From Xylona heveae TC161 (Eukaryota; Ascomycota; Xylonomycetes; Xylonales; Xylonaceae): a DNA stretch of 64,000 nt. The position numbers were made by a program, and so were the translations under genes. Where the stretch lies: contig NW_017264193.1 of the NCBI RefSeq assembly GCF_001619985.1, forward strand, positions 5,726-69,725. Direction: 5' to 3'. This document shows positions 1-64,000 of the stretch, one piece after another. The first letter of the stretch is position 1. Each line of letters begins with the position of its first letter. The notes below the pieces were generated by a model. The model saw only the letters and a list, made by a program, of their open reading frames with translations. It was not told the origin of the DNA and searched no databases.

Positions 1-261
1 GCAGTAACAAATTAAACTATGGTTTGATAAATTCTTACTATATAAATTCCTAAGTCTAACCCTTTGGAAAAAGTAGAAAAACCCTCTATAATTTATAAAT
101 ATATAACTATAGTTTTATAAAGAAGAAATAGTTTGTTAAACAATTACTAATAATATAGTCTCTTGTATTCTCTTCATTTCTATGTTTTTAGAACATTTTA
201 ATATTAAAATAATAATACATTGTATTAAAAACTAATCTCAAATTGATAGTACAACAAATAT
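1..261. other. AT-rich intergenic edge
   Basis: This stretch is strongly AT-rich with short A and T runs. I see no open frame or RNA gene. It lies downstream of the minus-strand SDR that ends at 262, so part of it should be that gene's 3' UTR. Confidence 0.5.
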
Positions 262-1238
262 TTACCAGGGAATTTCAGTACCATCTATAACATTAAAAAA
301 CTTGCTCGATGTCTTTTCACGGGTTGCATTATCTATCTGTACTATGTTAGTTTTGTTTTTTTAATGGTGTCCTGGAATGTAAGACATACCAGACCAATGA
401 TAGCAGTAGCACTCTGCTGCATTGTATGCGGTGCCTGCTGTAGCCCCATTGCCTGGGCGGCTCGGTTTCCACCATCGGTTTGTACAAGACTGGATGGATT
501 CAGCAAGGTTAATTTTTGATTTTGTAAGGAAAGCTTACCCCGGGTGTACGGCAAAGGCAATCAACCACTTGTTCGCGCTGTGTGCAGCTCTGTCGATACT
601 AAAGTTTAGTCGAGGCTGGTAGGAGGCAGGATAGAGTAACAAACTACATACACTGTCACCCAGTTTAATCCGGCCTTAGCAATACCATAGGCCGGTGCAA
701 CGTGGGCCTTGAAGATCTCGAGGTTGCCAATAGACCCTGCAGCGCTCGTGACGGACACCCACTTTGGCACCCTAGACTTCTCAAGCAGAGGTCGAACGGC
801 CTGGTAGAGCATGAGGGGACCGATGGTGTTAACCTTGAAGAGATCGGTCACGGCATTGACATCCACCACATCCAATGGGATGATGCCCTTGTCGCCAGCA
901 CCACCTGCATTTGCAATGACCACGTCAATATGGTCGATGCCAGCAGCTTCAAGTTCCTTGACGGCATTGGCAGGGTCCGTTGAAGACGTGCTTTCAATCT
1001 GTATCAAATGCATGCGCGAACCCTTGGCCGCGGGTAGGATCGCAAGACTCCGAGCGTTCGAGGCTGTCTTGTCACGGACACTACCGATGACGATATGATT
1101 GGGCCGCAAGAGGTAGGTCTCAGCGAGAGTCTTTCCGATACCTGTAGGGAATAGCAGTTAGCTAGGACATAAAATGCACCGGGGGGATGACATGCCTCTG
1201 CTGACACCCGTGATCAAAACAATAGTGGAAGCCGTCAT
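262..1238 (-). CDS. SDR family oxidoreductase, five exons
   Basis: A classical short-chain dehydrogenase/reductase of about 252-255 residues that appears complete. Exons read on the minus strand: 1238-1196, 1141-652, 598 or 589-539, 489-390 and 336-262; both options for exon 3 keep frame. Visible motifs are the Rossmann TGVSRGIGK at the N-terminus, VIANAGG, the catalytic Ser in VTSAAGSI and the YGIAKAGLN tetrad with Tyr and Lys. The last exon restores the family's usual ending (REKTSSKF...GTEIPW). The first intron appears to begin with GC rather than GT, since only that junction restores SRGIGK. The closest relatives known to me are fungal NAD(P)-dependent ketoreductases of the nor-1/carbonyl reductase type; the substrate is unknown. 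It is divergent from the regulator to its right. The exon 2/3 junction is the least certain part. Confidence 0.85.
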
Positions 1239-2799
1239 AGTTTCTGGTGTATTTCTACTAGTTTATTGGTCGGTGATATGTTGGTGGATTCGGAGATACT
1301 TTGTGGAGCGGAACAAGATACCATATGCAAGAGAGTAATTTGTACTTCTCTTTCCATAGCTCATTTGAAGTCGGGCTAGATGGGATTTTTCAATGAAAAT
1401 ACAAGGTGCCAACTTCAATAGCGCTGATAATGCCGGAAAATGACAGGGTTTACTTATGCCTTCTAGATTACAAACGCTTATGCAATGTTGAAAGACACAT
1501 TTAAGTGAATTTGTCAATGTACCTTGACCGATTGTTAAATTGCTTCGAAATCAAATTAACATACAATACAATGATAACTAACTAGTATATCCTGATTAAC
1601 AAGCAGGGTTGAAATTCAATTGGTTGCGAATTTAGGCTTCACGACCCTGGTCTACATAAATGTTTCCGTCCCGAGCACAAAATAGTAATGAAAGAGCACC
1701 GGGAATATTGCAACCGAGGTGATTAATAATGATCACGGTAAACAATTCGCCTTTCATATGAAATCGCTGCAGGAAAAAGAGAGGGAATAATGAAAAACAA
1801 AAATTACAAGATCAGGTTTCTCTGGAGAATCGTCTTGCCCTGACTGACGTAAAACTGTTTTCAAGTATTTCGGGCCTTGCGGCAGCAAATCTCAGGCCAG
1901 CTGTGCAGCGGACAACGCCTTCGTCGATGCTTCTTTCGCAAGCCACCAGTATCTAGGCCTCGCGACATGCCCAGTGGACCGGGTGTCACTCAGAATGTCG
2001 GCTGTATGGATGAGCGGAACGAACTGCAGGACCGTTACGAGATTGCCGTATGGCACACCATTGATTAGCAGCTGCTGCGAAACATCTTCAATGCTTCCAC
2101 TATACTCCGTACCGTAGTACAGCAACGAACGACACGAAACAAAATCGCGAGCCGTTCACTTTTAATCATAGAAATCCAGATTCCTCAACTCGAGAATTCA
2201 TATCTACGGCGGGATGCCTGCTTCGCTGGGGTATGGGTGATGGATATGGTTTTATTTCCACCAATTATATATTTTCATCGTACTATTTAGTTTACAATAG
2301 CAATGTCATTACGTAGAGAATAAGCTTGGATATGTTCAAGAATTTTGTCCAAGAAAAATGCCTGTATAGAAAATAGTACATTGAGATTATTTGATTCTCG
2401 GCCACTCTTGGTTGGGGTTCGTCTCGCTATAATACCTACCTGTAGGAACTCGGTAGTCAGGTATGTTATTAGGTCCCTTAGTCGAGGGGTTGATTTGAAG
2501 CGTCATTGATACTTGTGCTTTCGCGCGAGATGTTGACCAACTCTTAAAATGCCGAAATCCTCAAAGTCTGCCTCAGGACCAATTGAACTTCGAGCAGTAA
2601 GCCTTCAATTTGTGTAGTATCTTGGTTGGCTAGTTGACGAGTAACAGTGTACAGAGTGCCGGGTAAGAAGAAAACCGATGACGTCCTTGACGATTGCCTA
2701 TTAATGATGCACATGACACGCTCTAGAAACTGAAGAGCAAAGTAAGTTGCATGAGCCAGTCTTCCTTGCAATACTATGGGTTATTAATTTGCGACATAG
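1239..2799. other. Intergenic region between SDR and broken regulator
   Basis: AT-rich, with no recognised gene. A short open frame at 1892-2125 on the minus strand could not be assigned. The segment around 2540-2742 on the plus strand should hold the first half of the regulator's zinc cluster, but no clean CxxC half can be read there (see the regulator). Confidence 0.4.
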
Positions 2800-5044
2800 T
2801 GCTCCGGAGTCGCTCCCTGCCAGTACTGTTCTCGAAGCAAAAAACCTTGCTTGTTCGACCGTCCTCCATCACGCACACCACTCACCCGGAGGTAAGTGCT
2901 GATTCCCGTTCCGACGTCAACTGCCATTCTCAAAAAAGGTAGAAATCTAGATGATGCAGAACGCCGGTGCACAAACTTGATAGCGCTTATCCGTAAACTG
3001 AATCCGGAGGTCGATATCGAGGATGCATTGAAGACAGTCTCAGGGACAGGTGTACCGGCTACAGAAGTTCTTCTCGAGAGGCTGAAGAGCGGGGATTCTG
3101 GTGGAGAAAGTCCTTCATCGCCGGACAGACTTGAGTGGGATGAAGCTTCGTTAGCTTCCTCATGGCGTGTGCAAAAGGAAGCTCCGGATGGAATGGCATC
3201 ACTTCCAAGTCAAAGCACGGGATCCGGGTATCTTGGTAAGCAATGGGGAACCGCGCTTTGTGACAATTGGTTTTAAAAAAATCCCAGGAAATAGCTCGGG
3301 ATCGAGCATTTTGAAAACTATCTCGGACTTGATTCCTGGCTTGCAGCCCCCTCAACACGAGCAAGCCTCGTTTGCACATGCCAGCCAAACAGAAGGTCCT
3401 TCGCTGTCAGCGCATTTGAGTAATACTACTGTCTTAGATCGTCTCATTGATGCCTAGTTTATGTGGTATAATCCATCATACCCGATCCTACATGAGAGTA
3501 CTTTTCGAGAAAGTTACCAGAACCGTCAGCAGATTCAAGCCCGTTCGAGCTGGCATCTTATTTTCTACCTTGTTCTAGCAATTGGGGACTGGATTCTGGG
3601 GGATGAATCAGAGATAGAGCAGTCCAGATATTACATGGTCGCACGATCACAACTGTCAATGCGTATGTTAGAGTCTGGATCTCTTCTCGCTATTCAAGCA
3701 TTTCTCCTGCTGGCAAGACCCACAAAAAGAAACGATCCCTTCCCAAGTTTTTGTTGTACTAATATAGACGCAGGGCAATTATCTCCAAAAGCGAGATCGG
3801 CCTAATACAGGGTACAATTTTATTGGAGTTGCGTACAGAATGGCACTTGGTTTAGGGCTTCATCGCGAGCCACCCGCGGAATCAACGGCTGATACACTAT
3901 TCAATGAACGGAGAAGAGTCATTTGGTGGATTGTCTTTTGCTTCGACAGTGGATTCAGCTTGACCACGGGGAGACCTATTATGGCATCTGACTGTTTTGT
4001 CGAAACTCGAATTCCACGAAACATTAACGATTCAGTATATTGAAATCATTTCCTGCTTTAGAGACTATGATGCTAATTACTTGAATATAGGAGTGTACTC
4101 TGAATTCCTTTCTTCCTGCACCAACGGAGTGGCCAACCACCTATTCAGCCATCATTGCCCACGCCCGACTAGCTTCTATTGGAAATAAAGTCTACAATGA
4201 CATATTCTCCGCCCCCAAAAAGACGCCTTACGACTTAAGAATATCGCGCTCGCTCGACCATCAGTTCAAGGCTTGGAAATTATCGCTCCCCGTCTACTTT
4301 ACAGCGCAAGACGTTCCGCATTGGTTTCGTGGTCCACGAGCGATAGTCGGGTGGAAGGAACAAAACTTGCGTATGATGCTCTGGTGGGGAAGCCAGGCCC
4401 ACTGCAACTCACTATCAGATGGTGAAGAAGTACAGAACACGTGTTACTATGCTGCAGTCGAGACTATTCACAACGTCACGACTTTCTGTCAAGACTATCC
4501 TGATACTCTCAACCTTTGTCTCACCTGGTACGTGACATACTTCTTATTTCAGGCATCAATTGTGCTTTGTATTCATCATCTCCGGCCATGCCAAACAACG
4601 AATACTAGCCTCGCGGCAACCAATCAGGATCTCTGGGATTTCTCCATAACCAGAGCACGCAACTGTCTCGCTCAATTGAGTCAAAAAAGCAAGGCTGCAA
4701 CACGATGCCTGGCAGTAGTTGATAAAATCAGGAACATATCTCAGCCGTCGGAGTCTGCGTCAACAGTACTAACGGAACCCCCTCCGGATAATTACAATGG
4801 CTCTGTCCAGCTAGAGGCTGATCTCACAAACAAGGACACTTATACAACAGCATTTGCCATAGATCCTGCACTCGAGACAATTTTCGAACGTAACTCCTCG
4901 AATATGGACATCTTTGAAGATCTTCAAGGATTCCTTAGTACAGATGAGGCTCAATCATTTGATTACTTTCTGGGAGATGCCTCGACGACCAATGATACTC
5001 AGGGTTGGTCGATGCCTGGAGACTTAAGTTTAGAACTCACATAG
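2800..5044 (+). pseudogene. Zn2Cys6 fungal transcription factor, probably inactivated
   Basis: A fungal-specific regulator of the Gal4 type. Exons with consistent phases: 2800-2891, 2943-3235, 3288-3712, 3774-4034 and 4091-5044. The first exon carries the second half of a zinc cluster (APCQYCSRSKKPC), followed by a linker and coiled-coil-like stretch (NLDDAERRC...). The middle exons give a fungal_trans domain (PF04082) with recognisable YPILHESTF, YRMALGLGLHRE and RRRVIWW...TGRP motifs. An in-frame TAG at 3455-3457 sits where relatives have an aromatic residue (IDA-stop-FMWY). The first CxxC half of the cluster is not readable upstream: the string before 2742 resembles RSRK/KLKSK only if two frames are mixed. 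The intron at 3713-3773 begins with GC and contains a TACTAAT branch site. It is most likely a recently decayed regulator of the polyol genes that follow. A sequencing error or a missed intron at 3455 would make it functional. Confidence 0.65.
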
Positions 5045-5136
5045 CTATGAACGAATGAAGTGATTTGGATTTATGTTTTGATAGATAAGAGTTGAATCAT
5101 TGTATTCCGTTATCGACTATTTATCGGACTATTGTG

Positions 5137-5162
5137 CCCCGCGTGGTGGCAATTTTGCGGGG
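5137..5162. promoter_or_regulatory. Pair of CreA-type sites in inverted orientation
   Basis: CCCCGC at 5137-5142 and GCGGGG at 5157-5162 both match the carbon-catabolite repressor consensus SYGGRG on opposite strands, 14 bp apart. They lie about 470 bp before the polyol dehydrogenase start. Closely spaced pairs are the form usually required for CreA action in Aspergillus. Assignment is by consensus only. Confidence 0.4.
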
Positions 5163-5441
5163 TGGCGAAGTTCAATATCGACTATGTATACAGCACATGT
5201 AATGGCGGGAGTAGTACTCGCGGTTGACAGCAAGAGTTGGAAAGCCTTATTTTAGGTAGTAAACTCGCTAATCTTTAGTCACACCCAGTAACTCCGAGCT
5301 CACTGAGATAACTACCTACCTTCCTTACTGGTAGCTACCTACATGCAGATGATGTATCCAACCAGGATGAGCCGGCTGCTTATGAAGTTTAGCATTTATT
5401 GTCTTTTCGAATTTACATTACCGTTGTCGATAGCCACGTAC

Positions 5442-5466
5442 TTGTCGGACCACAGTCGGCCGACAA
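5442..5466. promoter_or_regulatory. CGG-N11-CCG palindrome (Gal4-type site)
   Basis: A perfect 7-bp inverted repeat, TTGTCGG and CCGACAA, surrounds an 11-nt spacer, giving CGG-N11-CCG. This is the half-site spacing bound by some Zn2Cys6 dimers such as Gal4. It lies about 165 bp before the start codon and 70 bp before a TATA box. The same core occurs before the next two genes. Confidence 0.6.
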
Positions 5467-5532
5467 ATTGATCAACATCGGAATTTGCATGTCCTGGGTA
5501 AATATTAAACATACTGTGCAGTCAAAACTCAG

Positions 5533-5540
5533 TATATAAG
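5533..5540 (+). promoter_or_regulatory. TATA box of polyol dehydrogenase gene
   Basis: TATATAAG about 90 nt before the start codon at 5629. Position and sequence fit a fungal core promoter. Confidence 0.5.
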
Positions 5541-5628
5541 AAGTCGCCTTCCGCCAGCAGGATGAGCGCAATAGGTTTCTTTTTATGACCAGCTGGATAA
5601 GGATCCTGCAATTTGCAACCCAAATATC

Positions 5629-6822
5629 ATGGACTCAGATGCCAAAAATCCATCATGTCTTCTCTATGGACCGCTGGACGCCCGATTTGAGGATCGACCT
5701 GTCCCTGTACTTAGCGACCCACACGATGTCATTCTCCGCATTGCTTATACAGGTGTTTGTGGAAGCGATGTAAGTACCTTCACTCTGCAGCTATTATTGA
5801 TAAGACCTGCGATCCCCCGACCATTGCTAGATTTACTCGAGAAGACATGCTAAACATTTTATTACTTTTGATTAAAGGTTCATTTCTGGCTGGATGGAGG
5901 AATTCGTACTTATGTTTCTGAAGCCCGACCATTGACCATGGGTCATGAAGCATCTGGAACTATCCATGCAGTGGGCTCTGCCGTCAGTTCGCTGGTCCCG
6001 GGAGACAAGGTTGCCATTGAACCGGGATATCCATGTAGCCGTTGTGAACGCTGCAAATCCGGTCGTTACCATCTTTGCCCGGAAATGAAATTCGCGGCAG
6101 ATCCTCCAAAGGTTCATGGCACCCTCTCGAAATATTTTCTGTTGCCTGCCAGCTTTTGCTACAAGCTGCCTGAAAGCATCAGTTTGTCTGAAGCCGCCTT
6201 GATGGAGCCTTTAGCAGTTGCTGTACATGCAATTCGGCTCGCAGACATAAAGCCCGGAAGTCGTGTTATTGTGTTCGGTGCCGCAACGGTTGGATTGTTC
6301 TGTGCTGCTGTGGCCCGGGAATTTGGAGCAAGCACCGTCGTCTCAGTGGACATTTTGGAGCACAAGCTACGCTTTGCACAAAAGTTTGTCGGTTCATCAG
6401 TGGGGAGAACTGCAATGCCAGATTCCTCCCTAACCCCGGAGGAAAATGCGAAACGTCTGGTGGAGGAGCACCAGCTTGGAGAGGGAGCAGACATTGCCAT
6501 AGATGCATCCGGAGCAGAAGCATCAGTTCAAACAGCCATCTTTGCGTTGCGAATGGGCGGAACATTTGTTCAAGTAGGCATGGGAAAGCGGAAAATTGAA
6601 TTCCCGATATCAGAATTGTGTGAACACGAGATAACAGCAAGAGGTAGCTTCCGATACGGTGCTGGAGATTTCGACCTAGGAATTCGCCTTGTAGGTCAGG
6701 GAAAGATCATATTGTCAGGGATAATTACGAAAGTATTCCCATTCGAGTCGGCAACCGAAGCCTGGGAAACAGCAAAGCGTGGTGAAGGAACCAAAACATT
6801 GATTGAAGGACCCAGGAATTGA
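5629..6822 (+). CDS. Zn-dependent polyol dehydrogenase (xylitol/sorbitol dehydrogenase-like)
   Basis: A medium-chain dehydrogenase of 361 residues in two exons, 5629-5769 and 5878-6822. Catalytic zinc ligands are visible: Cys44 in GVCGSD, His70-Glu71 in MGHE and the Glu of MEPLAV. The four structural-zinc cysteines lie in PCSRCERCKSGRYHLC. The coenzyme fold has GAATVGLFC and an Asp in VSVDILEHK, which favours NAD over NADP. Length and motifs fit fungal xylitol, sorbitol or L-arabitol dehydrogenases, which oxidise polyols to ketoses; I cannot decide between them. It begins a run of three plus-strand oxidoreductases, and its promoter holds a CGG-N11-CCG palindrome and paired CreA sites, consistent with induction by a sugar or polyol and glucose repression. 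Confidence 0.9.
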
Positions 6823-7483
6823 ATACAACTTGAAGTTAAACGTTTTTATAAGTACAGAATATAATAATGTATTTTTTTTTGTTGTTGTTGTTTTCCTGCT
6901 TTCCAATTTAACTTCATGTGATAACTATACAAGCTCACTCCCCCGACAATAGTTCCGAGTAGAATTGTGGACTTTGATACTTTATAGGAATGCAGGGCTC
7001 TTTCAGTCTCTCAGGACTTGCAAGAGAAGATATGGCCGATAGGCTTTGTAGAAGGGTGACATCCTTGCCGATCTCTCGGACAAAATATGAAAGGAAAATG
7101 TTGATATGATGATAACCATAATACTCCTATTGACATGACCACATGCGTCAGGTAGATAAAGGATGCTACAGATACAGTGCTCAAGCTATTACTATTGATT
7201 TTAAACCGCTGTATCCATTGTTGTTGATCCATCCCTTAATTCATCGCTTTCTTCGACACTTTCGACTATAAGACTGGGTTTGAGTAAATGAGCGCGGACT
7301 TCGTCTCCGTTAACAAGATCATTTTGATCGGCTCTAAATACTGCTGCTTCCCAAGAACTCTCAATTCCCGACACAATATGCCTCTTGGCGATCCGTTTCC
7401 GCGCCAAGATAGGGTTGACATCAACGAACAGCCTGGTCAGGCTTTGGCCTAGCGCTCTTGGGAAACGCTGCCAACAACTGTTT
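6823..7483. other. Intergenic region
   Basis: Contains the 3' end of the dehydrogenase gene, a T-run with GTT repeats near 6870-6895 and the distal promoter of the next gene. Open frames on the minus strand here match no family I know. Confidence 0.4.
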
Positions 7484-7500
7484 CGGGTGACAGGGCACCG
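7484..7500. promoter_or_regulatory. CGG-N11-CCG motif before the second SDR
   Basis: CGG at 7484 and CCG at 7498, separated by exactly 11 nt, lie 107 nt before the start codon. The flanks differ from the other two copies (TTTCGG and CCGATG), so on its own it could be chance. With the two extended copies it supports a shared regulator. Confidence 0.45.
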
Positions 7501-7535
7501 ATGCCAAATTGATCGTAGAGAGTCGACTCCCTTTG

Positions 7536-7543
7536 TATAAATA
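7536..7543 (+). promoter_or_regulatory. TATA box of second SDR gene
   Basis: TATAAATA about 64 nt before the start codon at 7607. Confidence 0.45.
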
Positions 7544-7606
7544 GGGCTAGATGAACGGGAAATATTGTCTACCAAGATCAACGCTTCTAAAAAGGGACAC
7601 GTCAAG

Positions 7607-8657
7607 ATGTCCATGTCTGTTGAAGATTGTACACAGGCCCGTGAGGGGTTCCCACGTCCTTACCCCAACACCCCTTCTAATGTCCTGGAACAACTCCGTT
7701 TGACTGGGAAAGTGGTTGTTGTCAACGGCGCTGCCGATGGCATTGGTCTGGCTGTGGCGGAGGCCATGGCTGAAGCCAATGCAAACGTTGCCCTGTGGTA
7801 CAATTCGTATGGCATCACTCTCTGAAGCCTCAACGCACATTTGTTTAACAACGATTTTAAACAGGAACGAAGCTGCAGTTGAAAGGTCCCAAGCTTTAGC
7901 AAAAATTCATAACGTGAAGACGGCGGCCTACAAGGTTGAGGGTAAGCAAATATTGAAGAAGAGATTAATGACCAAATACTAAGTGGAGAAATTTAGTTTC
8001 GGATCACAATCAGGTGTATGAAGCTATTGCAACGGTTGTCCGAGATTTTGGAAAGATCGATGTTTTCATTGCCAACGCGGGTACGCTACTGCAGTAGAGG
8101 CTTCCATAGAGGGTGGAGCTGACTTTTGACAAAGGAATGGCAATTTCAAAGCCCATCTTGGAGCAGACTGTTGACGAATACCGAAAACAGATGTCTGTAA
8201 ATGGTTGGTGCTCAAGTTCAATTGTGATACTGAGAATTATACTAATTCGTACACAGTTGACGGTGTTCTCTTTTGCGCCAAGTACGCTGGAGAAGTGTTC
8301 AAACGGCAAGGCTTTGGCAATCTTATCATCACTTCGAGTATGAGTGGCCACACTGTGAATGTCCCTGTCGACCAGCCGGTGTACAACGCAAGCAAAGCAT
8401 TTGTCACCCATTTTGGAAAGTCACTAGCACGTGAGTGGCGGGAATTTGCTCGAGTAAACATTGTCTCACCCGGCTTCTTCGATACCAAAATGGGTGCTAG
8501 CCCACTGGCCATGCACGAGGCATATCGTATGTCGTCGCTGGGTAGGCAAGGTCATGTAAAGGAGATCAAGGGCTTGTACCTTTATCTGGCCAGTGATGCC
8601 TCTAGCTATATGACGGGGACTGATGTGCTTATCGACGGTGGCTATGTTCTGCCGTGA
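7607..8657 (+). CDS. L-xylulose/sorbose reductase-like SDR, five exons
   Basis: A complete SDR of 276 residues. Exons 7607-7806, 7865-7941, 7997-8080, 8135-8203 and 8257-8657 sum to whole codons. Motifs: VVNGAADGIGLA for the dinucleotide, IANAG, catalytic Ser in ITSSMSGH, YNASK with Tyr and Lys, and the family ending DASSYMTGTDVLIDGG. The SMSGH and EFARVN...SPG strings resemble fungal L-xylulose reductase and NADP mannitol/sorbose reductases, which interconvert ketoses and polyols. The first in-frame ATG with a good context (TCAAGATG) was chosen; no ATG lies further upstream in frame. It lies 0.8 kb downstream of the zinc polyol dehydrogenase in the same orientation, with its own TATA box and CGG-N11-CCG site. 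Confidence 0.9.
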
Positions 8658-9280
8658 AGTAACTGAGAGGGTTTTATAGATCATAGATGATTGCCATAGA
8701 TATTGATGTTAGCAAATTTGATGCATGGATAGACTAGTCTAACGGGTCAGCATACGTGTCAATTTACCTCTCTACAAAGCCAATGAAGTAATTTGAGTTA
8801 TATGAATACATGTCTTCCATATGGATGTAGAATATGTTTATTGATAGACCTAGGGTCGTAGATGCAGCCCGAGCTCTCTGAGACGATGCCATTCTAAATC
8901 ATGTTTTGGGAGTGACAACATCGATAGGAAATACAATGCTTTAAGTCAAAGAGTCTATGTCCTTTCAATTTTTCTGATTCTTTTTCAGGGTTATCTTCTC
9001 AATGGTATCTTTGAAATATGCTACCATTATAAGCCTTAGGTAAACAATAGCACGACTTTTTATAAGGGAAAACTTTCTAGTGTTATAGAAAATAGCTTGA
9101 TGAATTAAATTTAATAATCAGTTATCGAAGTATACTAATAATGATATGAAATTTATAGAGAGAAATAAATTAACTTGAATTTCTGTGAGAAAAAAAAGTA
9201 TAAAATAAAATAAATAAAAGCTGGACGTGTTGATAGCGAGCTGTCAAGCAGAGTTAAACTGAAACAGGTCAGAAGCATTC
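8658..9280. other. AT-rich intergenic region
   Basis: About 620 bp, very AT-rich between 9000 and 9230, with A-runs and (AAAAT)-like repeats near 9190-9220. No gene is recognised. Confidence 0.5.
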
Positions 9281-9301
9281 GTCGGCAAGATGTGCTCCGA
9301 C
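9281..9301. promoter_or_regulatory. GTCGG-N11-CCGAC palindrome before the arabinitol dehydrogenase-like gene
   Basis: GTCGG at 9281-9285 and CCGAC at 9297-9301 are separated by 11 nt. These are the same five-base arms and spacing found before the zinc polyol dehydrogenase. It lies about 416 bp upstream of the start codon at 9717. Confidence 0.6.
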
Positions 9302-9716
9302 TACCACGAAACTCTTCCTTTCTATTGGCCACGCTTCCTGAGAAGCCGTCACCGGTGCTCTCTACTCCGAAACAGGTATCAAAGTATCTGCGAAGGTTAT
9401 CGCCTCCTCATGTGTTCCCAACGGGTAGCCAAAGTCTATAATCGGCGTCTCCACCAACTGCTACTCCATCACGTATACTTCGGAATACATTTGTCCGATG
9501 CTCACCAAAGAAAGATGGATGCGCGGTGCCTTGTTGAGGCTGAGGCAAGACGCAGTCAACACGCCCAGATGACTACAACAATCACTTCCTGTCGCATGCA
9601 ACTTGGCTATATCTGACCCTCATCGGAATTCCATTTTCGACTTCTAGATGTTTGTACTCGTCTTTCATTCACCAGAATAGAAGCATTGACGGACTATCTG
9701 TCCCGCTGTAACATAG

Positions 9717-10628
9717 ATGGCGCCTTCAGCGGAGCTCCCTGGGCGCGACGCGCTTACTTCTCGCATCGTCCCTTCGATGGTCCTTAGCGATGGCAGCCCT
9801 TCGTCGTTGACAGCGGCACCAACATCCATAATCCAGGCCGATCCGCACGTTGGGGCTCAGAAAAGGTTCTCTGTGCGGGGGAACGCCGTGGTCACCGGAG
9901 GCGCTGGATCCCTTGGCCTGTACGCCTGTGACGCACTCCTCGAGCATGGTCTCCAAGGGCTCATGATCTTCGATGTCAACCCGGCCAATTCCCAGAAAGA
10001 GATTGTGCAAATGCGAGAAAAATTTCCCGAGACCAATATATCTACATTAAAGGTCGATATCACTGCTGAAGAAGCCGTCAATGAGGCCATGGAGGAGACC
10101 GTCCGTGTGCTCGGGTCCGTCGATATCCTGGTCAACTTCGTCGGCGTGGTGGGCTGTATGGAAAGCCTCGAGATGCCGGCATCTCAATGGCGCAAGATAA
10201 TCGATATAAATACAACTGGCACATTCATCTGTGCTCAGGCAGCGGCGCGGCAAATGGTCAAGCAGGGAAAAGGAGGCTCCATTACCTTTGTGGCATCTAT
10301 CTCAGCTCATCGAGTCAATTTTCCCCAGCCGCAGGCGGCATACAATGTTAGCAAGGCGGCTCTTTTGATGCTTAAAAGCTGCCTGGCAGCAGAATGGGCT
10401 CGTTATGGCATTCGCACCAATAGTGTGAGTCCTGGATACATGGATACAATATTGAATGAGGGTGATGGCATTGCACACCATCGTCAAATTTGGGCGGAGA
10501 GAAATCCTAGTGGAAGGATGGGAAGTCCATCCGAATTGACAGGGGCCATTGTTCTCCTTGCAAGCAGTGCAGGGTCATACATTAATGGTTCAGACATTGT
10601 TGTTGACGGTGGTGCTATTGTGTTTTAG
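9717..10628 (+). CDS. D-arabinitol/mannitol dehydrogenase-like SDR
   Basis: A single-exon SDR of 303 residues. After about 50 residues of low-complexity N-terminus (possibly a targeting peptide), the fold begins with VVTGGAGSLG. An Asp in IFDVNP follows the second strand, which suggests NAD use. The catalytic Ser lies in SITFVASISAHR and the Tyr/Lys pair in AAYNVSKAA. The C-terminus has the usual INGSDIVVDGG. The overall pattern fits fungal arabinitol, mannitol or sorbose dehydrogenases. With the two genes before it, it would let a polyol such as D-arabinitol or xylitol enter through D-xylulose or D-ribulose. The 416-bp upstream region holds the conserved palindrome. A second Met at residue 20 is an alternative start. 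Confidence 0.88.
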   Translation: MAPSAELPGRDALTSRIVPSMVLSDGSPSSLTAAPTSIIQADPHVGAQKRFSVRGNAVVTGGAGSLGLYACDALLEHGLQGLMIFDVNPANSQKEIVQMREKFPETNISTLKVDITAEEAVNEAMEETVRVLGSVDILVNFVGVVGCMESLEMPASQWRKIIDINTTGTFICAQAAARQMVKQGKGGSITFVASISAHRVNFPQPQAAYNVSKAALLMLKSCLAAEWARYGIRTNSVSPGYMDTILNEGDGIAHHRQIWAERNPSGRMGSPSELTGAIVLLASSAGSYINGSDIVVDGGAIVF

Positions 10629-12842
10629 AAACTAGAATGTATATGACATTTCTCCGATACAACCTACATGATACCTTCACCAATCTGTCGTTATACCTTT
10701 GAGAGCTATGGTCCCTGCCGCGAGGACAAACGGCGCAAACAAACCCAACCTTTGATCATACGTCAAATGCGGACGGCTTTCGGTCCATCAACGTACTGCT
10801 GAAGCAAGAGAGACTGGGCTTCCAAACAGGTGTGTCTTCGTCATGGCGTTACCATTTGGAAAATTTCCTAAGGGGAAATGTTTCCGGACAAGGATCTCCC
10901 AGAACAGAATGTCGTACCAGTAGGATGCTTCATGTCGAAGCGGTGCCAAGAAGGAGTGACGTTATTCCAACATGTTTGGCTGAGAAGTCCCATGCCATGG
11001 GTGCACTGTTGTACGCGGCTTGCAGCCTCTGTTGATTTCGGGGTTATGCAATGCTTTCGGCCCCATTTCCCCAATGCATCTTTGGCCCCCACTGTCTCAA
11101 CGCCATGACTTTTTGAACAGGTTGAATCAATAATCTTTTAATGTTCTCTTTTTTAAAATAAAATAAAATAAAAAGAAACTTTTCCACCGGTTTTTTGTCG
11201 TGAGAACATTGCAGTACTCTCCATCAGCTCTTGTGATTTCCGTGATTGTGGAGCAGTGTTGCAGATGAGTGAGTTACCAGTATTTTACTATTTGCCCCAT
11301 GGAGTACTTGTAGAGTGGTTCGTATTGTCGGTCCCTAGACAGGGTAGCCCGGGCAATGTGCAAAGAGGGATCAACAGCGGGGCAGAATGATATGATAGGA
11401 ACGGCGTGATAGGGCCAAAGCCATGGAGCAAATGCCTTCCTCGTTCCGTTGCCAATGTCCAGCGTTCTCCACAGGCGAGGGACTGGCCCGATAGCCGAAA
11501 TATAAGTATTTCATACCAAGCCTTTCCCTACCTTACCTACAGTTATAGTTATAGTCTACTTAAGGTAGTTTATACCTTTCCTTGTGCACCAATTGACTAC
11601 CCGAGGGATTTGATCTCCAAGGGCCGAATCTTCCTCCGCCCCCAATGTAACCTTTCTAAGGAACAGAGTAGCAATCTGTGCCATGGCCAAGAAGAGTGCA
11701 TGTACCGATGACAGATGATGACGATAATGATGATGATGAACAATAGTAATCAGATTTTATAATGATAATAATAATAACAGTTAGCCGTGAACCAGGGGAA
11801 GCCCGCCGCCCCCACCTGCAGCCCCTCCCGAAACCCCTTGCCCATCTAACCCATGTTGGCATGGCCTGAGATTGACGGCACGATCCGTCTGCTTATCTTG
11901 ACAGGAATATGAACAGGTCCATGTAAGAACCTACCCAACCTCAGGTTAGTAGCTTACCTTTGTGGTTACCGATTCCCTCGGCACTCAATTGCGAGAGTTG
12001 GAAATTCTTCTAAAGTCAAGTCGCCGACCTTTAACATCGAGGTCGCCGACCTTCAAGCTTAGCATAGTAATGCCGAGTCTCAACTACCAACACCCGCGCA
12101 GGTCGCCTATTGGATTGAAAGTACTGATTGGTTCGGACCCCCAGTTGAACGATTACCCACTTTGTGGATTTCCGATTTCTCGTTGTCGAGCACGGGTACT
12201 GATTTGAGTTTCTTGTCAGATACCACTACTTCTCACGACGACATGCATCTTCTTTTGAGATGGACATGCGGATGCGGCTACCAGCTGTGGAGCTCAGGTG
12301 GAGTCTGGCAGAGAGTGACCAGATTATGCGTTTGAGCTGTCAAAATCCAACAAGGACAGCCTTCTAACTTTATTATCACCATCTGATGTTGTGGCCGGAA
12401 ACAAGCATTCCAAAGACTGCAGTTTCCATTTGATCCCGTCTCGTATCAGCGGGGCCCGCTTTTTGACAAGGGCATGATGGCATCCGTAGATATGCAACCA
12501 GGCTGGGAGCGCCACTACCAGGATGGAAGAAAAGAGAAGGAAAGGCCGTTTCATTTGTGATTGTGGATCATGAGCAATGCTGCTCTACCCGGAGACCCAC
12601 CGTTCAATCACCGCCAACGTGGACGACTGCAGGTCACTTATAAATATGGCGTCCATCTCATCCCGAAACAGCTTTCAACGCTCATCACAAACCTTGCACT
12701 TCCAACCAAGCTTTCTTTCAACATCTCACCAATCTTTGAGCACCCGCTTCTCCCCTGAAGAATCCTGCCGGTTTGTCTTCAGCCCATCATATTCGTGACC
12801 CACACACTTATGCGTGACAGAAGAGATTCTAATCCTACCGTC
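10629..12842. other. Intergenic region of 2.2 kb
   Basis: No supported gene. It holds an (AAAAT)n tract near 11155-11172, imperfect GAT/AAT repeats at 11705-11780 and two copies of TCGCCGACCTT at about 12020 and 12046. A minus-strand frame at 12324-12554 starts with a hydrophobic segment but matches nothing I know. Rightmost bases are the promoter of the small secreted protein. Confidence 0.4.
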
Positions 12843-13232
12843 ATGGCTCCTGCTACCTCCTTGCTTTCGCTCATCGCCACTGCCCTGCTGGCAGCACAGT
12901 CTGTTGCCGCGTTGGGTTGCTTTGGTAGTGGGGAAACATATGGCCAAGTAACGAGCGACACAAGCCAGCTTGCCTCTGCTCGAAGCAGTGCATGCAACTC
13001 CTTCGCCGGCAGCTATCCTCAGGGCGCCTCGCGATCCTTGTGCGCCTCTTTCCCCGACACAGGCACCCGGATCAATTTCTCGGCATCAAACACAGCTAGC
13101 ACTCCTCAAACGCTGACGTACGATGACTGTGAAGCTGCTTTGACCATCGAGATGAACGGCTGCAAGCGTGGCAGCAGGCAGAAGCATGGCAATTTCGAGT
13201 ATCTGGATGACCCAAATAATGGAACTTGTTAA
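12843..13232 (+). CDS. Small secreted six-cysteine protein
   Basis: A single-exon frame of 129 residues. The first 23 residues form a clear signal peptide (charged start, LLSLIATALLAA core, SVAA end). The mature part, about 106 residues, has six cysteines, the first four residues after the signal and the last at the very C-terminus (NNGTC), which suggests three disulfides. An upstream in-frame Met at 12795 would add 16 hydrophilic residues before the signal, so the internal start was preferred. I recognise no named family. Size, secretion and cysteine content resemble fungal effector-like or antimicrobial-like secreted proteins, but function is open. Confidence 0.7.
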   Translation: MAPATSLLSLIATALLAAQSVAALGCFGSGETYGQVTSDTSQLASARSSACNSFAGSYPQGASRSLCASFPDTGTRINFSASNTASTPQTLTYDDCEAALTIEMNGCKRGSRQKHGNFEYLDDPNNGTC

Positions 13233-13888
13233 GTTAGTTCCGTGTCGCACTTGTCACTGTGATTGCATTGACTTTGCAGGCAGGACTGTTGAAGTTGAAG
13301 GTGGGTTTGTGGTCGAATACTCTCAAGCAATATGTGGACCAGTCAAGGAAGAGGAGGAGGGTAGAAGGCGCGGAGATCTCTTGGTGGTTGAGATTCTGAA
13401 AGCAAGTAAATGGTAGCTTACTAGGCTTTCCGCCAGAGTGATTTTGTAATGCATTCATGTCAGAAATACTCAAAACTATTGCACTTTTCAGCCCTTCTAT
13501 AGGTCTTTTTACTTAACCCAAAATCCTTTTGATACGCTACTATTAAATCTTATTAACAATGCACTTAAAACACCTTTGATGTTGAGTATAATAAAGGAGG
13601 GATTCTACCGAAAATAATCCAAAGGCTTTAAGTGATGCAAATTTGAATAAACCAAGTCAAAAACACCGGCCCAAAGCTGCTCTCCTGGTTGGTGGTGGAA
13701 TGAAGGAATCACCCGGACCAAAGACCAACCCAGACCGGACCGACGGAGACCCTAGACGGAACCCAGCCCTAGACAGGGTCTGGATACACTCAAACTTACC
13801 TCCGTACAAAAACACTGAATAATAAGTTTCATTCCCAGCTCAATCTCGGACGAATGAGATTGCCTTTTTGCGCCTGTGCATGGATATT
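13233..13888. other. Intergenic region, convergent gene ends
   Basis: Holds the 3' regions of the secreted protein and of the DUF4396-like gene. No gene is seen. Confidence 0.4.
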
Positions 13889-14590
13889 TTAGTGACAGGA
13901 TTTTCCATATATTTTTAAGCGTAGGTAGTTATATGGCAAAGGAGTCAGATAACCAGCTGCCATCGACAAGACTGCTGCCAGCCAGAATTGCGGATCTCCC
14001 ACGGCCACCATTCCGCCAGTGAGATGATAGTCAACAACATTTTCTGCCGCCTCCATTGCCACCATCGATACCATGCTCATCCCCATCGCAGTACGAGCCG
14101 CCATCGGCCAGGAGAGTTGATCAACTCCGCGCCGGAGGAAAATTGTTTCAATTATGATCGAAGTAGTAATTCCAGACACCACTGTATCCGAATTTTTAGG
14201 GACAAATTATTCCCTGTAGCCAACTGAGAAAGAAAACTTACTGGACGCAACCATGATAGCGCCGGTCCCGAGTTCAGGATAGTGGGTTTGGAGCACCCAC
14301 AATGCGGAGAAATCGCCGATCGTGCAGCCCACAAGGCAGCGAAGGGTGTTGATTCCTGCTCGCTTCCATGTAGATCGGCAGGTCCAGAAGGGAAATCGCC
14401 ATGTCGATGGTAACTTGGGTGCAGTGGAGAACGCGGCTGCGCTTCTGCGATTATGGCGCTTGAGAGTCTGACACGAGGAACTTGAAAAGAAATGTAGAGG
14501 GAGAGAGACGGCGCGGAGTTCAGGGCCTGTTCGCCAGGCCCAAAGCATTCGGCTATATATGTTCATGTTGTAGATATGCTTGGACGACAA
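13889..14590 (-). CDS. DUF4396-like integral membrane protein
   Basis: Two exons, 14590-14242 and 14181-13889, give 213 residues. The intron of 60 bp has GTAAGT and ATACAG ends and joins GAIMVAS to MVSGITTSI. After an N-terminal part of about 85 residues that is rich in Ser and Arg and could target an organelle, there are about four hydrophobic segments (NTLRCLVGCTIGDF, IMVAS...SIIIETIF, ARTAMGMSMVSMVAMEAAE, FWLAAVLSMAAGYLTPLPYN) and a C-terminal YGKSCH. The PLPYNY...YGKSCH ending and acidic/His-bearing helices fit DUF4396 (PF14342), a family of unknown role found in bacteria and fungi. Family name is from memory. The start is uncertain: Mets at residues 1, 9 and 15 are all possible. Confidence 0.75.
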
Positions 14591-15249
14591 GGAAGGTGGT
14601 AAAGACTAAATCGCCCGAACTTATTTAGATTCAGGTCCTCCTATCAAATAAGAATCCATGAGCTGCACGTGGGTGAATAATTAAAGGTTTAGCTTAGAGC
14701 CATATCGAGTTCAGATATGCGATGGCTCGTCATGCTAGCCGGGGCGCACAAATATCTCGTCCGATGAAATCGTTGCTTGGAAAATAGAAAAGTCGTTGCA
14801 ATGAGTAATACATTTACCTCCAATCAATACTAGAGCCGTCCTTGGAATTACTCGGCAATCCAGTCGATCATCTCTGACTATCCCTGACTTTACTCACCAT
14901 TTATTTAATAAAAGGATTGGGAACTTTACTCAACCTCAGTTCCCCGCGCCGGGATTGTCTAGCGGAGTAGGGCGGCTCCCACCCCGAGCCAGACCCTTTT
15001 TACAGCAAACCTCGGTACCCTAAAAATAAGCGGCGGTAATTCTAGGTAAATAAAGATCGACAATCCTCACCAAGCACGCCGTCCCTCGCACCATCAAATG
15101 CCCCGAACCCAGAAAACCCCCAACCCCCAATTGACGCGTTTACAATACACTCTATTTCCTGACTGACCGGACATTAAGTTATTCATCCTCTGGGAAACAA
15201 AGGCAGTGTATTATCAGGACTCTTGTGATAACTTTGATCCGCATTGGGA
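14591..15249. other. Divergent promoter region
   Basis: Shared upstream region of the DUF4396-like gene and the APH-like gene. No other feature is recognised. Confidence 0.4.
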
Positions 15250-16163
15250 ATGACGCAACTAGATACATCCAAGTAAAATCCAGAAATTCACTCAGCTTCA
15301 TACGATACTAACGACCTATCTTTTGACTCAATAGCCCTCCATCCGACATCCTCAACGATCATACATCTAGCAAATCTAATACAGTCAACATCTGCCCCTC
15401 GAAGATCGGAAATCAGATATGGTATTATCCCAGATTCAACCGAGTTCTAAAGAAAGGTCCGGAAGTGAAGGTCTCGGAAGCTGATGCCATGCGCCTCCTG
15501 TCCTCAAAAACACGGGTGCCGGTACCCCAGGTCTATGCTTCATTTGAAAAGGATGGAAGGGGATATATCATTATGGCTATGGCTGAGGGACAACCGCTGT
15601 GGAAGATGTGGGACAGCATAGACGAAGGGAAAAAGCAATACCTTATTGATCAGCTCTCTACATATGTCCAAGATTGGAGACGTTTGTCTGCCGACTATTA
15701 CGGATCCGTAGGCTCTGGGCCATGCGGAGATGTATTTTTTCAACACCTTCCAGCCATTGGTAAATCAGAACGAACTTTCGGCCCTTATGCATCCCGGAGC
15801 GAGTACAATGAGGGTCTGATAGAGGCACTGAGAAATGCTAGGCCAGATGGGATCTGGGGTGAAGAGGAGCAGTCCCTTGCCGACCGCATTAGATCTCTTG
15901 TTGGTGAGCAAAAAACCTTTTCGCATGGCGATTTATATCCAGACCATATTTTCGTCGACAACAATTTTACCATTACTGCTATCATAGATTGGGGGGCATC
16001 GGGTTTCAGTATTCCAGAAAGGGAGGCATTCGAAGCAACGTCCCGTGATAATCATCCGATATGGATTGAGATCGCAGAAGCAGCGCTGCCTCATATGAAG
16101 CGTGAAGACTATATATTCTATGATGAGTTCAACGAAGCATTGAGACTATATAGTGGAATCTAG
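15250..16163 (+). CDS. APH-type phosphotransferase-like protein
   Basis: Exon 1 (15250-15272, 23 nt) joins exon 2 (15335-16163) across an intron with a perfect TACTAAC branch site, giving 283 residues. The protein has the lipid/small-molecule kinase-like fold of the APH family (PF01636): an N-lobe with RFNRVLKKGPEVKVSEADAM, a hinge near IIMAMAEG, the Brenner-like loop FSHGDLYPDH and the metal loop IIDWG. In the loop the usual Asn (HxDxxxxN) is His at 15945-15947, so phosphotransfer cannot be assumed. Fungal genomes carry many such proteins of unknown substrate; some relate to fungal aminoglycoside-kinase-like domains. The Asp residues of the loop and the metal site are intact. Confidence 0.82.
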
Positions 16164-16190
16164 GTATTGTAGCAATTATTTGGCTTCCAA

Positions 16191-16694
16191 TTACCGTCTT
16201 CTTGCAGTCTCCCACCGCTGACCAGCCCGAGCGGCTACTTCTCTAGAGGGGCAGCCAATAAGAGGCTCGACCCAATGTGCCGTGCCGGTAGGAATAAGAT
16301 CTTCAACTTCAAGTGAAATCAGACAGCTTAGTATCCAATCCTGGCAACGGTCCTGTCATGGCAGTAGTTAGTCTCGGTTTCAATCAGCAGCCCAGAAAAA
16401 TTTGCGCACCTTCCCATTCCTAGGTGCCGGTTCGTTGCGCATAACGTTCTTAACCTGTTCACAAATTGAGGCCGACATTGTTCCTATATTTAGGCGGCCC
16501 TCGCAACTTTGACTTTTGAACAACTGCGGATCCCGCTCGTCATGCTGGTAGATTAACCTGTTGGCGTCAATGAGTGCCACATGAATGAGTCTGCCGAATT
16601 CGCTGCCACGGCGGCATATGAGGAAGCCCCAATGAGAGCGATGTTGCGGATCTAGTCCACGGCCGTATACGCCAATGGAAAGCTCATAGTCCAT
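16191..16694 (-). CDS. Conserved fungal hypothetical protein
   Basis: Two exons, 16694-16410 and 16352-16191, give 148 residues; the 57-bp intron has GTGCGC and GACAG ends. Features are DPQHRSHWGFLI near the N-terminus, NEPAPRNGKDRCQDWI across the splice junction and GTAHWVEPLIG with a basic C-terminus. The pattern resembles a family of short fungal proteins common in Aspergillus and Penicillium for which I know no function. There is no signal peptide or membrane segment. Its stop codon lies 28 bp from that of the APH-like gene, so the two are convergent. Confidence 0.72.
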
Positions 16695-17526
16695 CCTCTG
16701 TCAATATCAGCATCCGTTCAAACTCTTGATGTCAATCAATATTTATTCCGCATCTTACTCGCAAAGCCTCACAGCAATAACACATAGTTTGGTGGCTGAT
16801 ACAAACGGTGGCCCAAATGAGAAACAAACGGCGTTCCAACTCAATATAAAATCAATGACCTATATATCGCTCTGACTGCCTGCGATTAGTTTTGGCTCAT
16901 CGTCACATCTCCGAGCGCTTATCGTTGTTTCCGAGGGGAGATGGGGAGGGGGGGCATCATCAGCTGTATGGCATGCATCGGCATCTGCAGCGGGAAGGGC
17001 TATAGCAGAGAGTCCAGAATGTGCGGTCGATTAGCTGAGAGGGGTAAATCCCTTTACATGGAGGAACCTCAGACTCGCATTTCACTTGCCGCGCCCCGTG
17101 CAGGTGCATCATGGCCGACGAATGGTAGCTGGCTTCTCAGGGCGAAGATAAATACCATCCCTGTCATGAAGTACTCTCTTGGCCAATGGCGAGAACAGAC
17201 CCTCGCCAGCTGAGTTTGAAAGAGAGTGCGCGCCCAAGAGCAGCGTTCGAGACCTTAGCCATCATCTCTCGACTGGATCTAAAATCTTAGAAATTCTTTA
17301 TTACTGTAGTACGGTTTCGAGTAAAAAGTTTCGCTGAATGGTTGGGTCAGATGAGATCGAATATCAATAGCAGTTTTAAATATGCATAATATTTGCGATC
17401 CAGTAAAGAATGAGAACACTTTAGTTCAATATAAACCATAGTTCTAAAGCTAGAAGTATTTCGCAGCTGTTCAAATCGGAATTGCTCTTGGATAGGGAAA
17501 TGCTAGGCCATAAAGATGTCGAGATT
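16695..17526. other. Intergenic region
   Basis: Promoter of the hypothetical protein and 3' region of OGG1. A plus-strand frame at 16941-17213 is unsupported by any motif. Confidence 0.35.
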
Positions 17527-18952
17527 TTAATTTGGTCTTGACTTTCTACGGACTCTTGACCTCTTGACAGCTACCAGTTCTTGTGACTCTCCAGCTCCAT
17601 TCTCTAGTTCCCGTTTTGGTCTTAACCGTACAATATTTGAAACTGTCTGAACGCTCTCTGTCAAGGCTCCTCCAACTTCTTTCTCCTCTTCCTTCACCTC
17701 GATCTTTGTTGTAAGCCTTTCCGCAAAAGTTCTCAGATCAGCCGTGAAAAGAACGGAGTGTGCCCAGCCCGCTTCTTTGCCCCACAACTTCCTGAAATGA
17801 TTACCTATAGCATCGTATGTGTCCTTTGTAAGGCTTCGATGTCGACCGCGACCAAATTTGTAATCACGTTGAGCAATTTGCCACACTGGAGGGCTTGTCA
17901 ATTGAATAAGTTTTAAAATCGTCATCGAGGTAATTACTGACCATGTGTATCAACCGGTACGGCCTCTCCCCATCCGAGCCCCATCAGACATACGCAGTCT
18001 GCGACTTTTGGGCCAACACCCTGCAATGCTAGCAATTGCTCATGCGCGGCTCTGTATCCATCTCTGCCTTGTTCTTTCATCGGCCCTGCGGAACTGGAGC
18101 TGAGTCCAAATGCGGGACTCTCCGGATTCCTCAGACCATCTAACCAGCCTTTGTCGCGGTCGTTGGCAACTATTAGAGCTGTCTGATGCAGATATTTGGC
18201 ACGGTAGCCAAAACCGAGCTCTCGAAGATGTTGTTCGACTTTCTTATTTGTGAGCGCATCTGGAGAAGGGAAATCATGGAAGGGTTGTGAGCCAATGTGG
18301 CCGATCAAGGGGCCGTAGTGTATGCATAGCTTTTCTACCTACATACGCCATTCAGCACAAACAATAATCTCCCAGAGTTCGGTAGTGAAAAACTTACCAT
18401 TTGTGAGATTCTTGCAATGTTGTTGTTCGAACTGCAAATGAATCCCACCAGTGCTTCCCAAGCATCTTGTTTCAATATACGGATGCCAGTAAATTTCGGG
18501 GCTTTCTTCTTGAAGTTTGGATCTGCAGAGGACCATTGTTCATATAGTTGCGTCAGGTTCGGGTCAAGATTGAAATAATGACGGAGCAACGCTTGAGTAT
18601 CATCGTCTCCATCGTTCTTTTCTCTAGTTGAGACTTGTTTGGACGCAGGGAAAATCGATCGATAATGGAGATGCGTCGCGTCTTGCCGGAGCGAGATGAT
18701 GCGGCCGTGGAGAGTGCAGGACCTTGAACATGTTAATTCATGGCTTCGCAAGATCCCACAGGCAGTTCTGGATTACCATTCGTCTTCGCCGAAATTTCTC
18801 CACCTTCACAAAATATCATCAGTGCTGATGAGCAAACTCCGGCTGGGTCAGCACTACCTGAAAGACTGGCCAGATCGCAAAGTTGTATTGATACATAGCT
18901 CGGCCAAATTAATAGGCAGCTTGCGCCATTCGCCGACTCGGGCAGACGTCAT
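17527..18952 (-). CDS. ogg1: 8-oxoguanine DNA glycosylase
   Basis: Five exons read on the minus strand: 18952-18858, 18803-18777 (27 nt), 18722-18398, 18338-17942 and 17885-17527, giving 400 residues. The enzyme removes 8-oxoguanine opposite cytosine and cleaves the strand. N-terminal motifs SGQSFRWR and [10 protein letters not shown] appear only when the 27-nt exon is included. The conserved [13 protein letters not shown] is present. The helix-hairpin-helix reads [13 protein letters not shown] with the catalytic Lys, followed by PVDTHVW with the catalytic Asp. The C-terminal 40 residues are basic ([10 protein letters not shown]) and may be a nuclear signal. It is divergent from U2AF65 across about 500 bp, a housekeeping pair. 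Confidence 0.93.
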
Positions 18953-19455
18953 TTTTGAGGGCGACTACGAAGGTGGATGGATATCTCGAAAAATAGTATT
19001 GTCGTGACTTGAAGGTGCACATTTATGAGGTCATTATGTTATATGAGTCGATTTTGTTTTGCTGTATCAGCATTGGGTGCTCATATTAGGGATTCCTTCA
19101 CTCTCCAGTCATTGGTGAATCGATTCTTATAGATACGAAGCTTTTGTTGTGAGGTCAAGAGCGTAGGTAGGTAGGAAGCGAGGCGTTCACCCTTACGTAT
19201 CTTACAGAGAGGCGTTCCTTGGCCGCTGTGGCTGAGGCGACTTTTTCGGGTTAATCGTTTGGGCTGAGAGCCTCAACTTTTCGCGAGCCACTGGCCACTG
19301 TCCACTGTCTGCACTAGTGCTGGGAACGCTCAGGATTATTGAAGATTGCGCACAACACGTCGCTGTGTTGCGAGTGTCTCTTCTCAATCCCATTGCACCT
19401 TACTAAAAATCAACATATCTCTTGCTCAAAGTGTTGCTATCGATCCGTTCTCATC
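18953..19455. promoter_or_regulatory. Bidirectional promoter region, OGG1 and U2AF65
   Basis: 503 bp lie between the two start codons. No TATA box is obvious, which suits housekeeping genes. Confidence 0.4.
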
Positions 19456-21471
19456 ATGAACGGCGACAGCTATTCTTCTAGAGGTAATACCCACACCTGC
19501 TTAGAGGATACCGACCCGTGACTGACGCTTTAATTAATTAGATGCTGGACGGCACTCGTCGTCTCGCGATTACTACGTACGCCATTATCTGCATTTGACC
19601 AGTGGGAAGCATATTGACTTTTTTTTTGTTTTGCGCAGTCTTCGAGACCGGATCGTGAGGAACGACGAGAGCGCGATCGAGGGAGCGACCGGCGTCGATC
19701 CAGATCACCGGGCCACCGTGGCTCTCGATCAAGTCGACGCGATTATGAAGCAGACACGTATTCCTCTAGTCGCGACTATCGGGAGCGTGAAAGGGAGGAA
19801 AGATACTCTGGGAGGGATAGGCGGGATGACCGGGGCTGGGATAGAGACCGTGGCAGTTCAAGGCGCGATGCAAGACGAGACGATGACGGCGACCGATCTT
19901 ATCGAAGGGATAGAGACAGGGACCTTTTTGATGATCGCGGAGGCCGGAGCAGGAGAGCAGATCGGGATGGCTTTGGCGGTGGGCGGGAGCGCAGAAGGAG
20001 TGCTACTCCGCCTGCGAAGAAGAAAGAGCCCACCCCTGATCTGACCGATGTCGTGTCCGTCTTAGACCGCAAGCGTCGCTTGACTCAGTGGGATATCAAG
20101 CCGCCTGGCTACGAAAATGTCACCGCAGAGCAAGCAAAGTTGTCCGGTATGGCACATTGCTCTTCCTTGAGCTAACACTTGCTAACCAGTTTTCTTCGCA
20201 GGAATGTTCCCACTCCCCGGTGCTCCTCGACAGCAGCCAGTGGATCCGAGTCGTCTTCAAGCCTTTATGAATCAGCCAGGCGGAACAGCAAGTAACGCTT
20301 CCCTCAAACCATCAACTTCTCGACAGTCGAAACGTCTCTTTGTGTCAAATTTGCCGGCTTCCGTCACCGAGGATACGCTCGTCCAATTTTTCAATCTACA
20401 GCTTAATGGTTTGAACGTCATTGAGGCCGCAGACCCATGTATCTCTGCACAGGTATCCCAGGACCATGAGCGCGCCCTCTTGGAGTTCAAAAACCCTTCG
20501 GAGGCTACATTAGCGTTGGCTTTCGATGGCATTACAATGGATGATGGAGGCAGTGGCGCTACCAATGGCTCCGCATCTGGGCTCTCTATACGTCGACCGA
20601 AGGATTACATTGTTCCAGCAATTACTGATGATTCGGTCTACGAGGAGGGGGTTGTCTCAAGCATCGTTCCCGATACGCCAAACAAAATCAGCGTATCGAA
20701 CATTCCATTTTATCTTACCGACGAGCAAGTAACTGAATTATTGGTCTCGTTTGGAGAACTTAAGGCCTTTATTCTCATCAAAGACCGCGGAACGGAAGAA
20801 TCTCGGGTAAGGGACTTGTTCCAGTTCTCGTTGCCACTTGAGCTAATTCTCCTAGGGCGTTGCTTTCTGCGAGTATGTGGACCCTGCAGCCACTGACATC
20901 GCTGTCGAGGGCTTGAATGGTATGGAGCTCGGCGACAAGCATTTGAAGGTGCAGCGAGCTAGTATAGGCGTCCAGCAGGCCACAGGATTAGAGATGGGCG
21001 TCAATGCAATGTCTATGCTCGCTGGGACCACATCCCATGACCTTGAAGAAAGCCGCGTTATCCAGTTGCTTAACATGGTCACCCCGGATGAGCTCATTGA
21101 CAATGAGGACTATGAAGGTGAGGAATACAGGCATCAATTTGCTAGCCATTTCAAACGTTTGCTGATAAAATATGGACAGAAATCTGTGAAGATGTTCAAG
21201 AAGAGTGTTCGAAGTTCGGCACAATCCTTGAAATGAAAGTGCCTCGGCCTAGCGGAGGCAGCAGACAATCCGCCGGCGTCGGCAAGATCTTCATCAAATA
21301 CGATTCGCCAGCATCTGCCGGCAAAGCACTTCAAGCTCTAGCAGGCAGAAAGTTCGCGGATAGGACAGTCGTGACCACTTTCTTCTCCGAAGTAGGTTGT
21401 CAGTTCTGGAATGTATTCTGGCTATGTCACTAACATTTTTATAGGAAAACTTTGACGTCAATGCCTGGTAA
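19456..21471 (+). CDS. Splicing factor U2AF large subunit (U2AF65)
   Basis: Seven exons: 19456-19483, 19542-19576, 19639-20146, 20202-20806, 20856-21117, 21180-21391 and 21445-21471, giving 558 residues. The protein binds the polypyrimidine tract at 3' splice sites and recruits U2 snRNP in the nucleus. Order: an N-terminal arginine-rich RS/RD/RE region (about residues 1-150); the conserved RRLTQWDIKPPGYENVTAEQAK, which is the U2AF35/SF1 ligand region; RRM1 from KRLFVSNLP; RRM2 from KISVSNIPFYL; and the C-terminal UHM with RKF in the R-x-F position. The last exon has only 27 nt and encodes the conserved ending ENFDVNAW. All introns have GT..AG ends. Confidence 0.93.
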
Positions 21472-22382
21472 AATGGCCCCTTTGAGGCCTTTCCTGATAA
21501 ATTTCTAAAAGACCCAAACCTTGAATAATAACCTCGCTACCTCGTGGTGTTCTGCTGGCCATGCAAATTCATCTCAGCGTCCCGTCAACATTCGATGCAA
21601 CAAACTGTATTTCTAGCACAGCCTGATCCGGGCGATTGTGGAATTGGAATAAAAGCGTAATTATATGGGGTTTTTTTCTTATTGGCTCAATGGCTCCCGT
21701 AAACTGCTTAATTATGCAATGTCCTAGTAATACGCATGGCAAGCCACAGTACCAGCATTGATTGGGAGGTTGCTGGGTGAGAGCATCCGAGTATCTCAAC
21801 GGGTTGATGAATTCAGCCCAGCTGCTTGATTAGGTAGAGCGTCTCAGCCAACGCTAAGTTGAGCTAGGGCGCTAGGACCATTTCAGTGACGGCAGCGTCA
21901 CTCGCTTCAAGCGATGACCCAAGTCCCTCCGCAATAATGTTCCCCGAGCTTCATTATCCTATCACCCCACACTGCAGGATACTATCCCAACCCCTCCTAT
22001 CTTTCCTCCGTACCGTCCTCGGTCTCTGTGATGATCAATCATTGGGCGTATTGGTCAGAGCAACTACACATATATATACATTTATGGAAGAGAGTCCGGC
22101 TGGACTTTCGGTATTGCAATGTCTCAATACGAATCTCGAAGCTACTTAGACATAGCACTGGCGACGCAGCGATCGGGGTCCCATCTAGGCTTGTTTGGAT
22201 GCTCCACTACATAGTCCGAACTTTTGAACCCATATATAAATCGCCTAGGGTAAATTGCGAATTCGATTGCTACTGTATATGCAATGTCGCCCTTGTCAAG
22301 CATTTCCACGCCCAGACACTCCAACGGTCTGTCTAGCCAGGAACCAAACGGCCACAAGAGCGAGATATGGAGGGATGCCCCA
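21472..22382. other. Intergenic region
   Basis: 3' region of U2AF65 and promoter of the dehydratase. No gene is seen. A tRNA-like string near 21820-21870 does not fold into a complete tRNA by eye. Confidence 0.35.
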
Positions 22383-23662
22383 ATGTATAGAGGATCAACT
22401 GTGTTTGAGCCGAGCCCATCAATCAAAAATATACTGGTCACCGGAGGTGCTGGCTTCATGTGAGCTTTCCCTCCGTCCTTCCGATCGCTGAAGGCGGAAT
22501 CATTGGCTAATCTTTGCGCCCGAACAGCGCGTGTTGGCTGGTCCGTCATCTCGTTCTAACATATCCAAACGCATACAAGATAATTTCTTTCGACAATTTA
22601 GATTATTGTGCTTCTCTGAATAATATTCTACCTCTTGATTCTTGGGCATCTTTTACTTTTGTTCGCGCCGACATTACTTCTCCTGACGATGTCCTTACTT
22701 GCCTACAGGCTCATGAAGTCGACACTATTGTTCATTTTGCAGCTCAATCTCACGTTGATTTGAGCTTCGGAAACTCTTATCAGTTCACTAGCACCAATGT
22801 TTATGGTACCCACGTTCTCTTGGAAAGTGCCAAGGCATGCGGCATACGGCGCTTCGTCCATATATCTACGGATGAAGTGTACGGCGAAGTCAAATCGAAT
22901 GAGGACGAGTTGTTGGAGAGCAGTATTTTGGCGCCGTCAAACCCATATGCGGCTTCCAAGGCCGCAGCGGAGATGCTTGTCAACGCTTACTGGAAAAGCT
23001 TCGACCTCCCCGTGATAATTGTTCGATGCAATAATGTTTACGGGCCTCATCAATTCCCAGAAAGTGAGAAAACTCAAAGTCTGATTTGGTTTTCTGAAAA
23101 ACTTACCATCTCATTTGCAGAAATCATTCCCAAGTTTTCATGTCTCCTCCAACAAAAGAGGAAACTACTAGTGCATGGAGATGGACGGCATACGAGGAGA
23201 TACCTTTACGCTGGTGATGCCGCCGATGCGTTGGACACTATACTTCACCGAGGGGCTATTGGCCATACATACAATCTCGCCTCTCGCGATGAGATATCGA
23301 ATCTAGGCCTCTGCGCCAAGTTACTCGGGCTCTTTGGGCTTGATGGCGGCGATTCCAGGGTATTCGATGCGTGGGTGCAGCACACAAAAGACCGCCCGTT
23401 TAACGACCGCCGCTATGCTATTGATGGAAGCAAGCTCCGCAACTTGGGCTGGGAACAAAAAACAACATTCGACGAAGGTTTAAGAATCACAGTGGAGTGG
23501 TATCGGAAGTATGGTACCACTTGGTGGGGCGACATTAGTCGAATCCTGACACCGTTCCCAGTCATTGAAGGAAGTAAGGTCTTCACCGAAGAGGAGCATG
23601 AGGCGAGGGAAGACCATCCATTGCGGAGGGCTAGCCTGAGAGCCAATAGTCTGAGTGCATGA
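22383..23662 (+). CDS. NDP-glucose 4,6-dehydratase (RmlB/UDP-glucose 4,6-dehydratase type)
   Basis: Three exons, 22383-22459, 22528-23063 and 23121-23662, give 384 residues. It is an extended SDR that converts UDP- or dTDP-glucose to the 4-keto-6-deoxy sugar, the first step to rhamnose. Visible are the Rossmann VTGGAGFIAC, FAAQSHVDLSF, catalytic Thr-Asp-Glu in ISTDEVYGE, Tyr/Lys in PYAASKAA, and NNVYGPHQFPEKIIPKF, which is continuous only after removing the second intron. Then come GDGRHTRRYLYAGDAADA and RPFNDRRYAID. The C-terminal 40 residues, rich in Glu and Arg, extend past the bacterial length. In fungi this enzyme makes UDP-rhamnose precursors for surface glycans. The usual GFIGS is GFIAC here, a mild departure. 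Confidence 0.9.
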
Positions 23663-24379
23663 CTTACTTTTCCATGGCAGAGTCCGAGTCGAAATCATTT
23701 CCGGACAGATCGAAGCCCAACGTCCCACCCTGCAAGCATCAATGCGGCTTATCATCTTCGCGAGGTCGCATTCTTAACTACTATTCCGACGATCCCGCTG
23801 CGCCTACCTACACCGAAGCGCTCCATTCTACTCATAATGTCCAGTCTATTTAAACGTTGGTTCCTGTTACCCAAACTGTAATAGGGAGTCTTTTCGCCGC
23901 GGTCAGACTTGCTCTCGATTGAGATTGATAGGTGGCAAAGTCGTAATTCAAAAGGCATGGACCAAGAGCTGTTGCTTGCCACGAACAAATTGTCACTAGT
24001 ATCACTTCGATGTCACGAGATTATACCCACTGCACTAGCTTTCTGCTCGAGATTGTTGGAAATCATTTATCAAAATATATCTTGACAAATTTCAAAGTCT
24101 AATTCTAATTCTATTTACTTCAAATTTGCGTCGCAATATACTAAGCCTTCTAGATTGGAAGAAATGAGCAGTCAATAGGTACAATGAAGTGAATCTCATG
24201 AAAATTGTGATGCAAAAGAAACGCATCTAGAATGCATGCGTGAATATGCAAGGGCTCTGCAAAGCCGCAAATAATGCTTCGGCTGAAAAAGTTCTAAAGG
24301 AAATGTTTCATAGTATGCGAAACCCGTCTATGTGGTATCTTCGTGTGAAGGGTAGCAAAGGGAATTAAAAAGGAAACGT
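23663..24379. other. Intergenic region, convergent gene ends
   Basis: 3' regions of the dehydratase and the thioredoxin reductase. No gene is seen. Confidence 0.4.
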
Positions 24380-25753
24380 TTACAGAAGAGGGTTCTGTCT
24401 GTATTCAGGAGCGACGCCGTTGGCCTCGGGCTTCTTCACCTCGGACTCGGCCTCGACTCCATTCTCGACCTCAGCATCCTCTTCGGAAATGAAGCGCTCA
24501 GCCTCAAGTGCAGCCATGCAGCCAGAGCCTAGATAAAAAGTCAGCATCGAAAAGATGACTCTCCGAAAAACTGCTTGATGTTCACTTACCGGCACTAGTA
24601 ATGGCTTGTCTGTATCGCTTGTCTTGAACGTCACCTGCAGCAAAGACACCAGGAATGTTGGTAGAGGCAGTTCCGGGTTGGGTAACAATGTATCCCTCGG
24701 CGTCAGTGTTGACCTGGCCTTTGACAAGGGTTGTCGCGGGGTCGTGGCCAACAGCGTAGAAAAGACCATTAGCCTCAACATCGGACTCCTCGCCGGTGAC
24801 TGTGTTTTTGATTCTGAGAGCGTTCATCAAGCCGTTCTCGCCTCCCTTGATCTCGGTGGCAACGGTGTTGAACTTGACTTCAACTTTAGGGTGGCTCAAC
24901 AAGCGGTTGGCCATCGTCTTAGATGCACGCAGCACGTCCTTTCGAACGAGGACAGTGACACTGCTGCCATACTTTGTCAGGAACATGGCTTCCTCGGCGG
25001 CCGAGTCTCCACCGCCAATCACAAACAGAGGCTTCTGGCGGAAGATGGGCACAGCACCATCGCAAACGGCGCAAGCGCTGACACCATTCTGCCAGTACTT
25101 CTCTTCGCCGGCAATGTTAAGTCTGCGGGCAGAAGCTCCAGTAGCGATGATAATCGCATCAGCAGTGTTAGGCTCATCGTTGGGGCCATCAGCGTACTCC
25201 AACCAGTACTTGAAGGGACGCTGGGAAAGATCGACCTTGGAAATGGTCTCGGTGATAATTTCGGTGCCGAAACGCTCTGACTGAGCCCGCATGTTGTCCT
25301 ACAACCGATATTAATTCACTGGTACATGAAAGGTATTATAGGGTAGATAGACGGACCATCAACGCGGCGCCTCCGATACCGTCCGGGAAGCCGGGGAAGT
25401 TCTCCACATCGGTAGTGGTGGTCAACTGACCACCTGCGGCAATGCCGTTGGCAAGCATGCCTTCATACAAGACAGCTAGAGGCGTTGTCAGCTCCTAATT
25501 CGGCGCATACATGACCATTTTAGCATAAACATACGCTTCAACTCCGCTCTCGACAAGTAAATGGCGGCAGTGTGGGCGGCAGGGCCAGAGCTAGAAGAGT
25601 GAGTTGTCAGTGGCAGGGAAACATTTGAGGGAAGATAGAGACTATTGCGCACCCAATGACTGTAAAACATCCCAGTTAGCCATTATTTCAAGCCAATATC
25701 GACGCAAAGCTTTTCGACTCGGGTTTGTACTTACTGACAACCTTGGAATGCAT
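24380..25753 (-). CDS. trxB: Thioredoxin reductase, six exons including a 7-nt microexon
   Basis: Exons on the minus strand: 25753-25735 (19 nt), 25659-25653 (7 nt), 25590-25535, 25475-25357, 25298-24590 and 24528-24380, giving 352 residues. The NADPH-dependent flavoenzyme reduces thioredoxin. The FAD motif [14 protein letters not shown] is restored only by a microexon TCATTGG between two normal introns. Also visible are [19 protein letters not shown], the redox-active CAVCDG, the NADPH site [10 protein letters not shown] and [16 protein letters not shown]. The C-terminus carries an acidic tail of about 40 residues (EEDAEVENG...). The chosen start is the ATG before HSKVV with an AAA context. 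The same frame stays open 61 codons further upstream without any ATG and reads like a mitochondrial presequence. Confidence 0.93.
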
Positions 25754-25936
25754 TTTGCGGGTGTTGTTAGGAATCGAATTCGTAGAGACGGGAGTCTTTT
25801 GCTGGAATGAGGCGGCAGCTGCTAGAGGTAGCCCGACCGCTGAACGTAGAGTAAATGGAGCGCGTCGAAAAGCGGAAGAAAACAGTTTGTAGGTCGGAGG
25901 GGTCCTTGGTAAAAAAGAAGCCCGAAAATTCGTCAA
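25754..25936 (-). other. In-frame, ATG-less upstream extension of thioredoxin reductase
   Basis: Sixty-one codons upstream of the first ATG remain open in the reductase frame. They encode a stretch rich in Arg, Ser, Ala and Pro with almost no acidic residues (for example KLFSSAFRRAPFTLRSAVG), typical of mitochondrial targeting peptides. There is no ATG in the frame, but near-cognate codons exist, such as a CTG with A at -3 before FSSAFRR. It could be translated from a non-AUG codon to give a mitochondrial isoform, or belong to an undetected upstream exon. Confidence 0.4.
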
Positions 25937-27228
25937 TGATGGGCGTGATTGGGACTTTCGAACGGTGTGAAATCCTCTTGTCAGGAAGAGATTGCGATGA
26001 TAATCAATGCGGGACAGAGGATGTCGAAGTGAATGCTGATGATGTGTGGAAAATGTCAGAAGAATTGATGCGGATAAAATAGTGTTGATTGACCCCTCGG
26101 TTCTTATCTTCTAGAGGGATCCAGGTTATGTGAGGTAGTGGGTGGAGACTGATTTCTAAAGGGGTGGGCTGGCCAGTTGTAACAAGACTCGGCTTACACA
26201 GCAGACGACCGTCTGGCGAATCCAGACCGAATACCACGTAATTCCCAAAGACATCCCACTTCAAACAAGCCAAGGGAATCTGTCACGGAGCGTTGACGAT
26301 CCCTGAAAGATTTCGAATCAAAATGAATAGAAATCTCCTATGACAAAGTTTGTTCTATACCTGATGATGATGATGATGATTATTGTACCTCTAACCAATC
26401 AGCCTGGTAAGCATACTCTGGTTGTGCAGCCACAACCGCCACCCGAAAAAAAAAGAGATCTTATCAATCCAAATTCAGAAGTCACGTGCTGTTTCATCAT
26501 CTCTCAACCCTTATGTAATTATAATGTTCCTGAACCGCCCTTTGACACTTGATTATTAGAGGGTTCTCGACATCATGCTTATTATTGCCATCTTCAACCC
26601 TTGTCTGACGGCCTCTGACATGTACCGACATTATCAACTCATTTGCATCATTTCGTATAGATGTACGGAGTGCTCAAATAAAATCTCCAATTCTCAGGAA
26701 TGGCAATGTCATGACTCAGAAATGAAACTTATCCGTTCCTCATTACAGTATCGTTTGCACCCTGAATTGACTGTATCTCGAAGTGGAGGTGCACGGATCA
26801 CTTGGTCAAGCCCCGCAAAAGACTTGGTCGGTGCCCGCCGGTTCGTCCCCTTTCTCCTGCTACTCCGTAAGCAAGCGATATCGGCATTATTAAGGGCAGC
26901 GTCCTCGAACAATTAATCGGGAAGACAGGAATAAGCGGTCAAGCGGTCAATCACTTTAATATATAAATCTTATTGATCTCTTACAAAAGCATCGATCCTG
27001 ATTCATGCTTTGGAAATGGGAGCTTTTATGGAAGGATATATCACTCAAACTTGTTCGCAAATCTCCCGTACCCTCCCTAGAGGTACCTTCTTGCTTCAAA
27101 CTTCCGCTGCCTAGGTGCTGTCCTCATATCCAAGCCATTAGCGTTGCTTCCCTTTCCAATATCACTGCTATAACAATTGACAACTTTATCACAGTAATCA
27201 TAAAAAATTTGAAATCGATTTTCTCTCT

Positions 27229-27267
<39 letters not shown>

Positions 27268-27698
27268 TGATTCAGACTAATTATCAGATTAGCGAGGGAA
27301 ATAAAGCATTCAACTGAAAATGGCTCAGAATTACTATGAAAGTTGTGCGAGATCTAATAAATTTGTCCAGATATGTCACCAGAATTGATCTGGAAAACTC
27401 AATCTACATTTGCCTACAGATCATCTCTAAAAAGAAAGCTGCATGATTCCGTAACATTTGCCTGAGGGGTTGGTAGAAGCGTCCTCTAATTGTTAGTCAC
27501 CCGAATGATTAACGTTTATCGGGTCTTCTCGCCGAATTCGCAGCTCGAAAGATAAGGTCACGTGCAGGGCGCTGACTCAGAGATACAAGGTGAACTTTAT
27601 GGTTAGGGACCTTTTTTATCTGGGTTCCAGCTCTAAATTAACTGCACAGATTTTAAAGAACGGTCAATTTTCACATTTGTCTTCACATCATAAGAACA
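25937..27698. other. Intergenic region between thioredoxin reductase and argininosuccinate synthase
   Basis: About 1.8 kb of divergent promoter. It contains a (GAT)n microsatellite at 26362-26380 and a 35-nt T run at 27231-27265. Short open frames have no recognisable domain. Confidence 0.4.
27231..27265. repeat. Homopolymer T35
   Basis: Thirty-five uninterrupted T residues, preceded by a CT-rich stretch, about 430 bp before the argininosuccinate synthase start. No retroposon body or target-site duplication is obvious next to it. Confidence 0.9.
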
Positions 27699-29282
27699 AT
27701 GGCGAAGGAAAAGGTTTGCCTCGGTAAGATGCATATACCATCTCTCTGAGCGACTCTATTGACTGACAAAAAATAGCCTACTCCGGCGGTTTGGATACCT
27801 CTATCATTCTCGGTACATTGCCAGTACTGCCCTCGGGATCGATGATCAATTGCTAATTGCCTTCATAGCATGGCTCATTGAGCAGGGTTATGAGGTTGTC
27901 TGCTTTTCGGTATGATAAACAAAGGCTCTTGCTCAAATACTCCTGACCTAACACAATTTCTAGGCCGATGTTGGTCAGAATGAGGACTGGAAGGCCGCCG
28001 AGCAAAAGGCTTTGAAGATCGGTGCCACGAAGCTTGTCGTTGAAGACTTGCAGCGGGAGTTTGTTGATGAGATCCTGTGGCGTGCGGTCCAATGTAACGC
28101 CATTTGGGAAGACCGATACCTTTTGGGCACTTCCTTGGCTAGACCCGTCATCGCTCGAGCTCAGATGAGAGTCGCTCAGAGAGAAGGATGCGTGGCTGTT
28201 AGCCACGGTTGCACCGGCAAGGGAAATGACCAGGTTCGGTTTGAATTGGCATTCTACGCTATTCAGGTACGTTTCGCAGCTTACTGAACTGCTGTTTGGC
28301 TGCAGGCGGACTCACATGTAAACAATTGTAGCCTTCGATCAGAGTCATTGCTCCTTGGAGACTTCCCGAGTTCTTCAACCGGTTTGCCGGACGAAACGAC
28401 CTCCTCGACTATGCTGCAAAGATGGACATTCCTGTAACCTCCACCAAGGCGTAAGATTTGCCCGCTACATTTGTCCGCCCGCATTAAGCTGATTGTAACG
28501 AAGCAAGCCCTGGAGTATGGACGAGAACCTGGCCCACTGCTCTTATGAGGCAGGCATCCTGGTAAGGACTGCAACTGTCGCTGTGTGGGATGTTTTGCTG
28601 ATATTTCTCGTAGGAGGATCCTGACCACACCCCTCCGGAGGATATGTGGAAGATGACCGACTCTCCTCTTAAAGCTCCCGACACCCCCGAGGACTTTACC
28701 ATCGCTTTCAGCCAAGGCTTGCCAAGCAAGCTTGTTCTTCCTTCCGGCAAGACTGTTACCGACTCGGTGGAGATTTTCCTTGCGCTCAATGCTCTTGGTC
28801 GTAAGCACGGAGTTGGCCGTATTGACATTGTCGAGAACCGTTACATTGGTCTCAAGAGCCGTGGATGCTACGACTCCCCTACTATGACCATCCTTCGTCT
28901 GGCCCATTTGGACTTGGAAGGTCTGGTGATGGACCGTGAGGTTCGTGCTCTTCGCGACCAGTTTGTCACTTTCACCTGGTCTAAGCTTCTGTACAATGGT
29001 CTGTACTTCTCGCCTGAACGTGAGTTCATCGAGAAGAGCATCGTTGCCAGCCAGGACCGCGTCAATGGCAGTGTGCGGTTGCGGGTTTACAAGGGCAGCG
29101 CCAGTGTTCTTGGCAGAAGCAGTGACACGGAGAAGTTGTACAGCGCTGAGGAGAGCAGCATGGACACCCTGGAAGACTTCAGCCCTGTCGATACCACCGG
29201 TTTCATTGGTATTCAGGCCATCAGACTGAAGAAATACGGTCTGATGAAGGAGGAGTCTGGTGAGAAGCTGAGCAGAGCCTAA
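27699..29282 (+). CDS. Argininosuccinate synthase
   Basis: Seven exons: 27699-27723, 27777-27812, 27869-27909, 27964-28266, 28332-28450, 28504-28561 and 28614-29282, giving 416 residues. The enzyme condenses citrulline and aspartate with ATP in arginine biosynthesis. Motifs: the PP-loop AYSGGLDTS split by the first intron, [38 protein letters not shown] and [16 protein letters not shown]. Length equals the usual 410-420. The three N-terminal exons are only 25-41 nt long, so automatic models may mis-call the start. It is divergent from thioredoxin reductase. Confidence 0.96.
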
Positions 29283-32200
29283 GCGAATGGCGTATCATGG
29301 GAATAAATTTCTCCTCGGTTTTATTTTCTAATGGGCTTCATGATTCGGCAAGAAAAAAAAAATCTGTTACATACCTTGTTTCACGTTAAAATAATCGGCT
29401 AGAGAAATCACAGTCCTCACATATTCAAAGCATCCAGAACACCCTCAAAATAAACAGTGATAATAAACCGTGAAAGACTTCTGTGTCGACACGCTTCGTC
29501 ACTTCTGTCGCTTTACCCGTCATCACCTTGTCGTTCTGTCTAGGACCGGCCTGCGCAGATTACCCTTGGTTACATTAGCGTCTACTAAACATCTTGTTCG
29601 TTTTCGTCTGTCGTAAACAGAGAAGGGTGTTTTCTTCGATTTTGGGGGCTCTTCTTGCAGGGTTGGTCTACGGCAGACACCCTAGGTGGCCTTTCAGCCT
29701 TGATCATCGAACCAGCATAGTCGTCATACAGCTTTGTGTCACAACCGCAGAAGTCAGGCAAGAGCGTAAAAAGTAGGGGGTTGCTCTTCATCTAGTTCTG
29801 GGGTCTATTGAACAAAGGGAATCTATGCTACGAGCCTAATTTGGCATTTTATAGGATCTAACAAGTGATTTATTTGTCTGTGAATCAACGTCAATAATTT
29901 GTAGAATTCAGAACTATGCTGTTGGACTTACTTTTCCGGTTAGTCATGTCTTTCTGTCGGTATTACAAGAAAATTCAGCTTGCCTAGAACATTGCCAGCC
30001 AATTGCAAGTGCAAGATATCATCATGAAACCGATGGAATTAGGCCCTTGTTCGAGACTCTGGCGAACTGCAGGAAAGTACGTATCCTTTGAGAGATGAAT
30101 CCCATTCCTTCCACTTACGAACACTATGCGATGCAATGTGATTGTAAGTGCAATTGCAGACGATACAAGGGATACAATCGTGGGGGTTTTGATACTACTT
30201 CGAACCCCCGCGAAAGCAATCTATACGGCGAGCCACTTCTCGCTCCTTTCCACCCTTTGTGTTGAAGTCTTGTCTACCGATTTCACTTCGATCTTGGGAG
30301 CATATGGGTTCTGAATGTAAGCCAGGGCGATTTTGAAAGGGGTGAATGCGGCAGTACTCATGTCACTGCGGAACTGTTCCGCCCCAATGGACACAGTCCC
30401 GCCTTTTTAAGTCATGAGATCATCCATATGTCCTGCACATTCCTTAGCATTTTCCAACCACAAAGCGGTCTTTTTACTTTGAATAGCCGTCTTTTAGTTA
30501 TGATTCCTTCCATTCAATGATTGACGACCATAAACGGTTCCTAATGTCGTTACAGATTGGCACTTGTTCGGATATCGGATCTTTTAAGTTTGGATTAAGG
30601 TATTTTGAGTTTTTGGATTTCACTAACTTTGAGTTTGATCCACGTGCATAGATTAGTATTAGTTGCTCATCAGTCAGAACTACTTTTAAGGGGACGACAT
30701 GCTCTGGGGATGACTGTAAATTATGACCAGGTTACACATTTTAATAATCAAAGCAAGCATGTCTTGGCAGTAATAGATATACTGTGTGGCTTGCTACCGT
30801 TGAACCAAACGCCCCTCCCGATATCTGGAGCCCCCTACTTTGTCTTCGCGCCACTCGATATACACGGTGTGTGGGTTTCGCAAGTCGAGGAAACAAACAG
30901 CCTTTCTTCGTTTGCCCGAACAAGTATCCCTGTCCACTTTGGGAGATTAAAGCGAGCCCTAATTAGCAGACAGGTCACATTTCCCCCTTACCTGATTGGA
31001 TTTGAGGAATTGCTGCAGTGGTGCACATATGGGTGTACTGCAATGGTTGGTGGTTGTACTGCAATGTGATTCGGAGCGCCGGCAAGTTGTGCTAACACAC
31101 GTGCATGTTTGCCTTTGGTTGCCTTGCGAGACATGGCGACTGTGATTGGCAACGAACTCGGCCCGTTTAACCGAATGCTTTTTGAGGCGCCATGTGAGGA
31201 GGTAGAAGCATACTAAACCCTTTAACTTTGGGGGACCCAGTTTCACTCACGCAATCACAGATGGAGACGACGATGCTGTGGATCTTTACTTTCATCGCCA
31301 TGAAGTCGGGAACATCTTGCATCACCAGGATCATTTCGTCTAGACCAATACTAAAGGAGAATACAGGTGCTTGTCCTCTCTTCAGGGGGCAACATCACCC
31401 ATGTCCGGGTGGGACCTTTACATAATTTCGAATTGTAAAAGGGTAGGCTGCAACCCAAACAAATCAATTCCGTAAGCCATCGGTACATGATGCTGAGGAC
31501 TATTTCTGGTAGAACAACCTTGAAACCAATCGAAAAGATGAAAAGCTACACTGACAACTGTACATTGGTTTTTGAATAAGCCGAAATGTGGCAGGGGCTA
31601 TACCGTGCCGCTTATACTATCCAATTCTGATATACTTATGTAACCTGATTAAGTTTCCATATTATCCCCAACAAGAGTACTGGAATGGGTACCTCTCAAA
31701 TCAAAAGACGCAGCAGAGAACTGACAGGCCAAGAGACAGGTTGAAATTACCTTTAGCCCACCGTTTGGATCTCCTTTCCCCGAAACCGAGATTCCAGACT
31801 CCGGAAGGCGTGGGGAGTCGCGGGGAGAGAGGAGCATCTCAGTGGGGGTTGAAAGCTGAACAGGGGACATGCCAATAACCGGCAAATCCTTTCAGAATTA
31901 GTTGCTACTGTCAAACGACAGTTCAATCCTGACAAGGATTGTCACTGGCGAGCTCATCCTACATGATTCAGCGTCCAGTTGGTCTTTTGGTTCCACAACT
32001 TGGGAAAATGCTTACTGAAGCCCCTGTCTCGTTGCTAAGGTAGAGGTAAGTTTCGCTAACTTCCCATACTGGGAACCGTCGCTCTTGGTCGTAATGGGTG
32101 CTGTTATTCCGGACCAAAGGGGTTTGAATATTGAAAATTATGTATTCTCTTGAAACACAATTGTTTGCATGCTTCATCTCATTGTCGTTCACCACAAAAT

Positions 32201-34002
32201 TGACATCATAAGTATAGTGATACCAGATGTTAGTACTTGATAAACAGGATTTGTACAATGTGGCTGTTAAAGTGAGCGCCGAGACCTCGAGCAGGACGTG
32301 GTTCTTCCTGAAACTCCTTGTAAGCCCAACGTCCCATTACAGCCGCCTGTAGAATGCTGTTAATCCTGGTAAACAGAAGTTGCTTACAGCTAGCCGGCCC
32401 TGTCAAGATAGACCTGTGCCGTGACACTTGTGGCTTGGCAGTGGTTCTGCGTGAAAAATTCAGCTTGAAAGGCGCCTCCTCAAAACTGAAACCTAATTTC
32501 CATCCCCTTGGAATAACTGCCGCATATTCATAGCCTACAATTATATACAATGTCAAGGCAGACATCGACAAGGCTGTCATTCTCGCGAACCCTTCCTAAA
32601 ATGAGTGGCTTTCTGGCATTGGTTTACCAATAGATTGAGAGCGCCACAACGACCATTCGCACAAGCTTTGCAAGATTCTGACCCTACAACAGTAAGGAAT
32701 TTCTTTTTGGGCTTTTCTCTTACGACAAAATGGCTGAAAATCCAAAAGGTTCGGTGTGCTGATACATCCTGTCAGTTCAGCCCCAGGGAATAATGCAATC
32801 TACACAGAGACCATGGCCCTCTTCTTGAGCCTTTAACGATATTCCACCTACTGGCTGCCAATGCTGGCTTTGCTGTAGATGTAACGACTGAGCGACCAAA
32901 AACCATTACCGCTCTGCGGCCTGTCGCCAAGATACAGGCTAAATAAAAATCTTTGAACGGTTCACGTTGATATGGTTGGAATGGAGCAAGTGCTGTTGCG
33001 GACAAAGGGAGGGGGGAAAGACATTGTATCGTGCCATGGGCTCCACGCAAAATCCTCGGGCTCTCAAGGATTCATAGCGAGGGACCCACAAAGACTATCG
33101 TGCCAAGAGAACCGTTCCTCGCCCCTAGCAAAAAGGTAGAAGTTAGTATTCACCTATCCACTTATTGTCTCCTTTCCTTGCATTTGCACGAGGAGAAGAA
33201 TCTTCTGCTTACTATACTTTCCCTGATCCAGACTTTTACATGCTGAACAGCTGCAAAGGTATCTAGACCACTTTCTTTTTATACATTATTGTGCACAAGG
33301 TGTTGTCAATCTTCATGCTGATTTTATTAGAACTTTACGAGCCATATGTTTTATCCCCGCATCGGAGACATACAAGCCCTGTTGAATCATATTTGTGACA
33401 TTCATCAAATCCGGTTTGATTGAGGTCTTCAAACATTCTCCTGAAAACCAAAATCTCCGATCTATACTAGGAGGAGATGACGCCTCCAACATTTCTCGCC
33501 CTCGTTCAGCAGTCATGCCCGGCCCAGTACTTTGATACATTGAGATTTTACTCATCGGCTTGCGGTTGCAGATCCCCATATGTCTGACCTGAAATGTCAA
33601 ATTCCTATTTCGAAATTACCAAGGATGTTGGAGACCTACAAACTCACCCCCACCGACCACCGTTAATTCGATCTTCCTGACAGGAGGGGCACATGGGAAT
33701 GAAGGACGGCTCATAGGTATGAGAATATTTCATTTACGGCAGTTTGAGTAATATTAATCGTACTCATCCATGGCATTGCGCAGCCCTTGAAGCTTTTATT
33801 CATCGAATTGAGACTATCCTGCGTTATACACTCCGTTTGGAACCTGTGATGAAGGGCAAACTATATATGTTGCACTTGGATATTTAATTTGTATCCAGCC
33901 CCATGTTGAGGATATAACAGCATACTTTCTTTTCCAAATTAACATAGTTCTTTTGGTGTCGCCCCTGGGAGGCTTGAAACTTTCCTGCTTTTTTCTTTGT
34001 TT
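29283..34002. other. Gene-free stretch of about 4.7 kb
   Basis: Apart from the 3' end of argininosuccinate synthase and the promoter of the serine-rich gene, I cannot support any gene. Open frames up to 154 residues (30605-31069) lack motifs and splice-connected partners. Local features are a strong hairpin at 30179-30212 and AT-rich runs. Old, decayed sequence or a long non-coding transcript are both possible. Confidence 0.35.
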
Positions 34003-34046
34003 TTCTTCTTCTTCTTCTTCTTCTTCTTCTTCTTCTCTCTCTCTTT
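34003..34046 (+). repeat. (TTC)n/(CT)n microsatellite in the 5' leader of the serine-rich gene
   Basis: About eleven TTC units followed by CT repeats, ending 33 nt before the start codon. Pyrimidine-rich tracts directly before start codons are common in highly expressed Aspergillus genes. Confidence 0.8.
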
Positions 34047-34078
34047 AATCTTCCAATTCTTATTTTGTTTATCTGATT

Positions 34079-37000
34079 ATGAGGCTTTTCAAAGCTCTGA
34101 AGGCGCTTCCCTTGCTAAGTGCAGCACTAACCAGCGCAGGCGAGATCGAGAGACGGGATTTCTGTCCAAATGGCCAATCTACTGTGCAGGTTCATGTGTC
34201 TAGTCAAATTATCGAGTACCCGGTCTATGTCAGCACCGTGATTAATGCTCCTACAATTATCAACATTTGGAATGGTCCTACGTATAACATTTACAAACCT
34301 ACCACATTTATCACCAATGTTTGGGCAACATACACCGAGACCAAGACATATACCGTGTACGTTGGAGGCTTATGTCTGAGAATTAGAGGGAAGGGCGACT
34401 GCTAACGTGAAGCAGAACTACTACTACATCTGTTCCACAAACCGAAATCGAAACTTCGAGCGAAACAACTACAACGACAGTATCCGGCTCTACCCTGACG
34501 ACAAGCATTTCGGGATCAGCCACTACTGTTACACTCTCCGGATCCACTGTAACCACTACTTCGGTCTCTACCATTTCAGAGTCGGTCAGCACGACCACCA
34601 TCTCAGGCTCCTCTAGTACCCTAACAAGTGCTTCAACTGCGTCTGTTTCAGTCAGCACCTCAACCATCTCCGGATCAGTTAGTACCACAACTGTGCCCGG
34701 CTCGGTCAGCACCTCGAGCATCTCCGGATCAGTTAGTACCACAACTGTGCCCGGCTCGGTCAGCACGTCGACTCTTCCAAGCTCAATAAGCGTCAGTGTT
34801 AGCACAGTCTCTAGCTCATCGGCCTCCAGCGCCTCGGCCGAAACTTTTATCCTTGCTATCGAAACAGCAGTACCCGCAAGACAGGTTCGACGGCGACAGG
34901 CGACAGTTAATACATACATTCGAGCGGATGGGTCCACTACTTCGGACTGCCGCGGTGCCAGCATTTTTCAGATCATTGGTGGACAATTGTTTTCAAATGG
35001 AGGTTATATTTCAACCAATGCAACGAGCTATTCCATATTCTCAATTGGCTTGGGTGCACAATACAGCACAACCTTTTCCGCAACCGCGTCGAATATCATT
35101 TGGAGTAATATTGCATTCGCAAACCTCTATGCATCCTTTTATCTCTCGCCATCTCTTGACGTCTTCGCATCATTCCAGGGAAGTGTACCAGAAGATTTTG
35201 TAGCTGGTTCTCTGGTGTATTTTGATCGTAAGTAGTCGTTCAGCCCTCATGGGAATCATTCACTGATGGAATTTTCAGCGGCTTCATGCCCTCAAACATC
35301 CTCGATTTCATCTTTGCAGTCCTCGACCGTTTCTTCGAGTACATCAAGCCCAATCCAGTCTTCATCAAAGACCTCAGCATCGAGCCTTTCAAGCAGCAGC
35401 ATTGAAAGTACATCAAGTTTTGGCAGCAGTTCAACCTCCAGTTCGGTCTTTTCATCAAGCAGCGCCGTTCCAAGTTCATCTAGCTCTTCCAGTAGTTCGA
35501 CCTCCAGTTCGGTCTTTTCATCCAGCAGCGCCGTTCCAAGTTCATCTAGCTCTTTCAGCAGTCACTTCTCTAGCTTATCCTCACATTCAAGCAGCGTGGC
35601 GTCGATTTCATCCAGTTCCGGTATCTCTAGCGAGCTATCTTCTGTTTCATCCGTATCGACAAGTATCAGCTCATCGCTGAGTTCAAGTATCTCCAGATCC
35701 AGTGCCATACAGAGTTCAAGTCTTGGCTCTTCAAGCTCATCGGGCTCCAGCTCTTCTAGCAGTATATCATCCCTGCCGTTAAGCTCGTCGAGCTCTGTGT
35801 CTACAGTGTCAAGCTCATTGAGTAGCATTTCCTCCGTCATCACCAGTTCCTCGTCGCCAATATTTTCAAGCCAAGCATCATCAACTTCACTGAGCCTGAG
35901 TTCCAGTCTATCCAGTGTGTCCAGTACACAGGTCTCATCCAGTACCATTTTTTCAAGTCAGACAGCCTCGTCCAGCTCGTCCTCTCTCAGCTCTGCAAGT
36001 TCAACGAGCTTTCTCCTGAGTGCTAACCCAACTGGGTCAGCTTTACACAAGAGACAAGGGACAACGAGCAACTATGTCATGAGTTCTGGGGACACAACGG
36101 ATGACTGCACTGCGGCAGGAATTTTTACCCTCATGGATGGGCAATTATTTAGCGAAGGGAAAATAATATCTGCTGACGGCGATGGTTACGCACTTTTTGC
36201 TATTGATCAGGGTGGCCAGTACACCACCACCTTTTCTCTTGGTGTAATTTCGCTCACGTGGTCAAATCCTGCTTTCTCAAGCTTTTTCGCGACATTCTAC
36301 CTGTCCGAGGGTAAAGTATATGCAGCCTTTGAGGATGGAAATTCTCCTGCTGATGCAGTTGAGGTCTCCCTCAACTTTTTACCCAGTAAGTTAAGGAAAA
36401 GAAAGCTTTAGGCACGTACTTACTTGCTCTCTAGCATCTTCATGTGGCAATGTCACTAGCTCGAGTGTTGCTAGCTCGTCAATAGCGACTGTTTCATCAT
36501 CGAGCGCAACGTTTTCGACATCACCCAGCTCTTCCATCAATACATTTTCAAGCAGCCAATCGGAGCCCTTAAGCTCACCTACATCATTTTCGACATCCAC
36601 CTCAAGTCTTGCAACTTCAAGTATTCCCAGCGCCTCATCTAGCTCAAGCAATCTATTCAGTAGCACCTCAATCAGCTCGGGCATATCTACTGGAAGCACT
36701 TCCGTTTCAAGTTCTAGCAACGGCTTCACTAGCAAAAGCTTGAGTAGGAGCCTCAGCAGCAGTAGTTTATTTTCTATAAGCAGCTTTAGCTCACGAGCGC
36801 CCTTCAGTAACAGCAGTAGCCAAGCTCCAACCACTGCTTCCAGTAATAGCATCCCACAAAGCTCCAAGTCACTCATCAGCAGCACGCGTGCAACAAGCCT
36901 TAGCACTATCTCAAGCGAAACCTCCTCCGTAAGTAGCTTGAGCAGCTCCGGAAGCACGTTAGAGCCCAGCACCAGCTTGGGTAGCAGTTCTATTTCTTCA

Positions 37001-39921
37001 GCAAGCATCTCCGGAGGCTCTTCCAGCAGTGCTCTGAGCAGTGTCAGCAGCTTAAGCATCAGCGCTATTACCTCCAGTAGTACGGTTCAAAGTTCCTCGA
37101 GTCATTCTGTTGTGATACCAAGCAGCAGCTCGAGTGGAACTCAAGCGAGTGCGAGCATCTCCTCACTCTCTTCTTTCAGCCACTCAACCATTTCGGCTTC
37201 CTCGGCAGCATCAAATGCACATTCTAGCTCCACCATATCTGCCAGCAGCACCATTCAATCCAGTGTTAGTGGCACTTTCTACGTGCTAGTTTCTCCAACG
37301 GTGGAAGTCAATAGCTTGCGAAAACGTCAAGAAATCTCTCTGGCATATCTCGGTGACAATGGCAGTACAGTTGAAAGCTGCAATGATGCCGCAAGATATT
37401 CCATAAACGATGGGCAACTGATAGGTGCAGGTGGTTCAATTTCAACCAACCCCGGAACAGATAGCCAGCTTCTTATCCCCCTTGACCCGGCTGGATCTAT
37501 TGCCCAAACATGGAGCATGGTCGCAGATATCCTCATCTGGTCCAATCCAGCATTTCAGCTCGGCGTTGCTGAATTCTGTGCTTACTCAAATGAGGGCCAA
37601 GCATTTGCTGTCCTGAATGGGAGCACTCCTTTAAGTTGTAATTTGGTTGCACTCGTCGCGCTGCCAGGTAAGTTGATTTTTGAGCTTCACTTTAATACCA
37701 ATCACTAATCTCGGTTTACTTATCCCTGCTAGAGTCACAATGCCCAACGAACACGACAGGCTCTAGCACCAGTTCTCCACCGATTGGCTCGACAAGCTTG
37801 GCATCTGGCGCATCATCTAGCCACACATCAGGTTCATTCTCAGCTTTGTCAAGCTCATTATCAAGCCTTACACCCATTTCCAGCTTCTCAACAAGCCAAA
37901 CGGCCAGCATCACAGTACCCACCAGTTTACAATCTACTCCCGTGTCGGTTTCTTCATCGGGCCTTCCTAGCTTCAGTTCTAGCCCGTCATCAAACGCAGC
38001 TTCTTCCCTCCTATCTAGTCTCTCTTCTATTTCATCTTTGGGCTCTTCGTCCATAAACCCTTCCAGCTTACCCTCTGCGGCCTCTTCCAGTCTTTCATCT
38101 ATCACGACCTCGATCATTTTGCCCTCAAGCGCTCTTTCCAGCTTTCTTTCAAGCCTAGAGTCGAGCCTCTCAGCGAGTCTGACGTCTGGGATCTCCGGGA
38201 TCTTATCGGTGTCGTCTCGACTTCCATCTGGGGGTTCATCTGGGGGTTCATCTGTATCACCATCCGGTCTCCCTTCGAGCTCGATCGGTATACTGTCGAG
38301 CATAAGCGGGGCTTCTTCAAGCCCGATTGCAACTGCGAGCTCGTCTTCCACCGCAACTATATCTGTGAGCACATTGTCATCTGTGACATCTCTCCCAAGT
38401 TTCAGTGGAAGTTTCTCTACAACCATCTCAGCGAGCACCATCTCAACCTCTTCAACATCAGGTACAGGCGATAATGGTGGGAATATTCTGAGTGTTGGGC
38501 TCGGACTATCAGGAACGCAGACATATGTAGAAATTGGAGTAACAGTCCCTGCTATACTTACAACATCCTTGTCCGTCGGTGTGCAGGGACCAGTCACCCT
38601 TCCCCCTGTGGCCAGCGACAAGATCAATGTTGGAATCGGATTAGGTGGCGTTGACATTGGAGTTACAGTTCCTGGGATCATTACTACGACATTGGTGGCT
38701 GCCCTTACCCAGACTCCAACAACAACAACAACAACAACGCCCCCACCTACAGCCTCACCAAGTAACATCCTGGACGTTGGTCTTGGTGTATCTGGAACCC
38801 AGACATATGCTTCCGTTGGAGTCACCGTTCCTGCTATCCTTACCACTTCACTGTCCGTTGCTGTTGATGGGTCTGCCACACTTCCACCAACAGCCAGCGA
38901 CAAAATAAGCGTCAGCCTTGGCTCAAGCAGTGCATCTGTCGGAGTGACAGTTCCAGGAATACTCACTACAACACTAGTTGTTGCTTTACCAACTACTACG
39001 AGCACAACTTCCACCTCAGCAGGGTCTAACGGCAACAATATCCTTGACGTGGGCTTAAGTTCGTCAGGGACAAAGACTTATGCATCCATCGGAGTAACTG
39101 TGCCGGCGATTCTGACAACATCTTTGGCAGTTGCTTTTGACGGTCCTGTCACTTTACCACCAGTTGCAAATGATCGAATCAATGTTGGAGTTGGTCTTGG
39201 TGGTGCGTCAGTTGGTGTTACTGTACCCGGTATTATAACCACAACTATAGTCGTTGCCCTCACCACTTCAACCCCGACGCCGACAGCGAATCCTACGACG
39301 ACAACATCAACAGCAGATAACGGAGGCAATATTCTGAATGTTGCTCTTGGGACTAGTGGTACACAGACCATTGCATCAGTCGGAGTGACTGTTCCAGCGG
39401 TCCTTACAACCTCACTCGCAGTAGCCCTCCAGGGACCAGTAACGCTCCCGCCTGCAGCAAGTGATCGAATCAACGTGGGGGTCGGACTCAATGGCGTATC
39501 AGTTGGAGTTACCGTTCCGCAGATTCTAACAACAACAATTGTTGTTCCATTAGCTGCCACACCGAGTACCTCGACTCCAACAACAACTACCACAACCTCT
39601 GCACCTTCGGTAGTGACAACGTTACCAAGCACCGTTACGACGCTTCCAACTGTCGCTCCAACCTCCTCTGTCAATGGCGGGAATATACTCAGTGTAGGCC
39701 TTAGTTCATCAGGAACAAAAACCTATGCACAGCTCGGCGTGACCGTCCCCGCGATTCTAACTACTTCCCTTAAGGTCTCCGTTAGCGGTCCTGTAACTCT
39801 TCCACCTGTTGCGAGCGATAAGATAAATGTTGGCATTGGTCTGGGCGGCGCTTCTGTTGGTATTACTGTTCCATCCATTATTACTACTACAATTGTAGTA
39901 CCTTTGGCTCAGACATTATAA
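34079..39921 (+). CDS. Large secreted serine/threonine-rich modular protein (DUF7908-like)
   Basis: Five exons, 34079-34356, 34416-35227, 35279-36385, 36435-37667 and 37733-39921, give 1872 residues in one frame. It starts with a signal peptide (about residues 1-21, LKALPLLSAALTSA) and a 70-residue cysteine-poor domain. Three cycles follow, each a Ser/Thr-rich stalk, a dibasic site (RRRQ, HKRQ, RKRQ) and a domain of about 110 residues with DGSTTxxC...DGQL...IST...ILWSNPAF signatures, fitting DUF7908. The last exon holds a long Ser-rich stalk and five beta-type repeats ending in VPLAQTL. There is no C-terminal hydrophobic GPI signal or membrane segment. The protein is probably a cell-wall or extracellular glycoprotein, heavily O-glycosylated, and the KR/RR sites may be cut by the Kex2-type protease. 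All introns after the first are phase 1. Confidence 0.85.
34651..34764 (+). repeat. 54-bp coding tandem repeat
   Basis: Two full 54-bp units begin at 34651 and 34705, with a partial third from 34759. Each encodes 18 residues of the VSTSTISGSVSTTTVPGS type in the first Ser/Thr stalk. Near-identity of the two units suggests a recent duplication. Confidence 0.85.
34897..35227 (+). other. DUF7908-like domain A
   Basis: Begins at the Q after RRR and runs to the end of exon 2. Signatures are DGSTTSDC, IIGGQLFSNGGYISTN and NIIWSNIAFANLYASFY. Confidence 0.7.
35428..35559 (+). repeat. 66-bp coding tandem repeat
   Basis: Two nearly identical 66-bp units start at 35428 and 35494 in the second Ser-rich stalk (unit text SSTSSSVFSSSSAVPSSSSS). 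They mark local slippage or unequal crossing-over. Confidence 0.85.
36055..36385 (+). other. DUF7908-like domain B
   Basis: Begins after the HKR dibasic site and ends with exon 3. Signatures are SGDTTDDC, LMDGQLFSEGKIIS and SLTWSNPAFSSFFATFY. Confidence 0.7.
37328..37667 (+). other. DUF7908-like domain C
   Basis: Begins after the RKR site and ends with exon 4. Signatures are NGSTVESC, SINDGQLIGAGGSISTN and ILIWSNPAFQLGVAEFC. It is the only copy that keeps the later cysteines (AEFC and SCNL). Confidence 0.7.
38473..39906 (+). repeat. Five GVTVP beta-type protein repeats
   Basis: Five copies of about 75-80 residues start near 38473, 38761, 39031, 39319 and 39673, separated by Thr/Pro-rich linkers. 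Each copy contains two related halves, one ending GVTVPAILTTSL and the other GVTVPGIITTTIVV, linked by PVTLPPxASDKI. The alternation of hydrophobic and small residues suggests ten stacked beta strands or hairpins. I know no named domain for it. Confidence 0.85.
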
Positions 39922-42283
39922 TCTTGGATCTGTTGGTCCGGATCCACTCATTACTTGTCTACGCACACCCAGGGATTAGAATCGGGAACCCAAGATTTGG
40001 GTAGATCTCTATTCAGGCAATGTCAAGTGTATTCTCTTTATCTATTGCAATTATGGAATTCAAGCAGCGGAAGAAATTAAAGCATATATTCCTCTATCAA
40101 GCGTGGTTTTTTGAAGAGAGAAAATCGATCAAAAGATGTAGTTGGACTCTCAATGATATATGGCATCTGAATGAGCGATTAAAGAATTCACTCAGAAAGA
40201 AATATCCATATGATAGGGCCAGGTTGTAGGGCTAGGGTTATGGTGTCTTTGTTGGCGTCATGCTATTTCAAACGGGGATGCTCCACCGACGTTGTAAATT
40301 TAGTCTACGGTGATCATTTTAAGCTATGGGAGTTAAGCTTTAAAATAGGGTCGGGTCGGCCCGCGTAGGTCATAGATGAACGCAACCAGGTCAACCATGA
40401 CTGGGCAGGGGGAATTGAACCCGGCGTACAGAATGTGCGTTGCCACGTTTCGGCAGGCAGACACTTGACGATCCTTTTCTAAATGATCAACTTGATCTGC
40501 GGCCATCATCGGAAACGTAGGTAGGTATTAAAAGTTAGGACCATTACTCCTAGTTAATTGGTGGGCCTGGAGCTCAATTGGGAAATAAGAGCGGTCTCAA
40601 GGTATAATTACGTACATTGGCGCCACGGCTAAGGTCTCGGACTGTCCCAGATAAGACGTGTAGCCGGGAGACGCTGGCCATGATACCTAGATAGAGGGTG
40701 TTTGCCCGAAGGGGTGGGTGACCAAAGTTCTCGATGTGAGTGACAGCTCTTTGCGGCGTGGCTTGGCCATGCTGGTAATGATGAGGCGAGGACGAGCGAA
40801 TGGAAATTGCTCATTGCGTATATCCCCCTGTCCATGACAAATCAAACAAGTAAGCTCAATGCGGTTGTACATGGCATAGCCCTAGCCAAGTGAAACACTC
40901 GAGAGGCGAGAGCATACAATACTGTAGTCCTTGATGAGATCGAACGCCTGGAGACCTGAACCTTTGGGGTAGCTGAACAGGTCAAATCTAGGAATTCAAA
41001 AATGACAGAACAAGTACATTATCACTGCCGCTGCCAATGACCAGCAGATTGATTTTTCCTTCTTTTTGCGTGTAATACTGGTACATCCATCCGTACCTGA
41101 ATGGTATTGGCTTCTCTCCTTGTCTTGAAAGCTCTTCTTTGTGAGACTTTCTTCGAAAAGCCGTGCTTATCATGGCAATGATTCCAGAGGTCGTATACGA
41201 GCCAGCATCATGAGTGTCCGGTTCGTTGTCTCCCTTTTGCTTTTCCTCGGCCCTCCTGTTGCTCTTACCGATCTTCACCGCTCTTTTGCCGGTCATATAT
41301 ACCAATTATGTTCTCCATACTGCTACAGTTCGATCCGTCCCCAGAGAGACACTCGTTGATAGCGGGCTCGAAGTAGTTTTGTCATTTCTATTGCGACGCG
41401 ATTCCAACTTTGCCAAAGCGGCCGCTTCCATTGTACAAGCTCTATTTGCGTCATTCAAGCTCTGCGAGGCGCGGAGCAAGCAAAATGATGAGTATGATTA
41501 TACCGCTTATGGTCTCATTGTTGTCCGTATGTGATCATGTCCATTTTCAACTTTATTGGGAACGTGGTCACTCCAGAATATCCTTCTCTCCACAAGGTAC
41601 GATCGGCTATCATCGATGAAGCAGAGGGTCGTGATGGCGTCTTTGATTGCGTTGTCGGCCGCCTCAACCCCAAAGAAACACAGTCACAATATCCAGTAAA
41701 GTTGTGACATGTAATTCCGATGATGCCAATCTCAGCCTTGATTTGTCCAGCAACGTTAATGACGTCACGCTCACTGTCAAGCCCGTCAAGGGCGTCCTTT
41801 CGAGACAAGCGAAAACGCACCGAACCTTTTCTCTGTACAGAGTATTCTGTCTTTCTTGGGTTGGTTCGGTCATCTTATTGTATTGCGGTATATTTTTGAA
41901 GCGCGAACTGTCATGCTTGAAGTGTTAATTGAAGGGTTTAAAATGGCTTTTAGTCTTCAATGATGGCTCCACGAAGTATGACTCAGCAATGATTATAGCG
42001 GTTCGATAAATCATCGCCGTCACGTCAACCACGAATTGAGTCTCGTCAAAAGTATCAAGAAATAGAAAGATTCTCGCCCCTCCCTTGGAGCCACTTTCAT
42101 TTGTAATCTCTATATACATTAGATCAGATTCTTCATGATAGGTGCTGAAGACAGTTTGCGTTTAAGCCAATTTTACCCTTTCTGGTCGACTAAGAATGTG
42201 TACATAAGTAAGAAAGTAATATCTTGAAAGAGAAAGCCAGCAATTGGAAGCCGGACATTATTGGGTATCCATATTAATCATCT
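39922..42283. other. Intergenic region of 2.4 kb
   Basis: 3' regions of the serine-rich gene and of the MFS gene (convergent). No gene is supported. A palindromic TGACGTCA (bZIP/AtfA-type site) lies at 41760-41767, and a tRNA-T-arm-like string near 40400-40440 does not extend into a full tRNA. Confidence 0.35.
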
Positions 42284-43930
42284 TCAAGCCTTCCAGTGTT
42301 CGTACTCCCTCCGCCTAAACAGCCGTGCAATAATGTAGAAGCCAGCTCCACCAAGAATCATCGACCCAGAGAAAGCTTGCGCGCCGTAAAATTTCTTTTC
42401 TGGGATGTTGAGAAGAACATCGCCGATAGGATTGCCGATCAGCAGACCAAGCGCAGCAAAGCAGAAGCACATACCCATGCGAGTACCGACCTTTTTCAGG
42501 TCAGGGGACAATGAAGCTGCAACGGTCGGAGGCAACGAAACAATGGCACCCGAAAGGAATCCAAATAGCGCTGAAAAAACAATAGTGCCCGGGTCATTGT
42601 CAATCCGAATCCATGCTAGCGCGACAATGGCGGAAGCGACGGAAAAGGGTATCAAGACATTCAGGTAACCTAATCGGTCGGCGATGAGGTTCGGAATAAT
42701 ACGTCCGAGTGCAGAGGCTGCATTCATGATCGAGAGGAGATAAAATGAAAAATCGACCGAAGTGCCGATCTTGACAGCACCAAAAATGGGAATATCAAAG
42801 AAGGGGATATAGATGCCCATGAAACAACAAAAGAGACCAATACTAAAAAAGGTGAAGGGGGCCTCTTTGAACGCGGGAAGATCAAGCAAAGCCCGCGGTC
42901 CGCTGGGAAGGATCCGAGGCTTCATGACAACGGTCGAAATGCAAAGGGTGGCAAAAGCAATAAATCCAATAATTCTTGTCGCCCAGGGAGCGCCAATCTC
43001 TGGCGTCAACCGTCGAAAAACGATGGGGTAGATGACACCGCCTAACTCAGGGTCCCAATTAGCGCTGACTAGTCCTTGATTTACCCACGGGAGCAGAAAA
43101 ACGTGAAAGGAGGGGGCGAGAGGGGAACGAGGGGGAATGGGGTGCACGAACCAACGCTACCGCCCGCAGCCGAGATACCAATTGCTACCGCTCGCTTGGT
43201 ACTGAAATAGGTGGCCACAATCGCCACGCTGGGTACGAATAAACACTGAATAAATCAATCAATCGTCAGTAAATCTGGTCGAAAAAGAGAATATGTAGAA
43301 AAGGAAAACGTCAATGTTACCGCTGCTCCAATACCGACACACAGCGCCTGCGCCAGAAAGATTTCCCAGTAATTCTTGCCCAAGCTAGTCATCATCATGC
43401 CAAATGAGACTAAGAAATTTCCACCGATGAGAAGGTGGCGGAGATAACCACGGTCATAGAGCGGGCCGGTTACGATCCCACCAGCAACCAGCAGGAACCC
43501 TTGCACGGTGCCAATCCAGGATATGGTTCCCGAGGAATAACCCTTGAGGGTTGTGCTTTGGTAGTAAGATTCGAACGCGCCAAAAGTGTTGATGATGCCC
43601 CTGGATGTTGTTGAAAGGGTGAGATTGTCAGCCAACGGATCTTGATGCTCCAAGGAAAGTCACTAACCAGGAGTTGAAGAACAGAAAGAAGGCCCCAAGT
43701 ACTTGGAGCCACGCTTGCAATCCGCCATTTGGAATGGCATTATTGATATTCGCTACCGCTGCAGCCTCAGCCTCCTTTGTCTGAGAGGCGCTGATCTCGG
43801 TGTCGCTGGGCAGGACTTCGGATTTCTCGTCGGGGGTTGCACGGTCACTTGAGGACGAGGACCATGCAACACCTTGAGTCGGCTGGTCGTTTAACGTTAT
43901 CACGGTGTGGTCAGGGTTTCTTTCAGCCAT
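42284..43930 (-). CDS. MFS transporter, monocarboxylate-type
   Basis: Four exons on the minus strand, 43930-43668, 43600-43321, 43245-43152 and 43041-42284, give 464 residues. An N-terminal cytosolic tail of about 65 residues rich in Ser and acidic residues is followed by about twelve hydrophobic segments. The start of the transporter part (PNGGLQAWLQVLGAF...WGIINTFGAFESYYQ) and SWIGTVQGFLL are characteristic of fungal monocarboxylate/riboflavin transporter-like MFS proteins (MCT family). The YFSTKRAVAIGISAAGGS loop spans exon 3. It probably sits in the plasma membrane; the substrate is unknown. It is divergent from the NRPS across 3.35 kb and could export that enzyme's product, but this is inference. 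Confidence 0.88.
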
Positions 43931-46900
43931 GATTGAAAGAGAGATATTTTAGATTCGACTATGAGACTGACAAAAATTCTCTGTCAAAAGTCCAGTCCGA
44001 AGCAGGACGTAGTATAGCAACGAATGGAAAGGGTTGGATCTCTCGCGTCACAACACGCACAACAAGAGCCAACACGCAAATACAAAAGAAAATGCAAATT
44101 ATCTTCTGCGACATGGATGTGCGCCCCCTAAGAGTAATATGCTCTTATTCTCCCGCTGGATCTCCATCACGCCAGCCAAAGCTTTTTTCCTCGCAAGTCC
44201 ATCTCGTGGGCAGAAAATACGAATAATATTAATGAATGGCGCCAAGAAACACAGCATCTCGCGCTTCGGACAATGGGCTTACAAATGCCCGCTGTAAGGC
44301 GGATGTGGGAACCGCTCGGATCTTCGGCACCGTCCACGGTGGATTTTCAAGAGAAGTACTCGTCTGCCGAATCCGAGGTGAGAGGTACTTGGGGCTACCT
44401 TTAGGAAGGAAGGAGTTGGGTACCTCTGTACCTTAGGACGAAAACTCCCTTACTCAAGCTGTCCGAGAGCTCGGGCCAAACAAACGCCGTCCACGCGTGG
44501 ATTTACCACCAAGATGGGTCTCATTGGTCATCATCAACCTCAGCATTGCGATCTGTTTACATCAATGCTAAGAAGAAGAAGAAGAAGAAGAACAACAACA
44601 ACATCATCGAGAGATCACGGTTCTTGGCATGCCGCCTAATTCTTCTAGAGTGGAATAGGGCAGACTAGAATATACTGTGTTTTTGTTTTTTCTCAAGTTT
44701 AATGACTAGATCACCACTTGCGCGCCGTTGGAAAGTTGGGCATAAGAGCCCCGCGACGAGAATGTTGCGGAACTCAGGATGACGTTCTTGACAGTTATGG
44801 CGGACCGAAGTTCCGATTAGATTGAGACAGCTTCAGTCACTTAGGGTTTACCCGGGCGAACGGCGGCAGAATAAAAGCTGCGGGAATTCCACTATTTCTT
44901 CCCGTGGGATGAGACTTCCCGGGCACAGAAGTCCTATGGAAGCAAATCTACAGAATGCGAGACTGGGCTGTAACCTTCCAAACCCTGGTTGAAACGGGTC
45001 GGGGTTGACCCTTTCAACCACATGCAACTAATCCTAGCTCTCATTCAGGAACGGTGATGTTCTGGGCTCTGAACATGACGTTCCCATCGATGATCCTTGG
45101 AGGACACGAAGTCTCTGACACGCAGGTTTTGCCTTATCGCTTTCTCTTGCCCTCATCACTTTCTGCCGGATCAATTTAGCCGGCAAGAGCGGTTTGCAAC
45201 AGGGAGCAACAGGGAGTTGACATCTGCTCGGGCCCAATGATCGAAGATGAGCTATTCGACGCAACGATTACCTTTAGCCCTTCAACTCTAACATCAGTAC
45301 CTGTACTGTCCTGACGCAGCGCGTGATATGCGGGATCGCTGGCCCGAGACCCCTTTCCGCGCATTGTGGTAATGTCGTCAACAAGCTCTCTCGCAGGGTC
45401 CTCAACGTATTCTCGGGATTCCCGGAACCTGGGATGAGTGTCGTCCCGCAATTACGGGGTCAACTGTCCCAAGAAAGGCAAATTCCGCCAAACTTGCCAA
45501 ACGCTGATTGGCTCTCCCAACCGTCACTCTTCGCTCTGAGGATGGCCACTGACCGCGGACCTTTGCTTACAGCACAGATACATCAGCAAAAGGAACAAAA
45601 ATAACTGCGATTTTCATGGTCGTCCGCCTGGATGGTATGCCAGCCGGCACGGGTTTCGTCAACGCTTCCCAATCTTTCTGTAGACCAGCTGCAGGGCCCA
45701 CTCCACGTCGCTTCCGATCATGTATGGGTCGGAGTGAGCAACTACGAGTAACGACATGCCTTTCACGGTTCAATGTGGCTTGCTCATGGCATGGATTCTG
45801 CACACCAAATATTAGCTAACGCAGGGTTGGCGCCACTACCCTCTGACTTCAGGGTCAGCGCAATCGACAAACGGCGTGAAGATCTGGCGCGCACTTTGAC
45901 TGATTCCGTTAGAGTCGAACGCTGTTCGAGGCTCCTGGGATTCCCTCATCCTCATATCACCTGCTCATGGTGAGCGGCTCTTTCGATACATGTACGCTAT
46001 CTTACGTGGCATCAAGATGTAGATGGGATCATTTTTTTTTATTGCTTCTCCTTTCAATAAATCCAATAGCATCGGCTTGCCGCGCGTTCTCGAATGCTTT
46101 GCATTGGGGAGGTTAGGTGTCTTCTGAAGCGGGCTTGGCAAGACGTGTGGCTTCGTCAAGCAACATAAGCTCTCCACCAGCGTCACGGAACGGGTGGCCC
46201 CTTGCTCACTCCCGCGGTGGGGCTATCGGTCTGATATCAGCCCGCGGATAGCCCGTCGATCAGGCCTTTTCGAATGAATGTTAGCAGGTGAATGGCTTCT
46301 CTTTCCCATCAGACGAGCTGCGATCGCTGATCGAACCCCAGCCCACGAGAGTGGAGATGCAGCTTGCGGCCTTTCAGAGGTTTGCGCTCTCCGCGAGTAC
46401 CTGAGCGCCTGGGGCAACAAGCATACTCGCGTGGAAACCGCGCATGCACGTCCTCGTTACCGGAAGACTTACACGCTTTCAAGGTTTCAAGCTCGCCAAA
46501 TTTTCATATGCTCCGCACAATGCACCAGATAGGCTGCTAGATCCATCGCCACTCACTGCGGGAACTGGTGCTCTAGTTCGACGGCAGATATCAGAGCCTT
46601 TCGGGTGAATTCGTAGCTGCAAATCATGGGGTTCGATAAGGAAAAGCAAACGTTCTATCAATCTACCTCCGATACGCGACTGGCTGGGTTTCCAGTCCGT
46701 GAAGCTCTGATGGACGGCTGTTGGCCCCATGTACGCTATCCTGCCACCTGAGTGGTTGCGCCATTTTGAGAGCAATGGCCTGCTCGAACGATTTGACTCT
46801 CTCAAGTCGTGATCCTCCAGCTGAATTGGGATACCCAGGAGGAGGGTTCTGACGCAGCATAATCCTTGGTCCTGAATCCACTAGTCTTGGGGAAACTAAC

Positions 46901-47281
46901 ATGCACCCGACAACGACGCAGCCGGGGATCAACCTTACCCAAGTTACCGTGTCATTATTCGAAAGAGCTAATGCATCTTCACTTAGCGGATCTTGATGTT
47001 TCTGACTTTAGGTCTCACGACTTACGAAAACACCCGAGGAACGGATGAAAACGGCAAAGAGATGTTTTTTGCACCTCATCGACGAGGCCTAACAATGTTG
47101 AACATCTGTGTATAAGAATGCTGCTTCGACCGCTCAGATCTCTCATCATCAGTCAAGCTCCTTCGAAACAGCAGAGGTGTAAACTTGCTTTGACGACTAC
47201 TTGATCTAGAGTACGTTCCAGTTCATCGTTCCTACAATATCTTCTTGGGATTTGAAGCTGATATCCCAATAGTCAATCATC
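43931..47281. other. Divergent 3.35-kb spacer between MFS and NRPS genes
   Basis: Unusually long for this genome. It contains AAG/AAC microsatellites at 44570-44603, a near-perfect hairpin at 44987-45019 and a TATAAG at about 47111. No gene-sized frame has a recognisable domain. Confidence 0.35.
44987..45019. promoter_or_regulatory. Strong hairpin or palindrome
   Basis: GGTTGAAACGGGTC and GACCCTTTCAACC are complementary over 13 bp with a single bulged base, around a 6-nt loop. Role unknown; it could be an operator for a dimeric protein or part of a transcript. Confidence 0.5.
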
Positions 47282-50200
47282 ATGGCGCCCATGCTATTGG
47301 AAAGACCTGCTGCCAGTACCTGGGAAGGCTTTGGGGAAGCTGAAAAAGGCCTTGAGAACTTCTTCCTGCCTCTTTCGGCTGCAAAGCCTGCCGCCGTTGA
47401 ACCCAAGCAGGCGACCTCATCGGCCGCGAGCTCTATTATTGATCTATTCGAGAGTCAGGTCGAGCAGACACCTCATGCACCCGCAGTCCACCATGAGCAC
47501 AGTGAGCCTCAGAGCTTCGCGGACTTCAACAAGCTCGTGAATCAGATCGTCGAGGCTTTGTCCCTGCGCGCCGGGACCATTGTGCCAATCTGCATGGACC
47601 CCTCTGTCGAGTTTGCCGCTACTGTCATTGCGGTCCTCAAGTCCGGGGCTGCCTACACCATTCTTGATCCTGCTGGAGCTCCTGACAGAAACCGGTTCAT
47701 CGCCGCTGAAGGTGATTCTGAGGTCGTTATTGTGGATGAGAGATACGCGGCCCCCTTCGAGCAAGCAGTGTCCATTGAATCAATAATTGCAAAGATCTCC
47801 GCGGAACAAATCACTGGCGAAGCTCGCAACAAGCCATATATCGACAGATCGAGCAGAGCCTACATTGTCTACACTTCCGGATCAACAGGCACCCCGAAAG
47901 GTGTCGTCGTCACCCACGGTGCAGCTTTGGCTGGCATCCAGTCTTTCTCGCTCAATGGCAAAGCTCGCTGGCTGCTTTTCTTCAATCCTATCTTTTCTGC
48001 GGCGCAGCGCACCATTTTGGCCACTCTCTCCAAGGGAGGTTGCCTTTGCTTGGCCAGACGGGACCGATTGACGACTTCTCTGAAAGACACCATTGAAAAG
48101 ATGCAGATTGATGCTCTTGGAATTACGCCCTCAACTCTGGCCCTTCTGCCTGCGGATGACGTGCCTCGCTCGCTTCGGCAAATTACCACCGTTGGCGAGC
48201 CTGCTAGCTCAACTTTGATCGACTTGTGGGCGGACAAGGTTGTCCTCCGTGTCTCATACGGTTTGAGCGAATGCGCTCAGCTCAACTTCTCCACACAAGT
48301 GCACAAGGGAAGCAACCCCCGCAACGTCGGAAAGCCGTCGGATACCACCACCGCCTATCTTTTGCAGCCAGGCACCACCGAGCTTGTTGCTCAGGGTGAG
48401 AAGGGAGAATTGTGCTTGGCCGGTCCACAACTTGCAGATGGCTACCTCAAGCGGCCGGAGCAGACTGCCGAACGCTTCATTAAGAACCCATTTGGCGAGG
48501 GTCGCATGTACCGTACCGGTGATCTTGCGCTTCAGCACGAGAACGGCACTTTTGAGATCGTCGGCCGAATCGATAACCAAATCAAGATCTACGGTCAGAG
48601 ACTCGAACCTGGTGAGGTTTCAGCGGTTCTGGCGAAGAACCATGGAGTTGTTGCTTCCGGAGTCGTGGCCGCCGTCGTTGACGGCGAGAAGTCGCTTGTT
48701 GCGGCTATTGTCCCCGCTGAGGATGTTGAATGGAGCGCATTGGTCAAGGAACTTCGTGAGCAGGCCCGCGCGGCATTGCCCTCATACATGGTTCCGAGCT
48801 ACTGGCTTCACTTGGATGCCCTCCCCACCAACCCCAACGGCAAAGTAGTCCCTGCCTTGATCACCAAGGCGGCAGAAGAGACGCCCAAGATGGACATGCT
48901 GGGACGTGCAGCCCACCATTCGTTGTCGGAGGAAGACCGTGTGGTTGAGGAGGTCGAAGTGCAAATCCGGGATGCTTGGTCCGAAGTTCTCGGCATGGCT
49001 GCCGAGTCGATTGGTCGGCAAGACACTTTTATCCATCTCGGTGGCAGCTCTATCCAGGCCATTCGTATCATCAACGACCTCCGTCGCGTTGGTATTTTGC
49101 TGGAGCTGCCCGACCTCCTTGGTCCGAACAACCTATCACAGATTCGTGGCCGTGTCAATCTGGTTGATCCTGACAGTGTCGATGACGATGGCCCGGTCCG
49201 CGTGGCTCCTTTCTCTCTGATCAAGGATGAATCTGTGGCTGCATCGTTGAGCTCTGACCGCAACATTGAGGACGCCTACCCCCTCACAGCTCTGCAGGAA
49301 GAATTCTTCTCTGCCATTCTCCGCGGAAACCAGATCTACCTTTACCGCCGTTTCTGGAACGTGAGCCACTTGGACATTGACCGACTTAAGCTGGCCTTCA
49401 AGATGGTCTTCTCGCTCTATCCCATCTACCGCACGACGGTGATCCAGACGGAAGCCGGTCTCATTCAGACCGCCAGACGAGACGTGACTCTGCCTTGGAA
49501 AGAATATGAAATGTCTTTGCCCGAATACGAAGACCTGGATCGTAGCATTCCAGTTGAGCTAGGCAGCCTGATGTTCCGCATGGCCCTCATCAACCGCGAA
49601 ACTCTAGTGGTGTCTATGCATCACACAATCTTCGACTTCTGGGCCCACCGTTTCCTCTATGAGGATGTTGCAAGACTCTACAGCGGTCTTGACCTCGTTC
49701 CCAGACCGGCATATACAAATCTGATCCACCACCACCAGCAGGTCGACAAGGAGGCAGAGGACGCCTTCTGGAAGCCATACTTGGCCGAAGCACCTCCAAC
49801 CATCTTGAACCACGCTCCTCCTGCTGGCCGCCGCTGGACCGGACAGCACCTCCCAATCAACCTTGACAAGGCTGCTGCACCTCTTGGTCTCACTACTGCA
49901 ACTCTCATTGACACTGCCTGGGCCCTTGTGCTCACGCACCACACCGGCCAGACCGATGTCACTTGGTCTATGCTTATCTCGGGCCGCGATGTGCCTGTCA
50001 AGGACGTCGAAAGAGTCAATGGACCTGCTCTCCTTGTCATTCCCCAGCGTCTCAAGGTTGACACAAACACCACGCTCAGGGAAATCATGCAGGCCGTCTC
50101 CACTGATTTCTGGGAAGTTCTCAAGCACGGCCGTGTTGGTCTGACCGAGTCTCTGGCAGCAGCTGGTCATAAACAGGGACACATTGACACCTTGATCAAC

Positions 50201-50446
50201 ATCTTGGTCCGTGACACTGAGGACCCCGACTTCCAAAAGGAGGTCTTCAAGCAGCACGGACCGAGACAAATCTCCCAGACAGAGTTCTCCATGATGGAGG
50301 CTCAAGCCAATGGTGATGGCTACGATTTCCGACTTACGACCGACATTGAGGAGGATCGCGCCCAACTCATTGTTGACCAGACCGCCAACACTGTGCGCGC
50401 TCTCATTGAGCAGCCTGATCTGCCTTTCAGCCAGTTGAAATTTTAG
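47282..50446 (+). CDS. Single-module NRPS, A-T-C architecture
   Basis: A single exon of 1054 residues. Adenylation domain about residues 45-535: A3 IVYTSGSTGTPKG near 197, A5 SYGLSECAQ, A7 YRTGDL, A8 GRIDNQIKIYGQR and A10 PTNPNGK. Thiolation domain about 560-635 with the phosphopantetheine Ser589 in LGGSSIQAI. Condensation domain about 655-1050 with MHHTIFDF, in which His781 and Asp785 of HHxxxDG are kept but Gly is Phe. In core A4 the residue equivalent to Asp235 of GrsA is Ser239 (FFNPIFSAA), so a standard alpha-amino acid substrate is doubtful. There is no thioesterase or reductase; release would use the terminal C domain. It is an orphan synthetase with no tailoring enzymes adjacent. The start has a good context (TCATCATGGCG). 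Confidence 0.93.
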   Translation: MAPMLLERPAASTWEGFGEAEKGLENFFLPLSAAKPAAVEPKQATSSAASSIIDLFESQVEQTPHAPAVHHEHSEPQSFADFNKLVNQIVEALSLRAGTIVPICMDPSVEFAATVIAVLKSGAAYTILDPAGAPDRNRFIAAEGDSEVVIVDERYAAPFEQAVSIESIIAKISAEQITGEARNKPYIDRSSRAYIVYTSGSTGTPKGVVVTHGAALAGIQSFSLNGKARWLLFFNPIFSAAQRTILATLSKGGCLCLARRDRLTTSLKDTIEKMQIDALGITPSTLALLPADDVPRSLRQITTVGEPASSTLIDLWADKVVLRVSYGLSECAQLNFSTQVHKGSNPRNVGKPSDTTTAYLLQPGTTELVAQGEKGELCLAGPQLADGYLKRPEQTAERFIKNPFGEGRMYRTGDLALQHENGTFEIVGRIDNQIKIYGQRLEPGEVSAVLAKNHGVVASGVVAAVVDGEKSLVAAIVPAEDVEWSALVKELREQARAALPSYMVPSYWLHLDALPTNPNGKVVPALITKAAEETPKMDMLGRAAHHSLSEEDRVVEEVEVQIRDAWSEVLGMAAESIGRQDTFIHLGGSSIQAIRIINDLRRVGILLELPDLLGPNNLSQIRGRVNLVDPDSVDDDGPVRVAPFSLIKDESVAASLSSDRNIEDAYPLTALQEEFFSAILRGNQIYLYRRFWNVSHLDIDRLKLAFKMVFSLYPIYRTTVIQTEAGLIQTARRDVTLPWKEYEMSLPEYEDLDRSIPVELGSLMFRMALINRETLVVSMHHTIFDFWAHRFLYEDVARLYSGLDLVPRPAYTNLIHHHQQVDKEAEDAFWKPYLAEAPPTILNHAPPAGRRWTGQHLPINLDKAAAPLGLTTATLIDTAWALVLTHHTGQTDVTWSMLISGRDVPVKDVERVNGPALLVIPQRLKVDTNTTLREIMQAVSTDFWEVLKHGRVGLTESLAAAGHKQGHIDTLINILVRDTEDPDFQKEVFKQHGPRQISQTEFSMMEAQANGDGYDFRLTTDIEEDRAQLIVDQTANTVRALIEQPDLPFSQLKF

Positions 50447-51020
50447 ATGAAGGGCTATTAAATTGACGCGAAGCTCGGCGCCATCATCTTGGCGTGCCAC
50501 GAATTTCCTTTGACACTCTTTTTTCGTTACTCATAGACTTGTCTTTCTTCGGTTTCCTTTTTAATACTTGTAAATAGATGACTCCGGCGCATATAGAATT
50601 GATTTTTATTGGCTATGAACTTTTTTGGAAGAGTCTCCTGGCTTGGCGACTCTTCTTTCAAAACATTATATGCTCTCCGTGACACGCCCATGTATATTGC
50701 TTTAAGGTTTCAACGATGCAGATATCTCCGATGAGCCCAGGTAAAATGGAATCGGCCTTTTCGGCATTATGAATTAATTGCACTGCAGGGTTCCCGAAAA
50801 GAGAATTTGCACTACCAGATGCTCTGCTGTACTTGTCGATGCTGTGACAAGTGATAATATCTAAAGACGCATACATGTGACTGCTTCTCTTGGAAATGTT
50901 TCACCGCAAACGGTCTATGGAAAGTTCTTGTCCTGACAAGATGGTGTTATGGTTATGCTAGGAAGGTAGTTGTCGATGCAGGGATGGGTTATAAAGCTCA
51001 AGACGTCTTGACGATAAATT
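50447..51020. other. Intergenic region, convergent gene ends
   Basis: 3' regions of the NRPS and GDP-mannose transporter genes. No gene is seen. Confidence 0.4.
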
Positions 51021-51143
51021 CTATAATCTCCAAGTTGTTAATATTTTCACCAGAATTTACTGCCTTTCCCCCTAATGTTGAAGGGAAAGTAATCGGAAAA
51101 CAGTCGCATAGTTCAAAATAAAAATCGCCGTTTTGGGGGAGGG
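51021..51143 (+). repeat. Direct repeat copy 1
   Basis: About 123 bp that recurs in the same orientation at 53310-53434. Shared strings include TAATATTTTCACC, GAATTTACTG, TAATGTTGAAGGG and GCCGTTTTGGGG. It lies 64 bp past the stop codon of the transporter gene. Confidence 0.8.
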
Positions 51144-51206
51144 CTCCTTGCCTCCCCATTTCTTCGAATCCTCTCTGCTTACTCGACTAGCCGGGCCGGT
51201 ATTGGC

Positions 51207-52559
51207 TTATGAGTTCGATGCATCCTTCTGGCTCTGAGAACTGGCGCTCATGGCCGGTCGGGCGGTGGGGAGGACCTGATTCTTCTGTTCCTTCTGCTTC
51301 ATCTTGCCATAACCGTAGATAAGGCCGCTGAAGAATCCCAGGAGGATAGCCGAGACGCTACTAAAGGTGATGGGAGCATCGAAAAAGACGATGCCGCTGA
51401 TGGCGAGCGGGAGCTTGTTCAGATAACCGACGAACGAGTACGTAGTCGACGAAGTCTTTCGAATGCACCAGGCAGACGAGTACGAGATAAAGATGGCACC
51501 CAGGCCCGAGTAGAGCATGCCAATCAAGAGGCTGTAGCGCGACTCGGCAGGGAAATTCTTGGCCAGGTTGGCCGAGGACCAGTCCTCGGTTACCAGGGAG
51601 CAGATAATCATGATGGGGAGGGAGAGCAAGTTGTTATAGAACATAGCTGGTCGATTCCGGGTCAGTTTGCATTGCAAATCCTGAGTGGTTGATTTAAAAC
51701 TTACTGTCCCAGTCCTTGAAGTTCAGCGAAGTGATGAACTTGCGCGTGCCCAAGACGTATGAGGCAGTACAGACAACGTTGAGCCCCATCCACGCATACC
51801 CAGCGTTCAAGTTTGAGATAGCGGCGGCAGTCTCCCCTGAGTGCCCAGTGCCATTGAGGGCAGCCTGGATATCAGCCCACGCAGCTACGACGGAGCTGAG
51901 CACCATGAAGCCGAACGACAGCAGAAGCAGCGGGGTGAGGCTGCCGCCAAACCACAGGACCTCGCCATAGGCGATGACGATGATGGTCAAGTTCTTGAAG
52001 ATAGTGTACACGGGTACCGATAGAAATTGAAGAGACTTGGTGCTGGTGTAGATCATGCCAACGAAGAACACAGACACGGGGAACCCTGGTTCTGTATTAG
52101 CACGAGGAATTGCACAAGCGTCAATTGGCTGGACATACATCTCTTGACCTTGCCGCTTTCCAAGGCAGCGAGGTCAGTGATAAAACCCGCTCGCTTCAAG
52201 ACCAGAATTGCAGCCGTGCAAAGAACAGCCTGTCGAATAGGTGTCAGCTGTAGAGTCTTGATGTGGTGCCAGGGTGTCGCGGGCGCGCGTACCTGAATGG
52301 CCAGATAAAGGAAGTTCAAATTCCAGGACGAACCTGAAACGACATACTTGTTCACGACCGTCATACTAATCGAGGAGAAGCAGTAGGCAAGGACAGCAGC
52401 ACCAGGAGTGTTCTTGAGTTGGGAGAGAGCGCTACCCATGCTGCTATCGACGGGAGCCCAGTCATGGGGCGCAGGCTTCAGCAGGAAACTCTCCTGCTCA
52501 CCAAACTCCTTCCCATCCATCCCATTCATCTCTAGATCCTCGCTCTTCTTGTTCGACAT
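51207..52559 (-). CDS. gmtA: Golgi GDP-mannose transporter
   Basis: Four exons on the minus strand, 52559-52293, 52229-52139, 52085-51705 and 51646-51207, give 392 residues. It is a drug/metabolite-transporter family antiporter (Vrg4 type) that moves GDP-mannose into the Golgi lumen for mannan and glycoprotein synthesis. After a hydrophilic N-terminus come about ten membrane segments. The FYNN motif (MFYNNLLSLP), known to help bind the nucleotide sugar in Vrg4, and GYLNKLPLA at the GALNK position are visible. The C-terminal tail is hydrophilic (KMKQKEQKNQ). The A. nidulans homologues are gmtA and gmtB; which one this is cannot be told. It is flanked on both sides by copies of a 123-bp repeat. 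Confidence 0.93.
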
Positions 52560-53935
52560 TGTGATTTCGTGGTGGAATGGTCGTTGGATCGAAAGGTCGG
52601 AAACGAAAGGCTCGAGGTAGCCTATCTCACAGAATGACAGGGATAAGGGGAAGAAACATACTAGTATCCGCTAAGGGAGGCTGCTCGATGCAAGAAGGGC
52701 GTTCCGAGTTCCACTCCGTGCAAAACAGAGGCGACAATCAAGACGGCAATTGGGACGGCTTGAAGTGAAGGACTACACGCAGCGAAAGAAGGAAAAAAAT
52801 AGACCCCCGAAGGGACCTCTTCAGTAAACTTGACAATTTACCTTTGTACTTGCATTAATGCTCCTGACTCCAAGGGAAAGGGGAGTCGCGCGGCCCTGGC
52901 GGGCGACGCGTGAACAAATCTTGGTGTTGCGGGAGGACTAACCAATCTATGACTAGTGGTTGTGTCATGCTTGTGACAAACCCTGCAGTACCTGGATCAG
53001 ATCCACTCAGGTATTTTATGCTTGGTTGAAGTGCTTGTACGGTTCAGAAAGTTTCACGGCCGTACTTCAATACCTTTACGTGGCTTTCTATTCATCCTAT
53101 ATGCTCTGAGATATCTGAGATCATATAAACAATTGAGATACAGAAGTATTACTCTAGAGAGTTATAGCAATGCAGAATATTAAGGATAAAACGGTAAATG
53201 AAAATGAAAATAAAAATAAAAAAATTATGATTCGCTGATCCTTGTGAGTTACTAAGCATATTTCACTGCCATAATAGGTATAGGCACGAATCTTTCTAAA
53301 CCGCACGAGTTATAATTTTCCCAGTTGCTAATATTTTCACCGGAATTTACTGTCTTTTCCCCGTAATGTTGAAGGGGAAGTAACACGAAATTAGTCTACA
53401 TAGTTCTAAAGAAAAGTGGCCGTTTTGGGGTAGAGTATTACTGCTTTGGGATGGATGGGAGCGTTTCTCACTCAGCTTATTGCTCCTCTTGCATCATACT
53501 TTCCGTTCTTGTTCTAGCACCTCAAAAATTTCACCCGTAGTGAATTTACTAGAGATCTTGATCTGTGCAGCAGAAAGATGTATCCCAAACTCAAAGTCTT
53601 GTGGCACATACTTGTATGGCGAGGTACGGAGTATCGGGGCTGTCTCCGGTTGGTAATTCCACATAATTATGTCATTGTTGAACGAGTTGGCAGGTCTACT
53701 GCCAACCACCCATCAACCCCATCACATGCTCTCCCGCACTTTCCCGCTTGTCAACCGGAAATGAGGGCACCCACCTTGTTCATCCCCCAAAATCCTATAT
53801 TCTTGATAAGCCTCTACCAAGACGAAAAAAAAGTTCATACTCTCCCCGGGCGCCCACATTTTTCAGGCGGGGATCCCCTTTTCTTTTCTTCTTACGACAG
53901 CAGGTCCAATTTTCTTATGATCTCCGCCTGCACAA
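52560..53935. other. Divergent promoter region
   Basis: 1.38 kb between the GDP-mannose transporter and the DUF2985 gene. It is AT-rich at 53100-53230 and holds the second copy of the direct repeat. No gene is seen. Confidence 0.4.
53310..53434 (+). repeat. Direct repeat copy 2
   Basis: The second, diverged copy of the repeat at 51021-51143, with many substitutions and few length changes, 2.29 kb away in direct orientation and about 750 bp upstream of the transporter start. Confidence 0.8.
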
Positions 53936-56063
53936 ATGGACCGAATTGAGCCAACGGCTCGTCATGATGGCGACTTGAATGTCGGCCCCTCAGGGAGCGC
54001 AAATCCCAATCCCAATCCCAATCCCAAGCCCCAGCGCCCAGCGCCAAGGCCAACTATCACGCGTCGGCTGGACTCAAGAACGACTATATCAGGACCAAGG
54101 CAGCCCAGCATCCAAATATTACGTTTGCCTTCAACCACCTCGACAGCATCGACACGCACCGCAGCTAGAACGCCACCGATTAATCAAAACCGCGCTCACG
54201 ATGGAGAGCCAACTGATTATCTTGCTCAGTCGGGGAGGCGACGAAGCAGCTCTGAGCCACAGAGGATGCATGGATTGGATACACATCAGGCGGATCTTGG
54301 ACAACGACGCCATGCCCGTCCTCATGCCCAGAGTGTGGGGGCCCCTGTCGAGCTCAATGCCCTGGAACCTCCACCCCCCACCCGTCCACGAGCGGGATCT
54401 GGACGACTACGTCGCATGAGTGCACGGTCAGCACTGGGAATGAAACGCTCAGCGACCACAGGAGGTGGTTTGGATGCTGCTCCACGACGACCGCCTCCTG
54501 TCCCACTTGCTCCAAGGCAACAATATGATTCTGAAATTGTTAATCTTCTCGACGTAATCGGTATGGCTGCTTGTATCTTGATTTGAAGTGAATGTGTTCA
54601 GTACTGATTTTGCAACTTCAGACCCAGAAGTTTCCACTCTCTCAACATTAACCAATGTTCAAAATTCGCTCTTTATTCCCGATCTCGGCCGCTGGATCAA
54701 TCGCCAGCCAACATATACCCTTACACGTCACCCATCAGATATCCCAGAGGTCGAAAGTCCTCGAGATGACGAAGACCTTGCACGGGAAGAAGGCGCAGAG
54801 ACACCCAAAGAGCCACCGCAAGCCGAACGGACGAGGTCCTTGAGCACAATCGCGTCTACCATCAGCGAGGGCCGATACGCCATTCTACCAGAGGGTGTTA
54901 CTCTTGAAGGATGGACCAAAGCCAACAAGGCTGAGCTCGACGACCTGGTCCGCCACATGTTACATTCACGACGCGCCAAGATCAAGCGTGGTTTGAAAGG
55001 TTTCGGTCAATATGTGCGCCGGCGTAAGTTTAATAGATGTCTCTTCCTCTTTTCAACTTGCCATGTGCTGATTTTATCAAGCCCTTGGTTTTTTTGTGAC
55101 CTTGTACGCAACCTTAATTACTCTCTTTGGACTTGCGTGGGTTTTGTTCTTGATTGGTAGGTTCAGACTACTCTCCATCCACTATCCGAAGCAACCATGC
55201 AACGAGAAAGACTCGATCAGGTCTCGGCTGGCTCTACATTGATTTTCAGATTGAACTTTCTGGCATGATGCTGTGAGCAGACAAAATTCTAACATCATTC
55301 AGGTTGGGTTAACGTTGGCGGTCGACAACTTTATGTCATCAACGTTATCGACAATGTCCTTGTCGCCTTGTTTGCCGTCATGGGCGACGGTCTCGCTCCA
55401 TTTCGTGCCGTGGACACGTATCATATGATATTCATTGCTCACTACCACCATCTAACCTGGCGGAAGCGCAAAGAATGGGAGCTGCCAAAGCTACAAGACA
55501 AGAACGATTTGCCAGCAGAGCGCAAGACAAATACCATGAATCCCGACGTGGACTTGGAAAATATGGCGGCGACCGCTGCAGAGACAGGGACTGCGGAAGA
55601 GGCAGAGTTCACTGTTTTAACGCCGCGCCAGCAACTGCGTCTCCAACATCATCAACGAAAATTTGCCAAGGCTCATACATTTTACAAGCCGCACGAGGTT
55701 TTGACCCATCATGCTTTCCCGCTGCGACTGCTTGTTGCGATTGTGGTTTTGTTGGACTGCCATTCGCTCTTCCAGATCGCGCTAGGCACCTGCACTTGGT
55801 CTATTTCCTACAAAGTCCGGCCATTCGCTCTCACTACTGTCATTCTTTGCTGTTCGATTGCCTGTAACATTACGGCTGGCGTCCTGATTTCTGTCGGTGA
55901 CCACCGCACTCGCAAGCGGGAAGTCATTGAAAAGTTGTTCCGCCAGGAACTGACGAGCCAGGCCATCGCAAAGCTCGAGAAGCGATACCGGAAAGAAAGT
56001 GATTCCAATGAGGCGAGCGACTCAAACAATGAGCTTGTCCCTCGGATTAATGAGCCGAGTTAG
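53936..56063 (+). CDS. DUF2985 family integral membrane protein
   Basis: Four exons, 53936-54560, 54622-55023, 55082-55156 and 55303-56063, give 620 residues; all introns are phase 1. The N-terminal third is disordered, rich in Pro and Arg, with an NPNPNPNPKP run encoded by a repeated CCCAAT hexamer. The conserved core starts at ILPEGVTLEGWTKANKAELDDLVRHMLHS. It holds four main hydrophobic segments: the 75-nt third exon (FFVTLYATLITLFGLAWVLF), VIDNVLVALFAVMGDGLAPFR, LRLLVAIVVLLDCHSLFQIALG and TTVILCCSIACNITAGVL. The pattern fits DUF2985 (PF11204), fungal membrane proteins of unknown function. The C-terminus is charged and coiled-coil-like. Confidence 0.87.
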
Positions 56064-57390
56064 GTGCTTTCATTCAATTTTTACGAGATACCTTATGTTC
56101 AGTTAAGCGTGTACTATTACGGTCATTTTTAAAGGGATTTTCTTTTTGGGTCATCCTTGGATATCTTGGTCATAATTTTCACGGCAAAGGACAGGATTGT
56201 GGGCGTTAGAATTCCTTTCCCTCTTTCTTTTTTTTTTTTTTACATTCTATGATTCCGATCAGCACGTCCGGTAAAACATGGGACAGTCTTTTCTTTTTTA
56301 GTTATGCTTGGATCCTGGTAAATTTTTCTAATTGTATTTTCTATGCTATGAGCATTTCATCTGCATCACAAACAATAGTATTGCAGAATATTTACATCAA
56401 TGCATTTTCTGTTCATCGAGGATCCTGCTCTTGCGTGCTCAAGAAACTCAAAATGACAATACACGAGAACGTGTGAACTCAGGGATGTCGTGGTGGTTAG
56501 CTTGAAACCCCTCCTACTCCTGCAATTGCTAGATGAAGAATCGTCAATAATGTTATAAGATATTAGATCTGGGAATAGGGTTGCGGGATAACATCATCAC
56601 GTCCATCTCAAGCTCCTGCATGTTCAGATTAGATATTTGCCAAAACAAATTATTAATTTATATTGTTGTTCTTGAGAAAAAACAAAGAAAATAAAAACAA
56701 AAAAAACCTCTGAAAAGAGTGTTGCTGAACAAGCTATCTGTCAAGAACATCTTCAATTTGAGTACTGCCTCGTCACCATCGATTGCTCCTTATCAGGATT
56801 CCTCGAATTGACATGATGTCTTTGAACCAAGATTCCAAGAGAGGCAAAACAAACACCAGGCCAAGTTGGGTAAGTACTTTGTAAAAAGAGTCAAAATGCC
56901 CCTTCCTGGCAGTTGCTAGGTCCTCCCTCGCTTATTGCAAAAGCAAGGCTATACCCAAAGTCGACAAGCCTACCCGCATGTTCTCCTGGTACAGCATGAC
57001 GATGGTTTCGCTTTGCTCCCGTCCTCAGAAGTACGCTATACGTACACTGGGTACCTGGCCATGGAGACAATCACCATTTACCCCCTTCTCGTTATTTCCT
57101 GAAACTCATCACCACGAGTCGCTCAGTGGTGACCAACTCGTCAGTTTGAGCTGGAGGAGTCTTCGCCCTTTTGATATTCTACTGTCTTTTTTCCTTTTCA
57201 TCGGTCAATCGTTTATTCTGGATGAATTAATTCTTAGTCGTTCTTTACTTCTTTGTTATCGCATACACTTCACTTAAGACGCGACACTCGACCGCTTCTC
57301 AAATTACAAGGAAACTCGAATAGCTACTCATCATATCCGCGTTAAACTTTTATCCTCGATCGATTCGAGCCGAACGCTCTGCTTTCAGCA
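56064..57390. other. Intergenic region of 1.3 kb
   Basis: 3' region of the DUF2985 gene and promoter and long leader of rax2. AT-rich runs at 56640-56710. No gene is recognised. Confidence 0.4.
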
Positions 57391-60300
57391 ATGGGGCCTT
57401 CGTTGCTCAGCCCTGCGACGGCGTTCGTGCTTTCCACCCTCACGTCCTGGTGTTTCCAAGCCCCATTTTTCGGCATAGCTCAAGCGCTCAGCGTAGAACC
57501 CGTTCCATCACCCAACCTCGATCTTTCTCAACTTGGCCGCGTCGCACTCACAGGAGATTTTGACTCGATTTCCTTGTACACGTATAATCTCCAGAACGAA
57601 GATGGATTCAGTACCAACGGAAGCCAGTCCCTTTTCACTCAGTTGCCAGATGGGACATTGGCAAGCCTCACTTCTGCAGATGCTGGAATACAGACAATGT
57701 GTCCATTCATCCTGAAAGATGGAACCTTTGCAGGTGTGGTAGCCGGTGGAAATTTCACGAGCCTTGGCGGGGTCGAAGCACAAGGCATCGCATTATTTGA
57801 TCCAAATACGACAAAAGTGACCCCCCTACCTGGACTTACTGGCCGTGTCTCCGCCGTTTTGTGTGATCAGAAATCCAATACCGTCTATGTCGGCGGTGAT
57901 TTTAAAGGCGGAAATTCGACCAATGCGATCGCCTGGGTGGGAATGACAGGATGGGCCAATCTCCCTTTCGCTGGTTTCAATGGCCCAGTGTCATCAATCA
58001 TCCAAGCACCTGGAGGCAACATCATATTTGGTGGATCATTCGATGGCTTAGGCAATGCCTCCACCGCTCCAAATAAAAAGGATGAACAAATCATCAACAT
58101 CTCGAAGGCAAACATCTCGACAGCTACTTCGACCACCACTGCCGGTTTCAGCGACCCCAAAAACATTGCCTGTGGCTCTGATGGGCAAGATGGCTCGGGT
58201 CACACTTGGCTTCTTGCCGACAATGCGCCTGGATGGTGGAAAGCGGACTTTGGATTCGGTTTCCGCCCGACTAAGCTTAGGCTATGGAATACTCGACAGG
58301 ATGGGAGAGGCACAAAAATCTTTCGGTTCAACGCATTCCCGATCAATGGCATCCTAAATCTCACATACACCGATCCCAAGACAGGTCGCAATGAAAGCTG
58401 CGATGCCTGGTGCCCTCTTGCAAGCGAAACCGAGGAAGGCTATCAAGATTTTCACTTTGTTAATGTCATCGGAATGAGCAGCTTCCGATTGGATATTCTC
58501 GATTGGTACGGAGGAGGTGGCGGTTTGAATGGAATACAGCTCTTTCAAGATGGTAAGCGATGTCCAGGTCTACCATTACAAATTGAGGATTGACTAAAAA
58601 TTATTAGACATTTATGCCTTTGCCATTGAGGACTTCAATGAGGCTTCATGCGCAGGGATATCTCAGCCTTCAAACGCCACCGTAACTGGTCCTTGGGCCG
58701 TTACGCCATCTAGACAAAGCAGTTCCGAATATCTGAGTGCTAATTTGACTGGTCCTTCCATCGATTCCTCATCAGCGTCGGTTGTATTCAGACCGGATAT
58801 TAGACAGTCAGGAAACTATTCTGTCACTGTTTGGACCCCGGGGTGCCTTCAAGATGATAGCTGCGCTCAGCGAGGCAGAGTAAACATTACGGGAACCATG
58901 GCATCGCAAACACGCCAAAGTGCACCCGTACAGACGGAAATATATCAGACCAACAATTACGACAAGTATGACCAGGTCTATTACGGTCATGTTGATGCCG
59001 GTAGCGATTCGTTTCAGCCAAGCATCACTCTCACGCCGAGCGCGAATCAGGGCGACAATTTATACATCGTTGCCCAGCGTGTGCGCTTCGAACTCGTCTC
59101 CTCCACTGATGGCCTTAATGGCCTCTATGAATTTGACCCCAACCAAGCCTCTGCCACCACCGATTACTCCAACTCAACCGTAGACAGAGCCGGAATGGAC
59201 CTCGACTCAAATGCATCAATAACCTCTCTCTCTGCCTCTCAAGATACCATTTACGTGGCCGGAAATTTCTCAAATTCCAATTTCGATAACGTCTTCGCCA
59301 TCAGTCAAGGCAATGCAACTTCGCTGCCCCACGGCGGTTTGAACGGCCAAGTACTCACGACGTACCTAACTGGCAATTCGCTCTATGTTGGCGGCGTTTT
59401 CAACAATACTAGTAAAGCCAACACTGCCGACCTCAACCACATTGCGGTCTTCTCCACTCAAGAGAAAGCATGGCAACCTTTGGGTGCTGGTGTTAACGGA
59501 AGAGTGGATGCAATTGTGCCGCTTACTCTTAATGTTACAGCCAACAAACCTGAACTTGTCATCTCAATAAGTGGCGACTTTGACGAGATCCTGCCTTTTG
59601 ATAAGAACTTGTCAAGGGCGGTTTCTGGCCTGGCCGTTTGGGTACCATCACAAAAGAACTGGTTACAGAACCTGGGAACCCAAGCGGTGTCGATAAGCGG
59701 GCGTCTGACCGCAGGTACCAATCTCCCCAATGGTCCTCCTCTCTTTGCCGGTGCTGTCGCGTCACAAGGCCTTGGGGTGAGTGGTGCTGTTGAGCTCTCC
59801 ACATCCGGCGCCCTGGGCCTAAGTCAACTTCCAATCGATATTGAGCCCCATGAACTCAGTTCTACATCGCTGCAGAAGCGAGCGTCTACTGCACAGAATG
59901 TCAGTGGCGCTGTGACAGGATTTTTCTACGAGTCCGGAGGTGTGAACGTTACTGTACTTGGAGGACACTTCGCAGCCCGTGCGTCCAATGGGTCTCTCAT
60001 TCACAATTTAGCCTTCATCAATGGCTCGAACTCAGATAAAGTCACGGGGCTTGGTGCCGGAATCAACTCAGATTCCGCGGTTTTAGCACTTGAGACCCAG
60101 GGCAGCGTTCTCTTTGCTGGAGGGACGCTCACAGGTGAAGTGGACGGGAATGACGTTAATGGCTTGATTTTGTACGACCTGGCACAGTCTACCTTTGTTG
60201 ATCCGCAACCCCCAGCTTTTGCAGGTTCGAATGTTGCAGTCAACGCTATAGCGACGCGCCCCGGTTCCGGAGATGTATATGTGGGCGGCAACTTTGAATC

Positions 60301-61209
60301 GGCTGGGTCACTGGGTTGCCCAAGCGTCTGCATTTTTACCACTTCAGCTTCGCAGTGGAATACGCCTGGCTCTGGTCTCACCGGGACTGTTACCGCGTTG
60401 ACATGGTCTGGAAAGAACAGGTTGATCGCTAGCGGCTCGCTGAACGTCAATGGCAACTCGACAACCATGGCTGTCTATGACGCAAATCAGCAGACATGGA
60501 CTTCTTTTGACCAAGCCAACACCCTGCCTGGACCCATCAGCGCATTAACCGCGGCGAACAATGCGCAAACCAATTTTTGGGCGGCTGGACAAGCTTCTAA
60601 CGGTTCAACGTTCCTTTCCAAATACGATGGCTCTAAGTGGAGAGTTGTCCAAGAGACTTTTGGGCAGTCCACAGTTATTCGGGGATTGCAGATTCTTTCG
60701 CTGTCAAAGAATCATGCTGGAAGCGACCTGGTTGACGCTGATCAAGTCCTCCTCATTACAGGCCAGCTAAGTCTCCCGAACTTCGGCAACGCTTCTGCAG
60801 CCCTCTTTAATGGCACCGCTTTCTCCCCGTTCATTCTCGCAAACAAAGCGGACAACCAGCCTGGAAGCCTTTCTCAGATATTTTCCCAGAAGCAGAATTA
60901 TTTCAAATCGGGTGGTAAGTGAAGCTAATCCCTTTTGCATGATGGATGGCGCTAATGCCCGTTTTAGGTGGACACTTGGCTGTAGGCTTCGTTGTCCTTA
61001 TCGCGCTAGCGATTGCACTTGCACTCATCTTTGTTCTTGTTGTGATTGGCATCGTCGCTGAACGTCTGCGTCGCAAGAGGGAAGGTTACGTGCCGGCTCC
61101 CACCCAGATGTTTGACAAACACAGTAATATGGATCGAATTCCCCCAGAGCACTTGTTTGGCAATCTAGGCCGGGGTGCTCGCGGGCCGGGCGATGCGCCG
61201 ATGATTTGA
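57391..61209 (+). CDS. rax2: Rax2-type cortical polarity marker
   Basis: Three exons, 57391-58552, 58608-60914 and 60968-61209, give 1236 residues. It is a type I membrane glycoprotein that marks growth sites together with Rax1 in yeast and influences polar growth in hyphae. An N-terminal signal (about residues 1-31) is followed by a long extracellular region rich in N-glycosylation sequons. It carries repeated kelch-like blades of the pattern VYVGGDF...GGNSTNAIAWV and LFAGGTLTGEVDGNDVNGL. One membrane helix follows, encoded in the last exon (VGFVVLIALAIALALIFVLV), with a short basic tail (ERLRRKRE...EHLFGNLGRG). Both introns are phase 1. Length is typical for fungal Rax2. Confidence 0.93.
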
Positions 61210-64000
61210 TGGCCTATGCCTTCCCTTCGGCGTTTTGCGAATTATTCAAACGAAAAGTTTTCGGTCAATACTCTTCAAGTTTGTCATCCAGCAACATGTT
61301 CCTCATCACGTCGAGCCTAGAGCATCATTCCGCTGCCATTCAATGCTACAGTCCACGACTGCTTTTCTTGGACAGTTGTGGCTCTAAAATCCGTGGCTTC
61401 AGGTGAATTCTCCGGTTAAGCTCAATCCCTCTCCCCTTTTTCTCGAGATACCATGTTCAAGCGCCATCTATTGCTCTTCTAATGTTTATATTTCTCTGCT
61501 TTCATGAATTGCCATACATTCATTTACTCATTACTTGAGTCGGAAACTACCACCACTGGGGGTTCCCGAAATTACATCCTGTCACTCCTTCATCTCCTTT
61601 AAAGGGTTCTCACTGGTTATCTGGGCAAGCTATCTGGTTAGATGTAATTATCTCGAAGCATCTGCCTGAATAATATTAATGACTTATCATGCATTGTTTT
61701 TCTGGACCCGCTATGATAATCCGTTACCTGGATAGATGCTGAGAACCGTTTACGATTTCGTTGCCGTTTGCAGATGAGAAACAGCATGCTGAAGATGATT
61801 ATTGGATTGATCAAGGGTCGCACCATCATTCTTCAGCCAACGGACTACGTAGTTATTCACTATTGTGCCAGTCATATCCGAAATCTAGTTCAGATTAGCG
61901 AGGACAAATGATGGTAACCGTCCCAAATGCCATAGAACCTCTAGAACAATAGTAAAAGGGAGGGAGGGCGACGCTGGAAAATGATCCGCTCAGGCGCAAA
62001 GCGGCAGGCCGCCCAATGAATGGCTCGATAGCAGACGTTGAATGAGGTAAGAGGGGGGGGGGGAAGTGACCAATTCGAAATCCCATCACTGATTGTTGTC
62101 GATTGTCCCATGTTATTGGAGAGCCTAGAAAATTGGGGGAGGGGAGGGACAACCTAATTTGGAAGGCGAATTTGGGACAAGAAAAAGGGTATCGGCAACA
62201 ACGCCAACGAAGGCGGCCCATCCCTCGGCCACCCGTCTACGGTTCGGGCCCGCTTGTCATTCGCGTTCTGGACGTGCATTTCCCTGATGGCGGACATGGG
62301 GACATAGGGGAAATAGTAGCATGGGCTCCACGCTGAGTCTAGGAATATCGGGCCGCGCTAGCACGCCCGTTTCCTTCTCCCTTACCCACTCTCCTCCTGG
62401 TATAACGCCTTCTTCAACCACAGAACCCACCAGCCAGGTTCTGATCAAAAGGGTACAGTCTCGTGCCCTCCATGTAACGTGCAACCAATCATGGATCCTT
62501 CGGGTCGTTGCGCACATTGATTGACGGCTGATGACTTGATGGCGCTGTGAGCCATCGCCGGGCTCCTCATCGCTATTGGGGGGGGGGGGACTTTTGCTTG
62601 GGGTAGGGTACTCCGTAAGCACGATGCGGATCACACACACAGAGGAAGAAAGCGAACGTGAGAATACTAAAGGATCCAATAACAAGAAGCCTTCATCCAA
62701 ATCTAAAGGTCACACACCCATCATCGCGCCCGCATCGACAGTCAGCAGCAGATACGGGCACGGCAACTGCTCCATTGGCTACAAGAGAGGGCGCCACGGT
62801 GTTGCTCTGGGAAGAGTCAAGTGTAAGCAGCAACACAATGATTTGCGAAATCAATCAGAAATCATTTGGAGTCAATTTGAGCACGATCCACACAAAAGGG
62901 CCGCTTGGGGCAGAGATTAAAAACAAAAAAGAGCAGGGAAGTGCTACCAAGTTATCAGAATAAAATACCAGCAGCAGCCAAGCCATGGGTGAGGGTTAGA
63001 CCGAGGATCACAGAGAACGAGTATCCGTACCTTACAGAGGACTCCCTGACTCCACCAAGGAAAATCGTTGTACACTGTAGCGAGCAGCATGAAGAGCCTC
63101 ACCACAGAGTACTTTGTACATACCTTAGGTACTATCGTTTCGGGCCTTCCCACTAACCCCCCGCGGGTTCGGACAACTAAAGGGCCCTGAGGGTCCCCCA
63201 GGGTCCCTTGACCGTACTGTAGAGGGATTGGGGGTCCCAGTAAGAGCGGTAATAGGTACCTCACTAATGTCCTATTTCGCATAGTCATCCGAGTCTATTG
63301 CCTTTAGTCCACTCATTGATATTTGCTGCCTCAACCAACAACGATTTTCCCCCTCTTCAGGACCGTGTCGCTCAGACCACTGCTCCAGTCGGCCCAGCCC
63401 ATAGAACGCGTTCTGTCGTCCTGTCGTCCTCTTTGGCCATTAAAGCGGTCTCTTTGGGCTTTTGGTCATCAGCCTCGCTGGTTATCTCGATTTGCTCATG
63501 ATGCGCTGGGCGTGACTTAGTGCAACCTCGGGGGCCGGATGTGGCCCATTACAGGCGTTACACCAGCCTGCTGTGTCCTCAAAGATTTCCCTTTCCCCCT
63601 CTCCCCCAAATGGCTAACAACTAGCTTAAGGTCTGTCCGGGACCAGGGGAAGTTTGGTTTATTCGTGCGATCCGGTCCCTTGGTGCGTCTACTCTAGTAA
63701 GGAGTCCCCATTCACGATGGGAGAGAGAGAGAGAGAGAGCCAATTCTTCCCACGGACGTTTTTCTCTCTTGCTCTTTTGCCCCACAGCCCTGAATCAAGC
63801 CTGCCACGGTCTATTTATCACTTCGCGACCCAGATTTTTCCGAAACCTGCCTGTCTCTTATAGTTCCTTTCTCTTCTTTTGCCTCGTTGGTCTTCATTTC
63901 TATATTGTATAATTTATAAATCTTCTTAATCGTCATCTCTGCGGGCCCCTCCCCCCATTGCTTTCAAAGCTATCCCTTTTCGTCTCGCAGACCGTGACAT
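61210..64000. other. Intergenic region to the window end
   Basis: 2.8 kb with no supported gene. It contains G-runs at 62053-62063 and 62579-62590, a (GA)n tract at about 63720-63739 and CT-rich DNA near the right edge, which may be the leader of a gene beyond the window. Short frames lack motifs. Confidence 0.4.

What the first reader, a model, noticed from the sequence alone, without database searches (positions are those of the whole stretch)
5442..9301. One CGG-N11-CCG motif before each of three clustered polyol oxidoreductase genes
CGG-N11-CCG occurs at 5446-5462, 7484-7500 and 9283-9299, once in each promoter. Two of the three share five-base arms, GTCGG-N11-CCGAC, and the first is a perfect 7-bp inverted repeat. 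CGG-N11-CCG is expected about once per 4 kb by chance, but the five-base-arm form only about once per million positions. A shared Zn2Cys6 dimer controlling a local sugar-alcohol regulon is the simplest explanation.
Basis: partly seen in the sequence, partly recalled or inferred. Interest (0 to 1): 0.78.

Follow-up and report, generated by a model that had tools for sequence, protein, structure and literature searches.

The report
Gal4-type switch sites in polyol cluster
In the fungus Xylona heveae a small cluster of sugar-alcohol enzyme genes carries seven copies of the DNA site that Gal4-like regulators recognise, next to a gene for just such a regulator, which itself carries a stop codon part-way through.

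Summary
The three motifs are real and at the stated places, but "one per promoter" is wrong. The intergenic DNA of the cluster holds seven CGG-N11-CCG sites (1+2+1+3), four of them with TCGG/CCGA arms. The spacing is the strong evidence. In those 3,727 bp, N11 occurs 7 times, while the 24 other spacers from 0 to 24 together give 4. It ranks first of 1,600 triplet-spacer combinations. There is no clear genome-wide excess, and stretches before five polyol-type paralogues hold no armed site, so any regulon looks local.

The genome matches Xylona heveae TC161. The adjacent gene encodes a Zn2Cys6 regulator whose DNA-binding half resembles Lac9/Gal4, with the same nine-residue linker. In print that linker sets the spacing, and Aspergillus RhaR binds CGG-X11-CCG. 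Its kin share contigs with the same enzyme genes in other fungi. The DNA-binding half is intact but partly encoded by two 15-nt microexons. A TAG at codon 211 cuts off the regulatory domain, whose remnant looks relaxed.

Best reading: an ordinary Gal4-type local regulon whose own regulator is truncated in this assembly. Binding is inferred, not shown.

The parts
1700..1716 (.). CGG-N11-CCG site between the minus-strand SDR gene and the regulator gene (3-bp arms)
2549..5044 (+). Zn2Cys6 regulator gene. Exons 2549-2596, 2648-2662 (15 nt), 2727-2741 (15 nt), 2800-2891, 2943-3235, 3288-3712 (then a GC-AG intron), 3774-4034, 4091-5044 (my model, guided by P0001 and homologues). In-frame TAG at 3455-3457
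   Evidence: PF04082
2648..2741 (+). two 15-nt microexons (2648-2662 and 2727-2741) coding CTECR and KLKSK, the first half of the zinc cluster
3455..3457 (+). TAG at codon 211, where 114 of 117 homologues with a residue in that column have Tyr (2 Phe, 1 Met; 3 of 120 gapped)
5125..5141 (.). CGG-N11-CCG site between regulator and gene 1 (3-bp arms)
5442..5466 (.). TTGTCGG-N11-CCGACAA, perfect 7-bp arms, about 70 bp before TATATAA (5533) and 163 bp before the gene 1 ATG
5464..5473 (+). CAAATTGATC beside the gene 1 site, shared with the gene 2 promoter
5629..6822 (+). gene 1: zinc-dependent polyol dehydrogenase of the sorbitol/xylitol dehydrogenase type, intron 5770-5877, reading frame intact
7483..7501 (.). 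TCGG-N11-CCGA, about 35 bp before TATAAAT (7536) and 106 bp before the gene 2 ATG
7505..7514 (+). CAAATTGATC beside the gene 2 site
7607..8657 (+). gene 2: SDR of the NADP-mannitol dehydrogenase / L-xylulose reductase type, five exons, frame intact
9281..9301 (.). GTCGG-N11-CCGAC, 416 bp before the gene 3 ATG
9353..9369 (.). CGG-N11-CCG site (3-bp arms) before gene 3
9480..9498 (.). TCGG-N11-CCGA before gene 3
9717..10628 (+). gene 3: SDR; some named kin are called D-arabinitol 2-dehydrogenase or sorbose reductase SOU1; no intron

Best explanation
The seven CGG-N11-CCG sites are upstream activating sites of a small pathway-specific regulon. A Gal4-type Zn2Cys6 regulator of the family encoded at 2549-5044 would bind them as a dimer, one zinc cluster per CGG, with its nine-residue linker and coiled coil setting the 11-bp gap. 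It would switch on three clustered polyol/ketose oxidoreductases, and possibly itself, when the inducing polyol or sugar is present. In this assembly the regulator gene has a TAG at codon 211. The likely product keeps the DNA-binding and dimerising part but lacks the regulatory domain, so the sites are either relics of a recently lost control or now hold a truncated occupant. Shown: the sites, their spacer-specific excess, the domain, linker and stop codon, co-residence in other fungi. Inferred: binding, activation, inducer, effect of the stop.
For: Spacer scan 7 v 4 in 24 other spacers. First of 1,600 triplet-spacer pairs, Poisson p 3e-8 before correction, next 1.8e-4. DNA-binding half matches LAC9 (E 5e-7) and GAL4 (E 1.5e-5) with no gap in the linker. 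Nine-residue linker in 60 of the 60 listed proteins in which zinc cluster and linker parse, of 120 examined; one of the 60 is the deposited X. heveae model itself. RhaR of A. nidulans binds CGG-X11-CCG, and the linker is said to fix the spacing (PMC4245848, abstract and passages). Regulator and enzyme kin share contig lengths, with neighbouring locus tags in several fungi. TATA boxes lie downstream of the sites for genes 1 and 2, though none was found by the same pattern before gene 3. All three enzyme frames are intact.
Against: No clear genome-wide excess of any form of the motif. The regulator is truncated by a stop. Conservation of the sites in relatives could not be tested: no other fungal genome was reachable here. 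No binding or expression data. Three of the seven sites have only the bare 3-bp arms.
Confidence: 0.78

Rival explanations
1. The sites work, but in this strain another Gal4-type factor acts on them in trans, for example the paralogue at C6:1,403,622-1,404,104 (43% identical over 161 aa), whose linker between the last Cys and the LTR motif is also nine residues.
For: The paralogue exists and its listed exons are open (linker counted by eye). The local gene is truncated. The enzyme genes are intact.
Against: The paralogue's neighbours look like a kinase and a membrane protein, not polyol genes (read by eye). In a genome search with the local DNA-binding region only the local gene matches strongly (next E 1.8e-4).
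Confidence: 0.12
2. Relic: the regulator died recently, the enzymes are constitutive or silent, and the sites persist without use.
For: TAG in the regulator. The part after the stop breaks conserved positions more often than in homologues (17 of 168 v 100 of 4,581 pooled), while the part before it breaks none (0 of 42 v 23 of 1,182).
Against: Only one clear lesion. The DNA-binding half keeps all 42 conserved positions, and the enzymes and sites are intact.
Confidence: 0.3
3. The TAG is an assembly or strain-specific error and the regulator is whole in nature.
For: A single in-frame stop in an otherwise open frame of 700 codons.
Against: The excess of broken conserved positions after the stop. 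The deposited model P0001 also leaves this stretch out, but it comes from the same assembly and is no independent check.
Confidence: 0.25
4. Chance clustering of a common short motif.
For: No clear genome-wide enrichment; a dense group exists elsewhere.
Against: Spacer specificity, arms, shuffles and background windows. Four armed sites within 4.05 kb are expected about 0.01 times in the genome (my arithmetic from 344 sites).
Confidence: 0.03

Closest known systems
Gal4 / Lac9 (Saccharomyces, Kluyveromyces; host names recalled) and the CGG-N11-CCG upstream activating site
   Same: Zinc-cluster sequence, ungapped nine-residue linker to PLTR; N11 inverted CGG pair as Gal4's consensus (PMC8067546, passages)
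   Different: Controls polyol oxidoreductases, not GAL genes; part of the zinc cluster lies on two 15-nt microexons; truncated here
RhaR of Aspergillus nidulans (PMC4245848; abstract and passages seen)
   Same: Filamentous-fungus Zn2Cys6 regulator that binds CGG-X11-CCG
   Different: L-rhamnose genes; whether RhaR is an orthologue was not tested
GALLAC cluster with Lac9_2 in Candida intermedia (PMC11497787; passages seen)
   Different: Yeast, galactose/lactose genes, working regulator
Xlr2 microexon switch in Trichoderma virens (PMC11121469; outline, abstract and passages seen)
   Different: Xlr2 has a 20-nt microexon and is an 895-aa protein; here two in-frame 15-nt microexons; regulated skipping here is not shown

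Membership tests
Gal4-type Zn2Cys6 regulator | CX2CX6CX5-12CX2CX6-9C zinc cluster | tested here: met
   Met in the spliced sequence through the two microexons
Gal4-type Zn2Cys6 regulator | nine-residue linker to (P)LTR, as in Gal4 and Lac9 | tested here: met
   Ungapped alignment to LAC9 and GAL4; 60 of 60 that parse, of 120
Gal4-type Zn2Cys6 regulator | coiled-coil dimerisation element | tested here: inconclusive
   Similarity to GAL4 runs through that stretch; no coil prediction made
Gal4-type Zn2Cys6 regulator | Fungal_trans regulatory domain (PF04082) in the product | tested here: not met
   Present in the read-through sequence but after the TAG at codon 211
Gal4-type Zn2Cys6 regulator | binds CGG-N11-CCG as a dimer | not testable with these tools
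   Needs EMSA or DAP-seq
Local (cluster-bound) regulon | sites concentrated before cluster genes, not before kin elsewhere | tested here: met
   7 sites in 3,727 bp; 1 bare and 0 armed sites in stretches of 2.0-2.2 kb before 5 of the 10 paralogue loci
Local (cluster-bound) regulon | sites conserved in relatives | not testable with these tools
   No other fungal genome reachable; one viral-contig scan found no relative
RhaR orthologue | lies beside L-rhamnose pathway genes | tested here: inconclusive
   Neighbours are one zinc-dependent dehydrogenase and two SDRs; RhaR sequence not compared

The most novel reading that the evidence does not exclude
A natural 'Gal4 stub'. The TAG may have turned the cluster's activator into a 210-residue DNA-binding, dimerising protein without a regulatory domain, still kept by selection and sitting on the seven N11 sites as a repressor or place-holder. 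The split of its zinc cluster over two frame-keeping 15-nt microexons, which 11 of 120 homologue models drop in whole units, would give the family a second switch: skipping either removes DNA binding without breaking the frame.
Probability: 0.17. Interest if true: 0.62.

Novelty: new member of a known kind. Interest (0 to 1): 0.42.

Why it matters
It gives a testable regulator, site and target set for a polyol gene cluster that recurs in other Ascomycota and for which my paper searches found no description. It also shows spacer length predicted from a Gal4-type linker being read straight from promoters. The truncated regulator beside intact sites and enzymes is a ready case of a regulon caught while losing or re-using its control.

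Tried and rejected
A genome-wide regulon: rejected for now. There is no clear excess over reversed controls, and stretches of 2.0-2.2 kb before five paralogues held one bare site and none with arms. The genes behind the other GTCGG sites were not named; 20 of the 23 outside the window were fetched, and at least 9 of those 20 lie in open frames of 300 codons or more.

A broken zinc cluster: my first reading of the exon-intron layout suggested a lost splice site; the deposited model P0001 showed the two microexons and settled it.

The TAG as the end of a short intron: the stretch I considered (3420-3457, 38 nt) would shift the frame and remove conserved residues; rejected by inspection.

Horizontal gain of the cluster: the regulator falls among Eurotiales in the tree, but a tree that holds the Eurotiales together is rejected only weakly or not at all (AU p 0.040; 0.14 with A. 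coremiiformis left out of the group), and the enzyme trees are unresolved. Left open.

Promoter duplication as the cause of the shared CAAATTGATC: the alignment of the two promoters shows no other run that convinces me (judged by eye).

Rfam (gathering threshold) and tRNA scans of the window found nothing. The sugar-transporter search was not followed up. Paper searches for this regulator or cluster; none of the listings named it, and the library lacks most subscription journals. Searches (Xylona genome papers; Gal4 spacing) were other searches.
Full report
WHERE IT IS. The window is bases 5,726-69,725 of a 3,318,606-base contig in a 24.28-Mb genome. Homologue listings give proteins from a contig of exactly that length: P0001 and P0121 are named Xylona heveae TC161, and P0121 and P0241 are 100% identical to genes 2 and 3 (P0241 carries no name). 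X. heveae is a Xylonomycete. The finding lies near the contig end; the 5,725 bases before the window read N.

THE OBSERVATION. But the intergenic DNA of the cluster (1250-2549, 5045-5628, 6823-7606, 8658-9716; 3,727 bp) holds seven CGG-N11-CCG sites, in numbers 1, 2, 1 and 3. Four have arms of at least four bases and one of these has seven. The bodies of the regulator gene and genes 1-3 hold none.

IS IT CHANCE? The best control is the spacer. With the same triplets and every spacer from 0 to 24, the same DNA gives seven matches at 11 and four at the other spacers together. Among 64 triplets times 25 spacers, CGG-N11 is first with p 3e-8, the next being 1.8e-4. None of 5,000 dinucleotide shuffles reached seven. 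None of 278 overlapping windows of equal length from 223 kb of this genome reached seven at N11, the largest being four; one of 6,950 window-spacer cells reached seven, at spacer 0. Only 19 of those windows have under 46% G+C, while the cluster's intergenic DNA has 41%. That background leans towards N11, because 20 of its pieces were fetched for holding a site. On the other side, genome-wide counts against the reversed pattern show no clear excess (25 v 26, 344 v 308, 4,933 v 6,162), and plain CGG-N11-CCG can be dense elsewhere: a stretch of 50.6% G+C that I picked for density has ten, against a mean of 2.5 at other spacers.

THE GENES. Gene 1 is a zinc-dependent dehydrogenase closest among solved structures to sorbitol and xylitol dehydrogenases. 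Gene 2 is an SDR whose kin include proteins called NADP-mannitol dehydrogenase or L-xylulose reductase. Gene 3 is an SDR whose kin include proteins called D-arabinitol 2-dehydrogenase or sorbose reductase SOU1; most are just 'oxidoreductase', 'hypothetical protein' or unnamed. All three frames are whole. These names are annotations; the substrate is not known.

THE REGULATOR. The gene at 2549-5044 encodes a Zn2Cys6 protein. Its first part matches Lac9 and Gal4, with no gap between the last cysteine and the PLTR that follows. That linker is nine residues in all 60 listed proteins in which zinc cluster and linker parse, of 120 examined, one of them the X. heveae model itself. In print, the linker sets the distance between the CGG triplets, and RhaR of A. 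nidulans binds CGG-X11-CCG (PMC4245848, abstract and passages); Gal4's consensus is CGG-N11-CCG (PMC8067546, passages). So the protein next door predicts the spacer that the promoters show.

SAME COMPANY ELSEWHERE. In the rows that I copied by eye (53, 36 and 33 of 120 each), 22 contig lengths are shared by regulator and gene 2, 22 by regulator and gene 3, and 15 by genes 2 and 3; four are shared by all three. Some contigs are short (25,541, 45,086, 57,987, 63,622 and 69,203 bases). Locus tags are neighbours in Cosmosporella (Fc.00g000460 regulator, 470 gene 3, 480 gene 2), Neonectria magnoliae (QQZ08_002549 gene 2, 002550 regulator) and a genome listed as Lasiodiplodia mahajangana (O1611_g188 regulator, g189 gene 3). 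Two Aspergillus models fuse an SDR with the regulator (P0028, P0029). Equal contig length is an inference of co-residence, and on long contigs it does not prove closeness.

THE STOP. A TAG at 3455-3457 is codon 211 of 700. Of 117 homologues with a residue there, 114 have Tyr. The deposited model P0001 leaves this stretch out and with it part of the regulatory domain. Before the stop the protein keeps all 42 conserved positions; after it, it breaks 17 of 168, against 23 of 1,182 and 100 of 4,581 pooled in 28 chosen homologues. Its ratio of later to earlier divergence is the highest of 29 sequences, 0.78 against 0.70 for the next. This points to relaxed constraint after the stop, but X. heveae is also the taxonomic outlier, one homologue (P0038) comes close after the stop with 14 of 167, the within-protein contrast is modest (Fisher p 0.027), and a sequencing error cannot be excluded.

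MICROEXONS. The zinc cluster is split: exon 1 ends ...ELRA, then 15 nt CTECR, 15 nt KLKSK, then CSGVAPC.... In 11 of 120 listed models the homologous units are missing exactly at these borders (the second unit in P0007, P0012, P0022, P0031, P0043, P0045, P0052; both in P0015; the first in P0018, P0036, P0047, counted by eye); 73 of 120 have the whole cluster, and others lack it in other ways. So the layout looks conserved, though I saw proteins and not the DNA of those fungi. Either gene callers miss the exons or some are truly skipped. A microexon switch in a Gal4-like domain is reported in Trichoderma Xlr2 (PMC11121469, outline, abstract and passages).

SCOPE. The regulon looks local. Stretches of 2.0-2.2 kb before five of ten polyol-type paralogue loci hold one bare CGG-N11-CCG and no armed site. 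The promoters of genes 1 and 2 also share CAAATTGATC, beginning two and five bases after the end of the CCG. TCGG-N11-CCGA followed by CAAATTGATC within 28 bases occurs twice in the genome, both here, and 0 times reversed; by my arithmetic about 0.02 would be expected. This pairing was noticed first and tested afterwards.

VERDICT. An ordinary kind of thing, well supported by spacer specificity: sites for a Gal4-type regulator in its own metabolic cluster. The uncommon part is that this regulator is cut short while its sites, its DNA-binding half and its targets stay whole. Whether that is loss, error or a new use is open. Binding, induction and inducer are untested.

Noticed in passing
2648-2662 and 2727-2741: Two consecutive 15-nt microexons encode the first half of the zinc cluster; 11 of 120 listed homologue models lack one or both exactly at the same borders.
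   Followed up: partly
5464-5473 and 7505-7514: CAAATTGATC directly after the CGG-N11-CCG sites of genes 1 and 2; the pairing with TCGG-N11-CCGA occurs only here in the genome.
   Followed up: partly
606-1238, minus strand: Another SDR gene facing the regulator; its reading frame ends soon after the Y-x3-K region, so it may be truncated (by eye).
   Followed up: no
3713-3773: The regulator has an intron with a GC-AG border in my model.
   Followed up: no
2549-5044: In the tree the regulator falls among Aspergillus and Penicillium sequences although Xylona is a Xylonomycete; horizontal gain is possible but weakly supported.
   Followed up: partly
L044 (C1:351,500-358,500): Ten CGG-N11-CCG in 7 kb, the commonest spacer there too; picked for density, not explained.
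   Followed up: no
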